Origin: Mytilus galloprovincialis
Taxonomy: Eukaryota > Mollusca > Bivalvia > Mytilida > Mytilidae
Assembly (NCBI RefSeq): GCF_965363235.1
Contig: NC_134843.1
Span: 87,825,795 to 87,889,794, forward strand
DNA length: 64,000 nt
Direction: 5' to 3'
Positions 1-64,000 of this stretch are shown here, piece by piece (within the stretch, counting starts at the first letter, position 1; every line of letters begins with the position of its first letter). The notes beneath the pieces are model-generated. The model saw nothing but the letters and a program-made list of their open reading frames with translations, did not search any database and was not told the origin of the DNA. Made by a program: the position numbers and the translations under genes.

Positions 1-560
1 AAGTTTAAAAATAAATTTCCCCTTTATCAAAATTCATTGCAGATTTTGCATATATTGGCAGCATAAAATACAATATTTACATTGTAAAAAGCAATTTCAA
101 TTTTCATTATCTGACATGTGTAGTAAAAAATCTCATCAACAATACTAGCATGATTAAAAATAACATTACGAATATCTGAATATACAGGACAGTTAAACAA
201 AACATGTTTTTCATATTCAACGTCATCAGTACAGTTAAAACATACTCTATTTTCAATTTCAATATTTTCATAACGACCAGTTTCAACTCTAATGGGTGCT
301 ACGCCACATCTAAATTTTGCTAACGCGCTCTCGTATATACCTGGTACATTTTTAAAATGTCAAATAGTTTTGTGCATCATATACACGTCTGAACATTGTA
401 TTTGTACGTAATCTATTTTTATCATTCGACATATATAATTTTGTCAAACCATTCTTCCTTAAATTTTCCGAAATATACTTTTTCGATATTCTTAATTAAA
501 TCTGTGTTTGAAATAGCACCATTATACAAATATTCCATATCAAGTTCTTGAAACTTTTTG
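1..560 (-). pseudogene. LINE ORF2 C-terminal fragment, decayed
   Basis: Read on the minus strand, about 60-320 encodes a Cys/His-rich segment containing RVETGRYENIEIENRVCFNC followed by the spacing C-x2-C...E-x2-H-x4-C. This is the zinc-binding tail commonly seen at the end of mollusc LINE-type polymerases. The part further 5' (about 320-560) still reads as relic protein but is interrupted by stops (after KIIYVE), so the copy is dead. The same family tail appears at 23150-23416 on the other strand. The clade cannot be assigned from this tail alone. Confidence 0.6.
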
Positions 561-964
561 TACTCCTAAATGCCATTATTTACTCTTTTACATTATCGCG
601 GCATGTGTTACCTATATATCTATTATTATTCCCCCTTTTTAGCAAAAAACTAAATAGGTTGACAAACCGTTCGTCCGTCAACTTTTTTCTGTAATGCTTC
701 ATGTATTGGTTTGATTTTTGAAGATAATCATGTCATAAAGAGAGACAGATCAAGTATGATTTTCGTTCCGATTTGGGCAATTTGTGTTGAAGTTGTGGCC
801 CTAGGAAAACAAAAACTGCTTGAAATCTCAGTTTTACGCGCTATTTTCTTTAAACATTTATCTATTGGTAGTAAATCTAGTTTATAATCAAATATGTAAC
901 CCTGTACAATAATGAAATAGTTCTTACACTAATAACTTGAATATTTGCACTTTGTATATTTTAG
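561..964. other. Intron or upstream sequence of the HSPA12-like gene
   Basis: AT-rich sequence with no supportable gene. It ends in a pyrimidine-rich tract and the TTTTAG acceptor at 959-964 that opens the first HSPA12-like exon. No exon for the N-terminal phosphate-1 loop was found here, so that exon should lie left of the window. Confidence 0.5.
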
Positions 965-3702
965 GCTATAACTAAGAATATGTCAATGAAAGATGTAACA
1001 GGAAAGGCTGCCAGAGCATTGGATGTGTTTTCTTTGTCAATCCGGGCACTAATTGATCACTTTCTAAAACAAGTGGATGTACCTCTGTCCAAAATACGCT
1101 GGGTTTTAACTGTCCCTGCAAGCTGGTCAGACATAGCTAAACAGTTCATGGCGGGAAGCGCAATGATGGTATGTTTTACAATCTGATTGGACAGAAGACA
1201 GTATCTAAATCAGCTTGCTAAGTTTAAGCGTTTCTCGCATTATCAAATCCTACATTCACATGTGACAAACTTATAGACTAGATTTAGTGTTGGTTATGGT
1301 TATCATAGTGGTGTGATATAAGTATGAACAAGCACGTATTTTTGATGCTGTTTTCTGTAGAAGATATGTATAAGGTTATGTAAAACAGATCACGACGAAG
1401 AAGTAATATGATGGTTTCAATTAAAGAAAGAAAAAAATTGTAATTGTCAAGCTACGGCCCTTAAGATAGGTCGTGCAATATCACCAAAAAAACCTTCTAC
1501 CATTTAGGATCATTTAGGGTATTATTCAACAGTTACATTTTCAAAGTAATTTTTTTAATTTGTATAATACATCGAACATATCATTGTTAAACACTATCCA
1601 AACTTGCTCATTTCAGGCAGGAATTCCAGAGGAACAACTAATCATAGCGTTAGAATCAGAGGCTGCAGCCATATATTGTGAAAATCTGAATTCAGAAAAA
1701 CGTAAAGGATCAGATCATAGATATTCTATTGAAAACGACGGAAGTAAATTTATGATGGTGGACATTGGTGGTAAATACATATACATAAGACATATGAAAT
1801 GATGTAGTTTTGTTTATTCATCACAAATACAATTTACAATGGTGTAATTGCAATTGAGACCAACATAGTTTAATTCAGTAACATTTTAGCAACTTCAAAA
1901 ATGTGTGACCTTCTTGTCATATGTGTAAACCTGTATTCAAAGACCATCTGTTTTAAGAGACCACTTTTACCTACTCTCTTAAGTGGTCTCTTAATAAATG
2001 TTTGACTGTATATCTATCATCTTATATGCAATCATAACAATTCATATGTGTTGTTGTTTCTACAGACCCATCTCTTTGGTGTCTATTTTTTTCAAATTTG
2101 ATTTCTTGTTTATAGATTTGAAAAGGTGGTAAATTTATATAGTAACATTAGCAAACTCTTTGAGTGTTGCAGCCTATTTAGTTGAATGTGAAACCAAAGG
2201 TAATATCTTTTATATGTATACCGGTGTCCATGTGCGCTAAACAGGATAGTTCTTTTGATTACTAGTATGTGTCTCGCATTTGCTGTTTCATTGACATGTA
2301 TCTAGCTTCTTTTTATATTCAAAGTCTAGGTTTGTTCTCCTATAGTGCAAAAGGTTGCGATTTCGATCACTGGCCCGATCAAAACAAAGATTTGCTAATG
2401 TGTATTTGCTTTTATTTCTTTAATGTTATGTTGAATATATATATATGGTAACTAACTGGCCCTTTCTTGTAAATGTTTTTCATTTGCAGCGAAAAAGCAG
2501 TTCCAAGAAAAAGATGATTTCTCTTATTATGATATTTCGTTTATCTTTCAGAATATACTTATCAAATACCTTGGTTATTATTCACACTTATGATTGAACT
2601 TATTATAAATAATATATCTAATTTAAATCAATTATTTTTTTTTCTAGGAGGCACAACTGACATTACAGTTTTAGAAAAATTAGCAGACAACAAAATGAAA
2701 CAGCTTTGTTCATCGACCGGTGGCATATTTGGTGGCATGTCCGTAGATGAAGAATATATTGAAATGGTAGAAAACATCATTATGGGAGCAGTGATGCGGA
2801 AATTAAAATCTGATTACCCACAGTCATATCTCGAAATGTTAAGTAGCTTTGAATATCTAAAGCAAAATATAGATTCAAGTCTAGCAGGACAGATCTCTGT
2901 TAGCATACCATATGAAGTGATTAGTTCCCTTTGTAAAAGTCAAGCGGGCGAGACATTTGAGTCATTGTTAGAATCGTCAGAGTACAGTGGGCGAGTATCA
3001 TTGGAAAAGGGCAAACTTAAGATAGATGCTGGTCTTTTAAGGTCATTCTTTAATAAACCTATTGTAGAAATGATAACATTGATGAAAGAATGTTTCAAAA
3101 AATGCGAACCTGAGAGAGTACGAATAATTCTTGTCGTAGGCGGATTTTCGCAGTGTCCATTCCTACGTGAGGCCCTTAAGACAGCTTTTCCAAGAAAGCT
3201 TATAAAATTTCCACATGAACCCAATCTAGCTGTCTTAAAAGGAGCAGTCTTGTTTGGTCATGAACCCAGTTTTATTGCGTCAAGGGTTGTTCGATATACA
3301 TATGGTGTAGAAGTGTCTAAGGATTACGACCCAAGACTTCATTCCTCAGACAGACGAGTCATTGTAGATGGAGAGGCTTTGTGTCGAGGTGCATTCGATA
3401 CATTTATGGCGGCAGAAACTTCAGTTCCCATTGGAACAGCTATTACAGAAACATACACTACAACCGAAAAAAATCAAAAGTCGCATTATCTGCCTATTTA
3501 CATTTCAACAAGTAAAAATCCAAGATACACAGACGATGACGAGTCGTCTTACTTGGGTACTATTAAAGTGCCGATACCAAATCCTAGTGAGATGTACCGA
3601 GATGTCAAGGTCAACTTTTATTTCGGTTTTACAGAACTTGAAATTGAAGCAATAGACGTAGACACAAATGAAAAATGTGAAGTAAAATTTGATCTTTTGT
3701 AA
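965..3702 (+). CDS. HSPA12: HSPA12A/B-like HSP70-fold protein, 3' three exons
   Basis: Three exons join in frame: 965-1168, 1617-1770 and 2648-3702 (1413 nt, 470 residues plus stop). All junctions have AG/GT sites (GTATGT at 1169, GTAAAT at 1771; acceptors TTTCAG and TTCTAG). Seen: WVLTVPASWSDIAKQFM (residues about 43-58), AGIPEEQLIIALESEAA at the start of exon 2, the phosphate-2 motif VDIGGGTTDIT (about 115-125) built across the exon 2/3 junction, and the adenosine motif VGGFSQCPFLREAL (about 280). The C-terminus follows the HSPA12 pattern (RYTYGVEVSKDYDPRLH, then a beta-rich tail ending FDLL). Family members are cytosolic, divergent HSP70 ATPases of about 600-680 residues without a canonical substrate-binding domain. 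The first 130-200 residues are therefore missing to the left, and the ATG at 980 is internal. The huge last exon matches the few-exon structure of expanded invertebrate HSPA12 genes. Whether it is the A or B type cannot be said. Confidence 0.9.
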
Positions 3703-4061
3703 ACCAGTATGCATTTAATTTGTTACGTATTACAAACGTAGTTTGTTTGAATGAGAAGTTTACAGCGAACAGTGTTGGGTACAGACTATCAAGGTCCATT
3801 TCTGTGAGAGACTACATTGTCTCTGAGATTGAAAATGTACATGTGTTTTGTACCAAGTGTGTTCCCGATTTTTCATGAAAGATATCTAATTCGTAGCATG
3901 ATTTTGTTTGGATGAGTAGTGCTTGTTGTATAACACTAAAAAGACCCTTTGTCTTTCTTTTAGCATTTTGCTTTTTGTTTTTAAATTAAATGATGATTTT
4001 TACTTATTGTAAGATTTATATGTTCTTCTTTCAAGACTCGGAGACATGAAATGTTATTAAA
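3703..4061 (+). other. Probable 3' UTR of the HSPA12-like gene
   Basis: AT-rich and non-coding, directly after the stop codon. There is no clean AATAAA; an AATTAAAT stretch near 3984 is a weak candidate. Nothing else was recognised before the hairpin repeat begins. Confidence 0.45.
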
Positions 4062-4370
4062 GGAATGTCTGTAATATTTTTTCTGTCTATGAAGAAATAA
4101 CATAAAAAATTTGGTGCACACTGAATAACGCGAGTAGCGGGTTATTTAACAGTGTGCACCACATTTTTTATGTTATTTCGAATAGACAGAAAAAATATTA
4201 CAGTCATTTCTTATAATTTAATTCTAAATTCCATTTCAAACCGTAGAAAACCATGAAAAACGTTGCTGACGTAACGGTCACATGACTAAATTATGTCTAT
4301 GGGCTGATAACAAAATAACGTCAGCCAATCAGAAGACGCGTTACATCCAAAATTAAATTATATATATATA
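4062..4370 (+). repeat. Hairpin-headed dispersed repeat, copy 1
   Basis: About 310 bp. The first 135 bp (4071-4202) fold back on themselves: the arm with GGTGCACACTGAATAACGCG pairs with an arm reading TTATTTAACAGTGTGCACC, and both are bordered by AAATAACATAAAAAAT-type and TTTTTTCTGTCTAT words. The tail holds TGACGTAA, GGTCACATGAC and the CCAAT-box phrase AGCCAATCAGAAGACGCG. The same sequence lies inverted at 25070-25376, which proves it is a dispersed family. No coding potential, and no clear target duplication at the tail end. Confidence 0.8.
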
Positions 4371-5140
4371 TCAGCAAGTCACTTGTCTGTTTTTGACATA
4401 TGTTATCATCCAGATATCTTTCGATTTCTTGCTTGTTTGGGTTGCACTTTCTTTGACACGTAACCACTTCTTCTTTTATTTATGTGCATGTTGATATTTT
4501 TTTTTATCTTTATGTATGGTGATCTTTATTTTATGGCCATGTTGCAGTACACGTTTTCGGACGTATATTTGATTTTCCGTGTTCTGTATCGTCCTCAGGC
4601 CATAAAGACCCCCGTTTTCTAAGCGACACGTGCGTGCAAGTCATATTAAATTGTTGAAATCAAATATTTACCTACAAATGGGTGCCGTAGTAGGTCCACT
4701 GCCGTTTTGAGCAAGGATTTTTTTACATGCATTATTATATGTACAAAAAATGTATAGTACACACAAATAAAATTATCATGGGCTTTTTTGACCGACTGTG
4801 AAATTTAATACTGATAAATATAACTCAACTTCTAAGATCATAATTATCATGATGATTAACGCACGGATATGTTCCTGATATTGTAACTACAATCCCGTCC
4901 TTGTTCCGAATGTGAACTACCGAATTATACTAACCGGTTTTGCCGAACATGAACAACACGACGGATGCCACATCTGGAGCAGGATCTGCTAACCCTTCCG
5001 GAGCACCTGCCGGAGATCACTTTGGTAGGGTACGCGTTGCTCAGTTTTTAGTTTTCCATGTTGTGCTTTGCTACTATTAGTATTGGTTGTTTTTTGGTGT
5101 TTTATTCATTGAGTTGTCTGTTAATTTTCGACTTATGATA
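4371..5140. other. No host gene; part of a dispersed repeat
   Basis: Contains a short open stretch at 4949-5025 (MNNTTDATSGAGSANPSGAP...) running into a GTAGGG donor-like site. From memory this phrase belongs to an abundant mytilid repeat, so it is not called as a gene. The rest is T-rich with no recognisable structure. Confidence 0.35.
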
Positions 5141-5662
5141 TAGATATAAGAATATGTGGTATGAGTGCCAATGAGACAAATCTCCATCCAAGTCATAATT
5201 TGTGTAAAAGTAACCCGTTATAGGTCAAAGTACGGTCTCCAATACGGAGCTTTGCCAGGGCTCCCATTGAACAGCTAGCTATAAAGGGCCCCCAAAAATG
5301 ACTAGTGTGGAACCATTCAAACGGGAAACCCAACGGTATAATCTATATAAAAAATAAAAACGCGAAACGAGAAACATTTATGAACCACATCAAGAAACGA
5401 CCACTACTGAACATCAGATTCCTGACTTAGGACAGGTGCAAACAAATGCAGCGGGTTGTAACGATTTAGGTACCTTCCTGCACCTTTATCTGAAACAATA
5501 GTGTAACATCACAACATAGAAAGACGTACTATAAAATATCAATGGAAATGGTTTAACTCAATCAAAAGACATATCAACAATAGTGAACATACACTGAACG
5601 AATAAAAATAATTTTAAAAAAAACCAATAACCTTGATAAAAAAAAATCCGCCCTATACAATA
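5141..5662 (+). repeat. Dispersed mytilid repeat (GTGGTATGAGTGCCAATGAG family)
   Basis: Begins near ATGTGGTATGAGTGCCAATG and continues with AGCTATAAAGGGCCCC, TCAAACGGGAAA and TGACTTAGGACAGGTGCA. Related, diverged copies occur in this window at 17237-17710, 56170-56345 and 59273-59455, and a block with the same wording (ACAGAAATTAACAACTATAG) is built into the arms of the composite transposon at 5669-12899. The family is non-coding. The composite element sits immediately to its right. Confidence 0.6.
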
Positions 5663-5710
5663 ATATACTACGGAAGCCGATAAGGGCCATTCAAAAAAAA
5701 AAAAAAAATC

Positions 5711-5900
5711 ATGTCGTAATTACGACATAGCATGTCGTAATTTCGACATAACATGTCGCTTTTACGACATCACTATGACGTTATTTCGACATAACATGTC
5801 GTTTAAACGACATCGCTATGTCGTAATTTCGACATAACATGTCGTAATAACGACATCACTATGTCGTTATAACGATTTAGCTATGTCGTAATAACGACAT
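5711..5900. repeat. Nine-unit 18-bp dyad array, left arm of copy 1
   Basis: Nine consecutive 18-bp palindromes of form ATGTCG-N6-CGACAT, separated by 3- or 4-bp spacers (AGC, AAC, CACT, AAC, CGCT, AAC, CACT, AGCT). The hexamer core varies (TAATTA, TAATTT, TTTAAA, TAATAA, TTATAA) while the CpG-containing half sites are kept. The period is 21-22 bp, two DNA turns. Confidence 0.9.
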
Positions 5901-8900
5901 CGCTATATATATAAAAAAAATATGTATTATGATTGCCAAGAGACTAAATGATACAGAAATTAACAACTATAGGTCATCATAATGCCCCCAATAATTAGAA
6001 AAGCCCCCGCATAGTCAGCTATAAAAGAGGGACGAAAGATACCAGAAGGAGAGGCCCCGAAATGCTGTGTGGCAGACAGTGTTATTTATAAATTATTAGC
6101 TCCCTTGGTAAAACTCCAAATTTCATATTTAATGTGTTTGATTGTTGAATAATTTACATGAAGCTTAATAAGTATATATTTGTTAATTGCATAGCTTTTG
6201 CTATTTGAATCCATTGGTTAAAGATATTTATTTATATTGTAAAGTTTAATATTTGCATCGTCGCAAAATCTTTGGTTACCTTCTTTGGTTTCCTTCTGTG
6301 AGAAACTTATATATTTTATAGATCCTATTAAAGTTCATTAAATTACCGACGTATCGTGGGAGGGCTATATAGCATGTCAAACGGTATAAACTTCTCAAGA
6401 ATAATATGTGGATTGACATGCAGTTCTACCAAGGCAAGCTTAGCTCTCCACCTCCCATTTCATAAGCGCAAACTATATGGCTTCTTGAAATAAGGGTGAA
6501 TTAAAGTATTGATTGCTCTATTTCTACTTTCAAACGTTGGGCACGATGTTCCTACAACCCCACGTTACACTTTTAAAATTAAAAAATGCGGCGTCGAAGA
6601 GGGTTTTTGACTTCGATTAATTTTTGCAAGTTTTATTCTGTTTTCTATATGTTGGTTGATTCCGGTTCTGCTCGTTTTGTGATGCAATTTTATCATAAGT
6701 TACCACAAGTTGTGGAAATCGATTTAATAATGTTTACCCTTTAAGTTATTTCAACTAAAAATGCAGAACTGTCGCAAGTAATGTAGGAAGGAAAGATGGG
6801 ACGGAAGTACATGTATACGGTTTTCCATAAAAAAAATTTTTTTTAGATGTACAAAACTTTTATCATAGGATGTTTAACTTTCAAGGTGCATATCATATGT
6901 CATTGTAAAATTTCTATATCTTAATTCAACCCCAATACAAATATATCTGACACTGCAAGTAAATCGAACATTTTAACCTTGGTTAAATTTGAATCATGAG
7001 AATTGTATTTTCCCTGGCACACAAGTTGTCGAAATACACCCCTTCAATTACTTGAACCTTGGCTTGAGAATTATTTCCCAAGTCATCTATAGTGTTCAAC
7101 TTCTGATATACATTTTAAAATATAGTAATCTACTCCTGGATCGTCCGCGAAAACGGCTAATATAATCCCGGGTTTTTATTAATTCGATGAAACAGTTTTC
7201 GTCGCTGTTTGGGATTCGTCTATCAATTACCTCCATTTCATGCACAAGTTTATATTGACGAAAAGTTCCGGCTTCGCTAGTACATGAATTACTTTCATCA
7301 CGACAGTTATAACATGAATAGCAGGACAAATCGCGAAATAAAACATTCCGTGAACTGGTATTAAGTCTTTTAATATTGGTGATTGCACCTTACTGAAGTG
7401 ACGACTTTAAATGGTCTATTTCGGAGTACTTCCGCAACATAAATTTCAATTCGCATTTTACATTCAGAGGACTGTCTTGTTGTCTCCAATTTGTCTTTGC
7501 AAAAGTTGGAATAAGTTCATGTAATGAGATTTTTTCCCCATTTCCCCATTCTTTTAAATAAATCGTTAAAAGCTATAAACGATTAATAAAAATTGCAAAA
7601 TTTAACCTGTGTCGAACCTATGTCCCCGGGCGGAGTCTATATCAACATGCACTATTCTTTTTTCGGCAGCAATCATCAACCTCTTTTTCCAAATTTCATA
7701 ACACGATTTTTTGTTAATTATCATGAACATTTAATTGAAACTTTAGCACATGTAACGTCGGAAATTAGCGTCTTTCGGATTTTAGACGTTTTCAAACGTT
7801 TGGACAAATTGGCTACCGTTTTGTAATGTGTGGAATCATTTTATTATTCTTTAAGACCCAAATATGTAGTTATAAGAAAAGAATCTTGGCATTTTTTACT
7901 CTTCGTGTATCTAACTTTTGTTTTGATCAATTATAAAAAATACACGTTAACTGCATTGAAAAATGAAATATCAACTTGGACAAAATGGCTACCGTTTGAA
8001 AAACGACTGTGTAGAGAAGATTTTATTGAATCAGCAATATTTGAACTCACGAACAATGAGGCAAATATTTGTACTTTTGTTAGATATTATTATTGTCTTA
8101 CTCTTTTTATTCATTTTCTGCTATATATTCTTATAAAATTCACTTTCAGTCGTTGAGTTAACGAAATACGTCGTTGGACATTTTTCTTATTCCAGCTTAA
8201 TATGCAACCACCGAGTCAAATGAAATTTGGCAAAATAACGGCTTTAACGCCGCCACAAAGAACCGACACATGTCGCTGTTCCTGCCAAGAATAAAAAAGA
8301 TCAGAGAATAAGAAATAGGGTCACTTTAAATAAGAGTTAAAACAGTTTTTCATAAATGTAACGTTGGACATCCGTTTTTTTTTCACATAGCTTTGTTATT
8401 TTAATCCTCAAATAAACTAGGTAATTCTTACTATATGATCAAGAGCTATAAAAACATATTTTAAAACATATATTGATTTTGTTTTAATTATTGGTTCGTG
8501 TTTTCTAACACTTTTATTTTGTTTTGCGGATGAAATTTCGAAGATTCTGTTTTAAATCCTAGGGGTTGTAGGAACATCGTGCCCACCGTTTGAAAGTAGA
8601 AATAGAGCAATCAATACTTCAGTTCCCCCTTATTACAAGAAGCCATGTAGTTTGCGCTTATTCAAAGGGAGGAGGAAAGCTTGGCTTGCCTTGGTAGGAC
8701 TGACTGTATGTCAGTCCTCTTATAGTTCCACATATTATTGTTCCAACAATCATTAGAAGTTCTTATCGTTCTTGACAGGCTAAGTGGCCCAGCCATAGTC
8801 GGTTCTATATTAAACTTCATTAGGATCTATAAAATATATAACTTTATCACAGAAGGTAACCAAAGAAGGTAACCAAAGATTTTGCGACGATGCAAATATT

Positions 8901-9238
8901 AAACTTTACAATATAAATAAATATCTTTAACCAATGAATTCAAATAGCAAAAGCTATCCAATTAATAAATATATACTTATTAAGCTTCATGTAAATTATT
9001 TAACAATGAAATACATTAAATATGAAATTTGGAGTTTTACCAAGGGAGCTAATAATTAATTAATAACACTGTCTGCCACACAGCATTTCGGGGCCTCTCC
9101 CTCTGGTATCTTTCGTCCCTCTTTTATAGCTGACTATGCGGGGGTTTTTCTAATTATTGGGGGCATTATGATGACCTATAGTTGTTAATTTCTGTGTCAT
9201 TTATACGGAAGCCGATAAGGGCCATTCAAAAAAAAAAA

Positions 9239-9428
9239 ATGTCGTAATTACGACGTAGCATGTCGTAATTTCGACATAACATGTCGTTATTACGACATAG
9301 CTTTGTCGTAATTTCGACATAACATGTCGTTATAACGACATCGCTATGTCGTAATTTCGACATATCATGTCGTAATAACGACATCACTATGTCGTTATAA
9401 CGACAAAGCTATGTCGTAATAACGACAT
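9239..9428. repeat. Nine-unit 18-bp dyad array, left arm of copy 2
   Basis: Exactly the same length (190 bp), unit count (nine) and nearly the same spacer order as the array at 5711-5900. It begins 35 bp inside the TACGGAAGCC terminus at 9204. A few half sites are altered (ACGACGT, TTGTCG, ACGACAA). Confidence 0.9.
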
Positions 9429-12400
9429 CGCTATATATAAAAGAATATGTATTATGATTGCCAAGAGACTAAATGACACAGAAATTAACAACTATAGGTC
9501 ATCATAATGCCCCCAATAATTAGAAAAGCCCCACACAGTCAGCTATAAAAGAGGGAGATACCAGAGGGAGAGCCCCCGAAATGCTGTTTGGTAGACAGTG
9601 TTATTAATTAATTATTAGCTCCCTTGGTAAAACTCTAAATTTCATATTTAATGTATTTCATTGTTAAATAATTTACATGAAGCTTAATAAGTATATATTT
9701 GTTAATTGCATAGATTTTGCTATTTGAATCATTGGTTAAAGATATTTATTTATATTGTAAAGTTTAATATTTGCATCGTCGCAAAATCTTTGGTTACCTT
9801 CTTTGAATAGATTCAGTGAGAAACTTATATATTTTATAGATCCCAAATGATTAAACCGACCGAGTATGTTAGGCGTAACAGTCAATCATACTTAATAAAG
9901 ATAAAAAAAAAAAACAGTCAATCATACAAGGCAAGTCTAGCTATCCATCTTCCTTTAAATAAGTGCAAACTTCAAGGCTTTTTGTAATAAGGTTGAATTG
10001 AAGTATTGATTGCTCTATTTCTACATTCAAACGGTGGGCACGATATTCCTACAACGCCTAGAATTTAAAACAGAATCTTCGAAATTTCATCCGCAAAACA
10101 AAATAAAAATAAACGAAAACACGAAACAATATTGTAACAAACTCAGTATATGTTTTAAATTATGTTTTTACAGCTCATGATCATATACTAAGTAATATCT
10201 AGTATATTTGAGGATTAAAATAAGAAAGCTATGTGAAAAAAACGGATGTCCAACGTTACATTTATGAAAAACTGTTTTAACAAAAATAACTCTTATGTAT
10301 AGTGATCCTATTTCTTATTCTCTGATCTTCTTGATTCTTGGCAGGAACAACGACATGTGTTGGTTGTCTGTGCCGTTAAAGCCGTTATTTTGCCAAATTT
10401 CATTTGACTCGATGGCTGCAAATTAAGCTGGAATAAGAAAAATGTCCAACGACGTTTTTCATTAACTCAACGACTGAAAGTGAATTTTATAAGTAGATAT
10501 AGCAGAAAATGAATAAAAAGAGTAAGACAATAATAATATCTAACAAAAGTACAAATATTTGCCTCATGTGAGTTCAAATATTGCTGATTCAATAAAATCT
10601 TCTCTACACAGTCGTTTTTCAAACGGTAGCCATTTTGTCCAAGTTGATATTTCATTTTTCAAAGCAGTTAACGCGTATTTTTGATAATTGATAAAAACAA
10701 AAGTTAGATACATGAACAGTAAAAAATGCCAAGATTCTTTTCTTATTACCTATACATTTGGTTCTAAAAGGAATAAAATGCTTCCACACATTACAAAACG
10801 GTAGCCAATTTGTCCAAACGTCTGAAAACGTCTAAAATCCTAAAGACGCTAATTTCCGACGTTACATGTGCTAAAGTTTCAATTAAATGTTCATGATAAT
10901 TAAAACAAATCGTGTTATGAAATTTGGAAAAAGAGGTTGATGATTGCTGCCGAAAAAAAAAGAATAGTGCATGTTGCTATAGACTCCGCCCGGAGACATA
11001 GGTTCGACACAGGTTAAATTTTGCAATTTTTATTAATCGTTTATAGCTTTTAACGATTTATTTAAAAGAATTGGGAAATGGGGAAAACATCCCATTTCAT
11101 GAACTTCGTCCAACTTTTGCAAAGACAAACTGGAGACACCAAGACAGTCCTCTAAATGTAAAATACGAATTGAAATTTATGTTACGGAAGTACTCCGAAA
11201 TAGATCATTTAAAGTCGTCACTTCAGTAAGGTGCAATCACCAATATTAAAAGACTTAATACCAGTTCACGGAATGTTTTACTTCGCGATTTGTCCTGCAA
11301 TTCATGTTATAACGGTCGTGATGAAAATAATTCCTGTACTAGCGAAGCCGGAACTTTTCATCAATATAAACTTGTGCATGAAATGGAGGTAATTGAAAGA
11401 CGAATCCCAAACAGCGACGAAAACCGTTTCATCGAATTAATAAAAACCCGGGATTATATTTGCCGTTTTCGCGGACGATCCAGGAGTAGATTACTATATT
11501 TTAGAATGTATATCAGAAGTTAAACGCTATAGATGACTTGGGAAATAAAGCCAAGGTTCAAGTAATTGAAGGGGTGTATTTCGACAACTTATGTGCCAGG
11601 GAAAATACAATTCTATTCAAATTTAACCAAGGGTAAAAATGTTCGATTTACTTGCAGAGTGTCAGATATATTTGTATTGGTTGAATTAAGATATAGAAAT
11701 TTTACAATGACAGATGATATGCACCTTGAAAGTTATACATCCTAAAAAACACAAAAATATGGAAAACCGTATACATGTACTTCCGTCCCATCTTTCCTTT
11801 CTACATTACTTGCGACAGTACTGCATTTTTAGTTGAAATAACTTAAAGGCTAAACATTATTAAATCGATTTCCACAACTCGAGGTAATCTTTGATAAAAT
11901 GACATCACAAAACGAACAGAACCAGAATCAACCAACAATAAAAAAAAAAAACCAGAATAAAACTTGCAAAATTAAACCAGGTCAAAAACCCTCTTCGACG
12001 CCGTATGTTTAAGTGTAACGTCGTGTTGTAGGAATATCGTGCCCAACGTTTGAAAGTAGAAATAGAGCTTTCAATACTTCAATTCACCCTTATTACAAGA
12101 AGCCATGTAGTTTACGCTTATATAAAGGAAGATGGAATGCTTGGCATGCAATGTCAGTCCTCATAATTTCCACGTCTTACTTGTTTATTTCAAACTTGTC
12201 TGGCTGTACAGCCCATCCACGGCAGGTAACTTATAAAACTTAGACGGGATTTAAAAATATATAAGTTTCTCACTGAAGGTATCCAAAGAAGGTAACCAAA
12301 GATTTTGAAACGATGCAAATATTAAACTTTACAATATAAATAAAAAATCTTTAACCAATGAATTCAAATAGCAAAAGCTATGCAATTAACAAATATATAC

Positions 12401-12671
12401 TTATTAAGCTTCATGTAAATTATTTAACAATGAAATACATTAAGTATGAAATTTGGAGTTTTACCAAGGGAGCTTATAATTAATTAATAACACTGTCTGC
12501 CACACAGCATTTTGGGGACTCTCCCTTTGGCATCTTTCCTCCCTCTTTTATAGCTGACTAATCGGGGGCTTTTCTTATTATTGGAGGCATTATGATGACC
12601 TATAGTTGTTTTAAAATTCTGTGTCATTTAGTCTCTTGGCAATCATAATACATATTCTTTTATATATAGCG

Positions 12672-12861
12672 ATGTCGTTATTACGACATAGCTATGTCGT
12701 TTTAACGACATAGTGATGTCGTTATTACGACATGATATGTCGAAATTACGACATAGCGATGTCGTTATAACGACATGTTATGTCGAAATTACGACAAAGC
12801 GATGTCGTAATAACGACATGTTATGTCGAAATTACGACATGCTATGTCGTAATTACGACAT
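12672..12861. repeat. Nine-unit 18-bp dyad array, right arm of copy 2
   Basis: Reverse complement arrangement of the other two arrays: nine dyads in 190 bp, ending 38 bp before the right terminus at 12899. Spacers read from the terminus are AGC, AAC, CGCT, AAC, CGCT, ATC, CACT, AGCT, matching the other arms in order. Confidence 0.9.
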
Positions 12862-12905
12862 AAAATATTTTTTTTGAATGGCCCTTATCGGCTTCCGTAA
12901 TATAC

Positions 12906-13510
12906 AAAGGTAAATGAAAATATTTTGTTGTAAGGTATACAGTTTAAATGGAGAAAGGATTTTTGTTAACAAAATAAATAATTTTGTGGTTCATAGTACG
13001 AAGAGGTGAAAATTTATAGTAATACCAAACACTTATCAATGCTGATATATAAACGAGATAACCCCGAATAAGTTAACATTAAAGTCATTAAATAACAAAA
13101 AAGAACTAAAAATAGTATTAACAGACCAAATTAACAAGAAAGTAAGAGCAGTTAATAACAGAAAGTTCAAAGACAAACACAATTGATAATAAAAATAAAA
13201 TGCTTCGCTGAGTGCAGCCTGATACGACTGCAGAGGTCGAACATTGAACAGTTGGGGCAAATATTGACACAATATTCAAGCTTGATACTGTATGAATTTG
13301 GATTGTGATCAAATTTTTGACATAATATAGGTTTCTGACACAAAATAAATGTGGTCAAAGGTCTTACAAATCTATTACGCAATACTGTGCAATTGAATTC
13401 GAAAAAAATATTTGAAAAATTTAGGGAAATAAATGAATCCCTTATAAGTATTGGAACCCCATCCCCTTATTTCAAAAAAAAAAAAATAACCTTCGAAGCA
13501 ATAACACCAA
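12906..13510. other. No gene; SINE-like remnant at 13190-13310
   Basis: Contains GACTGCAGAGGTCGAACATT and GAACAGTTGGGGCAA on the plus strand. Together these are the complement of the head of the SINE-like repeat at 37212-37425 (CCCCAACTGTTCAGGGTTG). The remainder is AT-rich with nothing recognised. Confidence 0.5.
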
Positions 13511-13514
13511 AACT

Positions 13515-13985
13515 CGAAAAATGCTTATTTTTTACCCTTTTTTAGCACTTAATTCCTACATTTTTGGGGCAATTAACCCAAAACTTAATCCCAGCCTTCC
13601 ATGTGTTAAATGGAACCTTGTAGTACATACACTAACACACAAGTTATTATCCTGAAACTAGAAAAAGGCTGTTTTAGGCCCCTTTTTTGGCCCTTAATTC
13701 CTAAATTGATGGCCCCATAACTCCTAAAACTAATCCCAACCTTCTACTTGTGGTATTGAACATTATGGTACAATTTCATAGCAATAGAAATACTAATACA
13801 CAAGTTGTTATCCCGAAGCTAGAAAAATGATTGTTTTGGTCCCTTTCGGGCCCCTTATTCCAAAACGGTTGGGACCATCATCAGCAAAATCGATCCCAAC
13901 CTTCCTTTTGTGGTATTGAACCTTCTTAAAAATATCATAGGGATCTATTCACTTAAACTTAAGTTATTGTCCGGAAACAAATGTG
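13515..13985 (+). repeat. Diverged minisatellite, about 165-bp period, three units
   Basis: Three consecutive diverged units each carry CCTTTTTTGGC-CCTTAATTCCTAAA, then AATCCCAACCTTC, GTGGTATTGAACCTT and ACACAAGTTATTATCC. Units start near 13530, 13682 and 13848. Non-coding; I recall this as a common mussel tandem repeat. Confidence 0.7.
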
Positions 13986-13992
13986 TCTTCGG

Positions 13993-14012
13993 ACGACGAC
14001 GACGACGACGAC
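13993..14012 (+). repeat. (GAC)n microsatellite
   Basis: Short run of GAC/CGA trinucleotides directly after the 165-bp minisatellite. No open frame of note uses it. Confidence 0.8.
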
Positions 14013-14783
14013 ATCATACCATTATACGATCACAAAAAACTGTTTGCAATCGTATAAAAATCATGCATCACAGACTAAAATCAACTAAAACACACCTCAG
14101 GGTTTCAGTATTTTATTGTCATTGACAGTCAAAAAAGACATGATTAGTTCAATGCCCCCAAAAATGTATTGACAGGCAGTATGATAATTATGAATTAATA
14201 CAGGAATAAATCTGCTAATGACTGAGGGACGAGTTAGTGCCAATAAGAATACCTACTACTTCAGTTTGAATGTCCATCTGGTGTCTTACGCCTCTCTTTT
14301 CTGAAGGAAATCAGCAATAAAAAGCAGCACATATCGATACAAACAGAAAGTACGTGCATTCGGCGGCAGTAAAAAAAACTGTACTATGAACCCGTCGGTG
14401 CAAGCCTTTTGGATGCAGTCTTAGTAAGTATAGTATGCAGAGGCAAAAGATTGATAGCAGTGTACATATATATTCTAATTAAAATTCTGACCTATATTAA
14501 TTCGCTAGCCAGTACATGTCGTACATGTAAATATAACGAAATCAGAGAACTATAGTTTAATTAGATTGAGCTGAATAATAACGCAGTTTTACAAAGTAAA
14601 GTATACCATACCTAGCGGTCTTAAAAGTAACAATTAGGATTTCGATTTGCAAATATAAACAGAAGTCCATTACTAGACAGTTAAGTTATGGACTTCTGAT
14701 ACATAAACTATTCGAAATGATTAGCTGACATCACTAAGATAATACAAAAGAAACTTGGCCCTAGATCCAAGATGGCATCATGC
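14013..14783. other. No gene recognised
   Basis: AT-rich sequence without long open frames, recognisable repeats or RNA genes. Confidence 0.4.
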
Positions 14784-14926
14784 CCAGTGGCGGATCCAGA
14801 ACTTTGCCTAAGCGGGGCCCGCTGACTGACCTAAAGGGGGCTCCAGTCATGCTTCAGTGATTCCCTATATAATCAACCAAATTTTTCCCACGAAACGGGG
14901 GGCCCGGGCACCCCTGGATCCGCCTA
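14784..14926 (+). mobile_element. Short MITE, GGCGGATCC termini
   Basis: The left end CAGTGGCGGATCCAGAAC pairs with the right end CCTGGATCCGCC; length about 140 bp. A related, more decayed copy is at 41608-41700 and an inverted remnant at 63680-63812, all sharing GACTGAC-type and GGGGGCTC internal words. CAGTGGCGGATCC termini resemble hAT-type non-autonomous elements, but the target duplication is not clear. Confidence 0.65.
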
Positions 14927-14953
14927 TGATGCCGCAACCAAACACGTGTATAA

Positions 14954-15036
14954 CTAGTCCGAGATTACTCTGACGTCAAACGGCTGTTTTGCCAGACAAG
15001 CTGGGGCCGTTTGACGTCAGAGTAATCTCGGACTAG
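14954..15036. mobile_element. 83-bp hairpin MITE with 7-bp target duplication
   Basis: Perfect 31-bp inverted arms starting CTAGTCCGAGATTACTCTGA enclose a 21-nt loop. The element is flanked by the direct repeat TGTATAA (14947-14953 and 15037-15043). Each arm contains TGACGTCA, a full CRE palindrome. Too small to code for anything. Confidence 0.85.
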
Positions 15037-15043
15037 TGTATAA

Positions 15044-16380
15044 CAGAAACCAAAAATCGTAATTTCTGACGTGAGAGATCCAAGATTCCGCAACTAAGCA
15101 TATGTGTATACAGAAACAAAATATCGTGATATCTGTACATGTATGTGAGAATATAGATTTCATATCCAATTTTTTTAGACCTTGTTATTGCATTCTGGTA
15201 ACTATTTTCAGGTGTGGTCGAGTATGGCATAGTCAATGACCAATGAGGATCATGACTCCATAAGGGCTCATTTAGATCTTCACTAAATTGTTGAGCAGTC
15301 GAAGCAAGTAATTGGGCTTGTCAGTTAAGGTATCCTAAGATGTGTCTTAATTAAGACATTATCTAGTGCGGTATTAGGACTTGTCTAAGACATGTCAAAT
15401 GATGTATCACAAGCCTATCTTATAACGGTCCTAACTGCGATTCGACCTATGACCATCCTGACACATATATTTTGTTAATAAAGATATATGTAAAAAAACA
15501 ATTGAAAATGTGGATTCATTGATTTGTTGATATCAATTTTCATGAAATGAGAGAAAAAAAAAATATCATCATAGATAGATCTATCGCTATAAATATGTAA
15601 AGGGCGTGAGATTGCATTTATGATTATCTTTGATGAAGAAGAAAAAAATAACACAAAAATAAAGATTTTACGTTATTCTAATAGCTATCTTATCCCTATG
15701 AAAATATAGATCTCTGGTTTCGTTACTCTGACCCATGTTACGATAGATCAAATTTGAAATATATCTTTTATAATAGATACATTGTTATATACTTTTATGA
15801 TAAATGAATTTCGTCCTAGTCCTACGTTTTGTTTTTTTTTGACACAGCCATAGCTTCTCACAGCATGCAGGCTGTCTATGCCACATATTTCAAGTCGTTG
15901 CTTTTTTACGCATTTTCGAAACAAGGATTTGTGATGGCGTGAATGCCTTTTAACGCCAGGCGTCACACGGTCATTTTCGGCTACCGTTAGCGTCAAATTG
16001 GTTATAAATATTACCGTGATAAATTATTCTTATCCTGGATCTCAAATACTTATCGTTACCATGGTTACCGTTTTTTTGGAGAAATACATAACATGATTCG
16101 TCTTAATCAGTCTTTTTATCGTTTAAAAAATAGTGTACATTTTATCATCATGCACCAAAAAATTAACGTTAAGTTTTAACGTGAAATGTTTGGCAAGAAT
16201 TTTACCGTTATTCGTCATGAAGGTACCCCATTACGACCCTCATTTAGTCGAACATTCAAATTCTTCATAGAAATATGGAACAGCGCCATTATATATTGTG
16301 AAATTGAATATAATAATCACCAAAATCTGTTTGAAGGCGAAATACAGAATAAGTCATCTACCATTAATTAGTTTTCATCC
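15044..16380. other. Upstream region of cathepsin Z; no gene recognised
   Basis: No supportable open frame or repeat pairing. Around 15300-15430 there are several AAGACAT/TTAAGACA words resembling imperfect inverted repeats (TGTCTTAATTAAGACA at 15342-15357), too short to call an element. Confidence 0.4.
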
Positions 16381-16467
16381 CTTAGGTGCCTCAACAGTCA
16401 CATGTCGTTATTGCTGTGTCTCGTGACAAGGTCATGTGACTTTTTATTTTCCTCATTGAAACAGAAG
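16381..16467 (+). promoter_or_regulatory. Candidate CLEAR/E-box sites before cathepsin Z
   Basis: Two E-box-type words lie within 75 bp of the start codon: GTCACATG at 16397-16404 and GTCATGTGAC at 16431-16440. The second differs by one base from the CLEAR consensus GTCACGTGAC bound by TFEB/MiT factors, which drive lysosomal genes. CTCGTGAC at 16420-16427 is a third partial match. Whether they lie before or inside the 5' UTR is unknown. Confidence 0.4.
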
Positions 16468-19400
16468 ATGGCACGTTACTTTCTGTTTACATTTTTTCTC
16501 GTCGTTTTATGTGAACTTATCAAGCATGGAGATGCTGGGAAATATAGTAAACATCCATGTTTAAACAGAAAGTTTGGCGAAGGAATTAATATCGTGAAGT
16601 AAGTCGATAAACAAATACAAACTCATTTTTAACGGAGACTTACATAATTTATTTTATAAAATTTAACAGTTCAAAAATTATCATTATAGTCATAGTTTTT
16701 TACTGACTTGACATAAACTAAGATTCGAAAGTAACAGAATGCAAAAAAAACTCCTCTCATTTATTATTGTATTGTGGGTAAGAGGTTTGTATTGTTCTTA
16801 CTGTCATGCACATGTAAGTTTTCCACAACAGAAAATTAAAAACTATACAAATATTTGTTTTTTCAATGTTTTGATTTTTTTTTATTATGATAATGGCACA
16901 TTTATGTTTTGTCCTGTTTACTGGGTCCAGAGAAACTCTGATTCTAATAGAAACACAAATTAACATTGAAAATTTTATTCAAAATTAAGGCCTGAAGGGC
17001 ATAAACATATGGCATGACAATGATATTAACTGTGTATGGATATTAGTCATGTCAATACATTTGAATAACATTTAATTTTAACAAGTGCATAGACACAACA
17101 TAAGTCCTAAAAAAAAGTATATACTTGAAAATATAGCTCATGATGTAATAAAACAAAATGTGTAAGATTCAAGCCTGTAAATATTACATGTACAGTCACA
17201 TTTTTGAAAACAAAAAAAAATAGATTTTGAAAGGAGGTGTGGTATGATATTAACCAATGAGACAAAGGATGTCAGCTGTAATAAGGTCACTGTAAGGATT
17301 GTAATACCTGAAACATTGAGAAAAACCCGTACTGTCTGCAAAGTATGCTGTACATGTAAACGTGGTAAAAAGTCATGAAAGTAAAATCAAAAAAATACTG
17401 AATTATAGGAAAATCAATTCGGAAAGTCAATAATCACATGGCAAAATCAAATAACAAAACACATACATGACTTAAAAAAACGAATGGACAAGAACTGTCA
17501 TATTCCTGACTTGGTACAGGCCTTTTCAAATGTAGAAAATGGTGGATTAAACCTGGTTTTATAGGGCTTACAGTGCCGCTTACCCTCTCACTTTGATGAC
17601 AGTCTCATCAAAATTTGGTTATATTTACAATAATGCGTTAACTAAACAGACACAATAAATAAAATAGTCAAAATATGGGTACAGCAGTCATCATTGTGTA
17701 ACAATTTTAAAAAGAACAATTTAACAGAACACAAAACATCTATCTACAAACACATTCATTGATTTGCTTGTCTGATGTCAGAAATTTTATACGTCATATA
17801 TATTTGTCGTTCATTGTACCTGCAAACAATTTTAAAATTTCACATAGGCAATGTTAGCATACAGGGTTAAAAAATAAAAAGTATGTAAGAATAAATTTCA
17901 GAAATAGACCAAGATTTAAAATAGTCCAAAAGTTATATAGAATTTATAAGAATCCACAAATAGTTAATTCCACTATGCGATTGAATGATTTTGACGTTTG
18001 TGGTTCAACGTATTTTGTAATTCATAATAGAAATATATCATAATGACATAAAATAGAAAAATATCATACTGATGGAATCTTTTAAAGTACAGAGTCACGT
18101 TATAAGAACCAAAGAAGTAACAAAACTAAAGGAACTCATTATGACAAAATGTGAAACAATTCTGAACAGAAAACATACAGCATGATTTATTCTTGAAACA
18201 AAAGATTAAAAAAAATAGTTTGACAGCAAACAATGACTTGTTGTGACTGTTCAGGTTATTGAAATAACAATGACTAATATTAACCTAAATGCCATTCTAG
18301 TCAACATATCATTTCTATAATTTTGTAAGCTAAAAGAAAAAAACTAGCCTCATTTCAACAGTACATAAGTTAAGGTTAGGCATAGTTTTGTTTTGTACAT
18401 ATTCTGCTGTGTCAGGGAATACCTTTATTTCTACCTAGTTCTGTTTGTAATCTATTTGAAAAATTACAAATTCTTGCAAATCTTTCCATTAGTACTAATG
18501 GTTTTTTTTTTATTACAAATGTGGGATAAACTAATATTTGGTTATATAAATTTACACAATGATTTTTTTTAGTGAACTGAAAATGTATCCAACATTAGGT
18601 ACATTGTTTGTACATGCAAAAACAAAAGTGAAAACCTGTTGTTGCATTCATTCCCTGTTTTAGAGACCCATTGGTGGCCTTGGGCTGTTTCCTTCTCTTT
18701 GGTCAGGTTTCTTGTCTCTTTGACACATTCCCCATTTTCAATTTTACTTTCCAATATATTGTTGGTGAGTGGTTCAAAGCAAATGGGTATGTATGTTAAC
18801 ATACTACATGTATGTGCAATATGTGTAACATATATGATTGCAAGAAGAGTATACTATTCTTTTCCCTTACAGAACTTACCCAAGGCCTCATGAAACCTTA
18901 GATCTGAAGACCCTTCCATCCAGCTGGGATTGGAGGAATATTAATGGGACAAACTTTCTCAGTACAACCAGGAACCAGCACATACCACAATGTAAGTTAT
19001 ATGGTTATTGTATTTAATTCTTCATGTTACAACTATAACACTCAGTACATTTAAGAATTAAGAAAATGTACTTAAAATCATTTCTTTCAGCTGTAATTTA
19101 CAATTATAAGGTTGAAATACAGAAGTTTCTGCCAATGGTCCTTTAAATGTCAGATTTATACATTATACAGTGGGCTTTTGATCGCTGGCATAGATTTAAG
19201 AAGATGTGTTCATCATCATGGAAGTCAACTATTTATTTTGAATGTTAATAAGCATGAAATATCTTTAATTACTATCAAATTAACAAGCTACAGTGACCAT
19301 CACAGAAACATATCAGGATATACATTTTGTACCATACATGTACATTAACTTCATTGTATGGGTATTATACTATGTGACATCTTTAACTAAATCACAAATA

Positions 19401-22400
19401 TTTTGTATCTGATCATTAGAGAAGCAATCCAACATGATAACCTGTATAAAAGTGACATCTTTGACTATTTATAGATTGTGGATCATGTTGGGCCATGGGA
19501 TCTACAAGTGCCCTGGCAGACAGGATAAATATAAAACGTAAAGGGGCGTGGCCTTCAGCTTACTTGTCAGTACAAAATGTAATTGACTGTGGGGGCGCTG
19601 GATCCTGTCATGGCGGTGATGATATTGGAGTCTGGCAGTATGCCAACAAACATGGAATTCCAGATGAAACCTGCAATAATTACCAAGCTAAAGATCAAGG
19701 TACTCATATTTTATCTCTGATTTATTTACAGAAATGGTCCTGAACAAGCATGAAATATTTGCCACTGGACAATAAGCAACCAAAAATCAATGCTACATAC
19801 ATGTTTGTTTTGTATATACTTAAATAAAAGAAAAAGTACAATAAATGTACATCTTCCACTTATTTGCAATGACCTTAAAATTTTTACAAATTTTACTTCC
19901 TGGATACCAGACTTTGTATGTCCTCAGACATATATATTGATCGATTTTTTATTGTAATTGTTTTGTGCTTCAGAAGCTTAACCTAAGTATAATGTACAGG
20001 GTATTTAAAATGTTTTAAAACAAGGAAATAGTATCTACTGATTAAAGAGACGATTATGTCTGAGGTACATGTCTAGTTTTCTGTACAAACAGGGTTAACC
20101 CGTTTGTCTTCGGTTCAACATACATGTAGGTGCATGTACTAAATAGTTTCAATGTATGACAAGGTCACCAAGAAAATTATAACATATGCATTTACACATC
20201 TTTACTGTTATGGATAATGAAAGTTACTGCTGATATTTTTTGAACAGTGTAACATTAAAAAAAGAAAATTGGCCTATATTAAATCCAATAACTTTTTTTT
20301 TTAAATACCACAAAGAGTTTTAACTTTCATAATTTTTAAGAATGGTTCCAATAATTCTATATTTCAGAATGTGATACCTTTAACCAGTGTGGAACCTGTA
20401 CAACTTTTGGACAATGTAAACAGTTAAATACATATACATTGTGGAAGGTTGGTGATTATGGTAGAGTTAAAGGGAGAGATCAAATGATGGCAGAGATTTA
20501 CAAAAATGGACCAATAAGGTAAACAAAAACAGGAATTTGAAATCTCTTGAGGTACCAAACACAAGGGTACTGTTACTGTTTTACAGCAGTTCATAAGGAT
20601 ACATAATACTTTCTGATAAAGTGTTTACTTTTAAACACCTCCTGCATAAATATATATTGAAATGTTTAACAGACAGCAGCAAGTTATGCAGATTTCATTT
20701 TTACATTATGTGCATTTGCAATTCTGGAGTTTTGGTTCTTGATTCAGATAACTTGAGGACATATATAGATAATATGGTAGAGTTTACTGTTTAAAAATGA
20801 GAAGACATCTGACCATTTTTGCCTTTATTCAACTCTGAATTTACTCAATTAATACATTTGATTTTAAAGTTGTGGTATAATGGCTACAGATAAACTGGAA
20901 CAGTATGCTGGTGGAGTTTATATGGAGAAAAATGCAGAACCATCAGTAAGTCTGTCATTATTTTTTACTTGCAAAAGAAGCTGATTTCATTAATTTGGTG
21001 GGACTTTTTTGCAGTGAATCACTGCTTTTTTCTAAGTGAAGATTGTATAGTACAAATTAATGAGTATGATTAGAGCTCCCTTTGAACCATTTTTGTTTTG
21101 TCTTCAGACATTTATATTGTAAATTCAGGAAGTAAAAAAAAATCAAAACAGTTTCTGATGAGGCAGCTCCATTTCTAGATTATATTAATTAAATAAAAGC
21201 ATTTAATCTTTGTATTTACTGTTGTATTGTTGTGTATGACAAGTATTTAAGGAAGTGTTTATTTCAAAATTAACAATTGATCAAATATATGATTGATATA
21301 ATAATAGCCTGGAAATAATATTGAAGAATCAGGTTCAATCATTTGATTGCCTTTAATTTCACCTTCCTGTTGTATTAGAATAAACTTCCTTGTTTTGTTT
21401 TTTGGAATAAAAATTTATTTATTCAGTTATTGAAAAATTATAATATAAGATTATTCTATACAGATTTGTATCTATCATCTTAGCAATTTTCTTTACTTTT
21501 TTAATCAAGTTGATTGAATTGTATATGTCTGTTTATTTCTATAAAAAGCCTCAAATTACATATTCCCTCTTTAGTAAAAGATTGATACCTGATCAGAACT
21601 TATAAAATTCATTCATTCTTTTCAGCTGATTACTTTGAATTTCTGTCATATTTTTGAAGTGATGAAAACTTTTTAAAACTATTTCAGAAGTTGTTTATAT
21701 GACTGGGTTACTTGTAACAATTGATAAATATGACTGGGTTACTTGTAACAATTGATAAATATGACTGGATCACTCTTTACAATTAAGAAATACTATGTAT
21801 GACTGGGTCACTTATAACAATTGAAAAATATGACTTGGTCACTTTTAAAAATTAGGAAATAAGACTGAGTCACTTATTTATTTTCTTAAAAAGATAACGA
21901 AAGAAACCTAATAACAATTATTGAATTTATGTTGCAATGAAGTTGGTCAACAGATGATTAATCATTTCTTTATGTACAGATCATTTAAGAGAACAATTTT
22001 CTTGTTTTCCATTGAAAAATCCTCATCTTAAATGATTTTACAAAGCCTTTTGAAATTTGAACATATATATAAGTTTAAAAAGAAGATCCAACAAAAAGGA
22101 AGGAATGAATATTTTGTTGATGTACTTTGAACCTTAACTTGTTTATAATGATTGTAGGTAAACCATATTGTATCAGTAGTTGGATGGGGAGTGGACCCTA
22201 AAACAAGTACAGAATTCTGGGTTGTCAGAAATTCCTGGGGAACACCTTGGGTAAGTATTTTAATGTGTAATGCTTTCTCTTAAGATGAAGTAAAATTAAT
22301 TAGACAGTATTTGGATTATAACCAAATTTTGTATACATTCATAATTCTTTAAACTATATTTCAAATGTCATCAAGATCTGAAATACTGCCCACTTACATC

Positions 22401-23683
22401 TACTTTTCCTTAATATGAATTAAATGTTATAGATCATTTATTGATAATACTAACCCTATGGTTGATACATGTACATGTACTAACTCTGATTGATTGATTG
22501 TTGGACGCTTAATACCACATCTTCATATTTATAATCATATTTATAAACAATAAGAACTATTCAAAGACACAAAAATCAATATGTAAAATCTATCACAACT
22601 GAATTAAATAAAACAATAAGAGATCAAATTCAATATTTTATCCATTTTGTTTTACATAAAGAAATGTCTGTATCAAGTCAGGAATCTATTAGTTGATTTC
22701 CACTAGTTTGATGTGTTTGAGTTCTTTAATTTGCCATTTGTTAAGGGACTTTCTGTTTTAAATTTTCTTTGGAGTTATTTTATTTTACCGTATACCATTC
22801 AGGTTGAAATATTGGGTCAGGATCTTTTAACAGTTACTACATAGTACTCAAATAATAAAAAAGCTTGTGGCCTATTGATACAATGTCACACTGTCAAATA
22901 AAGATAAAGCATACATACTGAATCAAAATATTAAATGATTTGAAGGCATACAGAAATATCATAACATACCAGTAATAATCAGTCAGTGAACAAAAGCTTA
23001 GAGAGTGTCAACAATAAATGCAATGCCTGAAAACAATGGTGCAAACAGTTTATAGATGTTCGTATGTCACATGCATTTTATGTTGTACTTTTTGTATTGT
23101 AATAATCTGGTACCGAGTATTTTCAATGAGAACCCCAAAATGAACCTTGATTTCCAATAAATATGAACCTAAAAATTCATGTATATCAAATTTTATAAAA
23201 ATAAAGTTAAGTAATAGTTATCTAAATATTGAACAGGGTAGACACCGTAAATTACCGTTGGAAAAAAGATTATGTCCTCTCTGTAAAAAGGATGTAGAAG
23301 ATGAATATCATTTTACTTTAAAATGTCAAATTTTAGAAAAATGTAGGCAAAATCTTTTTCAACAAGTAGAGAATATAGTTCCAGATTTCAAAAACAAGTC
23401 ATGTTTGTCTTGGTAACAATCCAATATTTGGATTTTACACCAATAAAATGATTTGATTTGATTTGATTTGTATAATTTTATAACCCCCCCCTTTTTTTTT
23501 TTGGTATTGGAAAAGTTGTAGTGCTTAACCTTATCTCTCATATCTGTTGCTTTTTTACAGGGAGAACATGGATTTCTGCGTATTGTTACCAGTAAATATA
23601 TGAATGGCAAGGGAGACGACTACAATTTGGCTATAGAGAGTCAGTGTGGCTATGGAGACCCAATCATTCCACCAGGATATTAA
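16468..23683 (+). CDS. CTSZ: Cathepsin Z (cathepsin X), complete, seven exons
   Basis: Coding exons: 16468-16598, 18873-18991, 19475-19699, 20368-20518, 20870-20945, 22158-22250, 23561-23683. They join in frame to 918 nt, 305 residues, all with AG/GT sites. Family: papain-like (C1A) lysosomal cysteine carboxypeptidase that removes single C-terminal residues; human form is 303 residues. Seen: a signal peptide (about 1-24, [20 protein letters not shown]), a very short propeptide with Cys31 at the position that caps the active site in human, and the processing region TYPRPHE...LPSSWDWRN. The family-specific HIP mini-loop is at 80-82. Then come oxyanion Gln83, catalytic Cys88 (QYCGSCWA), His237 ([11 protein letters not shown]) and Asn259 (VRNSWGTPW), and the ending GDPIIPPGY. 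An in-frame ATG at 16402 would add 22 residues; 16468 is preferred because it directly precedes a normal signal peptide and matches the family start. Introns hold repeats, but nothing breaks the frame. Confidence 0.95.
17237..17710 (+). repeat. Diverged dispersed mytilid repeat in cathepsin intron 1
   Basis: GGTGTGGTATGATATTAACC, AATGAGACAAA and further on CCTGACTTGGTACAGGCC and AAATGGTGGATTAAACC match the wording of the family at 5141-5662 and its 3' extension. Non-coding. Confidence 0.5.
18655..18765 (+). repeat. Dispersed repeat fragment in cathepsin intron 1
   Basis: ATTGGTGGCCTTGGGCTG through CTTTGACACATTCCCC. No second copy is present in this window; it is called as a repeat only because I recall this phrase as abundant in mussel DNA. 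Confidence 0.35.
19735..19785 (+). repeat. SINE-tail-like repeat (TTTGCCACTGGAC family)
   Basis: Contains ATATTTGCCACTGGACAATAAGCAACC just after the donor of cathepsin exon 3. The same phrase recurs at 56495-56550 and 58858-58915, and a fragment in the opposite orientation is at 22487-22515. Confidence 0.6.
21697..21870 (+). repeat. Minisatellite, 31-bp period, in cathepsin intron 5
   Basis: About five tandem units built on ATGACTGGGTTACTTGTAAC-AATTGATAAAT. The first two are identical; later ones are degraded (ATGACTGGGTCACTTATAAC, ATGACTTGGTCACTTTTAAA). Length variation between individuals is likely. Confidence 0.8.
23100..23475 (+). pseudogene. LINE ORF2 tail fragment in cathepsin intron 6
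   Basis: The plus frame at 23147-23416 reads [39 protein letters not shown], the same zinc-finger-like C-terminus as at 1-560 but a different copy. It ends in a stop, then a 3' tail and a short (GATTT)n run at 23450-23470, the sort of microsatellite that ends such LINEs. Only the 3' end of the element is present. It shares the orientation of the host gene and lies about 90 bp before the last exon's acceptor. Confidence 0.65.
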
Positions 23684-24380
23684 TGTGCCGTCCTTATTGT
23701 TGTGTGATAAACATTCCAAGAAAACATTTTAACCTGACTTTTAGTTAGGCACCAGTATTTGGCATAATAAGTAGTTTTGTTTGCAATGTCTTCCAAACAA
23801 AACATTTAGTGTGGATCTATAGTTTAGACCAAACGGAATTGAAAAGATTTGCTTTTACTTTCATTCAGTGTAAAAAGAGGTTGTAATACATTTTTGTACC
23901 GCTGAATAGCAAATAACAATCCTTTAACATTCTTAAAACTAGAGTTTGTTTCATTTAAATAATCTGATTTCTTTGTTTGTTACACCAGATTACAACAATA
24001 TGTTATGGAACTTAAATTGAAAGAAACAAAGAGGAGCAGATATATTATGCACTTATGGTGCAGATATTTATTTTTAATTTTATACATTTAATATTTAAAT
24101 CCCTAAAATTCATGGAAGTGATCGTTGATGTGGCATAACAACTTTTTATTTCAATTTTATACACTCTTTTATAGAAAAACTTGGTCATAAAATGATCTAG
24201 TTTTGTACATAGTTTTGGCATTTGATTTGTTCTAATAGTATGGAAATGATATATGATATACTTTTGTAACTTCAATGTATAAATGCTATTTATTTGTTGT
24301 ATGTTCTGTGATAATTGCTGTCTAAATCAGTGAATTTTATGTCATTCACATATTAAACATTTTGTAATTCTCAATTTTCT
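23684..24380 (+). other. Probable 3' UTR of cathepsin Z
   Basis: AT-rich non-coding sequence after the stop. ATTAAA at 24352-24357 is the best poly(A)-signal candidate. Confidence 0.45.
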
Positions 24381-25069
24381 ATATAGTAAAATTTACAATA
24401 GTTGTATTACTTTGTTTTGAAATCACCTGCATTACTCAATAGATCTAAAAATATTACTATACTTTGTGACACTTGAATTGTTTTCTTGTTTTTTTTAAAA
24501 AGATCAATTTCAAAATATCTGTGCACAGATGACTTTTCATTAGGATTCAATAAGGTTGGAAAAAACAAACTAGGAACAATATACTACTCCACTGCAAGGG
24601 AAGCAGGTGTATGTGGGTTTTTTTTTCTGAAAATTCAAATTAACTTGCTCATTATTGTATACCAAAACATTTTATGGAATCGGTACTCAAATTCTATATG
24701 GTACTACAAATGTACTTATATTCTTCTACCAGGAAAAACTCACCTAGAATCTATACTTTATTGTTGAAGATTGGTGTACGGTTAGTGTCCAAAATTTTGT
24801 TCATCCTTGTTATCTTTTTTTAAAGTATTATTCTGTTGCTTAGGCCGTTTAGAAAAATTGGATACTTGCCTCCATTGAGGCAGATCAGTATGTAGAAGGG
24901 GATGAGAATGTCAACATTAAACAAGGGAAAATCATTACATTGACTGATTAAATCCACAAAAACTCATTCTTATACAAGTAAAAAGGATGATTAATATATC
25001 TATTTAACGTACAATTTGAAATCAAACAAACATAGAATAATCCAATTGAATATGTTTGTTATCAATTTA
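24381..25069. other. No gene recognised
   Basis: AT-rich spacer. A 93-codon open stretch at 24486-24767 has no recognisable domain and low-complexity composition; it is not called. Confidence 0.4.
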
Positions 25070-25376
25070 TAATTTAATTTTGGATGTAACACGTCTTCTG
25101 ATTGGCTGACGTTATTTTGTTATGAGCCCATAGACATAATTTAGTGATGTGACCGTGACGTCATCAACGTTTTTTCATGGTTTTCTACGGTTTAAAATGG
25201 AATTTAGAATTAAATTATAAGAAATGACTGTAATATTTTTTCTGTCTATTCGAAATAACATAAAAAATGTGGTGCACACTGTTAAATAACCCGCTACACG
25301 CGTTATTCAGTGTGCACCAAATTTTTTATGTTATTTCTTCATAGACAGAAAAAATATTAGTCATTCCTTAAATATC
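25070..25376 (-). repeat. Hairpin-headed dispersed repeat, copy 2 (inverted)
   Basis: Reverse complement of the repeat at 4062-4370: ATTTTGGATGTAACACGTCT, GATTGGCTGACG, GTGACGTCATC, then the hairpin with GTGGTGCACACTGTTAAATA and the closing arm. Ends share AAGGAATGNCT. This copy carries an intact TGACGTCA where copy 1 has TGACGTAA. Confidence 0.85.
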
Positions 25377-25563
25377 TCTATTCATATAATTATTTTGGAT
25401 TGTATAACCATCAGGAGTCCTTTTAACATAAGTGCTGGTGGACGATTCTGCTGCAAATTCATGCAGTTACCCCTGTTAGACTTTATTTGCTTTACTATTA
25501 TGAAAAAAACAAATTGAATGTGTTAATTTTCAAATTTAAAAAAAAAAATACTTCATAAGCTAA

Positions 25564-25845
25564 GGCAGCAACCATTTGATTTTCTGGGGGGGGCTATGGT
25601 TTTTTTTTCTGTGCAAACTTTTTTTTTCGCCTGCGGCGAAAAACAATCTATTTTTTTCGCGACAAGTCGAAAACAATTTTTTTATTTCAATATTAGCATT
25701 ACACATAGTGGCAGCTGAGGGTGAAACAAACAAATTTTTTTTCTCAGAATCAAAAACAAATTATTTTTTTCTCCAAAAACTGGAAACAAACTTTTTTTTC
25801 CAAAAAAAACCATAGCCCCCCCCAGAAAATCAAATGGTTGCTGCC
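25564..25845 (+). mobile_element. Harbinger-like MITE, copy 1 (282 bp, TAA duplication)
   Basis: Perfect inverted ends of at least 33 bp starting GGCAGCAACCATTTGATTTT, flanked by TAA on both sides (25561-25563, 25846-25848). A 3-bp TWA duplication and GGC-type ends fit PIF/Harbinger non-autonomous elements. A second copy of identical length is at 39433-39714. The open frame across it (79 codons, very Phe-rich) is a by-product of T-runs. Confidence 0.85.
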
Positions 25846-25856
25846 TAAATAGTTAT

Positions 25857-26050
25857 CATAGGTACCAGGATTATAATTTAGTACGCCAGACGTGTGTTTC
25901 GTCTACATAAGACTCATCAGTGACGCTCATATCAAAACATTTATAAAACCAAACAAGTACAAAGTTAAAGAGCATTGAGGATTCAAAATTCCAAAAAGTT
26001 GTGCCAAATACGGCTAAGGCATTTTCAAATAGTTTCAAAAAGAAGATATA
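25857..26050 (+). repeat. Dispersed repeat fragment (ACGCCAGACGTGTGTTTCGT family)
   Basis: ATTATAATTTAGTACGCCAG through AAATACGGCTAAGGC. Recognised from memory as a frequent mussel repeat; no second copy in this window. Confidence 0.35.
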
Positions 26051-26599
26051 GCATAAAGTGAAAAAAATACCACTGTAAAACAGACTTGCTTCATAATCTG
26101 TTAAGAAAAATATGTAGTTGACCTTTACTTATTAAAAGTTTTATAAATTATAAATAAACTGAAGAAGATTACACATATTTAGGATATATGACTACGAACA
26201 TGTACGTATTATACTGAGTGTGTTGACCTATTGCAGGAATTGAGAACATTATCTAATATAGACATAAGAATATAACAATAATTAAACCTTGATCTGTGAG
26301 TCATCAAGGTGTGGTAGGATCCGGAAATTTTTTCACCTAATTTCGGTCATTTTCATATAACATAAAAGTTGGTACCCCTTTTCAAAAACAGATTGTCAAA
26401 ATCTCATTACTGCACGAGTATGCTCATACTCGTAGCATCAACGAACTTGTTTCACTGTTGCATCGCGTTTACTTCGTGATTTATCCTACCATTTTCCTAA
26501 AATCGATCAAAAGCAATTAAGGCAAGGCAACAGTTTAAGAATAAAATGATTTTAATGACTCAAAATCGTAATTTTCTCAGTCATCTGAAAAAAATTTTC
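26051..26599. other. No gene recognised
   Basis: AT-rich flank of the LINE copy. A short direct duplication TTCTCAGTCATCT occurs at about 26574 and 26598, next to the LINE junction. Confidence 0.4.
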
Positions 26600-29090
26600 T
26601 CAGTCATCTTAAAAAAATACAGAAGTTATAAACAGCTAGATGAGGAAAAATTTCTACATGATTTAGAACAGGCAAATCTTACAACAATTGTAGACAATGT
26701 AGAAAATGTTAATGAGGCTTATGATATTTTTAACATCAAATTAATGAGTATAGTCAACAACCACATACCAGAGAAAACAAGAAAAACTGTACACAAACCA
26801 GCACCATACATGAACAAACAATTAAAAAGTGCAATCTACAAAAAGCAAATGCTTCACAATAAATATTTACATACAAAATCGAAGAAGAACTGGGAGTTAT
26901 ATCGCCAACAAAGAAATCTTGCTACCAAACTTAGAAGACAATCTATAAGAAATTATTTTATAGAGCGTTGCACTGGTGGTCCAAAACAAAAAGATTTCTG
27001 GCCAACAATCAAACCTTTTTTAACAAACAAGGGTAGTCATTTTGATAACAATATTGTTTTATGTAACAACGATGAAATAATTAATGACCAATCAAATGTT
27101 GCAGAAATTTTTAATAACTACTTTGTAAATGTAGCCAAAGATATCGGCAATGATAATTGTGAGGTAGATGATAATCATCCAAGCATAAAATCAATAAGGG
27201 AAAATTGTAATGTTGATGGTAGTTTATCTTTTATAGAAATTAAAGATGACTTTGTTGAAAAACAAATTAATAAGATCAATGTAAACAAAGCTACTGGCTT
27301 TGATGGGGTATCAGTAAAAATCTTGAAAATAGCCAAACCAGTAATTGTTAAACCTATTACTCAACTTATAAATATGTCTATTAAGAGTTCAGAGTTTCCT
27401 GACGATCTTAAGGAAGCACAGGTAGTTCCACTGCATAAAAAGAATAGTCAGTTAGAGGCAGGAAACTACAGACCTGTTAGCATTCTTCCGGTGGTGTCAA
27501 AGTTCTTTGAAAGGGCCATATATCAGCAGCTAATAGAATATTTTAGTAAAATATTTCATCCTTCCTTGTCAGCTTTTAGACCTGGCTATGGCTGTAACAC
27601 CGCCTTACTAAAAGTCATTGAGGACTGGAAAAAAGCAGTCGATCAAAATTTATATGTGGCTGCTGTGCTAATGGACCTTTCTAAGGCCTTTGACTGCTTA
27701 CCCCATAATTTACTTCTTTTAAAATTGAAGGCATATGGCCTGTCAAATGAGGCACTTAATTTAATTGATAATTATTTATCAAATAGGAAACAGTGTGTAA
27801 AAGTCGGTGCATATTTTAGTACCTGGCAAAATATCTATAAAGGTGTACCGCAGGGCTCGATTTTGGGTCCTGTGCTTTTTAATATTTTTCTAAACGACAT
27901 TTTCAATTTTGTGAAAGAAAATGAACTGTATAATTATGCAGACGATAATACATTGTCACACTCAGGACCAGACCTAAATGGATTAGTTAAATCTTTGGAA
28001 AAGGAAAGTGCTGTTTTAATTGATTGGTTTGCTAATAACAAAATGAAAGCTAATCCAGATAAATTTCAGGCTATTGCTGTTGGGAATAAATCAAAAAGTG
28101 GGAATATTAAATTCAATTTGGATGGGAATGAAATTTTATGTGACACTGAGGTAAAGCTCCTGGGGGTGACAATAGATTATCAACTCAAGTTTAAAACTCA
28201 TATCTCTGATATTTGTAAAAAAGCATCAAGGCAGTTAAACGTTCTTAAAAGAATTGGAAAACATCTATCTAAATTGGGAAGGTTAACTATTTATCATTCA
28301 TATATCATGTCTAATTTCAATTATTGTCCTGTGGTTTGGCATTTTTGTGGGGAGGGTAATACTAAAAAGATGGAAAAAATACAAGAACGTGCCTTGAGGT
28401 TCATATATGAAGATTTTGATAGTGATTATGAAACTCTGTTATTAAAATCTGGTTTACCATCTTTAAAAATAAGACGCCTAAGAATGATGGCAATAGAAAT
28501 TTTTAAAATATTACATAAAGAATCACCGGTGTATCTCCATGATATCATTAATTTTAAAAATGTATCTTATACTTTTAGAAAACAACAAACTGTTGAAATT
28601 CCACAGGTGAGAACCACACATTTTGGCCTTCATTCATTAAGATATGCTGGAGCTACACTATGGAATGAGTTGCCTGACACGATCCGTGCACAGACAAACC
28701 TAAACCAGTTTAAAAGTATGATCAACAACTGGAATGGCAACTCATGCAGGTGTGGCTCCTGCAGATCTTAATACCTTTATTTTATTGTGTTAAATGTTTG
28801 TTCCATGTAGCTTATAGAAATTAGTTTGCTTTATTTATTTCATTCTGCTTTGCATGTGCTTATGTTTCAGTTTTTAGTGCTTTGCTTGCATGTGCTATGC
28901 TTTTTATTTATGAACTTTTTACTTGCAATATAGCTATCATAATTTGTATGTCTCATATGTGTGTTTTATGTATCTTAATATGTGTGTTGTTATTGTTATT
29001 AATGTCGGCAAAAAGCTCTACAGAGCTTATGTTTGTATTTAATGTAACCCGACTTGAAATAAAATTTCTTATCTTATATCTTATCTGTCA
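26600..29090 (+). mobile_element. 5'-truncated CR1/jockey-like LINE with open RT frame
   Basis: Open frame 26546-28771 (741 codons; the true element sequence probably starts near 26600 at YRSYKQLDEEKFLHDLEQ). Seen: a linker/thumb-preceding region, the RT core with ATGFDGVSVKILK (about 245), the AFDCLPHNLLLLKLKAYGLS block (about 380), GVPQGSILGPVLFNIFLNDI (about 432) and the catalytic YADDNTLSHSG (about 464). The C-terminal region CPVVWHFC...KIQERALRFIY...LWNELPD follows. The endonuclease domain expected upstream is absent, typical of 5' truncation at insertion. The 3' UTR (28772-29070) ends in AATAAAATTTCTTATCTTAT, a CTTAT-type microsatellite tail. The clade is closest in wording to CR1/L2/Rex1 groups; subgroup unassigned. 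The frame is uninterrupted, so the copy is fairly young. Confidence 0.9.
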
Positions 29091-29898
29091 TCGCTTACGT
29101 TTCTTTCGATTCTGAAGTCGAAATTCAAACCGGATGTAATGCGACAATACTAAAACGAACAATTCCGGACTTATTTCCGGGATTAGTTTTGTTTATCAAA
29201 TTCACAGGAAAACATCGTTTTTTTAATATTTACCTTTAATAATGTACGAATATTAATGAAAATAGTTGCACTTGCTTTATTTAGCAAGAAATCATTTTAA
29301 ATTTACGATTTAGTGTCAAATCTGCGGAAGAGAATTTCAGGCATGCGTATCATAGTAAACAAAGCACGTGTTAGTAGTGAAAAAAATCTTTTTTCTCCGT
29401 AAATTAAATCAAGTTTTAATTTAATTTTAAATCATTATTGACAATTGTCTTAGCTGAAAAGTAATTAAATAATGAAGACAGTTGGTATAGAATTTTAATT
29501 TCTTTATAATATTAGTTCGAGCTTGTGATTAAAATAGCCAGGTGTGAACTGAAAACACAGGTAAAGAGATTAGCGATCATTAGCCAATAGCTCCCCGAGG
29601 CATCAATATAGTTATTAGGAGGGCCCTCAGGATTATAACACTTTACTGGAGTGGCAGTTTAATTACATAAAATCGATAACAAAACAGAAATATGTTTAAA
29701 ATGGCGAAACTCAATCTCAACGAAATGACCGAAATTATTTCTGTTGAAAAATAAAATTTGACCTAAATCCCAATAAATGATTTAGGACTTTTGAGTGTCC
29801 GAATCGGTCCTGTCTGGCATATATGACCGTTTCCGGACCCTTGTCAGGTATCATAGAATGTGATCTCTACCAGACAGACATGACCCACTTGATTCTGT
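29091..29898. other. No gene recognised
   Basis: AT-rich stretch between the LINE tail and the LTR element. GAGGGCCCTC at 29620-29629 is a small palindrome. Nothing else is supportable. Confidence 0.4.
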
Positions 29899-30502
29899 TG
29901 TTATGATATAGTAATTATTATGTTTATTTATGTTGGCCTAATTTGTGTTGTATGGCCTGATAGTTGTTTACCAAATAATCTTATAACTGTTCAGTTTAGG
30001 AATCACTGGAACAATCACAGAATGATTGGAACTTTCTAGAATGATCCTTATAAAAGATGCGTAATTTAAACTTCTACGTTATTCCAGAAACTTCCGTTGT
30101 AACTTTCCAGGATTTTCCACAATGTTCCATTATAGAGTGTTCCAGAATTTTCCATGACAACACTATATATACAGACACTAAAGTTAAACTCTCATAATTA
30201 AACTTGGACATAGACATTGATAGACATTAGTATTCACAGCATTTGGATTGACACTTTTATTCTACAAACAACATCATACTGGATTGTGACATTAGTAGTG
30301 AACGTAATATTCAAATTGGATTCCGAAAGATTTCCGGATACAGATAAAGATAACAGATTGGACTCATATTTTGACAGTTAAGTTAACAGTAATATTTGTG
30401 TAATACCTTTTGTAAACTTTTGTATATTAAATATTGTTAAATTTTATTATTGATTTGTGTCTTTTGTTGGCTACAATTTAAAGGCGATTTCTGGCCGTAA
30501 CA
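29899..30502 (+). repeat. 5' LTR of the Gmr1-like element
   Basis: 604 bp, TGTTATGATATAG at the start and GGCCGTAACA at the end. It contains CACTATATATACAGACAC (30171-30188) as a TATA-like site and ATTAAATATTG near 30426 as a possible poly(A) region. Palindromic TTCCAGAA/TTCTAGAA words recur (30040-30150) and resemble heat-shock-type elements. Confidence 0.95.
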
Positions 30503-30592
30503 GAAATTGGGGGCTCGTCCGGGATCTTAAAAATATTTTATTCAAAATTTATTCAGTATTTAAATTATAACTAGCCAACAAAATTCTACAAA

Positions 30593-33500
30593 ATGGCATT
30601 TGATGCCGGTAAATTTTTGAAAACGCCAGACCTGGAGGGGTTTGATAATTTAAAGAAAGAGGAATTAGTGTTGCTTGCTAAACATCTGAAATTAGATTTT
30701 AAAGTATCTATGAGAAAACAAATTATAAAAAATTTGGTTATAGACAAATTAGTTGACGCAGAAATTTTAGGTGAAGAGGCTCTTGAACTTAAGGTCGAAA
30801 ATATTGACGCTTTCAAATTAAAACAGCTTGAATTAGAACATGAACTCAAATTAAAAGAACTGGAGATAAGAAAAGAAGATGAACTTAAATTAAAAGAAGA
30901 TGAACTTAAATTAAAACAAGATGAATTAAAGTTAAAACAGGCAGAACTTGAAATGAGGGAAAGACTAGAGATGGAGAAACTGAAAATTGAAATGGTCAAA
31001 GAAGAAAGCAACACTAAAGTCCAGTCGAAATCAGATTATTTTAATGCAGCAAAAAATATACGTTTGGTTCCAAAATTTTGTGAAAAAACAGTCGATAAAT
31101 ATTTTCCACAGTTTGAGAAAATTGCTAATAATTTGAAATGGCCAAAGCCATATTGGACTACAATGCTACAAAGTGTTTTTGAAGGAAAGGCCGCTGAAAT
31201 ATACTCCGCACTTCCATCAGAAAAAAGTTCTGATTATGACACGGTGAAACAGGAAGTTTTGAAAGCTTATGAGCTAGTACCAGAAGCATATAGACAGATA
31301 TTTAGATCTTATAAAAAGTTTGATTCGCAAACCTATGTGGAATTTGCTCGGGAAAAAGAAGATCTATTTGATAAATGGCTTACTTCAAAGAAAACAGATA
31401 ACAATTTTGATAACCTAAGACAATTGATGTTATTAGAAGAGTTCAAACAATGTGTTCATTTAGACTTAAAAACACATTTAGACGACAAAACTGTTGGGAC
31501 AATACATGATGCAGCTGTAATTTCAGATAATTATACCCTTTCACATAAAAGAAGTTTCAAGGGTCAAAATGTTAATACTTCAAGTGGAAATTACAAAAAT
31601 CAAAGCACTGAGCGTACTGATAGTAAGCCTGTTGCACAGAATAAGAGTCAGTCCAGTTATAATATGTCTAGTCCAAAATTTGATACTTTTGAGAAGAAGT
31701 CACTGACTTGTGCTTATTGTAAGAAGATTGGTCACCTGATGGCTGATTGTTTTAGACTCCAGAAGAAGAATGAACGAGATAATAAGCCGAAGACCAGTGC
31801 TTGTACGACACCTTATATTACCAGTACATTGGAATGCCCTGCGCGTCAGGCTTTTAAGTCCAGTTTTTGTGATTACATGGAGGAATACAAACCCTTTATG
31901 TCTGATGGGTTTGTTTCTATTGTTGATGATACCACTCTTCAGCCTATTAAGATTTTACGGGACACTGGAGCTTCTCAGTCTTTATTGTTAGAAGGTGTGT
32001 TGCCTTTGTCCGAGAAGACTTCTGTTGGTGCCTCCGTTTTGTTACAAGGTGTAGAGTTAGGTTGTATAGATGTTCCTCTCCATCGTATTTATCTGAAGTC
32101 AGATTTGATAACTGGACCAGTTGTTGTAGGTGTTCGTCCTAATCTCCCTGTTGAGGGTGTTACCTTATTGCTAGGAAATGATCTAGCTAGGAACAAAGTG
32201 GTTGCTGAACCAATTGTTACCAGTGAACCAGTGGTGGATGTTAAATCACCTGAAGATGATGCTGAATTGTATCCAGCTTGTGTTGTTACTAGGGCGATGG
32301 CTAGAAAACAACAAGATGAGAATTTGCAAGAAGACCAGTTTGATTACATGGACCTTTCTGACACTTTTATAGCTGATATTGAAGATCCTGGTAACTCAGA
32401 AAAGGCTATTATAAAACCACCTAGTGTTAACAAAAATGTTATTATGCCATGGCCAGATGTAAACAGCCATTCATTAGACCGACATAATTTACTCGAAGAA
32501 CAACATAAAGACCCTGAGGTTCTTCAGCTCAGCCAGAGGGCTCAACCACAGGAGGAAGCAGACAAAGTGGCCGAATGCTATTACCATCAGGACAGTATTT
32601 TAATGAGGAAGTGGAGGCCTCCTGATGCTACCCCAGAGGAGGAATGGAGAGTGCTATACCAAGTGGTGGTGCCTAAAGTTTATAGACAAGAAATTATTGG
32701 TCTTGCCCATGACACCCCCTTGGCTGGACACTTAGGTATAAGGAAGACTTGCCTTAAGATCTTGCAGCATTTTTACTGGCCTAAACTTAGAAATGATGTT
32801 GCAGAATACTGCAAATCATGTCATATATGCCAGGTTGTTGGTAAACCTAACCAGAAAATACCACCAGCACCACTTCTGCCTATTCCAGCCTTTGACGAAC
32901 CCTTCAGCAGAGTTCTAATTGACTGCGTTGGACCTTTACCAAAGACCAAAACTGGAAATGCGTATTTATTGACAATCATGTGTACATCCACACGCTTTCC
33001 TGAGGCTATTCCGCTAAGAAATATCAAGACACCTACTATTGTCAAAGCTCTTATCAAATTTTTCACGTTAGTAGGACTTCCTAAGTCTATACAGTCCGAC
33101 CAGGGATCAAATTTCATGTCAGATCTATTTCAGCAAGTCGTGTACCAGTTAGGGATTGCTCAGTATAGATCAAGTGCGTACCATCCAGAATCTCAAGGTG
33201 CCTTAGAACGTTTTCATCAAACATTGAAGAACATGATTAGAACTTTTTGTCTTCAATTTGACAGAGACTGGGATGATGGAGTTCACTTTCTACTTTTTGC
33301 AGTTCGAGAGGCTGTTCAAGAATCCCTTGGATTTAGTCCCTTTGAATTGGTATTTGGCCATACTGTAAGGGGACCGTTAAAATTGATTAAGGAAAAATGG
33401 ATAACTGAACATACTGACTTGAATCTTGTAGACTATGTATCTAGATTTAAAGAAAAATTGTATACTGCTTGTCAAATTGCTCAGAAAAACTTAAAAAATG

Positions 33501-35284
33501 TACAGAACAAGATGAAAATATGGTATGATAAAGATGCCAGGGACAGAGTTTTTGAGCCTGGTGATAGGGTACTTGTATTTTTGCCAGTCCCTGGACATCC
33601 TTTACAGGCTAAATATTGTGGTCCTTATACAATAGAGAGTAAAATCAATGATTTGAATTATATTGTAAAAACTCCAGGTCGGCGTAAACAAAACAGAGTG
33701 TGTCATATTAATATGTTAAAACCATATTTTGAGCGTACTAATGAATGTGAGAGTAAACCAGTTGCCACTTTAGGCATGGTTAAATTTGAGAACAATCATG
33801 GCAAACCAGATGTAATTGAACCACCTTTTAGTTCTAAAACTATGGAAGAGACAGTTAGATTGAAAAATTCAGAAATTTTGTCAAATTTAGACTCAAAACT
33901 TGCACATCTGTCTTTTGATCGTAGAGAAGAAATAAAAACTTTGGTATTTTCTTTTACAAATCTTTTTCCAGATGTGCCAAACAAAACCACTGCTGTTTGT
34001 CATGATGTTGATGTAGGAGATGCTTCTCCAATTAAGCAACATCCTTACCGGCTTAATCCACTCAAACTTGAAGCTATGAGAAAAGAAATTAAATATATGC
34101 TTGACAATGATATTATTGAGCCGAGTAACAGTGAATGGAGCTCTCCTTGTCTCCTTGTGCCAAAACCAGATAAAACCTTTCGTTTCGTGACTGATTTCAG
34201 AAAAGTAAATTCAGTCTCAAAATCTGATTCCTATCCGATTCCAAGGATAGACAATTGTATTGAGAACATTGGTCAAGCAAAATTTGTGAGCAAATTTGAT
34301 TTGTTGAAAGGTTATTGGCAAGTTCCACTGACACAGAGAGCTCGTGAAATATCAGCTTTTGTTACACCAGATGGCTTATTTCAATATACTGTAATGCCAT
34401 TTGGCATGAAAAGTGCTCCAGCTACATTTCAAAGAATGATCAATAATGTTATAAAAGATATAGACTGTTGTTATGCTTATATTGATGATCTTATTGTATG
34501 TAGTGATAGCTGGGAACAACATTTAACACATTTGTATGATACTTTTGATAGATTGTCACATTCAAATTTGACTGTTAATCTTGGTAAAAGTGAATTTTGT
34601 CAGGCCACTGTTGATTATTTAGGGCATACAGTTGGCCAAGGTCAAGTAAAACCTATTATGGCTAAAGTGGAAGCTATTTCCAAATTTCCACCTCCTACAA
34701 ATAGAAAACAACTTATGAGATATTTAGGCATGATAGGATTTTACAGGAAATTCTGTTCAAATTTTGCTACTGTTGTTCAACCATTGACTCATCTTTTACG
34801 AAAAGATTCTAAATTTATCTGGAGTGAAAATTGTCAAAAAGCTTTTGAAAATAGCAAATCACTTTTAATTAATAGTCCAGTTCTGATTACTCCAGACTTT
34901 GAAAAACAATTTAAACTTGCCGTTGATGCAAGCGATGTAGGAATAGGAGCTGTTTTATATCAAGAGACAGATGATAATGTTGAAAAACCTATATCATATT
35001 TTTCTAAGAAATTAGATAAACATCAGAAAAATTATTCAACTATTGAAAAAGAGTGTTTTGCAATGTTGTCAGCACTTCAACATTTTGATGTATATTTGAA
35101 TCCCACTGTATATCCTATTCTTGTTTATACTGATCATAATCCTCTCACCTTCATGCATAAAATGAGAAACAAGAATCAGAGGTTGACTAGGTGGAGTTTA
35201 TTGTTACAGGAATATGATGTAATTGTAAAACATATTAAGGGTAAAGATAATGTAATAGCTGATGCTTTATCTAGAGCTTATTAA
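30593..35284 (+). CDS. Gag-Pol polyprotein of the LTR element (Gag-PR-INT-RT-RH)
   Basis: 1563 codons in one frame. N-terminus with a SAP-like helix pair (about 10-60), then a Lys/Glu/Leu-rich coiled coil (about 70-140), a capsid segment with the wording ALPSEKSSDYDTVKQEVLKA and YELVPEAYRQIF, which resembles the SCAN/Gmr1 Gag fold (about 195-260), and a CCHC knuckle CAYCKKIGHLMADC (about 373). Next a retropepsin DTGAS (about 456), the integrase HH-CC finger (about 705-750) and the integrase core with DCVGP, SDQGSNF and the Glu in GALERFHQ (about 776-872). A GPY/F-type module follows (about 1005-1050). Only then comes the reverse transcriptase with YAYIDDLIV (about 1295), and RNase H (about 1440-1560). 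Known: this integrase-before-RT order in a Gypsy element defines the Gmr1-like group, whose Gag is the proposed source of the vertebrate SCAN domain. Confidence 0.93.
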   Translation: MAFDAGKFLKTPDLEGFDNLKKEELVLLAKHLKLDFKVSMRKQIIKNLVIDKLVDAEILGEEALELKVENIDAFKLKQLELEHELKLKELEIRKEDELKLKEDELKLKQDELKLKQAELEMRERLEMEKLKIEMVKEESNTKVQSKSDYFNAAKNIRLVPKFCEKTVDKYFPQFEKIANNLKWPKPYWTTMLQSVFEGKAAEIYSALPSEKSSDYDTVKQEVLKAYELVPEAYRQIFRSYKKFDSQTYVEFAREKEDLFDKWLTSKKTDNNFDNLRQLMLLEEFKQCVHLDLKTHLDDKTVGTIHDAAVISDNYTLSHKRSFKGQNVNTSSGNYKNQSTERTDSKPVAQNKSQSSYNMSSPKFDTFEKKSLTCAYCKKIGHLMADCFRLQKKNERDNKPKTSACTTPYITSTLECPARQAFKSSFCDYMEEYKPFMSDGFVSIVDDTTLQPIKILRDTGASQSLLLEGVLPLSEKTSVGASVLLQGVELGCIDVPLHRIYLKSDLITGPVVVGVRPNLPVEGVTLLLGNDLARNKVVAEPIVTSEPVVDVKSPEDDAELYPACVVTRAMARKQQDENLQEDQFDYMDLSDTFIADIEDPGNSEKAIIKPPSVNKNVIMPWPDVNSHSLDRHNLLEEQHKDPEVLQLSQRAQPQEEADKVAECYYHQDSILMRKWRPPDATPEEEWRVLYQVVVPKVYRQEIIGLAHDTPLAGHLGIRKTCLKILQHFYWPKLRNDVAEYCKSCHICQVVGKPNQKIPPAPLLPIPAFDEPFSRVLIDCVGPLPKTKTGNAYLLTIMCTSTRFPEAIPLRNIKTPTIVKALIKFFTLVGLPKSIQSDQGSNFMSDLFQQVVYQLGIAQYRSSAYHPESQGALERFHQTLKNMIRTFCLQFDRDWDDGVHFLLFAVREAVQESLGFSPFELVFGHTVRGPLKLIKEKWITEHTDLNLVDYVSRFKEKLYTACQIAQKNLKNVQNKMKIWYDKDARDRVFEPGDRVLVFLPVPGHPLQAKYCGPYTIESKINDLNYIVKTPGRRKQNRVCHINMLKPYFERTNECESKPVATLGMVKFENNHGKPDVIEPPFSSKTMEETVRLKNSEILSNLDSKLAHLSFDRREEIKTLVFSFTNLFPDVPNKTTAVCHDVDVGDASPIKQHPYRLNPLKLEAMRKEIKYMLDNDIIEPSNSEWSSPCLLVPKPDKTFRFVTDFRKVNSVSKSDSYPIPRIDNCIENIGQAKFVSKFDLLKGYWQVPLTQRAREISAFVTPDGLFQYTVMPFGMKSAPATFQRMINNVIKDIDCCYAYIDDLIVCSDSWEQHLTHLYDTFDRLSHSNLTVNLGKSEFCQATVDYLGHTVGQGQVKPIMAKVEAISKFPPPTNRKQLMRYLGMIGFYRKFCSNFATVVQPLTHLLRKDSKFIWSENCQKAFENSKSLLINSPVLITPDFEKQFKLAVDASDVGIGAVLYQETDDNVEKPISYFSKKLDKHQKNYSTIEKECFAMLSALQHFDVYLNPTVYPILVYTDHNPLTFMHKMRNKNQRLTRWSLLLQEYDVIVKHIKGKDNVIADALSRAY

Positions 35285-35368
35285 ATCACTTTGTATATAT
35301 TATGTATTTTTGTTCATATTATTCATGATAAGTTTTTGTTACACTAAAACTTCTTTTAAGGGGGGAGG

Positions 35369-35972
35369 TGTTATGATATAGTAATTATTATGTTTATTTA
35401 TGTTGGCCTAATTTGTGTTGTATGGCCTGATAGTTGTTTACCAAATAATCTTATAACTGTTCAGTTTAGGAATCACTGGAACAATCACAGAATGATTGGA
35501 ACTTTCTAGAATGATCCTTATAAAAGATGCGTAATTTAAACTTCTACGTTATTCCAGAAACTTCCGTTGTAACTTTCCAGGATTTTCCACAATGTTCCAT
35601 TATAGAGTGTTCCAGAATTTTCCATGACAACACTATATATACAGACACTAAAGTTAAACTCTCATAATTAAACTTGGACATAGACATTGATAGACATTAG
35701 TATTCACAGCATTTGGATTGACACTTTTATTCTACAAACAACATCATACTGGATTGTGACATTAGTAGTGAACGTAATATTCAAATTGGATTCCGAAAGA
35801 TTTCCGGATACAGATAAAGATAACAGATTGGACTCATATTTTGACAGTTAAGTTAACAGTACTATTTGTGTAATACCTTTTGTAAACTTTTGTATATTAA
35901 ATATTGTTAAATTTTATTATTGATTTGTGTCTTTTGTTGGCTACAATTTAAAGGCGATTTCTGGCCGTAACA
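35369..35972 (+). repeat. 3' LTR of the Gmr1-like element
   Basis: 604 bp, matching the 5' LTR except for one base seen by eye. Followed by CTGT, the target duplication. Confidence 0.95.
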
Positions 35973-36018
35973 CTGTAGAAAATATAGATGACATACTACG
36001 TAAATTTATTTACCTATT

Positions 36019-36063
36019 AGCAGAGACATATAATACAATTTAATTGTATTATATGTCTCTGCT
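36019..36063. repeat. Perfect 22-bp hairpin with one-base loop
   Basis: AGCAGAGACATATAATACAA-TT, a single T, then the exact complement. It sits 43 bp after the LTR element's target duplication and next to the reverse-transcriptase fragment's 3' side. It has no U-tract and is not a bacterial terminator; it is probably a mobile-element relic. Confidence 0.85.
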
Positions 36064-36109
36064 CTAGCCAATGTAGAAAAGTAAACGCATAACAAAACGC
36101 ACATTAAAA

Positions 36110-37205
36110 TTCAATTCAAGAGAAGTCTGAGACCGATGTCAGAAGATGTAACAAAAGAAAATAAATAAAATGACAATAATACATAAATAACAACAGACTA
36201 CTATCAGTTAACTGACATGCCAGCTCCAGACCTCAAGTAGACTGTTTGAAAGATTATGTCTTCATCATATGAATATCAGGCACAATCCCTCCTGTTAGGG
36301 GTTTAGTATCATACTATCATAAAATATATGAGAAGAACATAACCCGTGTCATGCCAACAACTGTTTTTTTAAATAAATGTGTTTAGTTCCGATGCAAAGA
36401 CCCTATAAGTGAATCAATATTAAAGCCAAAATATGCAATCTTTAATGACCTGACAACAGTATCGTAACTATATCCCTTCTTAATAAGTCTGTTTAAAGGT
36501 TTTGTAAGCTTTTGAGGTGAATACTGACATTTATGTGCTTTGTAAGGAATATTACCATAAAAAATTGGATGTGAAATACCTGAACGTATAAGATGTCTGC
36601 ATTTACGAATTATTTCCTTATACTGATGTTAAAATTTAGTAAACGTTTTGATTAGTTTGTGATATCGAAAACCCTGGTGTAATAATTTTTCAGTAATACA
36701 TAAATTTCTCTCGCTAAAATCTAATACGTTGTTACATACATGAGCGAATCGTACAAGTTGAGATATATAAACATCATAAGATTGTGACAAGGGAACGCCA
36801 CCATCTAAAAATGGATAATTAATGATAGGAAATGAAAAATCATCTCTTTTATCATAATTTTTTGTATTGAGCTTCCCGTTAATGATATAGATATCAAGAT
36901 CGAGGAAAGGGCAGTGGTCATTGTTAGTATTAGCTTTATCTAAAGTAAGTACAATAGGATAAATTTCTTTAGTATACATACTGAAGTCGTCATTATTGAG
37001 AGCCAATATATCATCCAAATATCTAAAAGTATTGTAAAATTTTTGTATCAAATGTTGTTTTGATGGGTCTAATTTTAGTCATAAATTGTAACTCATAACA
37101 ATACAAAAACAGGTCCGCAATAAGTGGTGCACAGTTAGCCCCCATTAGAAATCCAATAACTTGACGATATACGGAATCTCCAAAGTGAACAAAGATGTTA
37201 TCAAG
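36110..37205 (-). pseudogene. Broken reverse-transcriptase fragment (Penelope-like affinity uncertain)
   Basis: On the minus strand, 37060-37190 reads VHFGDSVYRQVIGFLMGANC-APLIADLFLYCYE and 36629-37051 reads FRYLDDILALNNDDF...HCPFLDLDIYIINGK. The C-terminal part (about 36410-36630) follows in another frame (KPLNRLIKKGYSYDTVVRSL). The YLDD catalytic box and FLDLDI block define an RT. The style resembles the short mollusc RTs often annotated near Penelope-like elements, but no GIY-YIG domain is present. The element is not intact (at least two breaks). Confidence 0.7.
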
Positions 37206-37211
37206 TAAAAA

Positions 37212-37425
37212 TTGTTTCTATTTTTGCCCCAACTGTTCAGGGTTGAACCTATGTGGCCGTATCCAGCTGCGCTCTGGGAAGCAATTTATAAGTTATTGGT
37301 GTTTCTTTTAAAAATATACTCCAGACACTCTGACCTTCCTCAACCATTAAAAACTGGCCACCACAAAAATAGCATAAATGTGGTGCTTAAAAGGGGCGTT
37401 AAACACCAAAAATCAATCAATCAAT
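37212..37425 (+). repeat. SINE-like dispersed repeat
   Basis: Head GCCCCAACTGTTCAGGGTTG, GCCGTATCCAGCTGCGCT, tail GCGTTAAACACCAAAAATCA followed by (ATCA)n. A complementary head occurs at 13190-13310, and a tail in the opposite orientation (GATTGATTTTTGGTGTTTAA) begins the repeat at 57384-57560. Short length and (ATCA)n tail fit a SINE; an A/B-box promoter was not confirmed. Confidence 0.6.
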
Positions 37426-38183
37426 CTTTTTTAAATATGCTGAATCTACTCTTATATTAAGATTATATTAAGAGATTGGTATTCATTGGGGTCTAAAGGG
37501 ATATCAAAAAATGCATTGTTGAGGTTCTTTGATATGCTGAATTTAACTGTGAATTTTGATTTTTTTTTATTTTAGCCACATTTTACTAAAGGTCAACATA
37601 AGGGTCCAAAGGGTTCAAAATTAAACTTTGTTCATATTGTATGAACTTTTTTTTAACCAATTAACCCAAATATCAGTTGTTAAATATGTATTCATTTAAA
37701 TGCTTTGGACAATATCTTAGAAAGTTTACAAAATTTATGCAGGTGCTTGGAGCCTCATGTTTTTTAGGTTTCACTGTTCATATATTAAACTTTTTCCTTT
37801 AGGGGAATGCTTTATTATGTGAACAAAATTCTGTTTCATATTTTGTGAAACACCTTTTGTCAGGTAACATATGTTTTTCTACCCAGCCAGTTACTCAAGT
37901 GTGGAGTGAGTAGATTTCAAATGAAAAGATTTTTACCTGTACCGTCATGTGATTTACAGGTTGGAATTTGAATTTAAATTAGTTTGATCTTTACATGGAC
38001 AAAGACTTGCATTTTTTCCTCAGATAATTTATAGAGACAGGAAAAAGTTTAAAGTTTCATGAGGAGTTTAAGGTATTTCATGTAGTAATAATTATGTATT
38101 CTGTTTTGGTTTTCAAACTTTTAGTTCCAGAAAATTACTTTTAAAGAATTAAAGATTTCACAAATTTTTCATTCATAATAAGG
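37426..38183. other. No gene; AT-rich with repeat wording
   Basis: Phrases such as GGGTCCAAAGGGTTCAAAATT and TTCTTTGATATGCTGAATTT recall a common mussel repeat, but no second copy is present here to prove it. No open frame. Confidence 0.35.
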
Positions 38184-40018
38184 TAAAACAGGTTGGGAAC
38201 AAACCCCCTGTATGGTGATTATACCTCTATAGAGAAATAATCCTTCTTTAGAGGGATAAAATTATCCCTCTATAGAGGGGTATTTTTGTTTGCACTGGAT
38301 TTAAAGCAAATTAGGGCAGAATGGCATTTTCTAGTTATATTGGCTATAATCTCTAGCATTATATGCATCAACATATGCACTTTACTAAAAATTGGGATAA
38401 CCAGTTTTCTGCTAAAGTGACAAAACTTGCAATCTATTGTAAACCTATCTGAACACCTGATCAACAACAAAAGGAATAGTTGACCTTTAAATTTCATGTT
38501 AAATGTAGTGTTCTGGGGTTCTATAGCTATATATGAAAGCCTAATGTTCTATAAATGTTCTTTATTTCCATACAATACATACTTCCCAGGGGAAGGTAGA
38601 AAGCTGAAATTAATAAAATGTTCCTATTACAATATGTCTTAGTATAATAAACAAAAATACACAAATTAGGTAAGTATCAGGTAAGTACACATGCACTAAC
38701 AGTATATGAAAACACACACCTAAATCAATCAATCAGTCAAAAGCTCACACATCTAAATCCTAGTTAAACACTTGCAAAGTGTCCTATAAAACCTGTGCCT
38801 ATAAATATGTTACATGCTTATATATGCATGCCTAAACCATGACTACAAACTAGCACATAAGCATTCCTAAGGTGTAAATATACATAACCAACAATTCCTA
38901 ATGTGTAAGTTTGCCTATCACTACATGTAAGAAAAGATAATGGTAGGTAACCTAGACAGAGAATTTTACTTTTGTGTGTGTAATAAAATAAATGCAAAAC
39001 ACCTAAAAAATATATATGTCTATGAAGGTAAGTATCTAAAATACTTTTATATAGGTTTACAAAGTGTGTATTGCCTGGACCAAGTTAGAAATTCAGTTCG
39101 TATGAACCAAAAAATAGAACCCTTATTTACGGGTTGAAAACACAAAAATGTATACCTTGCACTATTTGTGCATACTTCTAAATACATAATAAAAATATAA
39201 TCAGGCAGGGAAACAAACTTACTCTGTGGGGGACTTCTATTATTCTAATTTTGTTTTGATTGAACTGAAAACGTGTTCTATGGCTGAATTTTGAGAGCTA
39301 TTAAGGAAAGGGGATGGGAACTACCCTAAAATGTGTTTTCTCTAAACCTGTACAAAGAAGGATAACTCTATACCAAAAAAGTGAAACATCACATTAAATC
39401 TAACAATAGAAATTCTGTTCAGTGAGGCATAAGGCAGCAACCATTTGATTTTCTGGGGGGGGCTATGGTTTTTTTTTCTGGACAAATTTTTTTTTTCGCC
39501 TGCGGCGAAAAACAATCTATTTTTTTCGCGACAAGTCAAAAACAATTTTTTTCTTTCAATTTTAGCATTACATATAGTGGCAGCTGAGGGTGAAACAAAC
39601 AATTTTTTTTTCTCAGAATCAAAAACAAATTATTTTTTTCTCCAAAAACTGGAAACAAACTTTTTTTTCCAAAAAAAACCATAGCCCCCCCCAGAAAATC
39701 AAATGGTTGCTGCCTAAGTGAGTAGAATTTACCTGATCATCACAGCTTTCAATCATGGTGAACAATAGATTTTATATTTAGTCAGATAAGCATCAAACTG
39801 GACATTTGCATATTAAATTAAGTACATCAATTGGTGCATCAACTGTTCCAGGTTACTGCCATAATAAGTACAGAATGCCATTCTGCCCTATATTGATTTA
39901 AATCCAGTCTAAACAAAAATATCCCTCTATAGAGGGATAATTATACCCCTCTATAGAAGGATTATCCCTCTATACAGGTATAATTACCATATAGAGGGTT
40001 TGTTCCCAACCTGTAAAA
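38184..40018. mobile_element. 1.8-kb TIR element with TAAAA duplication and nested MITE
   Basis: Inverted ends start CAGGTTGGGAACAAACCC at 38189 and end with its complement at 40013. The direct repeat TAAAA flanks both (38184-38188, 40014-40018). The inverted arms run about 145 bp and are built from repeated TCCCTCTATAGAGGGATA-type palindromes, then the shared word CAGAATGGCATT. The interior has no recognisable transposase, so it is non-autonomous. The Harbinger-like MITE at 39433-39714 is inserted inside it and is therefore younger. A 5-bp duplication with CA... ends could fit hAT5- or Transib-like groups; unassigned. Confidence 0.85.
39433..39714 (+). mobile_element. Harbinger-like MITE, copy 2 (282 bp, TAA duplication)
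   Basis: Same length and orientation as the copy at 25564-25845 and differing at only a few positions. TAA flanks at 39430-39432 and 39715-39717. Nested within the 38189-40013 element. Confidence 0.88.
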
Positions 40019-40499
40019 TGTGAAACACAATGATGACTCTTAACCATTTCTTCATGTTGGTTTATATATTTGAGATGTATTACATTTTTTTCATTGACTT
40101 TGTTTAATATGAAATGTTTCTTTTCAGTTCTTGGATACTAAGGAACTAATAGTCATCTTAATTGGTATTAGATTGGAAAACCAGACACTATACACCATTA
40201 TATAGATTTTCAACATTGGTGAACTCTGAGTATATAGGTATGATAGTCAATCATTTGTCAATAGTAAATGAAAAAAAAAACTTATAAAAACCCTGTTATT
40301 TTACCTTTCAGATACATAAATGAATAACTGAATAATATCTATGGTTTCTCTGCAATGATCTTGAGCTGATATTCAGTACAAATATTTGCTATGCGTTATA
40401 GTTAATAGGTCTATCCAAATATTATTGCGTAAGATGGACCTAACTGCCTAAGCCAGGGAAGCATGAACAGAAAAGCATGAAGTTTTAAAAATGTTTATG
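40019..40499. other. No gene recognised
   Basis: AT-rich spacer between two TIR elements. Confidence 0.4.
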
Positions 40500-41358
40500 T
40501 ACTAGTCAGCAAAAGAAACGATACACAACTTTCGAATAAAATCTATCAAAAAATATTAAATATAGAACAAAATGAGATACACAATTTTAAAGAGCGTTCA
40601 TTTGCAATGTATGCACATATGATAATGAAAATTAAAACCTCTCGGAAAGTAACTAAATTCCGTGTAAACGATTGTAGGGTGCATATTATTTTTGCGGAAA
40701 GATGGAACAAAAATCGACGCACAATTTTCTAAGAACTAAAAAAATTTCAAATTTGTTTAAACATATTCAATATACTATTCAAGTTATCTTGTAACTAATT
40801 GATTGAAATATCGTTTTGATTTTTTTTGGTAAAAAAAGTTTTTTTTTGTAATCTCAAAAAATGTACCAAAAAAAAAATTGTTTTCGACTTAAATCAATGC
40901 TTTAGATATGAAAACAACACACTGTAAATTTGGAACCTTTCAGATTAGTTATAAGATTGTACAGTTTTTTTAATTTCACTTTACATATACTGTCTATGGT
41001 AAATCACTTGATAATGTATACATTTTAACGATTTTGTAGGGCCAAACTTTGCTTTACAAATAAACGAAGAAACTATGATTTTTAAAAAAGAATTGATGGC
41101 AAACATTGTCTTTGCCTTTAAATAAGAGGATGGCATCATTATTTGGAATTTCTGTTTTTAGAATTGACGTTTTATGTAAATTTTGTCAAAAAAAATAAAT
41201 TTCTCCAAATGACATCATGAAAGCAAAAATATTTTGTTTTTAAATGGATTTATATTTCCATATAACTATTACTACCTTCAATATTGATCCTATAAACGGA
41301 AAACTTCATCTTTAATTTAGAAAAAAAAAATGTGTATCGTTTCTTTTGTTGACTTGTA
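40500..41358. mobile_element. Tc1/mariner-like non-autonomous element, TA duplication
   Basis: Inverted ends CTAGTCAGCAAAAGAAACGA (40502) and, read on the other strand, CAAGTCAACAAAAGAAACGA (ending 41356), flanked by TA on both sides. About 855 bp; both ends continue into ATACACA. The interior is T/A-rich with no transposase DDE frame. TA duplication plus ends of this type support the Tc1/mariner group. Confidence 0.75.
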
Positions 41359-41607
41359 TATAAATGAAATTGTACTTTCTGTAGCTATTTAAAATGCCAC
41401 AAAAGTCAGTATTTTTAAAGACATTCAGTTAAACAAGGAGGTTAAATACATCATCTCCTTGAATTTACTAATAAATTGGGACCATGGTATCTATTTGGAA
41501 AGCTTATTATATGTAGCTTGTATGGGTTTTGGTTCATCGTAATCTTTTGGCAAACTTGGCTGTGTTAACACAACAAATGTAATTTTTCTCTTCACAATCT
41601 AAGGACA

Positions 41608-41700
41608 GTGGCGGATCAAGAACTTTTCATGAGTGGATGGGGTGGGTGGGCGGTGACTGACCAAAAAAAGGGGGGGGGGCTCTGATCATGGATCCGCCTA
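41608..41700 (+). mobile_element. Decayed GGCGGATC MITE
   Basis: CAGTGGCGGATCAAGAACTT at the left and ATGGATCCGCC at the right, with GGTGACTGACC and a G-run in between. Same family as 14784-14926. Confidence 0.6.
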
Positions 41701-42158
41701 GGAAGGACTATGGATAATCTCATTGGTTGTAAACCAAAATAAGAATAACATTACATCATTTGATAATTTCCATTTTTAAGATTTTTTTAAACCAATCATA
41801 ATGTTTTTGTTTATGCTTTTGAAAATATTACAGCAAATTGATCACAGAAAAAAACAGTGCAGCTGGAAAAGGATTATTTAGATATGGAGAAGTAAAATTG
41901 AATTTTGTATTTCAGAAAATTTACAAGACTATCCACAACATTCTCATTTTGATGAATTGTTAAACCACAGAAACTTAAAAAAGACCTACAGGAAACCTAA
42001 GCTGTAGGGTATATACACCAGTATAAAGATTCGGCCAGTTGCGTTCATCTATTAGGTATGTATTGGTTGAATATTACATTTCTCCTCATCATTTTTGTCT
42101 CGCTTAATGGAGTAAAAAAGTGAGACATAAGTATGCTGTTGACGGCGGTGTCAACAAT
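41701..42158. other. No gene recognised
   Basis: AT-rich; no supportable feature. Confidence 0.4.
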
Positions 42159-42525
42159 GTATTAGTTTGTGATTATGTAAGTTGATGGTGAACCGAGTCA
42201 AAGATATTTAGTACACAGCTGTATTAGCACTAGCACATTTCATTACCATGGAGATTATTTGGCCCTGCCACCTCAGTTGTGGTTTATTGACTTTTAAACT
42301 TTTGCTTAGTTTTCATGTATTAGTTTGTGATTCGGTCAGTTTATGGGGAACCACTAGTGGTAGGTTAATGATAATAGGTCTGCAGTTGTATAAGTATCGG
42401 CATATATCATTTCCATGGATATTATTTGGCCCTGCCCCCTCAGTCATAGTCTATTGACTTAAACTTTTGCTTAGTTTGCATGTACAAAAAATGTATTAGT
42501 TTGTGATTAGGTTGGTTTATAGCAA
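42159..42525 (+). repeat. Tandem repeat, about 150-170-bp period, just over two units
   Basis: TGTATTAGTTTGTGATT occurs at about 42159, 42316 and 42490. Between them ATTATTTGGCCCTGCC-CCTCAG and TTAAACTTTTGCTTAGTTT recur in order. Units are diverged. Confidence 0.7.
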
Positions 42526-43606
42526 TGATTAAAGATGCATCAAAGAAAACATATGACCATGATGACTCTCTTAGATCAACAAAAAAAAAGAAAAAAACTT
42601 TTATAAAAAACAAAAAATAATATAATTTATAAAGTTTCCACCCTTTCAAATATTATATACAAAACTGATATTTTTTAGGAATCCAGAAATTGAGCAGAGA
42701 GTATTCAATGACCTTGAAGAGTAAGCAATGGTACAGAAAAATATCCATCTCTGTAGTCACCAAAGAGATAAGTATTTTTTTCTTGGTTAACAATTATGTA
42801 TATGGACACTTTAATTTCTTTCTAAGATCCTCATTAGGAAAAAGAGGATTCAGGTATACATCAATGAAGCAGCAACCCAACAAAAGATTTTTTTTCATAT
42901 CTCAAAGCCCTCCCTTAGAAATGAATTGAAAAATGCTCAAATTTTTAGACCTGTTAATATGAAAACTTGTGCAATGTCTAAACCAAAACTACAAAATTTC
43001 ATGCATATTTTTTTTTTTTTGAATGGCTTCAAAGTTTAGATTAACTTTTTTATGTTCTTTTAAAAAAAAACTACCAGATGCAACAAACTTTTTTGGAAAA
43101 TATATGAGATGACGCCAAGAGAAAAATTTCAATCCTGTTATTTTATTAATTACTTTATCATTGGCCTTTAACATTGTTGATTTTCAATTGCTTTGGTTCT
43201 TTATTCAAATTTTTACAAGTGAATGGAAGTTGTTTTGATGAAAATCACCTTTTAATCAATGGGAGGTAACTGGTTATATAACATAACTCTTTGCCATGCT
43301 TACAGCAACAATCTTTTTTCATTTTCCACAAAAATTAAGCAATGAATGTAGGATGCCATTCTTATAACAATACATCACTGAATCAAGACCCTCATCCGCA
43401 CACTAACATTTTAAATGTGTACCCTACTTCATAATGCAAATATCATTTGATAATGTTAATATACAAGATTGTGAAAAAAAAAAATATTTAAAGATTTTAC
43501 TCATTTCTACTCTGTAGAGACTATATCACCAGCACTTTGACTGATGCACAGAGACTTCTGACAAATAAGTACCGGTACTCAATAGAGTTGAATTAACTAT
43601 TGACAA
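42526..43606. other. No gene recognised
   Basis: AT-rich, several A- or T-runs, no meaningful open frame. Confidence 0.4.
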
Positions 43607-46586
43607 CCGGTGTCATATGGTATTTTGAACCCCCTAAAAAGTGAACCCGGGGTCAAAATACCATGCGGTAAAATGACCCCGGGGTCATTATACCGCATGG
43701 TATTTTGACCCCGGGGTCATTTTTCACATATGGTATTTTGAACCCCCCTGCGGTATATTGAACCCCCTGTTTTTGATAAATAGTATTGGAGATAATCTAA
43801 TTTACAATTTATTGGCTATCATTTTTTTAAATTTGTGGTTTTAAGTAGGGGGTTCAATATACCACAGGGGGGTCAAAATACCATGGCTAAGCAAAATTTT
43901 CAAAATATCTTTTCCAGCATTTTTAACACATACAAACCACTTATTGGAGTATTATAACTATGTTAAGGGGTTAGAATAGCTTCAATTTTTGAAATTCAAG
44001 GTCTATAGTAGGGGGTTCAATATACCGCAGGGGGGTCAAAATACCATGGCTAAGTAAAATTTTCAAAATATCTTTTCCAGTATATTAAATACATACAAAC
44101 TACTTATTGGAGTATTATAACTATGTTAAGGATTTAGAATAGCTTGAATTTTTGAAATTCAAGGTCTATAGTAGGTTGTTCAATATACCACAGGGGGGTC
44201 AAAATACCATGGCTAAGTAAAATTTTCAAAATATCTTTTCCAGTATATTAAATACATACAAACTACTTATTGGAGTATTACAACTATGTTAAGGAGTTAG
44301 AATAGCTTGAATTTTTGAAATTCAAGGTCTATAGTAGGGGGTTCAATATACCGCAGGGGGGTCAAAATACCATGGCTAAGTAAAATTTTCAAAATATCTT
44401 TTCCAGAATATTAAATACATACAAACTACTTATTGGAGTATTACAACTATGTTAAGGAGTTAGAATAGCTTGAATTTTTGAAATTCAAGGTCTATAGTAG
44501 GTTGTTCAATATACCACAGGGGGGTCAAAATACCATGGCTAAGTAAAATTTTCAAAATATCTTTTCCAGAATATTAAATACATACAAACTACTTATTGGA
44601 GTATTACAACTATGTTAAGGAGTTAGAATAGCTTGAATTTTTGAAATTCAAGGTCTATAGTAGGTTGTTCAATATACCACAGGGGGGTCAAAATACCATG
44701 GCTAAGTAAAATTTTCAAAATATCTTTTCCAGTATATTAAATACATACAAACTACTTACTGGAGTAATATAACTATGTTAAGGATTTAGAATAGCTTGAA
44801 TTTTTAAAATTCAAGGTCTATAGTAGGGGGTTCAATATACCGCAGGGGGGTCAAAATACCATGGCTAAGTAAAATTTTCAAAATATCTTTTCCAGTATAT
44901 TAAATACATACAAACTACTTATTGGAGTATTATAACTATGTTAAGGAGTTAGAACCTTGAATTTTTGAAATTCAAGGTCTATAGTAGGGGGAAATTTTAC
45001 TTTGCCATGGTATTTGGACCCCCCTGCGGTATATTGAACCCCCTTTTCTAGGCCTTTAATTTCAGAAATTCTATCAATTCTAACTCTTTTATGTAGTTAG
45101 AATACACCCATAGGTAGATGTATTTATTAAACTTGCTGGAAAAGATATTTTGAAATTTTACTTTGTCATTGTATTTTGACCCCCTGCGATATATTGAACC
45201 CCTTACTATAGACAATTCAAAAAAATCTGGCAATTTTAGCTCTTATTTGTAGTTAATATACACACACAAGTAGTTTGTATGTATTAACTTTGATGGAAAA
45301 GATATTTTGAAAATTTTACTTTGCCATGGTATTTTGACCCCCCTGCGGTATATTGAACCCCTCACTCTAGACCTTTAATTTAAAAAGTTCTGGCATTTAT
45401 AACTTTTTAATGTAGTTAGAATACACAAATAAGCAATTTGTATGTATTAAACTTGCTGGAAAAGTTATTTTGAAAATTTTACTTTGCCATGGTATTTTGA
45501 CCCCTCTGCGGTATATTGAACCCCCTACTCAAGGCCTTTAATTTCAGAAATTCTGGCAATTCTAACTCTTTTATGTAGTTAGAATACACAAATAAGTAGT
45601 TTCTATGTATTAAAATTGCTGGAAAAGATATTTTGAAAATTTTACTTTACCATGGTATTTTGACCCCCCTGCGGTATATTGAACCCCTTACTATAGACAA
45701 TTCAAAAAAATCTGGCAATTTTAGCTCTTATTTGTAGTTAATATACACACACAAGTAGTTTGTATGTATTAACTTTGATGGAAAAGATATTTTGAAAATT
45801 TTACTTTGCCATGGTATTTTGACCCCCCTGCGGTATATTGAACCCCTTACTATAGACAATTCAAAAAAATCTGGCAATTTTAGCTCTTATATGTAGTTAA
45901 TATACACACACAAGTAGTTTGTATGTATTAACTTTGATGGAAAAGATATTTTGAAAATTTTACTTTGCCATGGTATTTTGACCCTCCTGCGGTATATTGA
46001 ACCCCCTACTCTAGGCCTTTAATTTCAGAAATTCTGGCAATTCGAACTCTTTTATGTAGTTAGAATACACAAATAAGTAGTTTGTATGTATTTAACTTGC
46101 TGGAAAAGATATTTTTTAAATTTTACTTTGCCATGGTATTTTGACCCCCTCCCCCTTTTTTTACCATGGAAAATCAAAACTACCCTTATATATATATATA
46201 CATATGTTATAATTACAAATAATTAAAGCATTCAAGCTACATATGGTCTAGTTATAATGTGTCAATAAGTATTTTGAATGACATTTTGTTGGTAAAGACT
46301 TCAGAGCACTTATACCAAGCAAAGATATTTCTTTTAATTGAGCATGGAAAATGTACCTCCCCTTCTTGTATGAATGATTTTTTAATCTATGATAAGCTTT
46401 AGAATAATGTAAAATGTTCTAATATTCATCTAGGATGAAAAAAACAGGGGGGTTCAATTTACCATGGGGGTTCAATTTTCCATACAGGGGGGGTTCAATT
46501 TACCATGGGGGGGTTCAATTTACCATAGCGGTATTTTGACCCCGGGGTCAATTTACCATGGGGTTCAAAATACCATATGACACCGG
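43607..46586. repeat. Inverted satellite element: seven 163-bp units, then eight reversed
   Basis: Termini are inverted copies of CCGGTGTCATATGGTATTTTGAACCCC. Between them lie seven direct units with CCATGG at 43881, 44044, 44207, 44370, 44533, 44696 and 44859, a constant 163-bp step. The pattern then flips near 45000, and eight reversed units follow with the matching site at 45005, 45166, 45324, 45487, 45650, 45809, 45968 and 46131 (158-163 bp steps). Each unit carries a TTCAATATACCGCAGGGGGG-TCAAAATACCATGG block and an AT-rich spacer. The two end domains are rich in ACCCCGGGGTC and ACCATGCGGTA palindromes. No coding frame and no target duplication were found. Confidence 0.85.
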
Positions 46587-46865
46587 GTTTGAGGACGTGG
46601 AAAGCACTCTATCATTGTTGGTAGTTTTAAGTGCTTTGATCTCTTGGATGAGGTCTCACATAGAAACTTATGTTCCTTAGTTCCATTGAAATGTTCAGTG
46701 CATTATAACTGCAAGACATCTGATTGACTTTGACTGTAGACTTATTTTTAGTTTCTGCAGAGTATAAATGAGTTGATCAAAACCTAGCTTAACCTTTTTT
46801 ACTGTTGACAGTAAGGCTGAGGGTTTATGCACAAGAATATACTTTTTAGGACAAGGAGATTGTCA

Positions 46866-46996
46866 CTGTTCAGGAGCAGATCCAGCCATTTTAAAAGGGG
46901 TCCCAACCCAGGATAAAGGGGGTTGGGGTTCAAACAATATTTTCCCATTCAAATGCATTGATCATTCAAATAAAAGAGGGTGTTCCAATCCACGGA
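46866..46996 (+). mobile_element. MITE remnant (CAGGGGCGGATCC family), copy 1
   Basis: CAGGAGCAGATCCAGCCATT, CCCAACCCAGGATAAAGGGG and TTCAAATGCATTGATCATTC. The family has a complementary copy at 52610-52746. Ends are hAT-like in style; the right end is decayed. Confidence 0.6.
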
Positions 46997-47020
46997 ACTC
47001 CCCTCTGGGGTTACAAAAAA

Positions 47021-47369
47021 ATATATAACAGGCTATTATTTGAACTTGGAATTATTTTTAATTATGGAATTTGCTTAAATTCTTGTATTGAAATTCTTAA
47101 TGAATTCCATGTTTATTTTGTACTATAATGTTCTGTGCTGCGCACAACCCTTTCTATTACAAAGAAAATAGTATATTTTCACTAGAATGTACTGTGCCGC
47201 GCACAACACTATCTAACCAAAATACATTGTATGGAAAGTGTTATGAACCACTCAAAACATCATAACACCAAATAAACATGGAATTTATTAAAAAATTTAA
47301 ACACAAGAAATTATGCAAATTCTATAATTAAAAATAATTCCAAGTTCAAATAATAGCCTGTTATATATT
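47021..47369. repeat. 349-bp inverted repeat
   Basis: ATATATAACAGGCTATTATT-TGAACTTGGAATTATTTTTAATTAT at the left pairs with its complement ending 47369, with arms of about 95-100 bp also sharing the CATGGAAT-type word. The centre holds a duplicated phrase TGTGCTGCGCACAA/TGTGCCGCGCACAA. No target duplication was identified. Confidence 0.75.
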
Positions 47370-47502
47370 AAATCCTGTAATTAACTATCTTCCACTCTCT
47401 TTTAAAAAGTTTGAAACAAAAACAATTTAAAATATTTTTCACCTAATGATTTACCTGGTAAAAATGAGCTAAAAACATTGCATATTATTGTTTTCCTAGA
47501 CA

Positions 47503-47760
47503 AAAATTGAACCTCATTTTGGTCTGTATTACATGCAACATTTTATCAGACCCATAGGAGTGGCAGTTGCACATATATGCAGGATGGTCAAATATTAAAA
47601 AGTCAAAAATGTCAAAATTTGATATAAAATGAAAATTGAACCTCATTTTGGTCTGTATTACATGCAACATTTTATCAGACCCATAGGAGTGGCAGTTGCA
47701 CATATATGCAGGATGGTCAAATATTAAAAAGTCAAAAATGTCAAAATTTGATATAAAATG
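47503..47760 (+). repeat. Perfect 129-bp tandem duplication
   Basis: Two adjacent copies beginning AAAATTGAACCTCATTTTGG; I see no difference between them, so the duplication is recent or recently homogenised. Confidence 0.9.
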
Positions 47761-48649
47761 AGCAACTACAAAAAACTGTTTCCCGGACTAATTTGGTCCC
47801 TCTAAAAATATTCTTTCACAGGTAAAACTCAAAATTTTATGCTTCCATTTTTGACAAGCTTGAGAGAAATTTTCTTCGAAAGTAAAAATCTTATGTTGTA
47901 TTTTGACAGCAGTCTTATTGCCTGCAAACTTTATGGTAAAGTGAGTTAAAAAAAATTTGAAAACAAATAATTTAAGCTTCTAGAAAGGTTTAAAGTTTCT
48001 TTAAAGAACCAAAAACAAAGGTTGTTTTATATATAATAATCAATTTTTTTTATATGTTTATGTGTAATGCATATTGTATACTTATTGACTGGATATGAGT
48101 GGAGTATTAAGTTTATTGTCCCTGTTGGTGCAACTATTGTCCTGAAGCGTAGCCAAGGGCAATAGTTGATTCGTAATATATAAAGCAGAAACCTAACCAC
48201 AACGTTTACTTCATAAATATTCTGAATTGCAAAGGCTACATCTTGATCTGACGTCAACCCACAATACAATATGTAAAAATCAACGCCATAACTCCCACGG
48301 TATTTTCAAAATCCTCCATCATCTCTGCATTGGAAATTCTACAAATATAAAGACGCTTGAGGTCAAATAGTTTCAAAGAGGACCAATAGTCCAAAACTAT
48401 TGACCTGTCCTATAGTTCAACGCTTGCAATTTGCTAAAAATATTTACAATATTTTATACTTATTTTATATAAAAAATGATAACTGAGTGTTAATAAATAT
48501 TTATATTTCATTTCAGGGGTTAAAGTTAATTCAAAGAATTGAAAATAAGGTTGGTTGATCCATTTTATTTTATGTCTTTATGTGTAATGTTTTATATGTA
48601 TTTCTTTTTCTTTTTAAGGTTTACCACAGACATTTAATTTATAATTTTA
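47761..48649. other. No gene recognised
   Basis: AT-rich. Contains TGACGTCAA at 48250 and an ACTATTG-rich stretch at 48130-48420 with imperfect inverted repeats, not enough for a call. Confidence 0.35.
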
Positions 48650-49193
48650 TTTTTGTTACAGATGCAGCTGGGAGGATGTTTCAGTCATAGACCTTGGATG
48701 GACTCCGTTGTAGCAGACTAGGGAGGGTAGCATATAGTTCTCGCAACGCTATACAATAGTAACAAGATCATTCTACTCTGAGATTGTTAAAGGGCCTGTT
48801 TGATGGAAGTGACACCAACATTCTCCAATTTTATTTTTGTTACAGATGCAGCCGGGAGGATGTTTCAGTCATAGACCTTTGGATGGACTCCGTTGTAGCA
48901 GACTAGAGAGGGTAGCACATAGTTCTCGCAACGCTATACAATAGTAACAAGATCATTCTACTCTGAGATTGTTAAAGGGCCTGTTTGATGGAAGTGACAC
49001 CAATGTTCTCCAAAACTACTAATTTATAAATTTTGTTTTTGTTACAGATTGGGACCAGAGGCAGATTTAGTCATAAACCCTGAATATGGCTTTTTAGAGA
49101 TCTGCTTCGATGGAATTGACAACAATTTTCTCAAATACATCACTAATCTTTATTATCTGTTTCCATTACAGAGTTCGTAGTCAGAGAATATAG
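48650..49193 (+). ncRNA. Duplicated exon-like blocks, putative non-coding transcript
   Basis: Four blocks follow TTTTTGTTACAG-type acceptors: from 48662, from 48846 (184 bp later, near-identical to the first), from 49048 (diverged, ending in a related GATGGAATTGACAACAATTT) and 49172-49193, which ends in TAG before a GTATAC donor-like site. The blocks contain stops in all frames near their start. The first two are a tandem duplication including the acceptor. Interpretation as exons is inference from splice-like signals; they could be a simple minisatellite. Confidence 0.4.
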
Positions 49194-49249
49194 GTATACC
49201 GTATTTTTAATGTCTTTTTTTGTCCCATGTTTGTAAGTTTGTCATAAAG

Positions 49250-50189
49250 AAATAGTATGTGGTATTAATGTCAATGGGATAAAACAGACGAAAATAAGTT
49301 TACCTTAATTAGTATGGATTAAGAAAGACAGACTACCCCATAACCATAAGAAAGGACAGGCAAAAGTATACAAAACACTAAACTGATAATTAAAAAATGT
49401 ACACCATCAAGCAAACCATTGATGAGGGATGAACTCAGGTGACCCAGGCCAGAAGTACTACTAGGATGATTATTTACTACCAGGACAGGACAGATGTGGG
49501 TATGTAATTGATATGTTAACAAATTTACAAATGGACAAAGTTAAGGGTGTTTATTCATTCATTCTTTCTTCAATTATAAATTTTAAATGTGACAAGATAA
49601 AGATGGCACATAATTTTAAAATATATATTTTTTTTAAATTATTACTCATTGTTTGTTATTTTGAAGTATCTTTATGTTTGACAAAATTTTAACTTCAATT
49701 TAATTTTTTTTAAAATATGCTCCATAATTTATTGAATTGATACACCATTTTTTTCACAGAAAATATTGGTTATTTATTTTAACATTCATGTGAGTCAAGT
49801 TAAGCAATGGATAATAATGACCTAGTTATACTCCTTGTAAACACTGGTATCTTGTCTTAGAGGCTTTAGCAAGGGGAGCTACCAAAATTTGTGTAAAAGA
49901 ATAAAGCTTTGACTCACTGAGTCAGAAAAATTCCTCATTTTAATTCCAGAGTTCTAATTTCAAATACATTTAAAAAATTTCATTGAGTGAAGGGGAGGTT
50001 ACTCATATGAAATGAAAATACAAATTTGAAAGAAATTAAACTACATGTATATGATCCAATATTGTGATATACATTTGTAAAGTAAGACCCAGGGATCATG
50101 CTCAGTGAGTTCATTTGTGTATATTTTTTTACATTAGGGAAGTTGAGTCAGTAGAGTGGGTTGATACAGGCATTTTGAAGAGGGTTTTT
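49250..50189. other. No gene; weak repeat wording
   Basis: 49258-49300 (ATGTGGTATTAATGTCAATG) is a very decayed relative of the GTGGTATGAGTGCCAATGAG family. The rest is AT-rich. Confidence 0.35.
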
Positions 50190-50579
50190 TTTCTAATACT
50201 ATATGCCATATAGGTCAACTATATTTGGTGTATGGAAATATTTTATGATCTTTGTCAGTCGCTCAGGTTTTGTTTGACCTTGACCTCATTTTCATGGTTC
50301 ATTGAACAGTGTTAAGTTTTTGTGTTTTGGTCTGTTTTTCTTAAACTATAAGCAACAGGTCAACTATATTTGTTGTATGGAAGAATTGTTAGCTGTACAT
50401 GTCTGCCTGGCATGGTTCATCTGCCCTTACCTCATTTTCATGGTTCATTGGTCAATGTTTAGTTTCTTGATTAATGTTAAGTTTACGTGAGAGTGTAATA
50501 AAGCTTTACATTTAGGACTATCAACATGATATCAATGATTAGTAATGAAGGCGAGACATTTCAGCGTGTGCACTCTTGT
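50190..50579 (+). repeat. Truncated copy of the ACCTTGACCTCATTTTCATGG repeat
   Basis: Two to three internal units (TTTGACCTTGACCTCATTTT at 50274) and the 3' end AGGCGAGACATTTCAGCGTG...CACTCTTGT at 50579, identical in wording to the end of the fuller copy at 53776-54887. It lacks the hairpin head and CGG run. Confidence 0.8.
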
Positions 50580-52609
50580 TATATGAAAAAGTCTTCATTT
50601 ATATTTGTTATAAATATTCACAATCAAATATTTTTTTTTTTAATTTCTAAAGGATTATGAGCAATTTTTAATTGTAAAAGTAAAAATCATTTGATTCATG
50701 ATAGCCAAGTTCATAACGCCTACTAAAAGAGTTCATTTTAATATACTCTTTCAATTCAGTAAAATATTTGTCCATAATAATCAAGATTTAAATTATGCGT
50801 TTATTAATGTGCAACAACATAAGAGCAAAATATAGAAGTTGGAGATTAACCCAGGGTATAACACCCCGCTTAATATTTAGGGTGTTAATCTGATATTAAA
50901 AGTTATCAATGCAGAGATGATGATAGTTGCAATAACTTCAGATGAGGTTTATCAGGTTATGATAAATTTCTTTGTATTTACTCCACTACGGACTGTTATT
51001 TGACCCAACGATGGACAGTTTTTTAACATTGTCTTTTTGGTTTATCAGTGCTTTTATGTGGGTAATTTTCAAAAGTAAAAAAAAGATACAATGTAGTTGT
51101 CAGATCGTTAAATCCCATAGTACTTTTAAACTATTTAAACTTGAGGTCTAGTGCATTCAAACTTCCAAAGCAAAATATTCTTTATCTTCAGTGTTTTGGT
51201 GAAGACTAAGCAAATATCAAAATGATCATTTCAGAAATACATTATGCTTTGAGCGCTGCGTGTCTTTACTAACATATAACAAAGTTGCTTATATCTTCTG
51301 TTTGTTTCAGTTGTTCTTTGGATGGTTCTTTGGTTTTGAGGTATTCAGGGTGTGGTATCATTTGAAGGAATCTATATATGTAATTCTGAAATGAAAAATA
51401 TTTGATATTTCTACAGTCGTAAAAAAAAAATCATATGTTAGAGCATAAAGCTGCTTTGAACTTTGAATCTGTACAATTTTCATACTTTCTTTAATTTTTT
51501 ATTTTCAAAATTTTCAAGTATATATCTTCAATCAAAATCTTAATTGTATTTGACCTATTATGATGCATTGGAAATGAAAAAGTAGAAAACGTATTCTCGT
51601 TTGTAAAGTTGAATTCAGGGGAAGTGGAAAATGATCCAATAATTTTTTTTTAAATATCCTTTGGCTTCTTCAAAAATTGTTTCTGGGTATATACATCTTT
51701 AAAGCACTGATCACTATCAAGATAATAAAGAAGTAAAAATACATTTTTATAACAGTCAAGCCATAACTAAAATTCTGTCAATGTAAATTTCAACATTGTC
51801 ATAAGCAAAATAGCGATAAACAGATTATCATTGGTCATCTTAATTCGATTGTTTTTCTCACTTTCGCCGTATTGGCTCAAGCGAGAAAATCAATCTTGTT
51901 AAGAGGACCAACAAAATCTAAAATGATTTCCATTACCCCAAAAAATTCATATTGAGTTATCAGAAACTATCATTATCTCCAAGAGTTATTTAACTTATCA
52001 ATCCTGAATGGCTGATATCTAACAGTAGTTATCTCCCTTTGCTTCAAGATTTCTTAACCGTGGGTTAATTTTTTACTCTCACCTACAACGCTAGGGTTTC
52101 ATCAAGACATTGAATGAGTACTTCATTATTATGAGACCATAATTGACAACTGTTATAAATGTTTTACTTGTTAATTCCATTTAACATGTGCTCATCATGA
52201 TTTGTAAAATTAAATTGTATAGAGTTTAAGCATTTCTAAGGTATTAAACTGATCTTAACCCTATCATACATTTTGAATTACAACATGTTTTAATTTGCTC
52301 CTTGGCATCAACCATTTTATCTTTTTCAAATTGTGTTATTACAATATAGGTAAAGCACTTGCCATCATAAAATGCTTAAAAATAAAATAAACCCATTATT
52401 GATTACTGACTGCAGCTATTTTTAGTTTGATCTTTTTTAATCTCATGACATGACCAAGAGACATCTGTGAGCTTTCTACCCGACTAATCCAGTCGTTATA
52501 TTCCAACTCACTATCGATCGCTACTGGACACTGACCGATAGAGGGCGCTGAATCATTCAAGTTAGTGAGATTTACTCTTTAACAGGGATCCAACATTAGC
52601 CTCACTAGT
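50580..52609. other. No gene recognised
   Basis: AT-rich spacer. Possible repeat words at 52500-52560 (CTGACCGATAGAGGGCGCTG) and 51870-51905. No coding frame. Confidence 0.4.
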
Positions 52610-52746
52610 TCAAAGTAGTCCCCCCTTTTTTTGGCCAATCAATGCATTTGAATGGGGACATATGGTTGGAACCCCCCTTTATCCTGGGTTAGGACACCCC
52701 CCCCCCCCTTTCCCCTTTTTTAAAATGAATGGATCCGCCCCTGTAA
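52610..52746 (-). mobile_element. MITE remnant (CAGGGGCGGATCC family), copy 2, inverted
   Basis: The right end reads GAATGGATCCGCCCCTG, the complement of the family head. CAATGCATTTGAATGGGGAC and TTTATCCTGGGTTAGGACAC match 46866-46996 in reverse. A C-run of 13-14 bases (52687-52700) is present. Confidence 0.65.
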
Positions 52747-53775
52747 CATAAGATCCTGTTCTAGACTTTGGGGATTTACCGTTAATCACTTAGAAATTAA
52801 AAGGAAACCAGTCTATTTTAGATTCAACTGGTTATCTGTTTTCATCTCCCAGTAGCAAAAAGGTGCTGATTCTTGCAAGTCTGTATTTTGGCTGCTTCTG
52901 GTTCTTATCCGTTTAAGGAACAAGTGATTCCGGAAAGTGCAGTAACCTTGCGTCAGTCTATTATTGTCAAGATATCAGTGATTTTCTTTCTTTTCCAAAA
53001 AAAGTCATTGGAAGTAATCTTACATAAAACAAATTTTGATATAACCAATCAAAAATGCTATCATAAATAATTTGGGAACAAACGCATCACTTTTTCAATT
53101 GTAAATTTTGGAACTATTTTTTCTTTCAAGTTTACTACTAAAGTTTAAAGTAAAAAACAGATTTATTGAAGTATTACGTGCCATTTGAGTTTTAAAATTA
53201 ATTTTTCTTTTAAAAAATCAGTATTTTTAACATTTCTTTTGGTTCACAATTTTTCTTTCTTAATTTTTTTTACTAAATCTAAAGATTTCATACTTAATAA
53301 TACCATGTTTGTATTTTTCATTTCAGCTTTTTCTTGTACCACTGAAACTTTACAGAAACATTGCACACATGTTGAAGTTGTGTACCTGCTTATATGAAAT
53401 TGCTTGAGGAATTTTCTCCCATATTCACTCAAAATTGTGATCTTGATGATTTTTTTCTCAAAATTTACGAAATGGTACTGATTTTGTGTAATCAACTCCT
53501 TCAGTTAGCGATCTAGATCTTTGAAATTTCAGTGCACATTGGACTATGGAATTTTTTGTTATTTTTTACCATTTCTACGAACTTGCGAAACTTTTAAAAA
53601 AAGTTAATGTTTTACTCATATCCTTGGAATTTCACAGAGAGTTTGCAAATCTATTGTGGCTTTAACAAATTTTTTGGAATATAAATGACTTCTATGTTCA
53701 TGAGTAGTAAACCTTAAAAGAAGATATTTTTTATAAAACTATGCTTCAAAATTTAAAAAAAAATGGTGATTTATT
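52747..53775. other. No gene recognised
   Basis: AT-rich spacer; several short open stretches have no recognisable content. Confidence 0.4.
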
Positions 53776-54887
53776 GTCGAGCCTGCAACTTTTGTTGCAG
53801 AAAGCTCGACATAGGGATAGTGATCCGGCGGCGGCGGCTACGGCGGCGGCGGCGGCGGCGGCGGCGGTGTTAGCTCACTTCTTAAAAGCTTTATATTTTA
53901 GAAGGTGGAAGACCTGGATGCTTCATACTTTGTATATAGATGCTTCATGTTACGAAGTTTCCGTCAGTCACATGTCCAATAACCTTGACCTCATTTTCAT
54001 GGTTCAGTGACTACTTGAAAAAAAAGTTCAAATTTTTTGTAATGTTGAATTCTCTCTTATTATATGTAATAGGATAACTATATTTGATATGTGCGTACCT
54101 TGCAAGGTCCTCATGTCTGTCAGACAGTTTTCACTTGACCTCGACCTAATTTCATGGATCAGTGAACAAGGTTAAGTTTTGGTGGTCAAGTCCATATCTC
54201 AGATACTATAAGCAATAGGGCTAGCATATTCAGTCTATGGAAGGACTGTAAGGTGTACATGTCCAACTGGCAGGTGTCATCTGACCTTGACCTCATTTTC
54301 ATGGATCAGTGGTAATAGTTAAATTTTTGTGTTTTGGTCTGTTTTTCTCATACTATATGCAATAGGTCTACTATATTTGTTGTATGGAATGATTGTAAGC
54401 TATACGTGTCTAGCGGGGGATGTCATGTGACCTTGACCTCATTTTCATGGTTCAGTGGTCAAAGTTAAGTTTTTGAGTTTTGGTCTTTTTATCTAATACT
54501 ATATGCCATAGGTCAACTAGATTTGGTGTATGGAAATATTTTATGATCTTTATGTCAGTCGCGCAGGTTTTATTTGACCATGACCTCATTTTCACGCTCC
54601 ATTGCACAGTGTTAAGTTTTTGTGTTTTGGTCTATTTTTCTTAAACTATCAGTAATGGGTCAACTATATATGTTGTATAAAAGCATTGTTAGCTGTACTT
54701 GTCTGCCTGGCACGGTTCATCTGACCTTGACCTCATTTTCAAGGTTCTTTGGTCTTTGTTTAGTTATCTTGGTTAATGTTAAGTTTATGTGATAGTTGTA
54801 ATAAAGCTTAGCTTTATTCTTAGGACTATCAACATAATATCAATGATTAGTATAGAAGGCGAGACATTTCAGCGTGTGCACTCTTGT
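53776..54887 (+). repeat. Dispersed repeat with hairpin head, CGG run and 145-bp tandem units
   Basis: Starts with the hairpin GTCGAGCCTGCAACTTTTGT-TGCAGAAAGCTCGAC (53776-53810), then a GGC/CGG run (53825-53868). About six tandem units of roughly 145 bp follow, each opening with TGACCTTGACCTCATTTTCATGG or a close variant (53985, 54134, 54290, 54429, 54577, 54721). AATAAAGC at about 54802 and the end CAGCGTGTGCACTCTTGT follow. The copy at 50190-50579 proves dispersal and gives the shared right end. Non-coding; the 89-codon frame through the CGG run (poly-Ala) is a by-product. Confidence 0.8.
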
Positions 54888-56169
54888 ATGTGTTTGTAAT
54901 GCTATTTCTATGCTGTACTTTTTTTTTCTTACATTTGTATAAGTATTTTCATATCAGATGTCTGGTAACTTATATAACAGCTATTATCTAGAGCTCTGTA
55001 AATAAAAAAAATGTAAAAATAGTTCTAACATATATACTTTTAATGAGTGGAAGAAATTGTAGGGTACAGAAAACATTTGATAAATTTTCAAAATAAGTTG
55101 CCTGTTTAATAGCACATCTGGTATTTTTTCAGTATTTTATAAATATATTTAATAAATTGTTTGTATGTAAAAATGTGAATTTCTTCAGTTGCCATGATTG
55201 TAAAACAAAAATGAGATGCTTTGGAACATTCTGGTGACTATTGTTTTTTTTTATAAAATACAATGGAAAGGACATTTCATTACTTGGAAAAAATGGATTC
55301 AGTGAACTGATCAGCATAAAAACCTATGATGGAAAACTTTTCAAAGCAGCCTGGATATCAGCTCCAAGGAAGATGGTCAATTAATCTTCAACCAAGTTTG
55401 AGGCTTTACCAAGAAAATAGGAAGGCAAGTTTATTTAAGTCAAACTGTTTCTAAACATTATCATAAAAAAAGTTAAATAATGCAGACAACACCCTACTAA
55501 TTTTCTGCATGTAAAACACCATTGATGAATTAGTTTTCAAGTTTCATAATTTAACTTACCAGGTACTGGAACCAGACTTTCTAGTAAAATATCAATAGTA
55601 AATTCTAGGGACAGCCTATACTAGTATAGTATAGAAAGTCTGTGTAAATTTTGAGTACTCAAATTTCAAGTGGAGTCAAGTACAATTAACAGCAATATTT
55701 GTCCCTTCAATGGGAGATAACTTTAAAATTTGCACATGATTTTTGTGCAGTTAAAATTCCAAACAAAACCTTGACTTTATTATGTTAAGTTTTCTGTTTT
55801 AGCCGGATTGATAATTAATACTTGCAATAAATTAATGATATTTTGTATAAAGTTACATTTCTATCAAATTATTTGAATTAGCAATGTTGGTATCCATCAG
55901 ATTTTTTTTATTTTCTGCTGCTAGGCAACACATCTCTGTGTCAACAATTTATCTTACAAACTTGTGTGGATACTATTGTGAACATTTTGTAGGAAATCAG
56001 AACAATATATAGAAACATTTATATTTACGGAGAAATTTATAAAATATATAATGTGTCAATCATAATTTCTTTTTAGGTTCTTCTGTGGCATGTTTTCATG
56101 GTGTGGGAATAAGACTTGGTGGTCTAATACAGCTAATACAAAGGTATGTACCAGTGTGTTAGTCCTGTT

Positions 56170-56345
56170 TAAAAAAAGGGATTTGGTGTGATTGCTAATG
56201 AAACAACTCTCCATAGGAGACCAAATGATACAGAAATTAACAGCTATAGTTCAGTGTAAGGGCCTTCAACAATGAGCAAAACCCATACTGCATAACCAGC
56301 TTTAAAAGGCCCAGAAATCACAAATTTAAAACAATTCAAATGAGA
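56170..56345 (+). repeat. Dispersed repeat copy (GTGGTATG...CAATGAGAC family)
   Basis: TTTGGTGTGATTGCTAATGA, GAGACCAAATGATACAGAAA, CAACAATGAGCAAAACCCAT. Lies in the B-C intron of unit 1; absent from the same place in unit 2. Confidence 0.7.
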
Positions 56346-57383
56346 AAACTAATGGCCTAATTTGGTGCTTTATGTTTGTGTGCATTTGGGTATAAATATT
56401 TGAACTTTTAATGATCTGATTTGATTATGTAAAAGTTTGTTGGGATGCTGAATTGCTGTTCTCAACTTCTATTACATATTTATAGACTCTATTTAATTTG
56501 CCACTGGACGTAAAGTAATCAATAATCAATAATTCAATCTATGTAATATACATACAGTATACCAAAAATGATCCTTTTAAACAATTTTAATGACTAAGCA
56601 TTTGATATTTCAGATTAGCATCACAGCTTGTCTGTAAGGATTGAAGCTGGGAGTGGGCATTGGAGCTGACTTTTATGGTAAGGACCAATACAAAAAAAAA
56701 ATATGTGAAAAAAGAAATATGTTAGACATCTACCAATGATTTGTGTTTCATCCTTTTCCTAATAAAGACTGGTAGTTCAAAAGTTATATCAGCAAATCAC
56801 TTTTAAACAAAGTAAGAGAAATGTTTTATGCATCATGATTATAATGATCAGTTTTTTATTATTTTGCATTTGCTATTGTTTCAATTTTCATGTTTTGTCA
56901 GTTACGATTAAGTTTACATATTTCTTTTTCAGATATCTGTGGCTGCATAAAATGGCTATGTGATTTCACTGTAACAGTAAAGAATGTAAATCAGACTATT
57001 TTTGTTTATGTTGAGAAAATGTTCAGGATTAAAAAAAAAAAATTTTGTACAGGTTCTCCATTTTCAATAAGATTGGAAGTTGTAGGTTAACTTTTCTTTT
57101 AAATTTTAAATATTACTTTTTATTTTCTGTTCATACTCATGTCTTGGCAAAACACTTTCAGTAGTTTAAGAATGGAGAATCTTTAAAAAAAAAAAAAATA
57201 AATAAAAAAAAAATAAAAAAATTTATAATAAAATGTTTAATTGTTGAAATGTATTTTTTTTTTGCAAAGTGATGTATATATTTTTCATCTTTTTGTTATT
57301 TTTAGCTGACTGTAATAAACGGTATATTTTTTAAAGAATATTTTACAAGAAGCATAGTTGAAGAATATCTTGGATGAAAGTAG

Positions 57384-57560
57384 ATTGATTGATTTTTGGT
57401 GTTTAACTCCACTTTCAGCATGATTTGTTATATCCTGGTTGTCAGTTTTTATTTGTGGAGACGGCCAGAGTGGCAGGTGAAAACATCACCTCTAACAGCT
57501 AAACTGGCAACTCTAGTCAATTAAGATTGAAGTTAAACACACCTACCTAGTGATACTGTA
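57384..57560 (-). repeat. SINE-like repeat, tail orientation reversed
   Basis: GATTGATTGATTTTTGGTGT-TTAACTCC, then TGGAGACGGCCAGAGTGGCA and a decayed right part. The first phrase is the complement of the (ATCA)n tail of the copy at 37212-37425. Confidence 0.55.
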
Positions 57561-59272
57561 GTTAAACTACTTTGACCATTTAGCTGCCATTATTCCATCA
57601 GCACTAAATATGTTATTGAAATGTGCTGGATTTTTGTAATTTAATTATTTATTTATTTTGATTACACTATATGTTATTTGTTATATATAACAAAGATGTG
57701 TGAAATTTAGGTCAAAGGGAGGTAATTTATTATACTATGTTTAACTTCAAATATTTCAAATTCCCTCAATGTTAGATTTTTATTTACTCTGATACTCACA
57801 TATATGCACTTTTGTACATATCAGATATTTTCTAGATAATAGAAATGTGAAGTGGGAAAAATTATGTGTCAATAAAATTATTTGGTTAAATTTTTTAAAA
57901 CGGTTATTACTGGTAAATGATGTGCATCTGATATTTTTTTATGTATGTTACTTTATTTTGTAAAAACAAATGGACACAACATAGATTGACAATACGATAA
58001 TGAGGAGAAAGACCTTGGCAGCCAAGAGAACAGCTCTTTGGAAGATGGTCAATTAAATCTTCAACCAAGTCTGAGGCTTTACCAAGAAAACAATAAGGCA
58101 AGTTTATTTTAGCAAAGATCTTTTAAGATAACAGACCCTTTTGAAATATTGCATTTAAAACACCATTGATGAATTAATTTACTAGTTTTTAAACATTTAA
58201 AGATACAAGATACATGAACAAGATTTTCTAACAAAACATCAATAGTAAATCCTTAAAATAGCCATTAAACTTGAAGAAAAGACTAGTACAATTTAAACAT
58301 GATTTTTTTCATTCAATGGGAGATAACTTAGTAAAATATTCATATATATTTTTTGTGCAGTTAAACTTCAAATTTTTGACTTTTTTAAAACTTTTTTATC
58401 CTTTATATTGATTTAAAAAAAATATTGATTTTATACAACCTGCAATAAGAAATCAGAACAACATTTAGTAAATTTTAGATCATCGGTAACATATATATTA
58501 TTTTATGAAATAATAAATTGTCAATTTTGATTCTTTTTCAGGTTCAATCTGTGACATATTTTCATGATGTGGGAATAAGACTTGATGGTCTGATACAGCT
58601 AATACATAGGCAAGTACCAGTATATTAGTCCTGTTCTGGAAAAAAATCTGAAATGTACTATAAATATTTTATGGAAAAATTAGATTTGAATGTTGAAAAG
58701 AGTGTGTACAGAAGTCTACTCGTATTATTATATCAGTAACCAAATAAGGGTAAAGTTAAGGATCTGAATTGTTTACATAAAAATTCGTTGGATTGTTGGA
58801 TTGCTGTCTCGTCCATATGTTCTTGACATTTATTACACATTTAAAGACTATTTCTATTTAATAATTTGCCACTGGACCTTAAGCAACCAACAACCAATCA
58901 TTCAATCTATTAAAAATACATACCAAAAATGATCTTTTTAAACAATCTTTAACGACTAATAATTTTATTTTTCAGGTTAGCATCACAGCTTGTCTGAAAG
59001 GATTGAAGCTGGGAATGAGCATTGGAGCTGACTTTTGAGGTATGAACCAATATATAAAATCATCCATGAGCATTTTTAAACCCAAGATTTTTATTATGCA
59101 TAGATGTAGATCTTACATATTTATGTTTTCTTTACTTATAATTAAATATACAATCTAGGAGGTATAAAGATACATAAAAAAGTCAGAAACTATAATATGA
59201 AATCTTGTAATTTCTGTTATTTTGTTTTCTGTAGTTGTCCCCATGTAGTTGTCCCCATATATGAAAATATGT

Positions 59273-59455
59273 AAATGTGGTATGTATGGCAATGAGACAG
59301 CTATCAACAAGAGACCAAATGATGTGGATGTAAGCAACTAAATGTCACCCTATGCCTTTAACAATGAGCAAAACCTATATTGTATAGTTAGCTATAAAGG
59401 TTCAACATGACTTAATGTTAAAAACAATCAAGTATGTTAATAGCCTGACTATAAA
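59273..59455 (+). repeat. Dispersed repeat copy (GTGGTATG...CAATGAGAC family)
   Basis: AATGTGGTATGTATGGCAAT, AAGAGACCAAATGATGTGGA, ACAATGAGCAAAACC and AGTTAGCTATAAAGG. Diverged from the copies at 5141 and 56170. Confidence 0.7.
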
Positions 59456-60319
59456 ACAATGTTAAAGATATTTGTCAAGGCATCAGCCAATAATTTGTTT
59501 TTCATCCTTTTATTGCTAAGAAATACTGGTACTTTATGTCAATAAATCACTTTATAACAAAGAAAAAGAAATGTTCTATACATTATAATTGTAATGCTTA
59601 GTTAATTATAACTGTTTTGCAATAAATATTATTTCAATTTTCATGAGTAATGTATATTTCTTTTTCAGATTTCTGTGACTGCATAAAATGGTTGTATGAT
59701 ATAACTGCAACAGTAGAGAATGTAATTCAGACTATTTTTGTGTATACTTGAGAAAATGTTAATAACTTTTTAACAAAAAAAAAAAATTATGTAAAGATTC
59801 TCCATTTTCAACAAGATTGGAAGTTGTTGGTAAATTACAAAAATTCTTTCTTTTTTCTGTTAATACTCATGTCTAATCAAAACACTTCCAGCAGTTTAAG
59901 AATGGAAATTCTGAAAAAAAAAAAAAAAAAAAAGAAATAGAAAAAGAAAAAAAAAGAAAAAAAGAAAATAAATTAAAATGTTCAATTATTGAAATGTATT
60001 TTTTTTTGCAAATTGTAATGTATATATTTTTGCCATCTTTTTGTTATTTTAGGATTTGAGATACTTTCAATTTTTATAGGTTACTTTATAGCTAATGCAA
60101 TTAAATCTGCAGATGTAAATATTCCCACTAAAATTCTTAGCAAAAGTTTTTCCTTATTTTTGTTTTTTAAGCAACATTTCAAAATATCTTACCTCTCAAA
60201 CGTATACTAAAAAGATGGATAATAGTCTTTAGTAAATATACATGTATCCCCTTACATCCTTTTCTTTTATGTTAATTTAATATCTTAAAGATAAGGTTTT
60301 TATATTTTACTACCGTGTG

Positions 60320-61290
60320 ACACTCAGGGCCGTAACTACCTATGAGGCAGGGGAGGCAAGTGCCTCCCCGGAATTTTCTACACCAAAAAAGTTATGAAAT
60401 GAAATATTAACAATATGTAGTACTACACGAAGAACTTGAATACACATGTTTACAGTTTTAACAGTGATATCATGATATGTGATGTATCTGTCATTTTCCG
60501 GATTTTTGATCGAAACGGTGAACCATTTCAGTATTTGTTTTAGTATTTTGTTTTAAGTGGCCTTCCATCTGTTATTCAGTATTTCCTATGTTGTACGAGA
60601 ACGCATAAGAAACTTGGCTTTCCACAATTTTAAACAAAAAACTAATCACATTTATTTAGGGGCTCAATTAAGCAGAGGAAGTTCCCTTTGTATTGTGAAT
60701 CTTTTATGATATCGGAAATTCGTTACCGGCTGAATCAGCTGTTGGATATTTTTTTGACGTGTCCAGTCAGACAGTACGTCTCCCGATCGTACGAGAACAT
60801 TATGGTAAATGCCTTAGTAGTAAAACACTCACATTCGTTGTAGTTCTATACATGTCTGTTCAGCTTTCTACAATATTGAAATTCAAGGTCCTCGATAAAA
60901 AAAAATATCTTGCGTTCTATTATCTTGCTTTAGGCTTATATATATATTTTTTTAACTTACCAGTTTGATTTTTAACAAAAATATCTTTAAAAACAGATAA
61001 TAATCGTTTGCAATATATTTAATGTTAATAATTATAGTTCAAAGTACGGCTTTCAAGACACTGCCTTGGCTCACCCCTAACAGCAATCTCAGTTTGTTTT
61101 TGCATAAAAATTGCTTCCAGGTTCAAGCAATACTGATGAGTCTTAAGGAAAACAGTAATTTTTAGCCATTTTTCTGTGGAAAAAAAATCCGCGGGGGGCT
61201 GTGCCCCAAACCCCCTATCTAAGGGGCCTCAATCGGCGGCCAAAACCCCTGCCTCTCCTGAATTCAACCCCTGGTTACGGCCCTGACACT
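60320..61290. mobile_element. 961-bp TIR element with ACACT duplication
   Basis: Ends CAGGGCCGTAAC (60325) and GTTACGGCCCTG (61285), flanked by ACACT at 60320-60324 and 61286-61290. Subterminal G/C-rich inverted words continue (GAGGCAGGGGAGGCAAG versus GCCTCTCCTGAATTC). No transposase frame. The CAGGG ends and 5-bp duplication suggest an hAT5-like non-autonomous element; not proven. Confidence 0.8.
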
Positions 61291-61605
61291 GTTATTCTAA
61301 TGGGGAGGAATTTATTTAAAGAAGTTAGATATATCTTTTTCACCTTTCTGTGATATTTAGCTTTTTTAGTTTAGTTTGTAACAAAGGTTATATTTGTTTT
61401 AAGAATAATTTTACAAGAGGCATACCAGATACTTTTGTTATTAATTTATTTTTAAATTTGAATTATACTATTTTTATTTTTGGTTAAATATAACGAGGAT
61501 GTGGAGTCCTAACAGGGTGAAATTTGGTCAAAGGGAGGTAATTTATTTTACCCCTGTTAACTCCACGTACTTGAAATACCCTGAGTGTTTGAATTTTATT
61601 TACTT

Positions 61606-63650
61606 TTGTGTACTTTTTTTTTTTATATCAGATGTATACTAAAAAGGTAATATTAACTATTATTTAGAGTTCTGTAATAAAAAAAAAATGTAAGCAGAGC
61701 TCTAGATAATAGGTATGTAGGGTGGGAAAATCATGGATCACTTACATTGATTTGCTGAAATTTTCAAGAAGGGGATTTATTGAAAAGACATCTGATATTT
61801 TTCTGTATTTAACTGTATTTCTGTAAAAAAAAAAAAAGACAAGAGATTGTGAGGAGAGCCACATAATTGCACCACAATAGAAGCTCTAAGAAAGATGGTC
61901 TATTAATTCTTCAACCAAGTCTGAGGCTTTACCATGAGAAATATGTGGTAAGTTTAAATATTCTACAAAAGGAGTAGGTTTCCTTTTTGAGCTTAAATTT
62001 AAAATTAAGATTTATTGACCAATATTACAATGAACCAAAGCTAATGCAGTGACTAGATGTATGTTCCTGCGTTTTATTCATGACGTAACAAAAAGTACTC
62101 ATTACAATTTTCCCAAACAAAATCAATGAAAATGGCTAAATTTCCATTGATTATTGGACAGGAAACATAGAGCGCATATGTCGACAAGAAAGATCTTTGA
62201 AAATATTTTTTATGACAGTTTACATGTCTTACTTGAATATTTAGTTTTTCGACGGCTGCGCTCTGTTTCCTGATCCTATTTTTGCTGAAATCTGGTTGAT
62301 TTTGTGATATTTTGCAAAAATTCCTTATTTTGACCTAATTGGGATGTAAAAATTAATGCGTTATAAAACTTTAACAGAAATAGTTCTATATACTTTCTCA
62401 CATGTCTTTTAGTCAACTTAAAACATTTTTTATCTTGTTACATTGAACTTAATAATTGGGGCCATATGAACTTACTCCTTTATGGTTAATATATTCAAGG
62501 CATTTAACATTACTTTTTATGCAGGGAACATGATACTGTAAACATGTTGGTAAGTAATCAAGCATCTTTTTGATAATTTTATAGTATTTAACATCAATTT
62601 GATAAAGGTTTTAAGTACCAAAAAAAATGAAATACAGGGTTTTCTATTGCAAATTTAAAACCATGAGATTAAAAATATTTTTTTCCATGATTTTTTGTTA
62701 TCCTAGTACTATTTTAAATTCATTATGATGAAATGAAGATTTTTGTTGAGAAGTTTGGAATAACTGATCTATTTTGTATTCCAGGTTAGCATCAGGTTTC
62801 CATTGGGTTATTTAATTGACAGTAATTCGAGATGTTTAAAGGTGAGAACTTATTAATCAACATACAAGTTAATCAATTGGATCAGATCTTTAGCTTGAAA
62901 CACCAGCAGAGTATTTTTATTAATATGCAATCAATTGGATCAGATCTATAGCTTGAAACACCACCAGAGTACTTTTATTAATATACAATCAATTGGATCA
63001 GATCTTTAGCTTGACACACCCACAGAGTACTTTTATTAATATACAATCAATTGGATCAGATCTTTAGCTTGACACATCCACAGAGTACTTTTATTAATAT
63101 ACAATCAATTGGATCAGATCTTTAGCTTGACACACCCACAGAGTACTTTTATTAACTATTTCTTTTCATTTAGTCTTGGAATTCCTTATTACAAATTTCA
63201 AAAGAATTTATTCCTATGTTTTATCTGTTTCTTAAATTGCCACTCAAATTTGATCATTTACCTATAAGATTATCCAATATTAAGAGTTAAAAAATGAAAT
63301 TTATCTTTATTTCTTTTACAGTTGAAAGTGTTGCTGTTGCTGTTTTGAATGGTAGAATACTCAGAGGATGATACTGCAAACCATTGGATGAACTGTAGCT
63401 TTCTCTAAAAAAATCTGTAGATGTTACTCTTGCATGCAGAATGAATTGCTGACAAATTTTTATTATTTTTAGTTTGTTCAATTTTTGTCTGTTGTGTGAT
63501 TTTTTTTTGTGTTTTTTTCTCATTTATAATTATTTATATTTTATGGTTCCTTTTTTTTTAGGATTGTACTCAGTTTCTATTCAACTCCCTCCAAAAGATA
63601 AAGCGGAACCGGTAAAATAAGTTTGATTTTGAAGTATTGTTTTATAATTA
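61606..63650 (+). ncRNA. Unit 3 of the non-coding locus, diverged 3' half
   Basis: Block A ends at 61947 with a GTAAGT donor and matches units 1 and 2 (CTTCAACCAAGTCTGAGGCT). Further exon-like blocks: 62525-62549 (GCAG acceptor, GTAAGT donor), 62785-62841 (CCAG, GTGAGA; it opens GTTAGCATCA like block C and then diverges), 63322 onward (TTTTACAG), and 63563-63611 (TTTTTTTAG acceptor, GTAAAA donor-like). These are inferred exons with no open frame across them. Confidence 0.45.
62874..63165 (+). repeat. 58-bp minisatellite, five units
   Basis: Five head-to-tail copies of a unit opening CAATTGGATCAGATCTTTAG and closing TTTTATTAATATACAAT. Units 3 and 5 are nearly identical. Lies in the intron after block 62785-62841. 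Confidence 0.9.
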
Positions 63651-63679
63651 AATGGGTAATTTGGATAACATGATTAAGT

Positions 63680-63812
63680 GAGGTCCCCCTTTTTCTGAAA
63701 AAAAAAATGTTTGATTATATAGGGAATCACTGAAGCATGACAGGAGTGGGCCACCTCTTAAGCAGTCAGTGGGCCCCCACTTGTGAAAATTTCTGGATCT
63801 GTAACTGCAGTC
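63680..63812 (-). mobile_element. Decayed GGCGGATCC MITE, inverted
   Basis: TAGGGAATCACTGAAGCATG, GCAGTCAGTGGGCCCCCAC and ATTTCTGGATCTG are the complement of the 14784-14926 element. Confidence 0.6.
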
Positions 63813-64000
63813 TACCTTGACACATTATTCTGACTTCCAGCTGACCAGTCTTTGTCCTTACTCCTTAATGCAACAACAATTATTAAATCTTTTGTTTGAC
63901 CCATCCTGGGATCAAATCCCAAGACCTTCTGCCCTTGAGGAAAGCACAAAATGGGCTATTGGGTAAGATTTGTCTGTTAATTTGTCCATCCACAGCTTAT
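63813..64000. other. No feature recognised
   Basis: Short right edge; AT-rich with no open frame. Confidence 0.4.

Follow-up and report, generated by a model that had tools for sequence, protein, structure and literature searches.

How do two copies of one fold-back transposon family come to lie within a single target duplication, when one of the two lacks the outer part of an arm? This question is raised by a pair of elements in the window, i.e., the whole 64,000-nucleotide (nt) stretch of Mytilus galloprovincialis DNA that was analyzed (G000:C6:87825795-87889794, in an assembly of 1.385 Gb). The pair, which is 7,231 nt long, consists of two fold-back units in opposite orientations, u1 (3,535 nt) and u2 (3,696 nt); Table 1 gives the features. 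The tip of u1, TACGGAAGCC, adjoins the left hexamer ATATAC. The other end of u1, ...TGTGTCATTTA, directly abuts the u2 tip, also TACGGAAGCC, and the right tip of u2, GGCTTCCGTA, is followed by the second ATATAC. An initial annotation of the locus had placed the end of the first copy at CATTTA and the tip of the second at the next base, and this is correct to the base. When u1 was aligned with the reverse complement of u2, the two were 88.5% identical over 3,563 columns, which bears out the earlier description of a 7.2-kb near-palindrome. Positions 1 to 3535 of u1 correspond to positions 3696 to 267 of u2, and by this alignment the right arm of u1 lacks exactly the counterpart of the outer 266 nt of u2. 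The annotation had argued that simple nested insertion would leave an arm remnant after position 12899; we agree, and no leftover u1 arm follows this position.

Both units have the structure of fold-back elements. The arms of u2, 852 and 875 of its 3,696 nt, are long, inverted, and 87.7% identical, and all three complete arms of the pair carry palindromic tandem arrays of 196 to 197 nt made of 21-, 22-, and 43-bp repeats. The window has other repeats as well. At positions 43844 to 46149, two abutting arrays of 163-bp repeats in opposite orientation meet at 44991/44992, forming a large inverted satellite-like pair. The same array with a 30-bp period occurs at 25754 to 25810 and again, about 13.9 kb away, at 39623 to 39679, which points to duplication of a segment.

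Table 1. Features of the fold-back pair (positions in the window).
Feature	Position	Strand	Basis
Left 6-bp target duplication ATATAC of the whole pair	5663..5668	.	Single site copy in 12/12 paralogous empty sites
u1 fold-back element, inverted relative to u2, outer 266 nt of right arm missing	5669..9203	-	Alignment to u2 3696-267, 88.5%
u1 left arm, complete, tip TACGGAAGCC	5669..6561	+	u1 277-893 pairs with 3535-2894
Palindromic 21/22/43-bp tandem array ATGTCGTAATTACGAC, u1 left arm	5710..5906	.	Repeat detection
u1 right arm, inner portion only, ends at CATTTA	8562..9203	-	Alignment
CATTTA, putative left copy of u2's own target duplication in the u1 arm; right copy lost	9198..9203	.	Inferred, with nests L038 and L075 at the same spot
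Joint of cut u1 arm and intact u2 left tip	9203..9204	.	One exact genome match
u2 complete fold-back element	9204..12899	+	Alignment
u2 left arm, 5'-type	9204..10055	+	852 nt pairs with 2822-3696
Tandem array, u2 left arm	9239..9434	.	Repeat detection
u2 right arm, 3'-type, u2-subfamily sequence nearly to tip	12025..12899	-	Alignment and site comparison
Tandem array, u2 right arm	12666..12861	.	Repeat detection
Right copy of ATATAC	12900..12905	.	Exact match to left copy, and empty sites

The outer flanks of the pair match at 6 of 6 positions; the match rate of random hexamer pairs within the window was 0.00066. A dispersed repeat matched the joined flanks in many of its copies; the 40 candidates scored gave 66 matches, including the window. 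We fetched 12 copies of this repeat, chosen for a match crossing the insertion point; they are paralogues, not alleles. In all 12, the alignment ran across the insertion point and there was one copy of the hexamer site, which was exactly ATATAC in seven (L077, L079, L080, L081, L085, L087, and L088) and had a substitution or a 3-nt insertion in the other five. Comparison with these sites shows the inserted material to be the pair plus one ATATAC, with no u1 right arm past 12899. The outer ends of the pair come from two elements and lie within one target duplication, as in a macrotransposon. The annotation's claim that ATATAC bounds the pair and not single copies therefore holds, and the empty sites with one ATATAC that it had proposed to look for exist in paralogous copies of the host repeat, as distinct from other individuals. 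It is extremely improbable that the two units are unrelated neighbors, u1 truncated by chance and u2 inserted alongside. Unpaired tips among the matches listed may include truncated copies, but chance would have had both to give the pair matching hexamers on its two sides and to place the cut of u1 within the 15-nt spot that the other nests use (see below), and the paralogous empty sites also disfavor this explanation.

We searched the assembly for the joint and for the family tip. A 26-nt pattern across the joint had one exact match in 1.38 Gb, the window itself, and 29 matches at ≤3 mismatches. For the 14 of the other 28 that were on the + strand, we compared the flank outside the tip with u2; 12 had no u2-like sequence, and two (L020 and L023) had a short u2-like piece at least 100 nt away. 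Pieces resembling the arm just inside the insertion spot (about u2 positions 259 to 348) are found without a complete element around them in these two loci, where they end near u2 position 259, and in the window at 56170 to 56315 and 59275 to 59398. The insert of another element, L039, matches the arms and both of these window stretches.

The 24-nt family tip occurred 663 times at ≤2 mismatches and its reversed control not at all, so chance is excluded as the source of these element ends. Among the 100 exact tips listed, all on C1 and C2, we counted by eye 38 adjacent left-right pairs; 32 spanned 2.9 to 4.2 kb and the other six 4.7, 6.1, 7.4, 8.6, 24.8, and 25.0 kb. We fetched 20 two-ended elements (L039 to L058), which were picked and are not a random sample; L038 (3/6) was omitted as a nest, and L059, for which no right end was found, was left out too. 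Hexamer duplications were complete in 16 of the 20, or in 17 if L047 is read from its outer tip. The values below 6/6 were those of L052 and L053 (5/6), L047 (4/6), and L057 (1/6). The longer elements contain non-u2 DNA (4.0 kb in L039, 2.4 in L040, 4.3 in L043, 1.06 in L042, and 1.5 in L044). There was no second full dimer among the 20. Thus, in the comparison of single units and dimers that had been suggested, most sampled copies are 3- to 4-kb single units with their own 6-bp duplication.

As had been noted from the sequence, the pair encodes no recognizable transposase. No stop-to-stop open reading frame (ORF) is longer than 109 amino acids (aa), and of the 14 ORFs of ≥60 aa, the 12 searched against Pfam, i.e., all except the two in the arrays, gave no match above the cut-off. 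The interiors of u1 and u2 share a pair of open stretches of 60 and 97 aa, broken by a stop and on opposite strands (7096 to 7572 and 11047 to 11523), and these too had no Pfam match above the cut-off. Polinton/Maverick elements, which also make 6-bp duplications, are 15 to 40 kb long and carry a virus-like gene set; the units here are 3.5 to 3.7 kb and have no recognizable genes.

The ends of the pair fit another group. TACGG...CCGTA, i.e., TA..TA termini, is found at both ends of the pair and in the fetched copies, and the usual duplication is 6 bp, by the counts above and the empty sites. Passages of PMC10045372 give TA..TA ends as constant in complete IS3EU families and present in most GingerRoot elements, with 6-bp target duplications. 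By termini and duplication length, the ends of the pair are IS3EU-like and fit IS3EU/GingerRoot, as those passages describe these groups. The mussel units differ in having arms of about 850 to 890 nt, tandem arrays, and no transposase.

A source of transposase was sought elsewhere in the genome. IS3-like integrase ORFs of 250 to 358 aa do exist, and the one in L063 matches Pfam rve (2.6e-17). Short frames of this kind (L062, L063, L067, and L076), which are related to integrases of bacterial IS3, have many broken relatives elsewhere in the genome. We examined these four ORFs with their flanks and found no 10-nt family tip at 0 or 1 mismatch. At 2 mismatches, there were 0, 3, 0, and 4 tips around L062, L063, L067, and L076, respectively, and the shuffled means were 1.2, 1.0, 1.3, and 1.9. 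The near-identical integrase copies L063 and L076, considered as the autonomous partner, share a stretch with no TACGG tip at its borders. ORF listings of the interiors of L039, L043, and L061 yielded no transposase with family ends. L061 is the right 7.9 kb of the tip pair spaced 24.8 kb apart; judged by the look of its ORFs, it contains a LINE-like retroelement at L061:2268-5736, between the fold-back tips.

If u2 inserted into the arm of u1, other copies may have done the same. A pattern scan for a tip within 30 nt of arm sequence at the spot where u1 ends found three loci: the window, L038, and L075. Two more hits, at C2:112.57M and C11:52.05M, look like chance. A control 31-nt window elsewhere in the arm gave no tip joints, and a scan with the array pattern gave L041 alone. 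All of these scans depend on a perfect 10-nt tip, so that mutated tips escape them. L041 was considered as a second composite with a remnant and was rejected; the 69 nt in question are the tip itself, repeated in tandem without a difference.

In L038, element B (497 to 4067) lies within the left arm of element A, and the arm of A continues on both sides of B. The inner hexamers are unmatched (CCGTAA and AAAAAC); AAAACT is repeated only when extra bases are admitted, 7 on the left and 1 on the right. Element A's own right tip is damaged, and only the inner right end is intact. In L075, the outer hexamer GTTACG flanks 2981 to 5167 on both sides, and beyond the inner right tip (4944) come TCTTGG, the duplication of the inner insertion, and then the rest of the right arm. 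The other joint of L075 (4092) reads CCAAGAGACTAAATGACAC; inverting the inner segment gives the expected GTGTCATTTAGTCTCTTGG followed directly by the tip. Such an inversion would be easy because 2981 to 4944 is 96% identical to its own reverse complement. L075 was at one point a candidate for a second dimer lacking the remnant, but it becomes a simple nest once the inner segment is inverted, and we counted it as an intact nest.

All three target sites fall between about 258 and 272 on u2, which is suggestive of a 15-nt insertion hotspot in the arm, represented by three events. Since the remnant is still present in the nests L038 and L075, whose insertions are at this arm spot too, nested insertion is the likely first step and probably the origin of the pair. 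On this point, we depart from the annotation, which had played down insertion as the origin. A similar arrangement is the maize double Ds, in which one element lies inverted inside a second copy of the same element. In double Ds, the rest of the interrupted element is retained, whereas the mussel pair lacks the distal remnant.

What the pair lacks relative to L038 and L075 is the distal 272 nt, i.e., one duplication copy plus the outer arm. An artifact could account for this: an intact nest in which the two adjacent copies of the 266-nt right arm were collapsed during assembly would yield exactly the observed sequence. We consider this distinctly improbable, because the assembly retains both copies of the arm in the comparable nests, L038 and L075, and its contigs are chromosome-sized.

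The remnant could also have been lost in place. Here, u1 would have inserted at ATATAC alone, so that ATATAC is its own duplication, u2 would have inserted into its right arm, and the 272-nt remnant would have been deleted by slippage or by single-strand annealing between the right arm of u2 and the outer arm of u1, which would lie next to it as a direct repeat. The arms of a nest are indeed adjacent direct repeats of about 266 nt, rich in 21- to 43-bp repeats, and arms of this family are unstable, as the identical 69-nt tandem duplication of the L041 tip and the inverted center of L075 illustrate. The nests at the same spot, however, have kept the remnant. The right end of the pair bears on this explanation, as a deletion by simple crossover would leave u1-type bases outside the crossover point.

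As stand-ins for the lost right tip of u1, we used the 5' tips of L058 and L059, which are about 93% identical to u1; there is a third near relative at C4:98.89M, but the u1-type set was limited to these two. The u2 relatives were the five arms closest to the right arm of u2 (L050R, L052R, L044R, L051L, and L053L), ranked on the region 266 to 400 nt from the tip, which the loss could not have touched. Nine sites in the outer right 272 nt of the pair separate the u2 relatives from L058 and L059, and the pair has the u2-type base at eight of them. The exception, site 103, has the u1-type base, which is also present in the left arm of u2 and in L053 and L044. The u2-type site farthest out is at 35 nt from the tip; the last two informative sites toward the tip are within an A/T run, and without both of them the nearest is at 99 nt. 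The right end also lacks the longer repeat array of L058 and L059. In simple percent identity, the outermost 266 nt of the right end are equally close (96.6% each) to L058, L059, and the left arm of u2. The left 201 nt of L042 exactly match the right 201 nt of the pair.

A simple crossover would thus be confined to the outermost 34 nt of the 272 (98 nt without the two sites in the A/T run), for which the odds, if crossovers are uniform, are by our own estimate about 12 to 36%. Annealing with one-sided repair could nevertheless leave u2-type bases up to the tip. Loss in place is a serious possibility, to which we give less than even odds. With u2-type bases extending nearly to the tip, movement of the pair as one is favored over deletion in place. 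The annotation had offered two explanations, a joined dimer that moved as one or an arm rearrangement after arrival; the first is now favored, and the second is narrowed to a rearrangement within the outer 34 to 98 nt.

Our preferred reading, to which we assign a probability of about 0.5, is that the left end of u1 and the right end of u2 transposed as one unit, a macrotransposon, after nested insertion. Both units would be nonautonomous fold-back transposons that belong to one family and have IS3EU-type ends. By analogy with the two nests, the first step would have been insertion of u2 into the right arm of u1, at the preferred spot some 266 nt inward of the tip, with duplication of CATTTA. 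We infer that a transposase supplied from elsewhere then brought together the left end of u1 and the right end of u2, passing over the inner tip. The 272-nt distal remnant (CATTTA plus the outer arm of u1) would have stayed at the donor, and the 7,231-nt composite would have inserted into the ATATAC of a dispersed repeat. Mixed-end transposition needs no coincidence in the position of a crossover. The predicted donor nest would have the joint TGTCATTTATACGGAAGCC at one side of u2 and CATTTAGTCTCTTGG past the right tip of u2; neither a second copy of the joint nor a donor nest was found in this assembly.

Two similar composite products with their own duplications also speak for this reading. 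L047 has a tip at position 116 (CATTAC followed by TACGGAAGCAATCGG), then 85 nt of hairpin, then a complete fold-back element, and then CATTAC; the 85 nt fold as a hairpin with a z score of -6.7. Read from its sequence, L047 combines the left portion of a short hairpin element and a whole fold-back within one duplication. The missing part is only about 13 nt, and slippage is a possible alternative. The hairpin element (L047:116-200) shares the tip TACGGAAGC and has a different subterminal sequence, suggesting that one transposase may serve several families.

In the second product, a fused-arm composite, a right arm is cut at u2 position 366 and joined to a 3' arm from position 2853. The joint is identical in L043 and L060, and by match pattern alone it is also present on C12 (two inverted copies) and C6. 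Duplications were GAATGT (6/6) at L043, GTAAAT (6/6) on C12 (both inverted copies, counted once), and ATAAGG/ATACGG (5/6) on C14; the far end of the C6 copy was not found in the 701 bases fetched. The two C12 copies (L069 to L072; C12:44966826-44971754 and C12:44996982-45001740) are the same fused-arm insertion with its flanks, inverted and about 30 kb apart, and represent a local inverted duplication or an assembly effect. Because fused-arm insertions carry their own duplications, it appears that a joined structure can move repeatedly in this fold-back family. Both products also have explanations by slippage or recombination.

Events of the macrotransposon kind are already known from maize Ac/Ds, where, as passages of PMC9910405 describe, two distinct elements each contribute an end to a single unit. 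The maize events differ in their 8-bp duplications and in that excision was observed (PMC9910405, same passages), whereas the mussel move is putative and the pair has lost one inner end. The Drosophila Galileo/foldback elements, as portrayed in parts of PMC3573991, resemble the mussel units in their long, internally repetitive, and variable inverted arms and in having recombinant arms and chimeric copies. However, the Galileo chimeric copies described there have nonmatching 7-bp flanks (PMC3573991), whereas the outer flanks of the mussel pair match at 6/6. A literature search found no paper combining "Mytilus" and "foldback element," and neither IS3EU nor foldback appears in the main text of a bivalve transposon survey (PMC10294476).

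A wider proposal, that nesting followed by mixed-end transposition is a regular route to compound elements, with the pair a young product and the fused-arm composite an older, amplified one, is in our judgment unlikely at present. If it is true, copies would prefer each other's 15-nt arm spot, and the resulting nests would then be mobilized by mixed pairs of ends. The pair is a natural case of two transposon copies that apparently moved as one, with nests of the precursor type in the same genome, and here mixed-end transposition and in-place arm recombination can be distinguished at one site in other individuals. Fold-back elements that have no genes can, it would appear, grow into larger compound elements.
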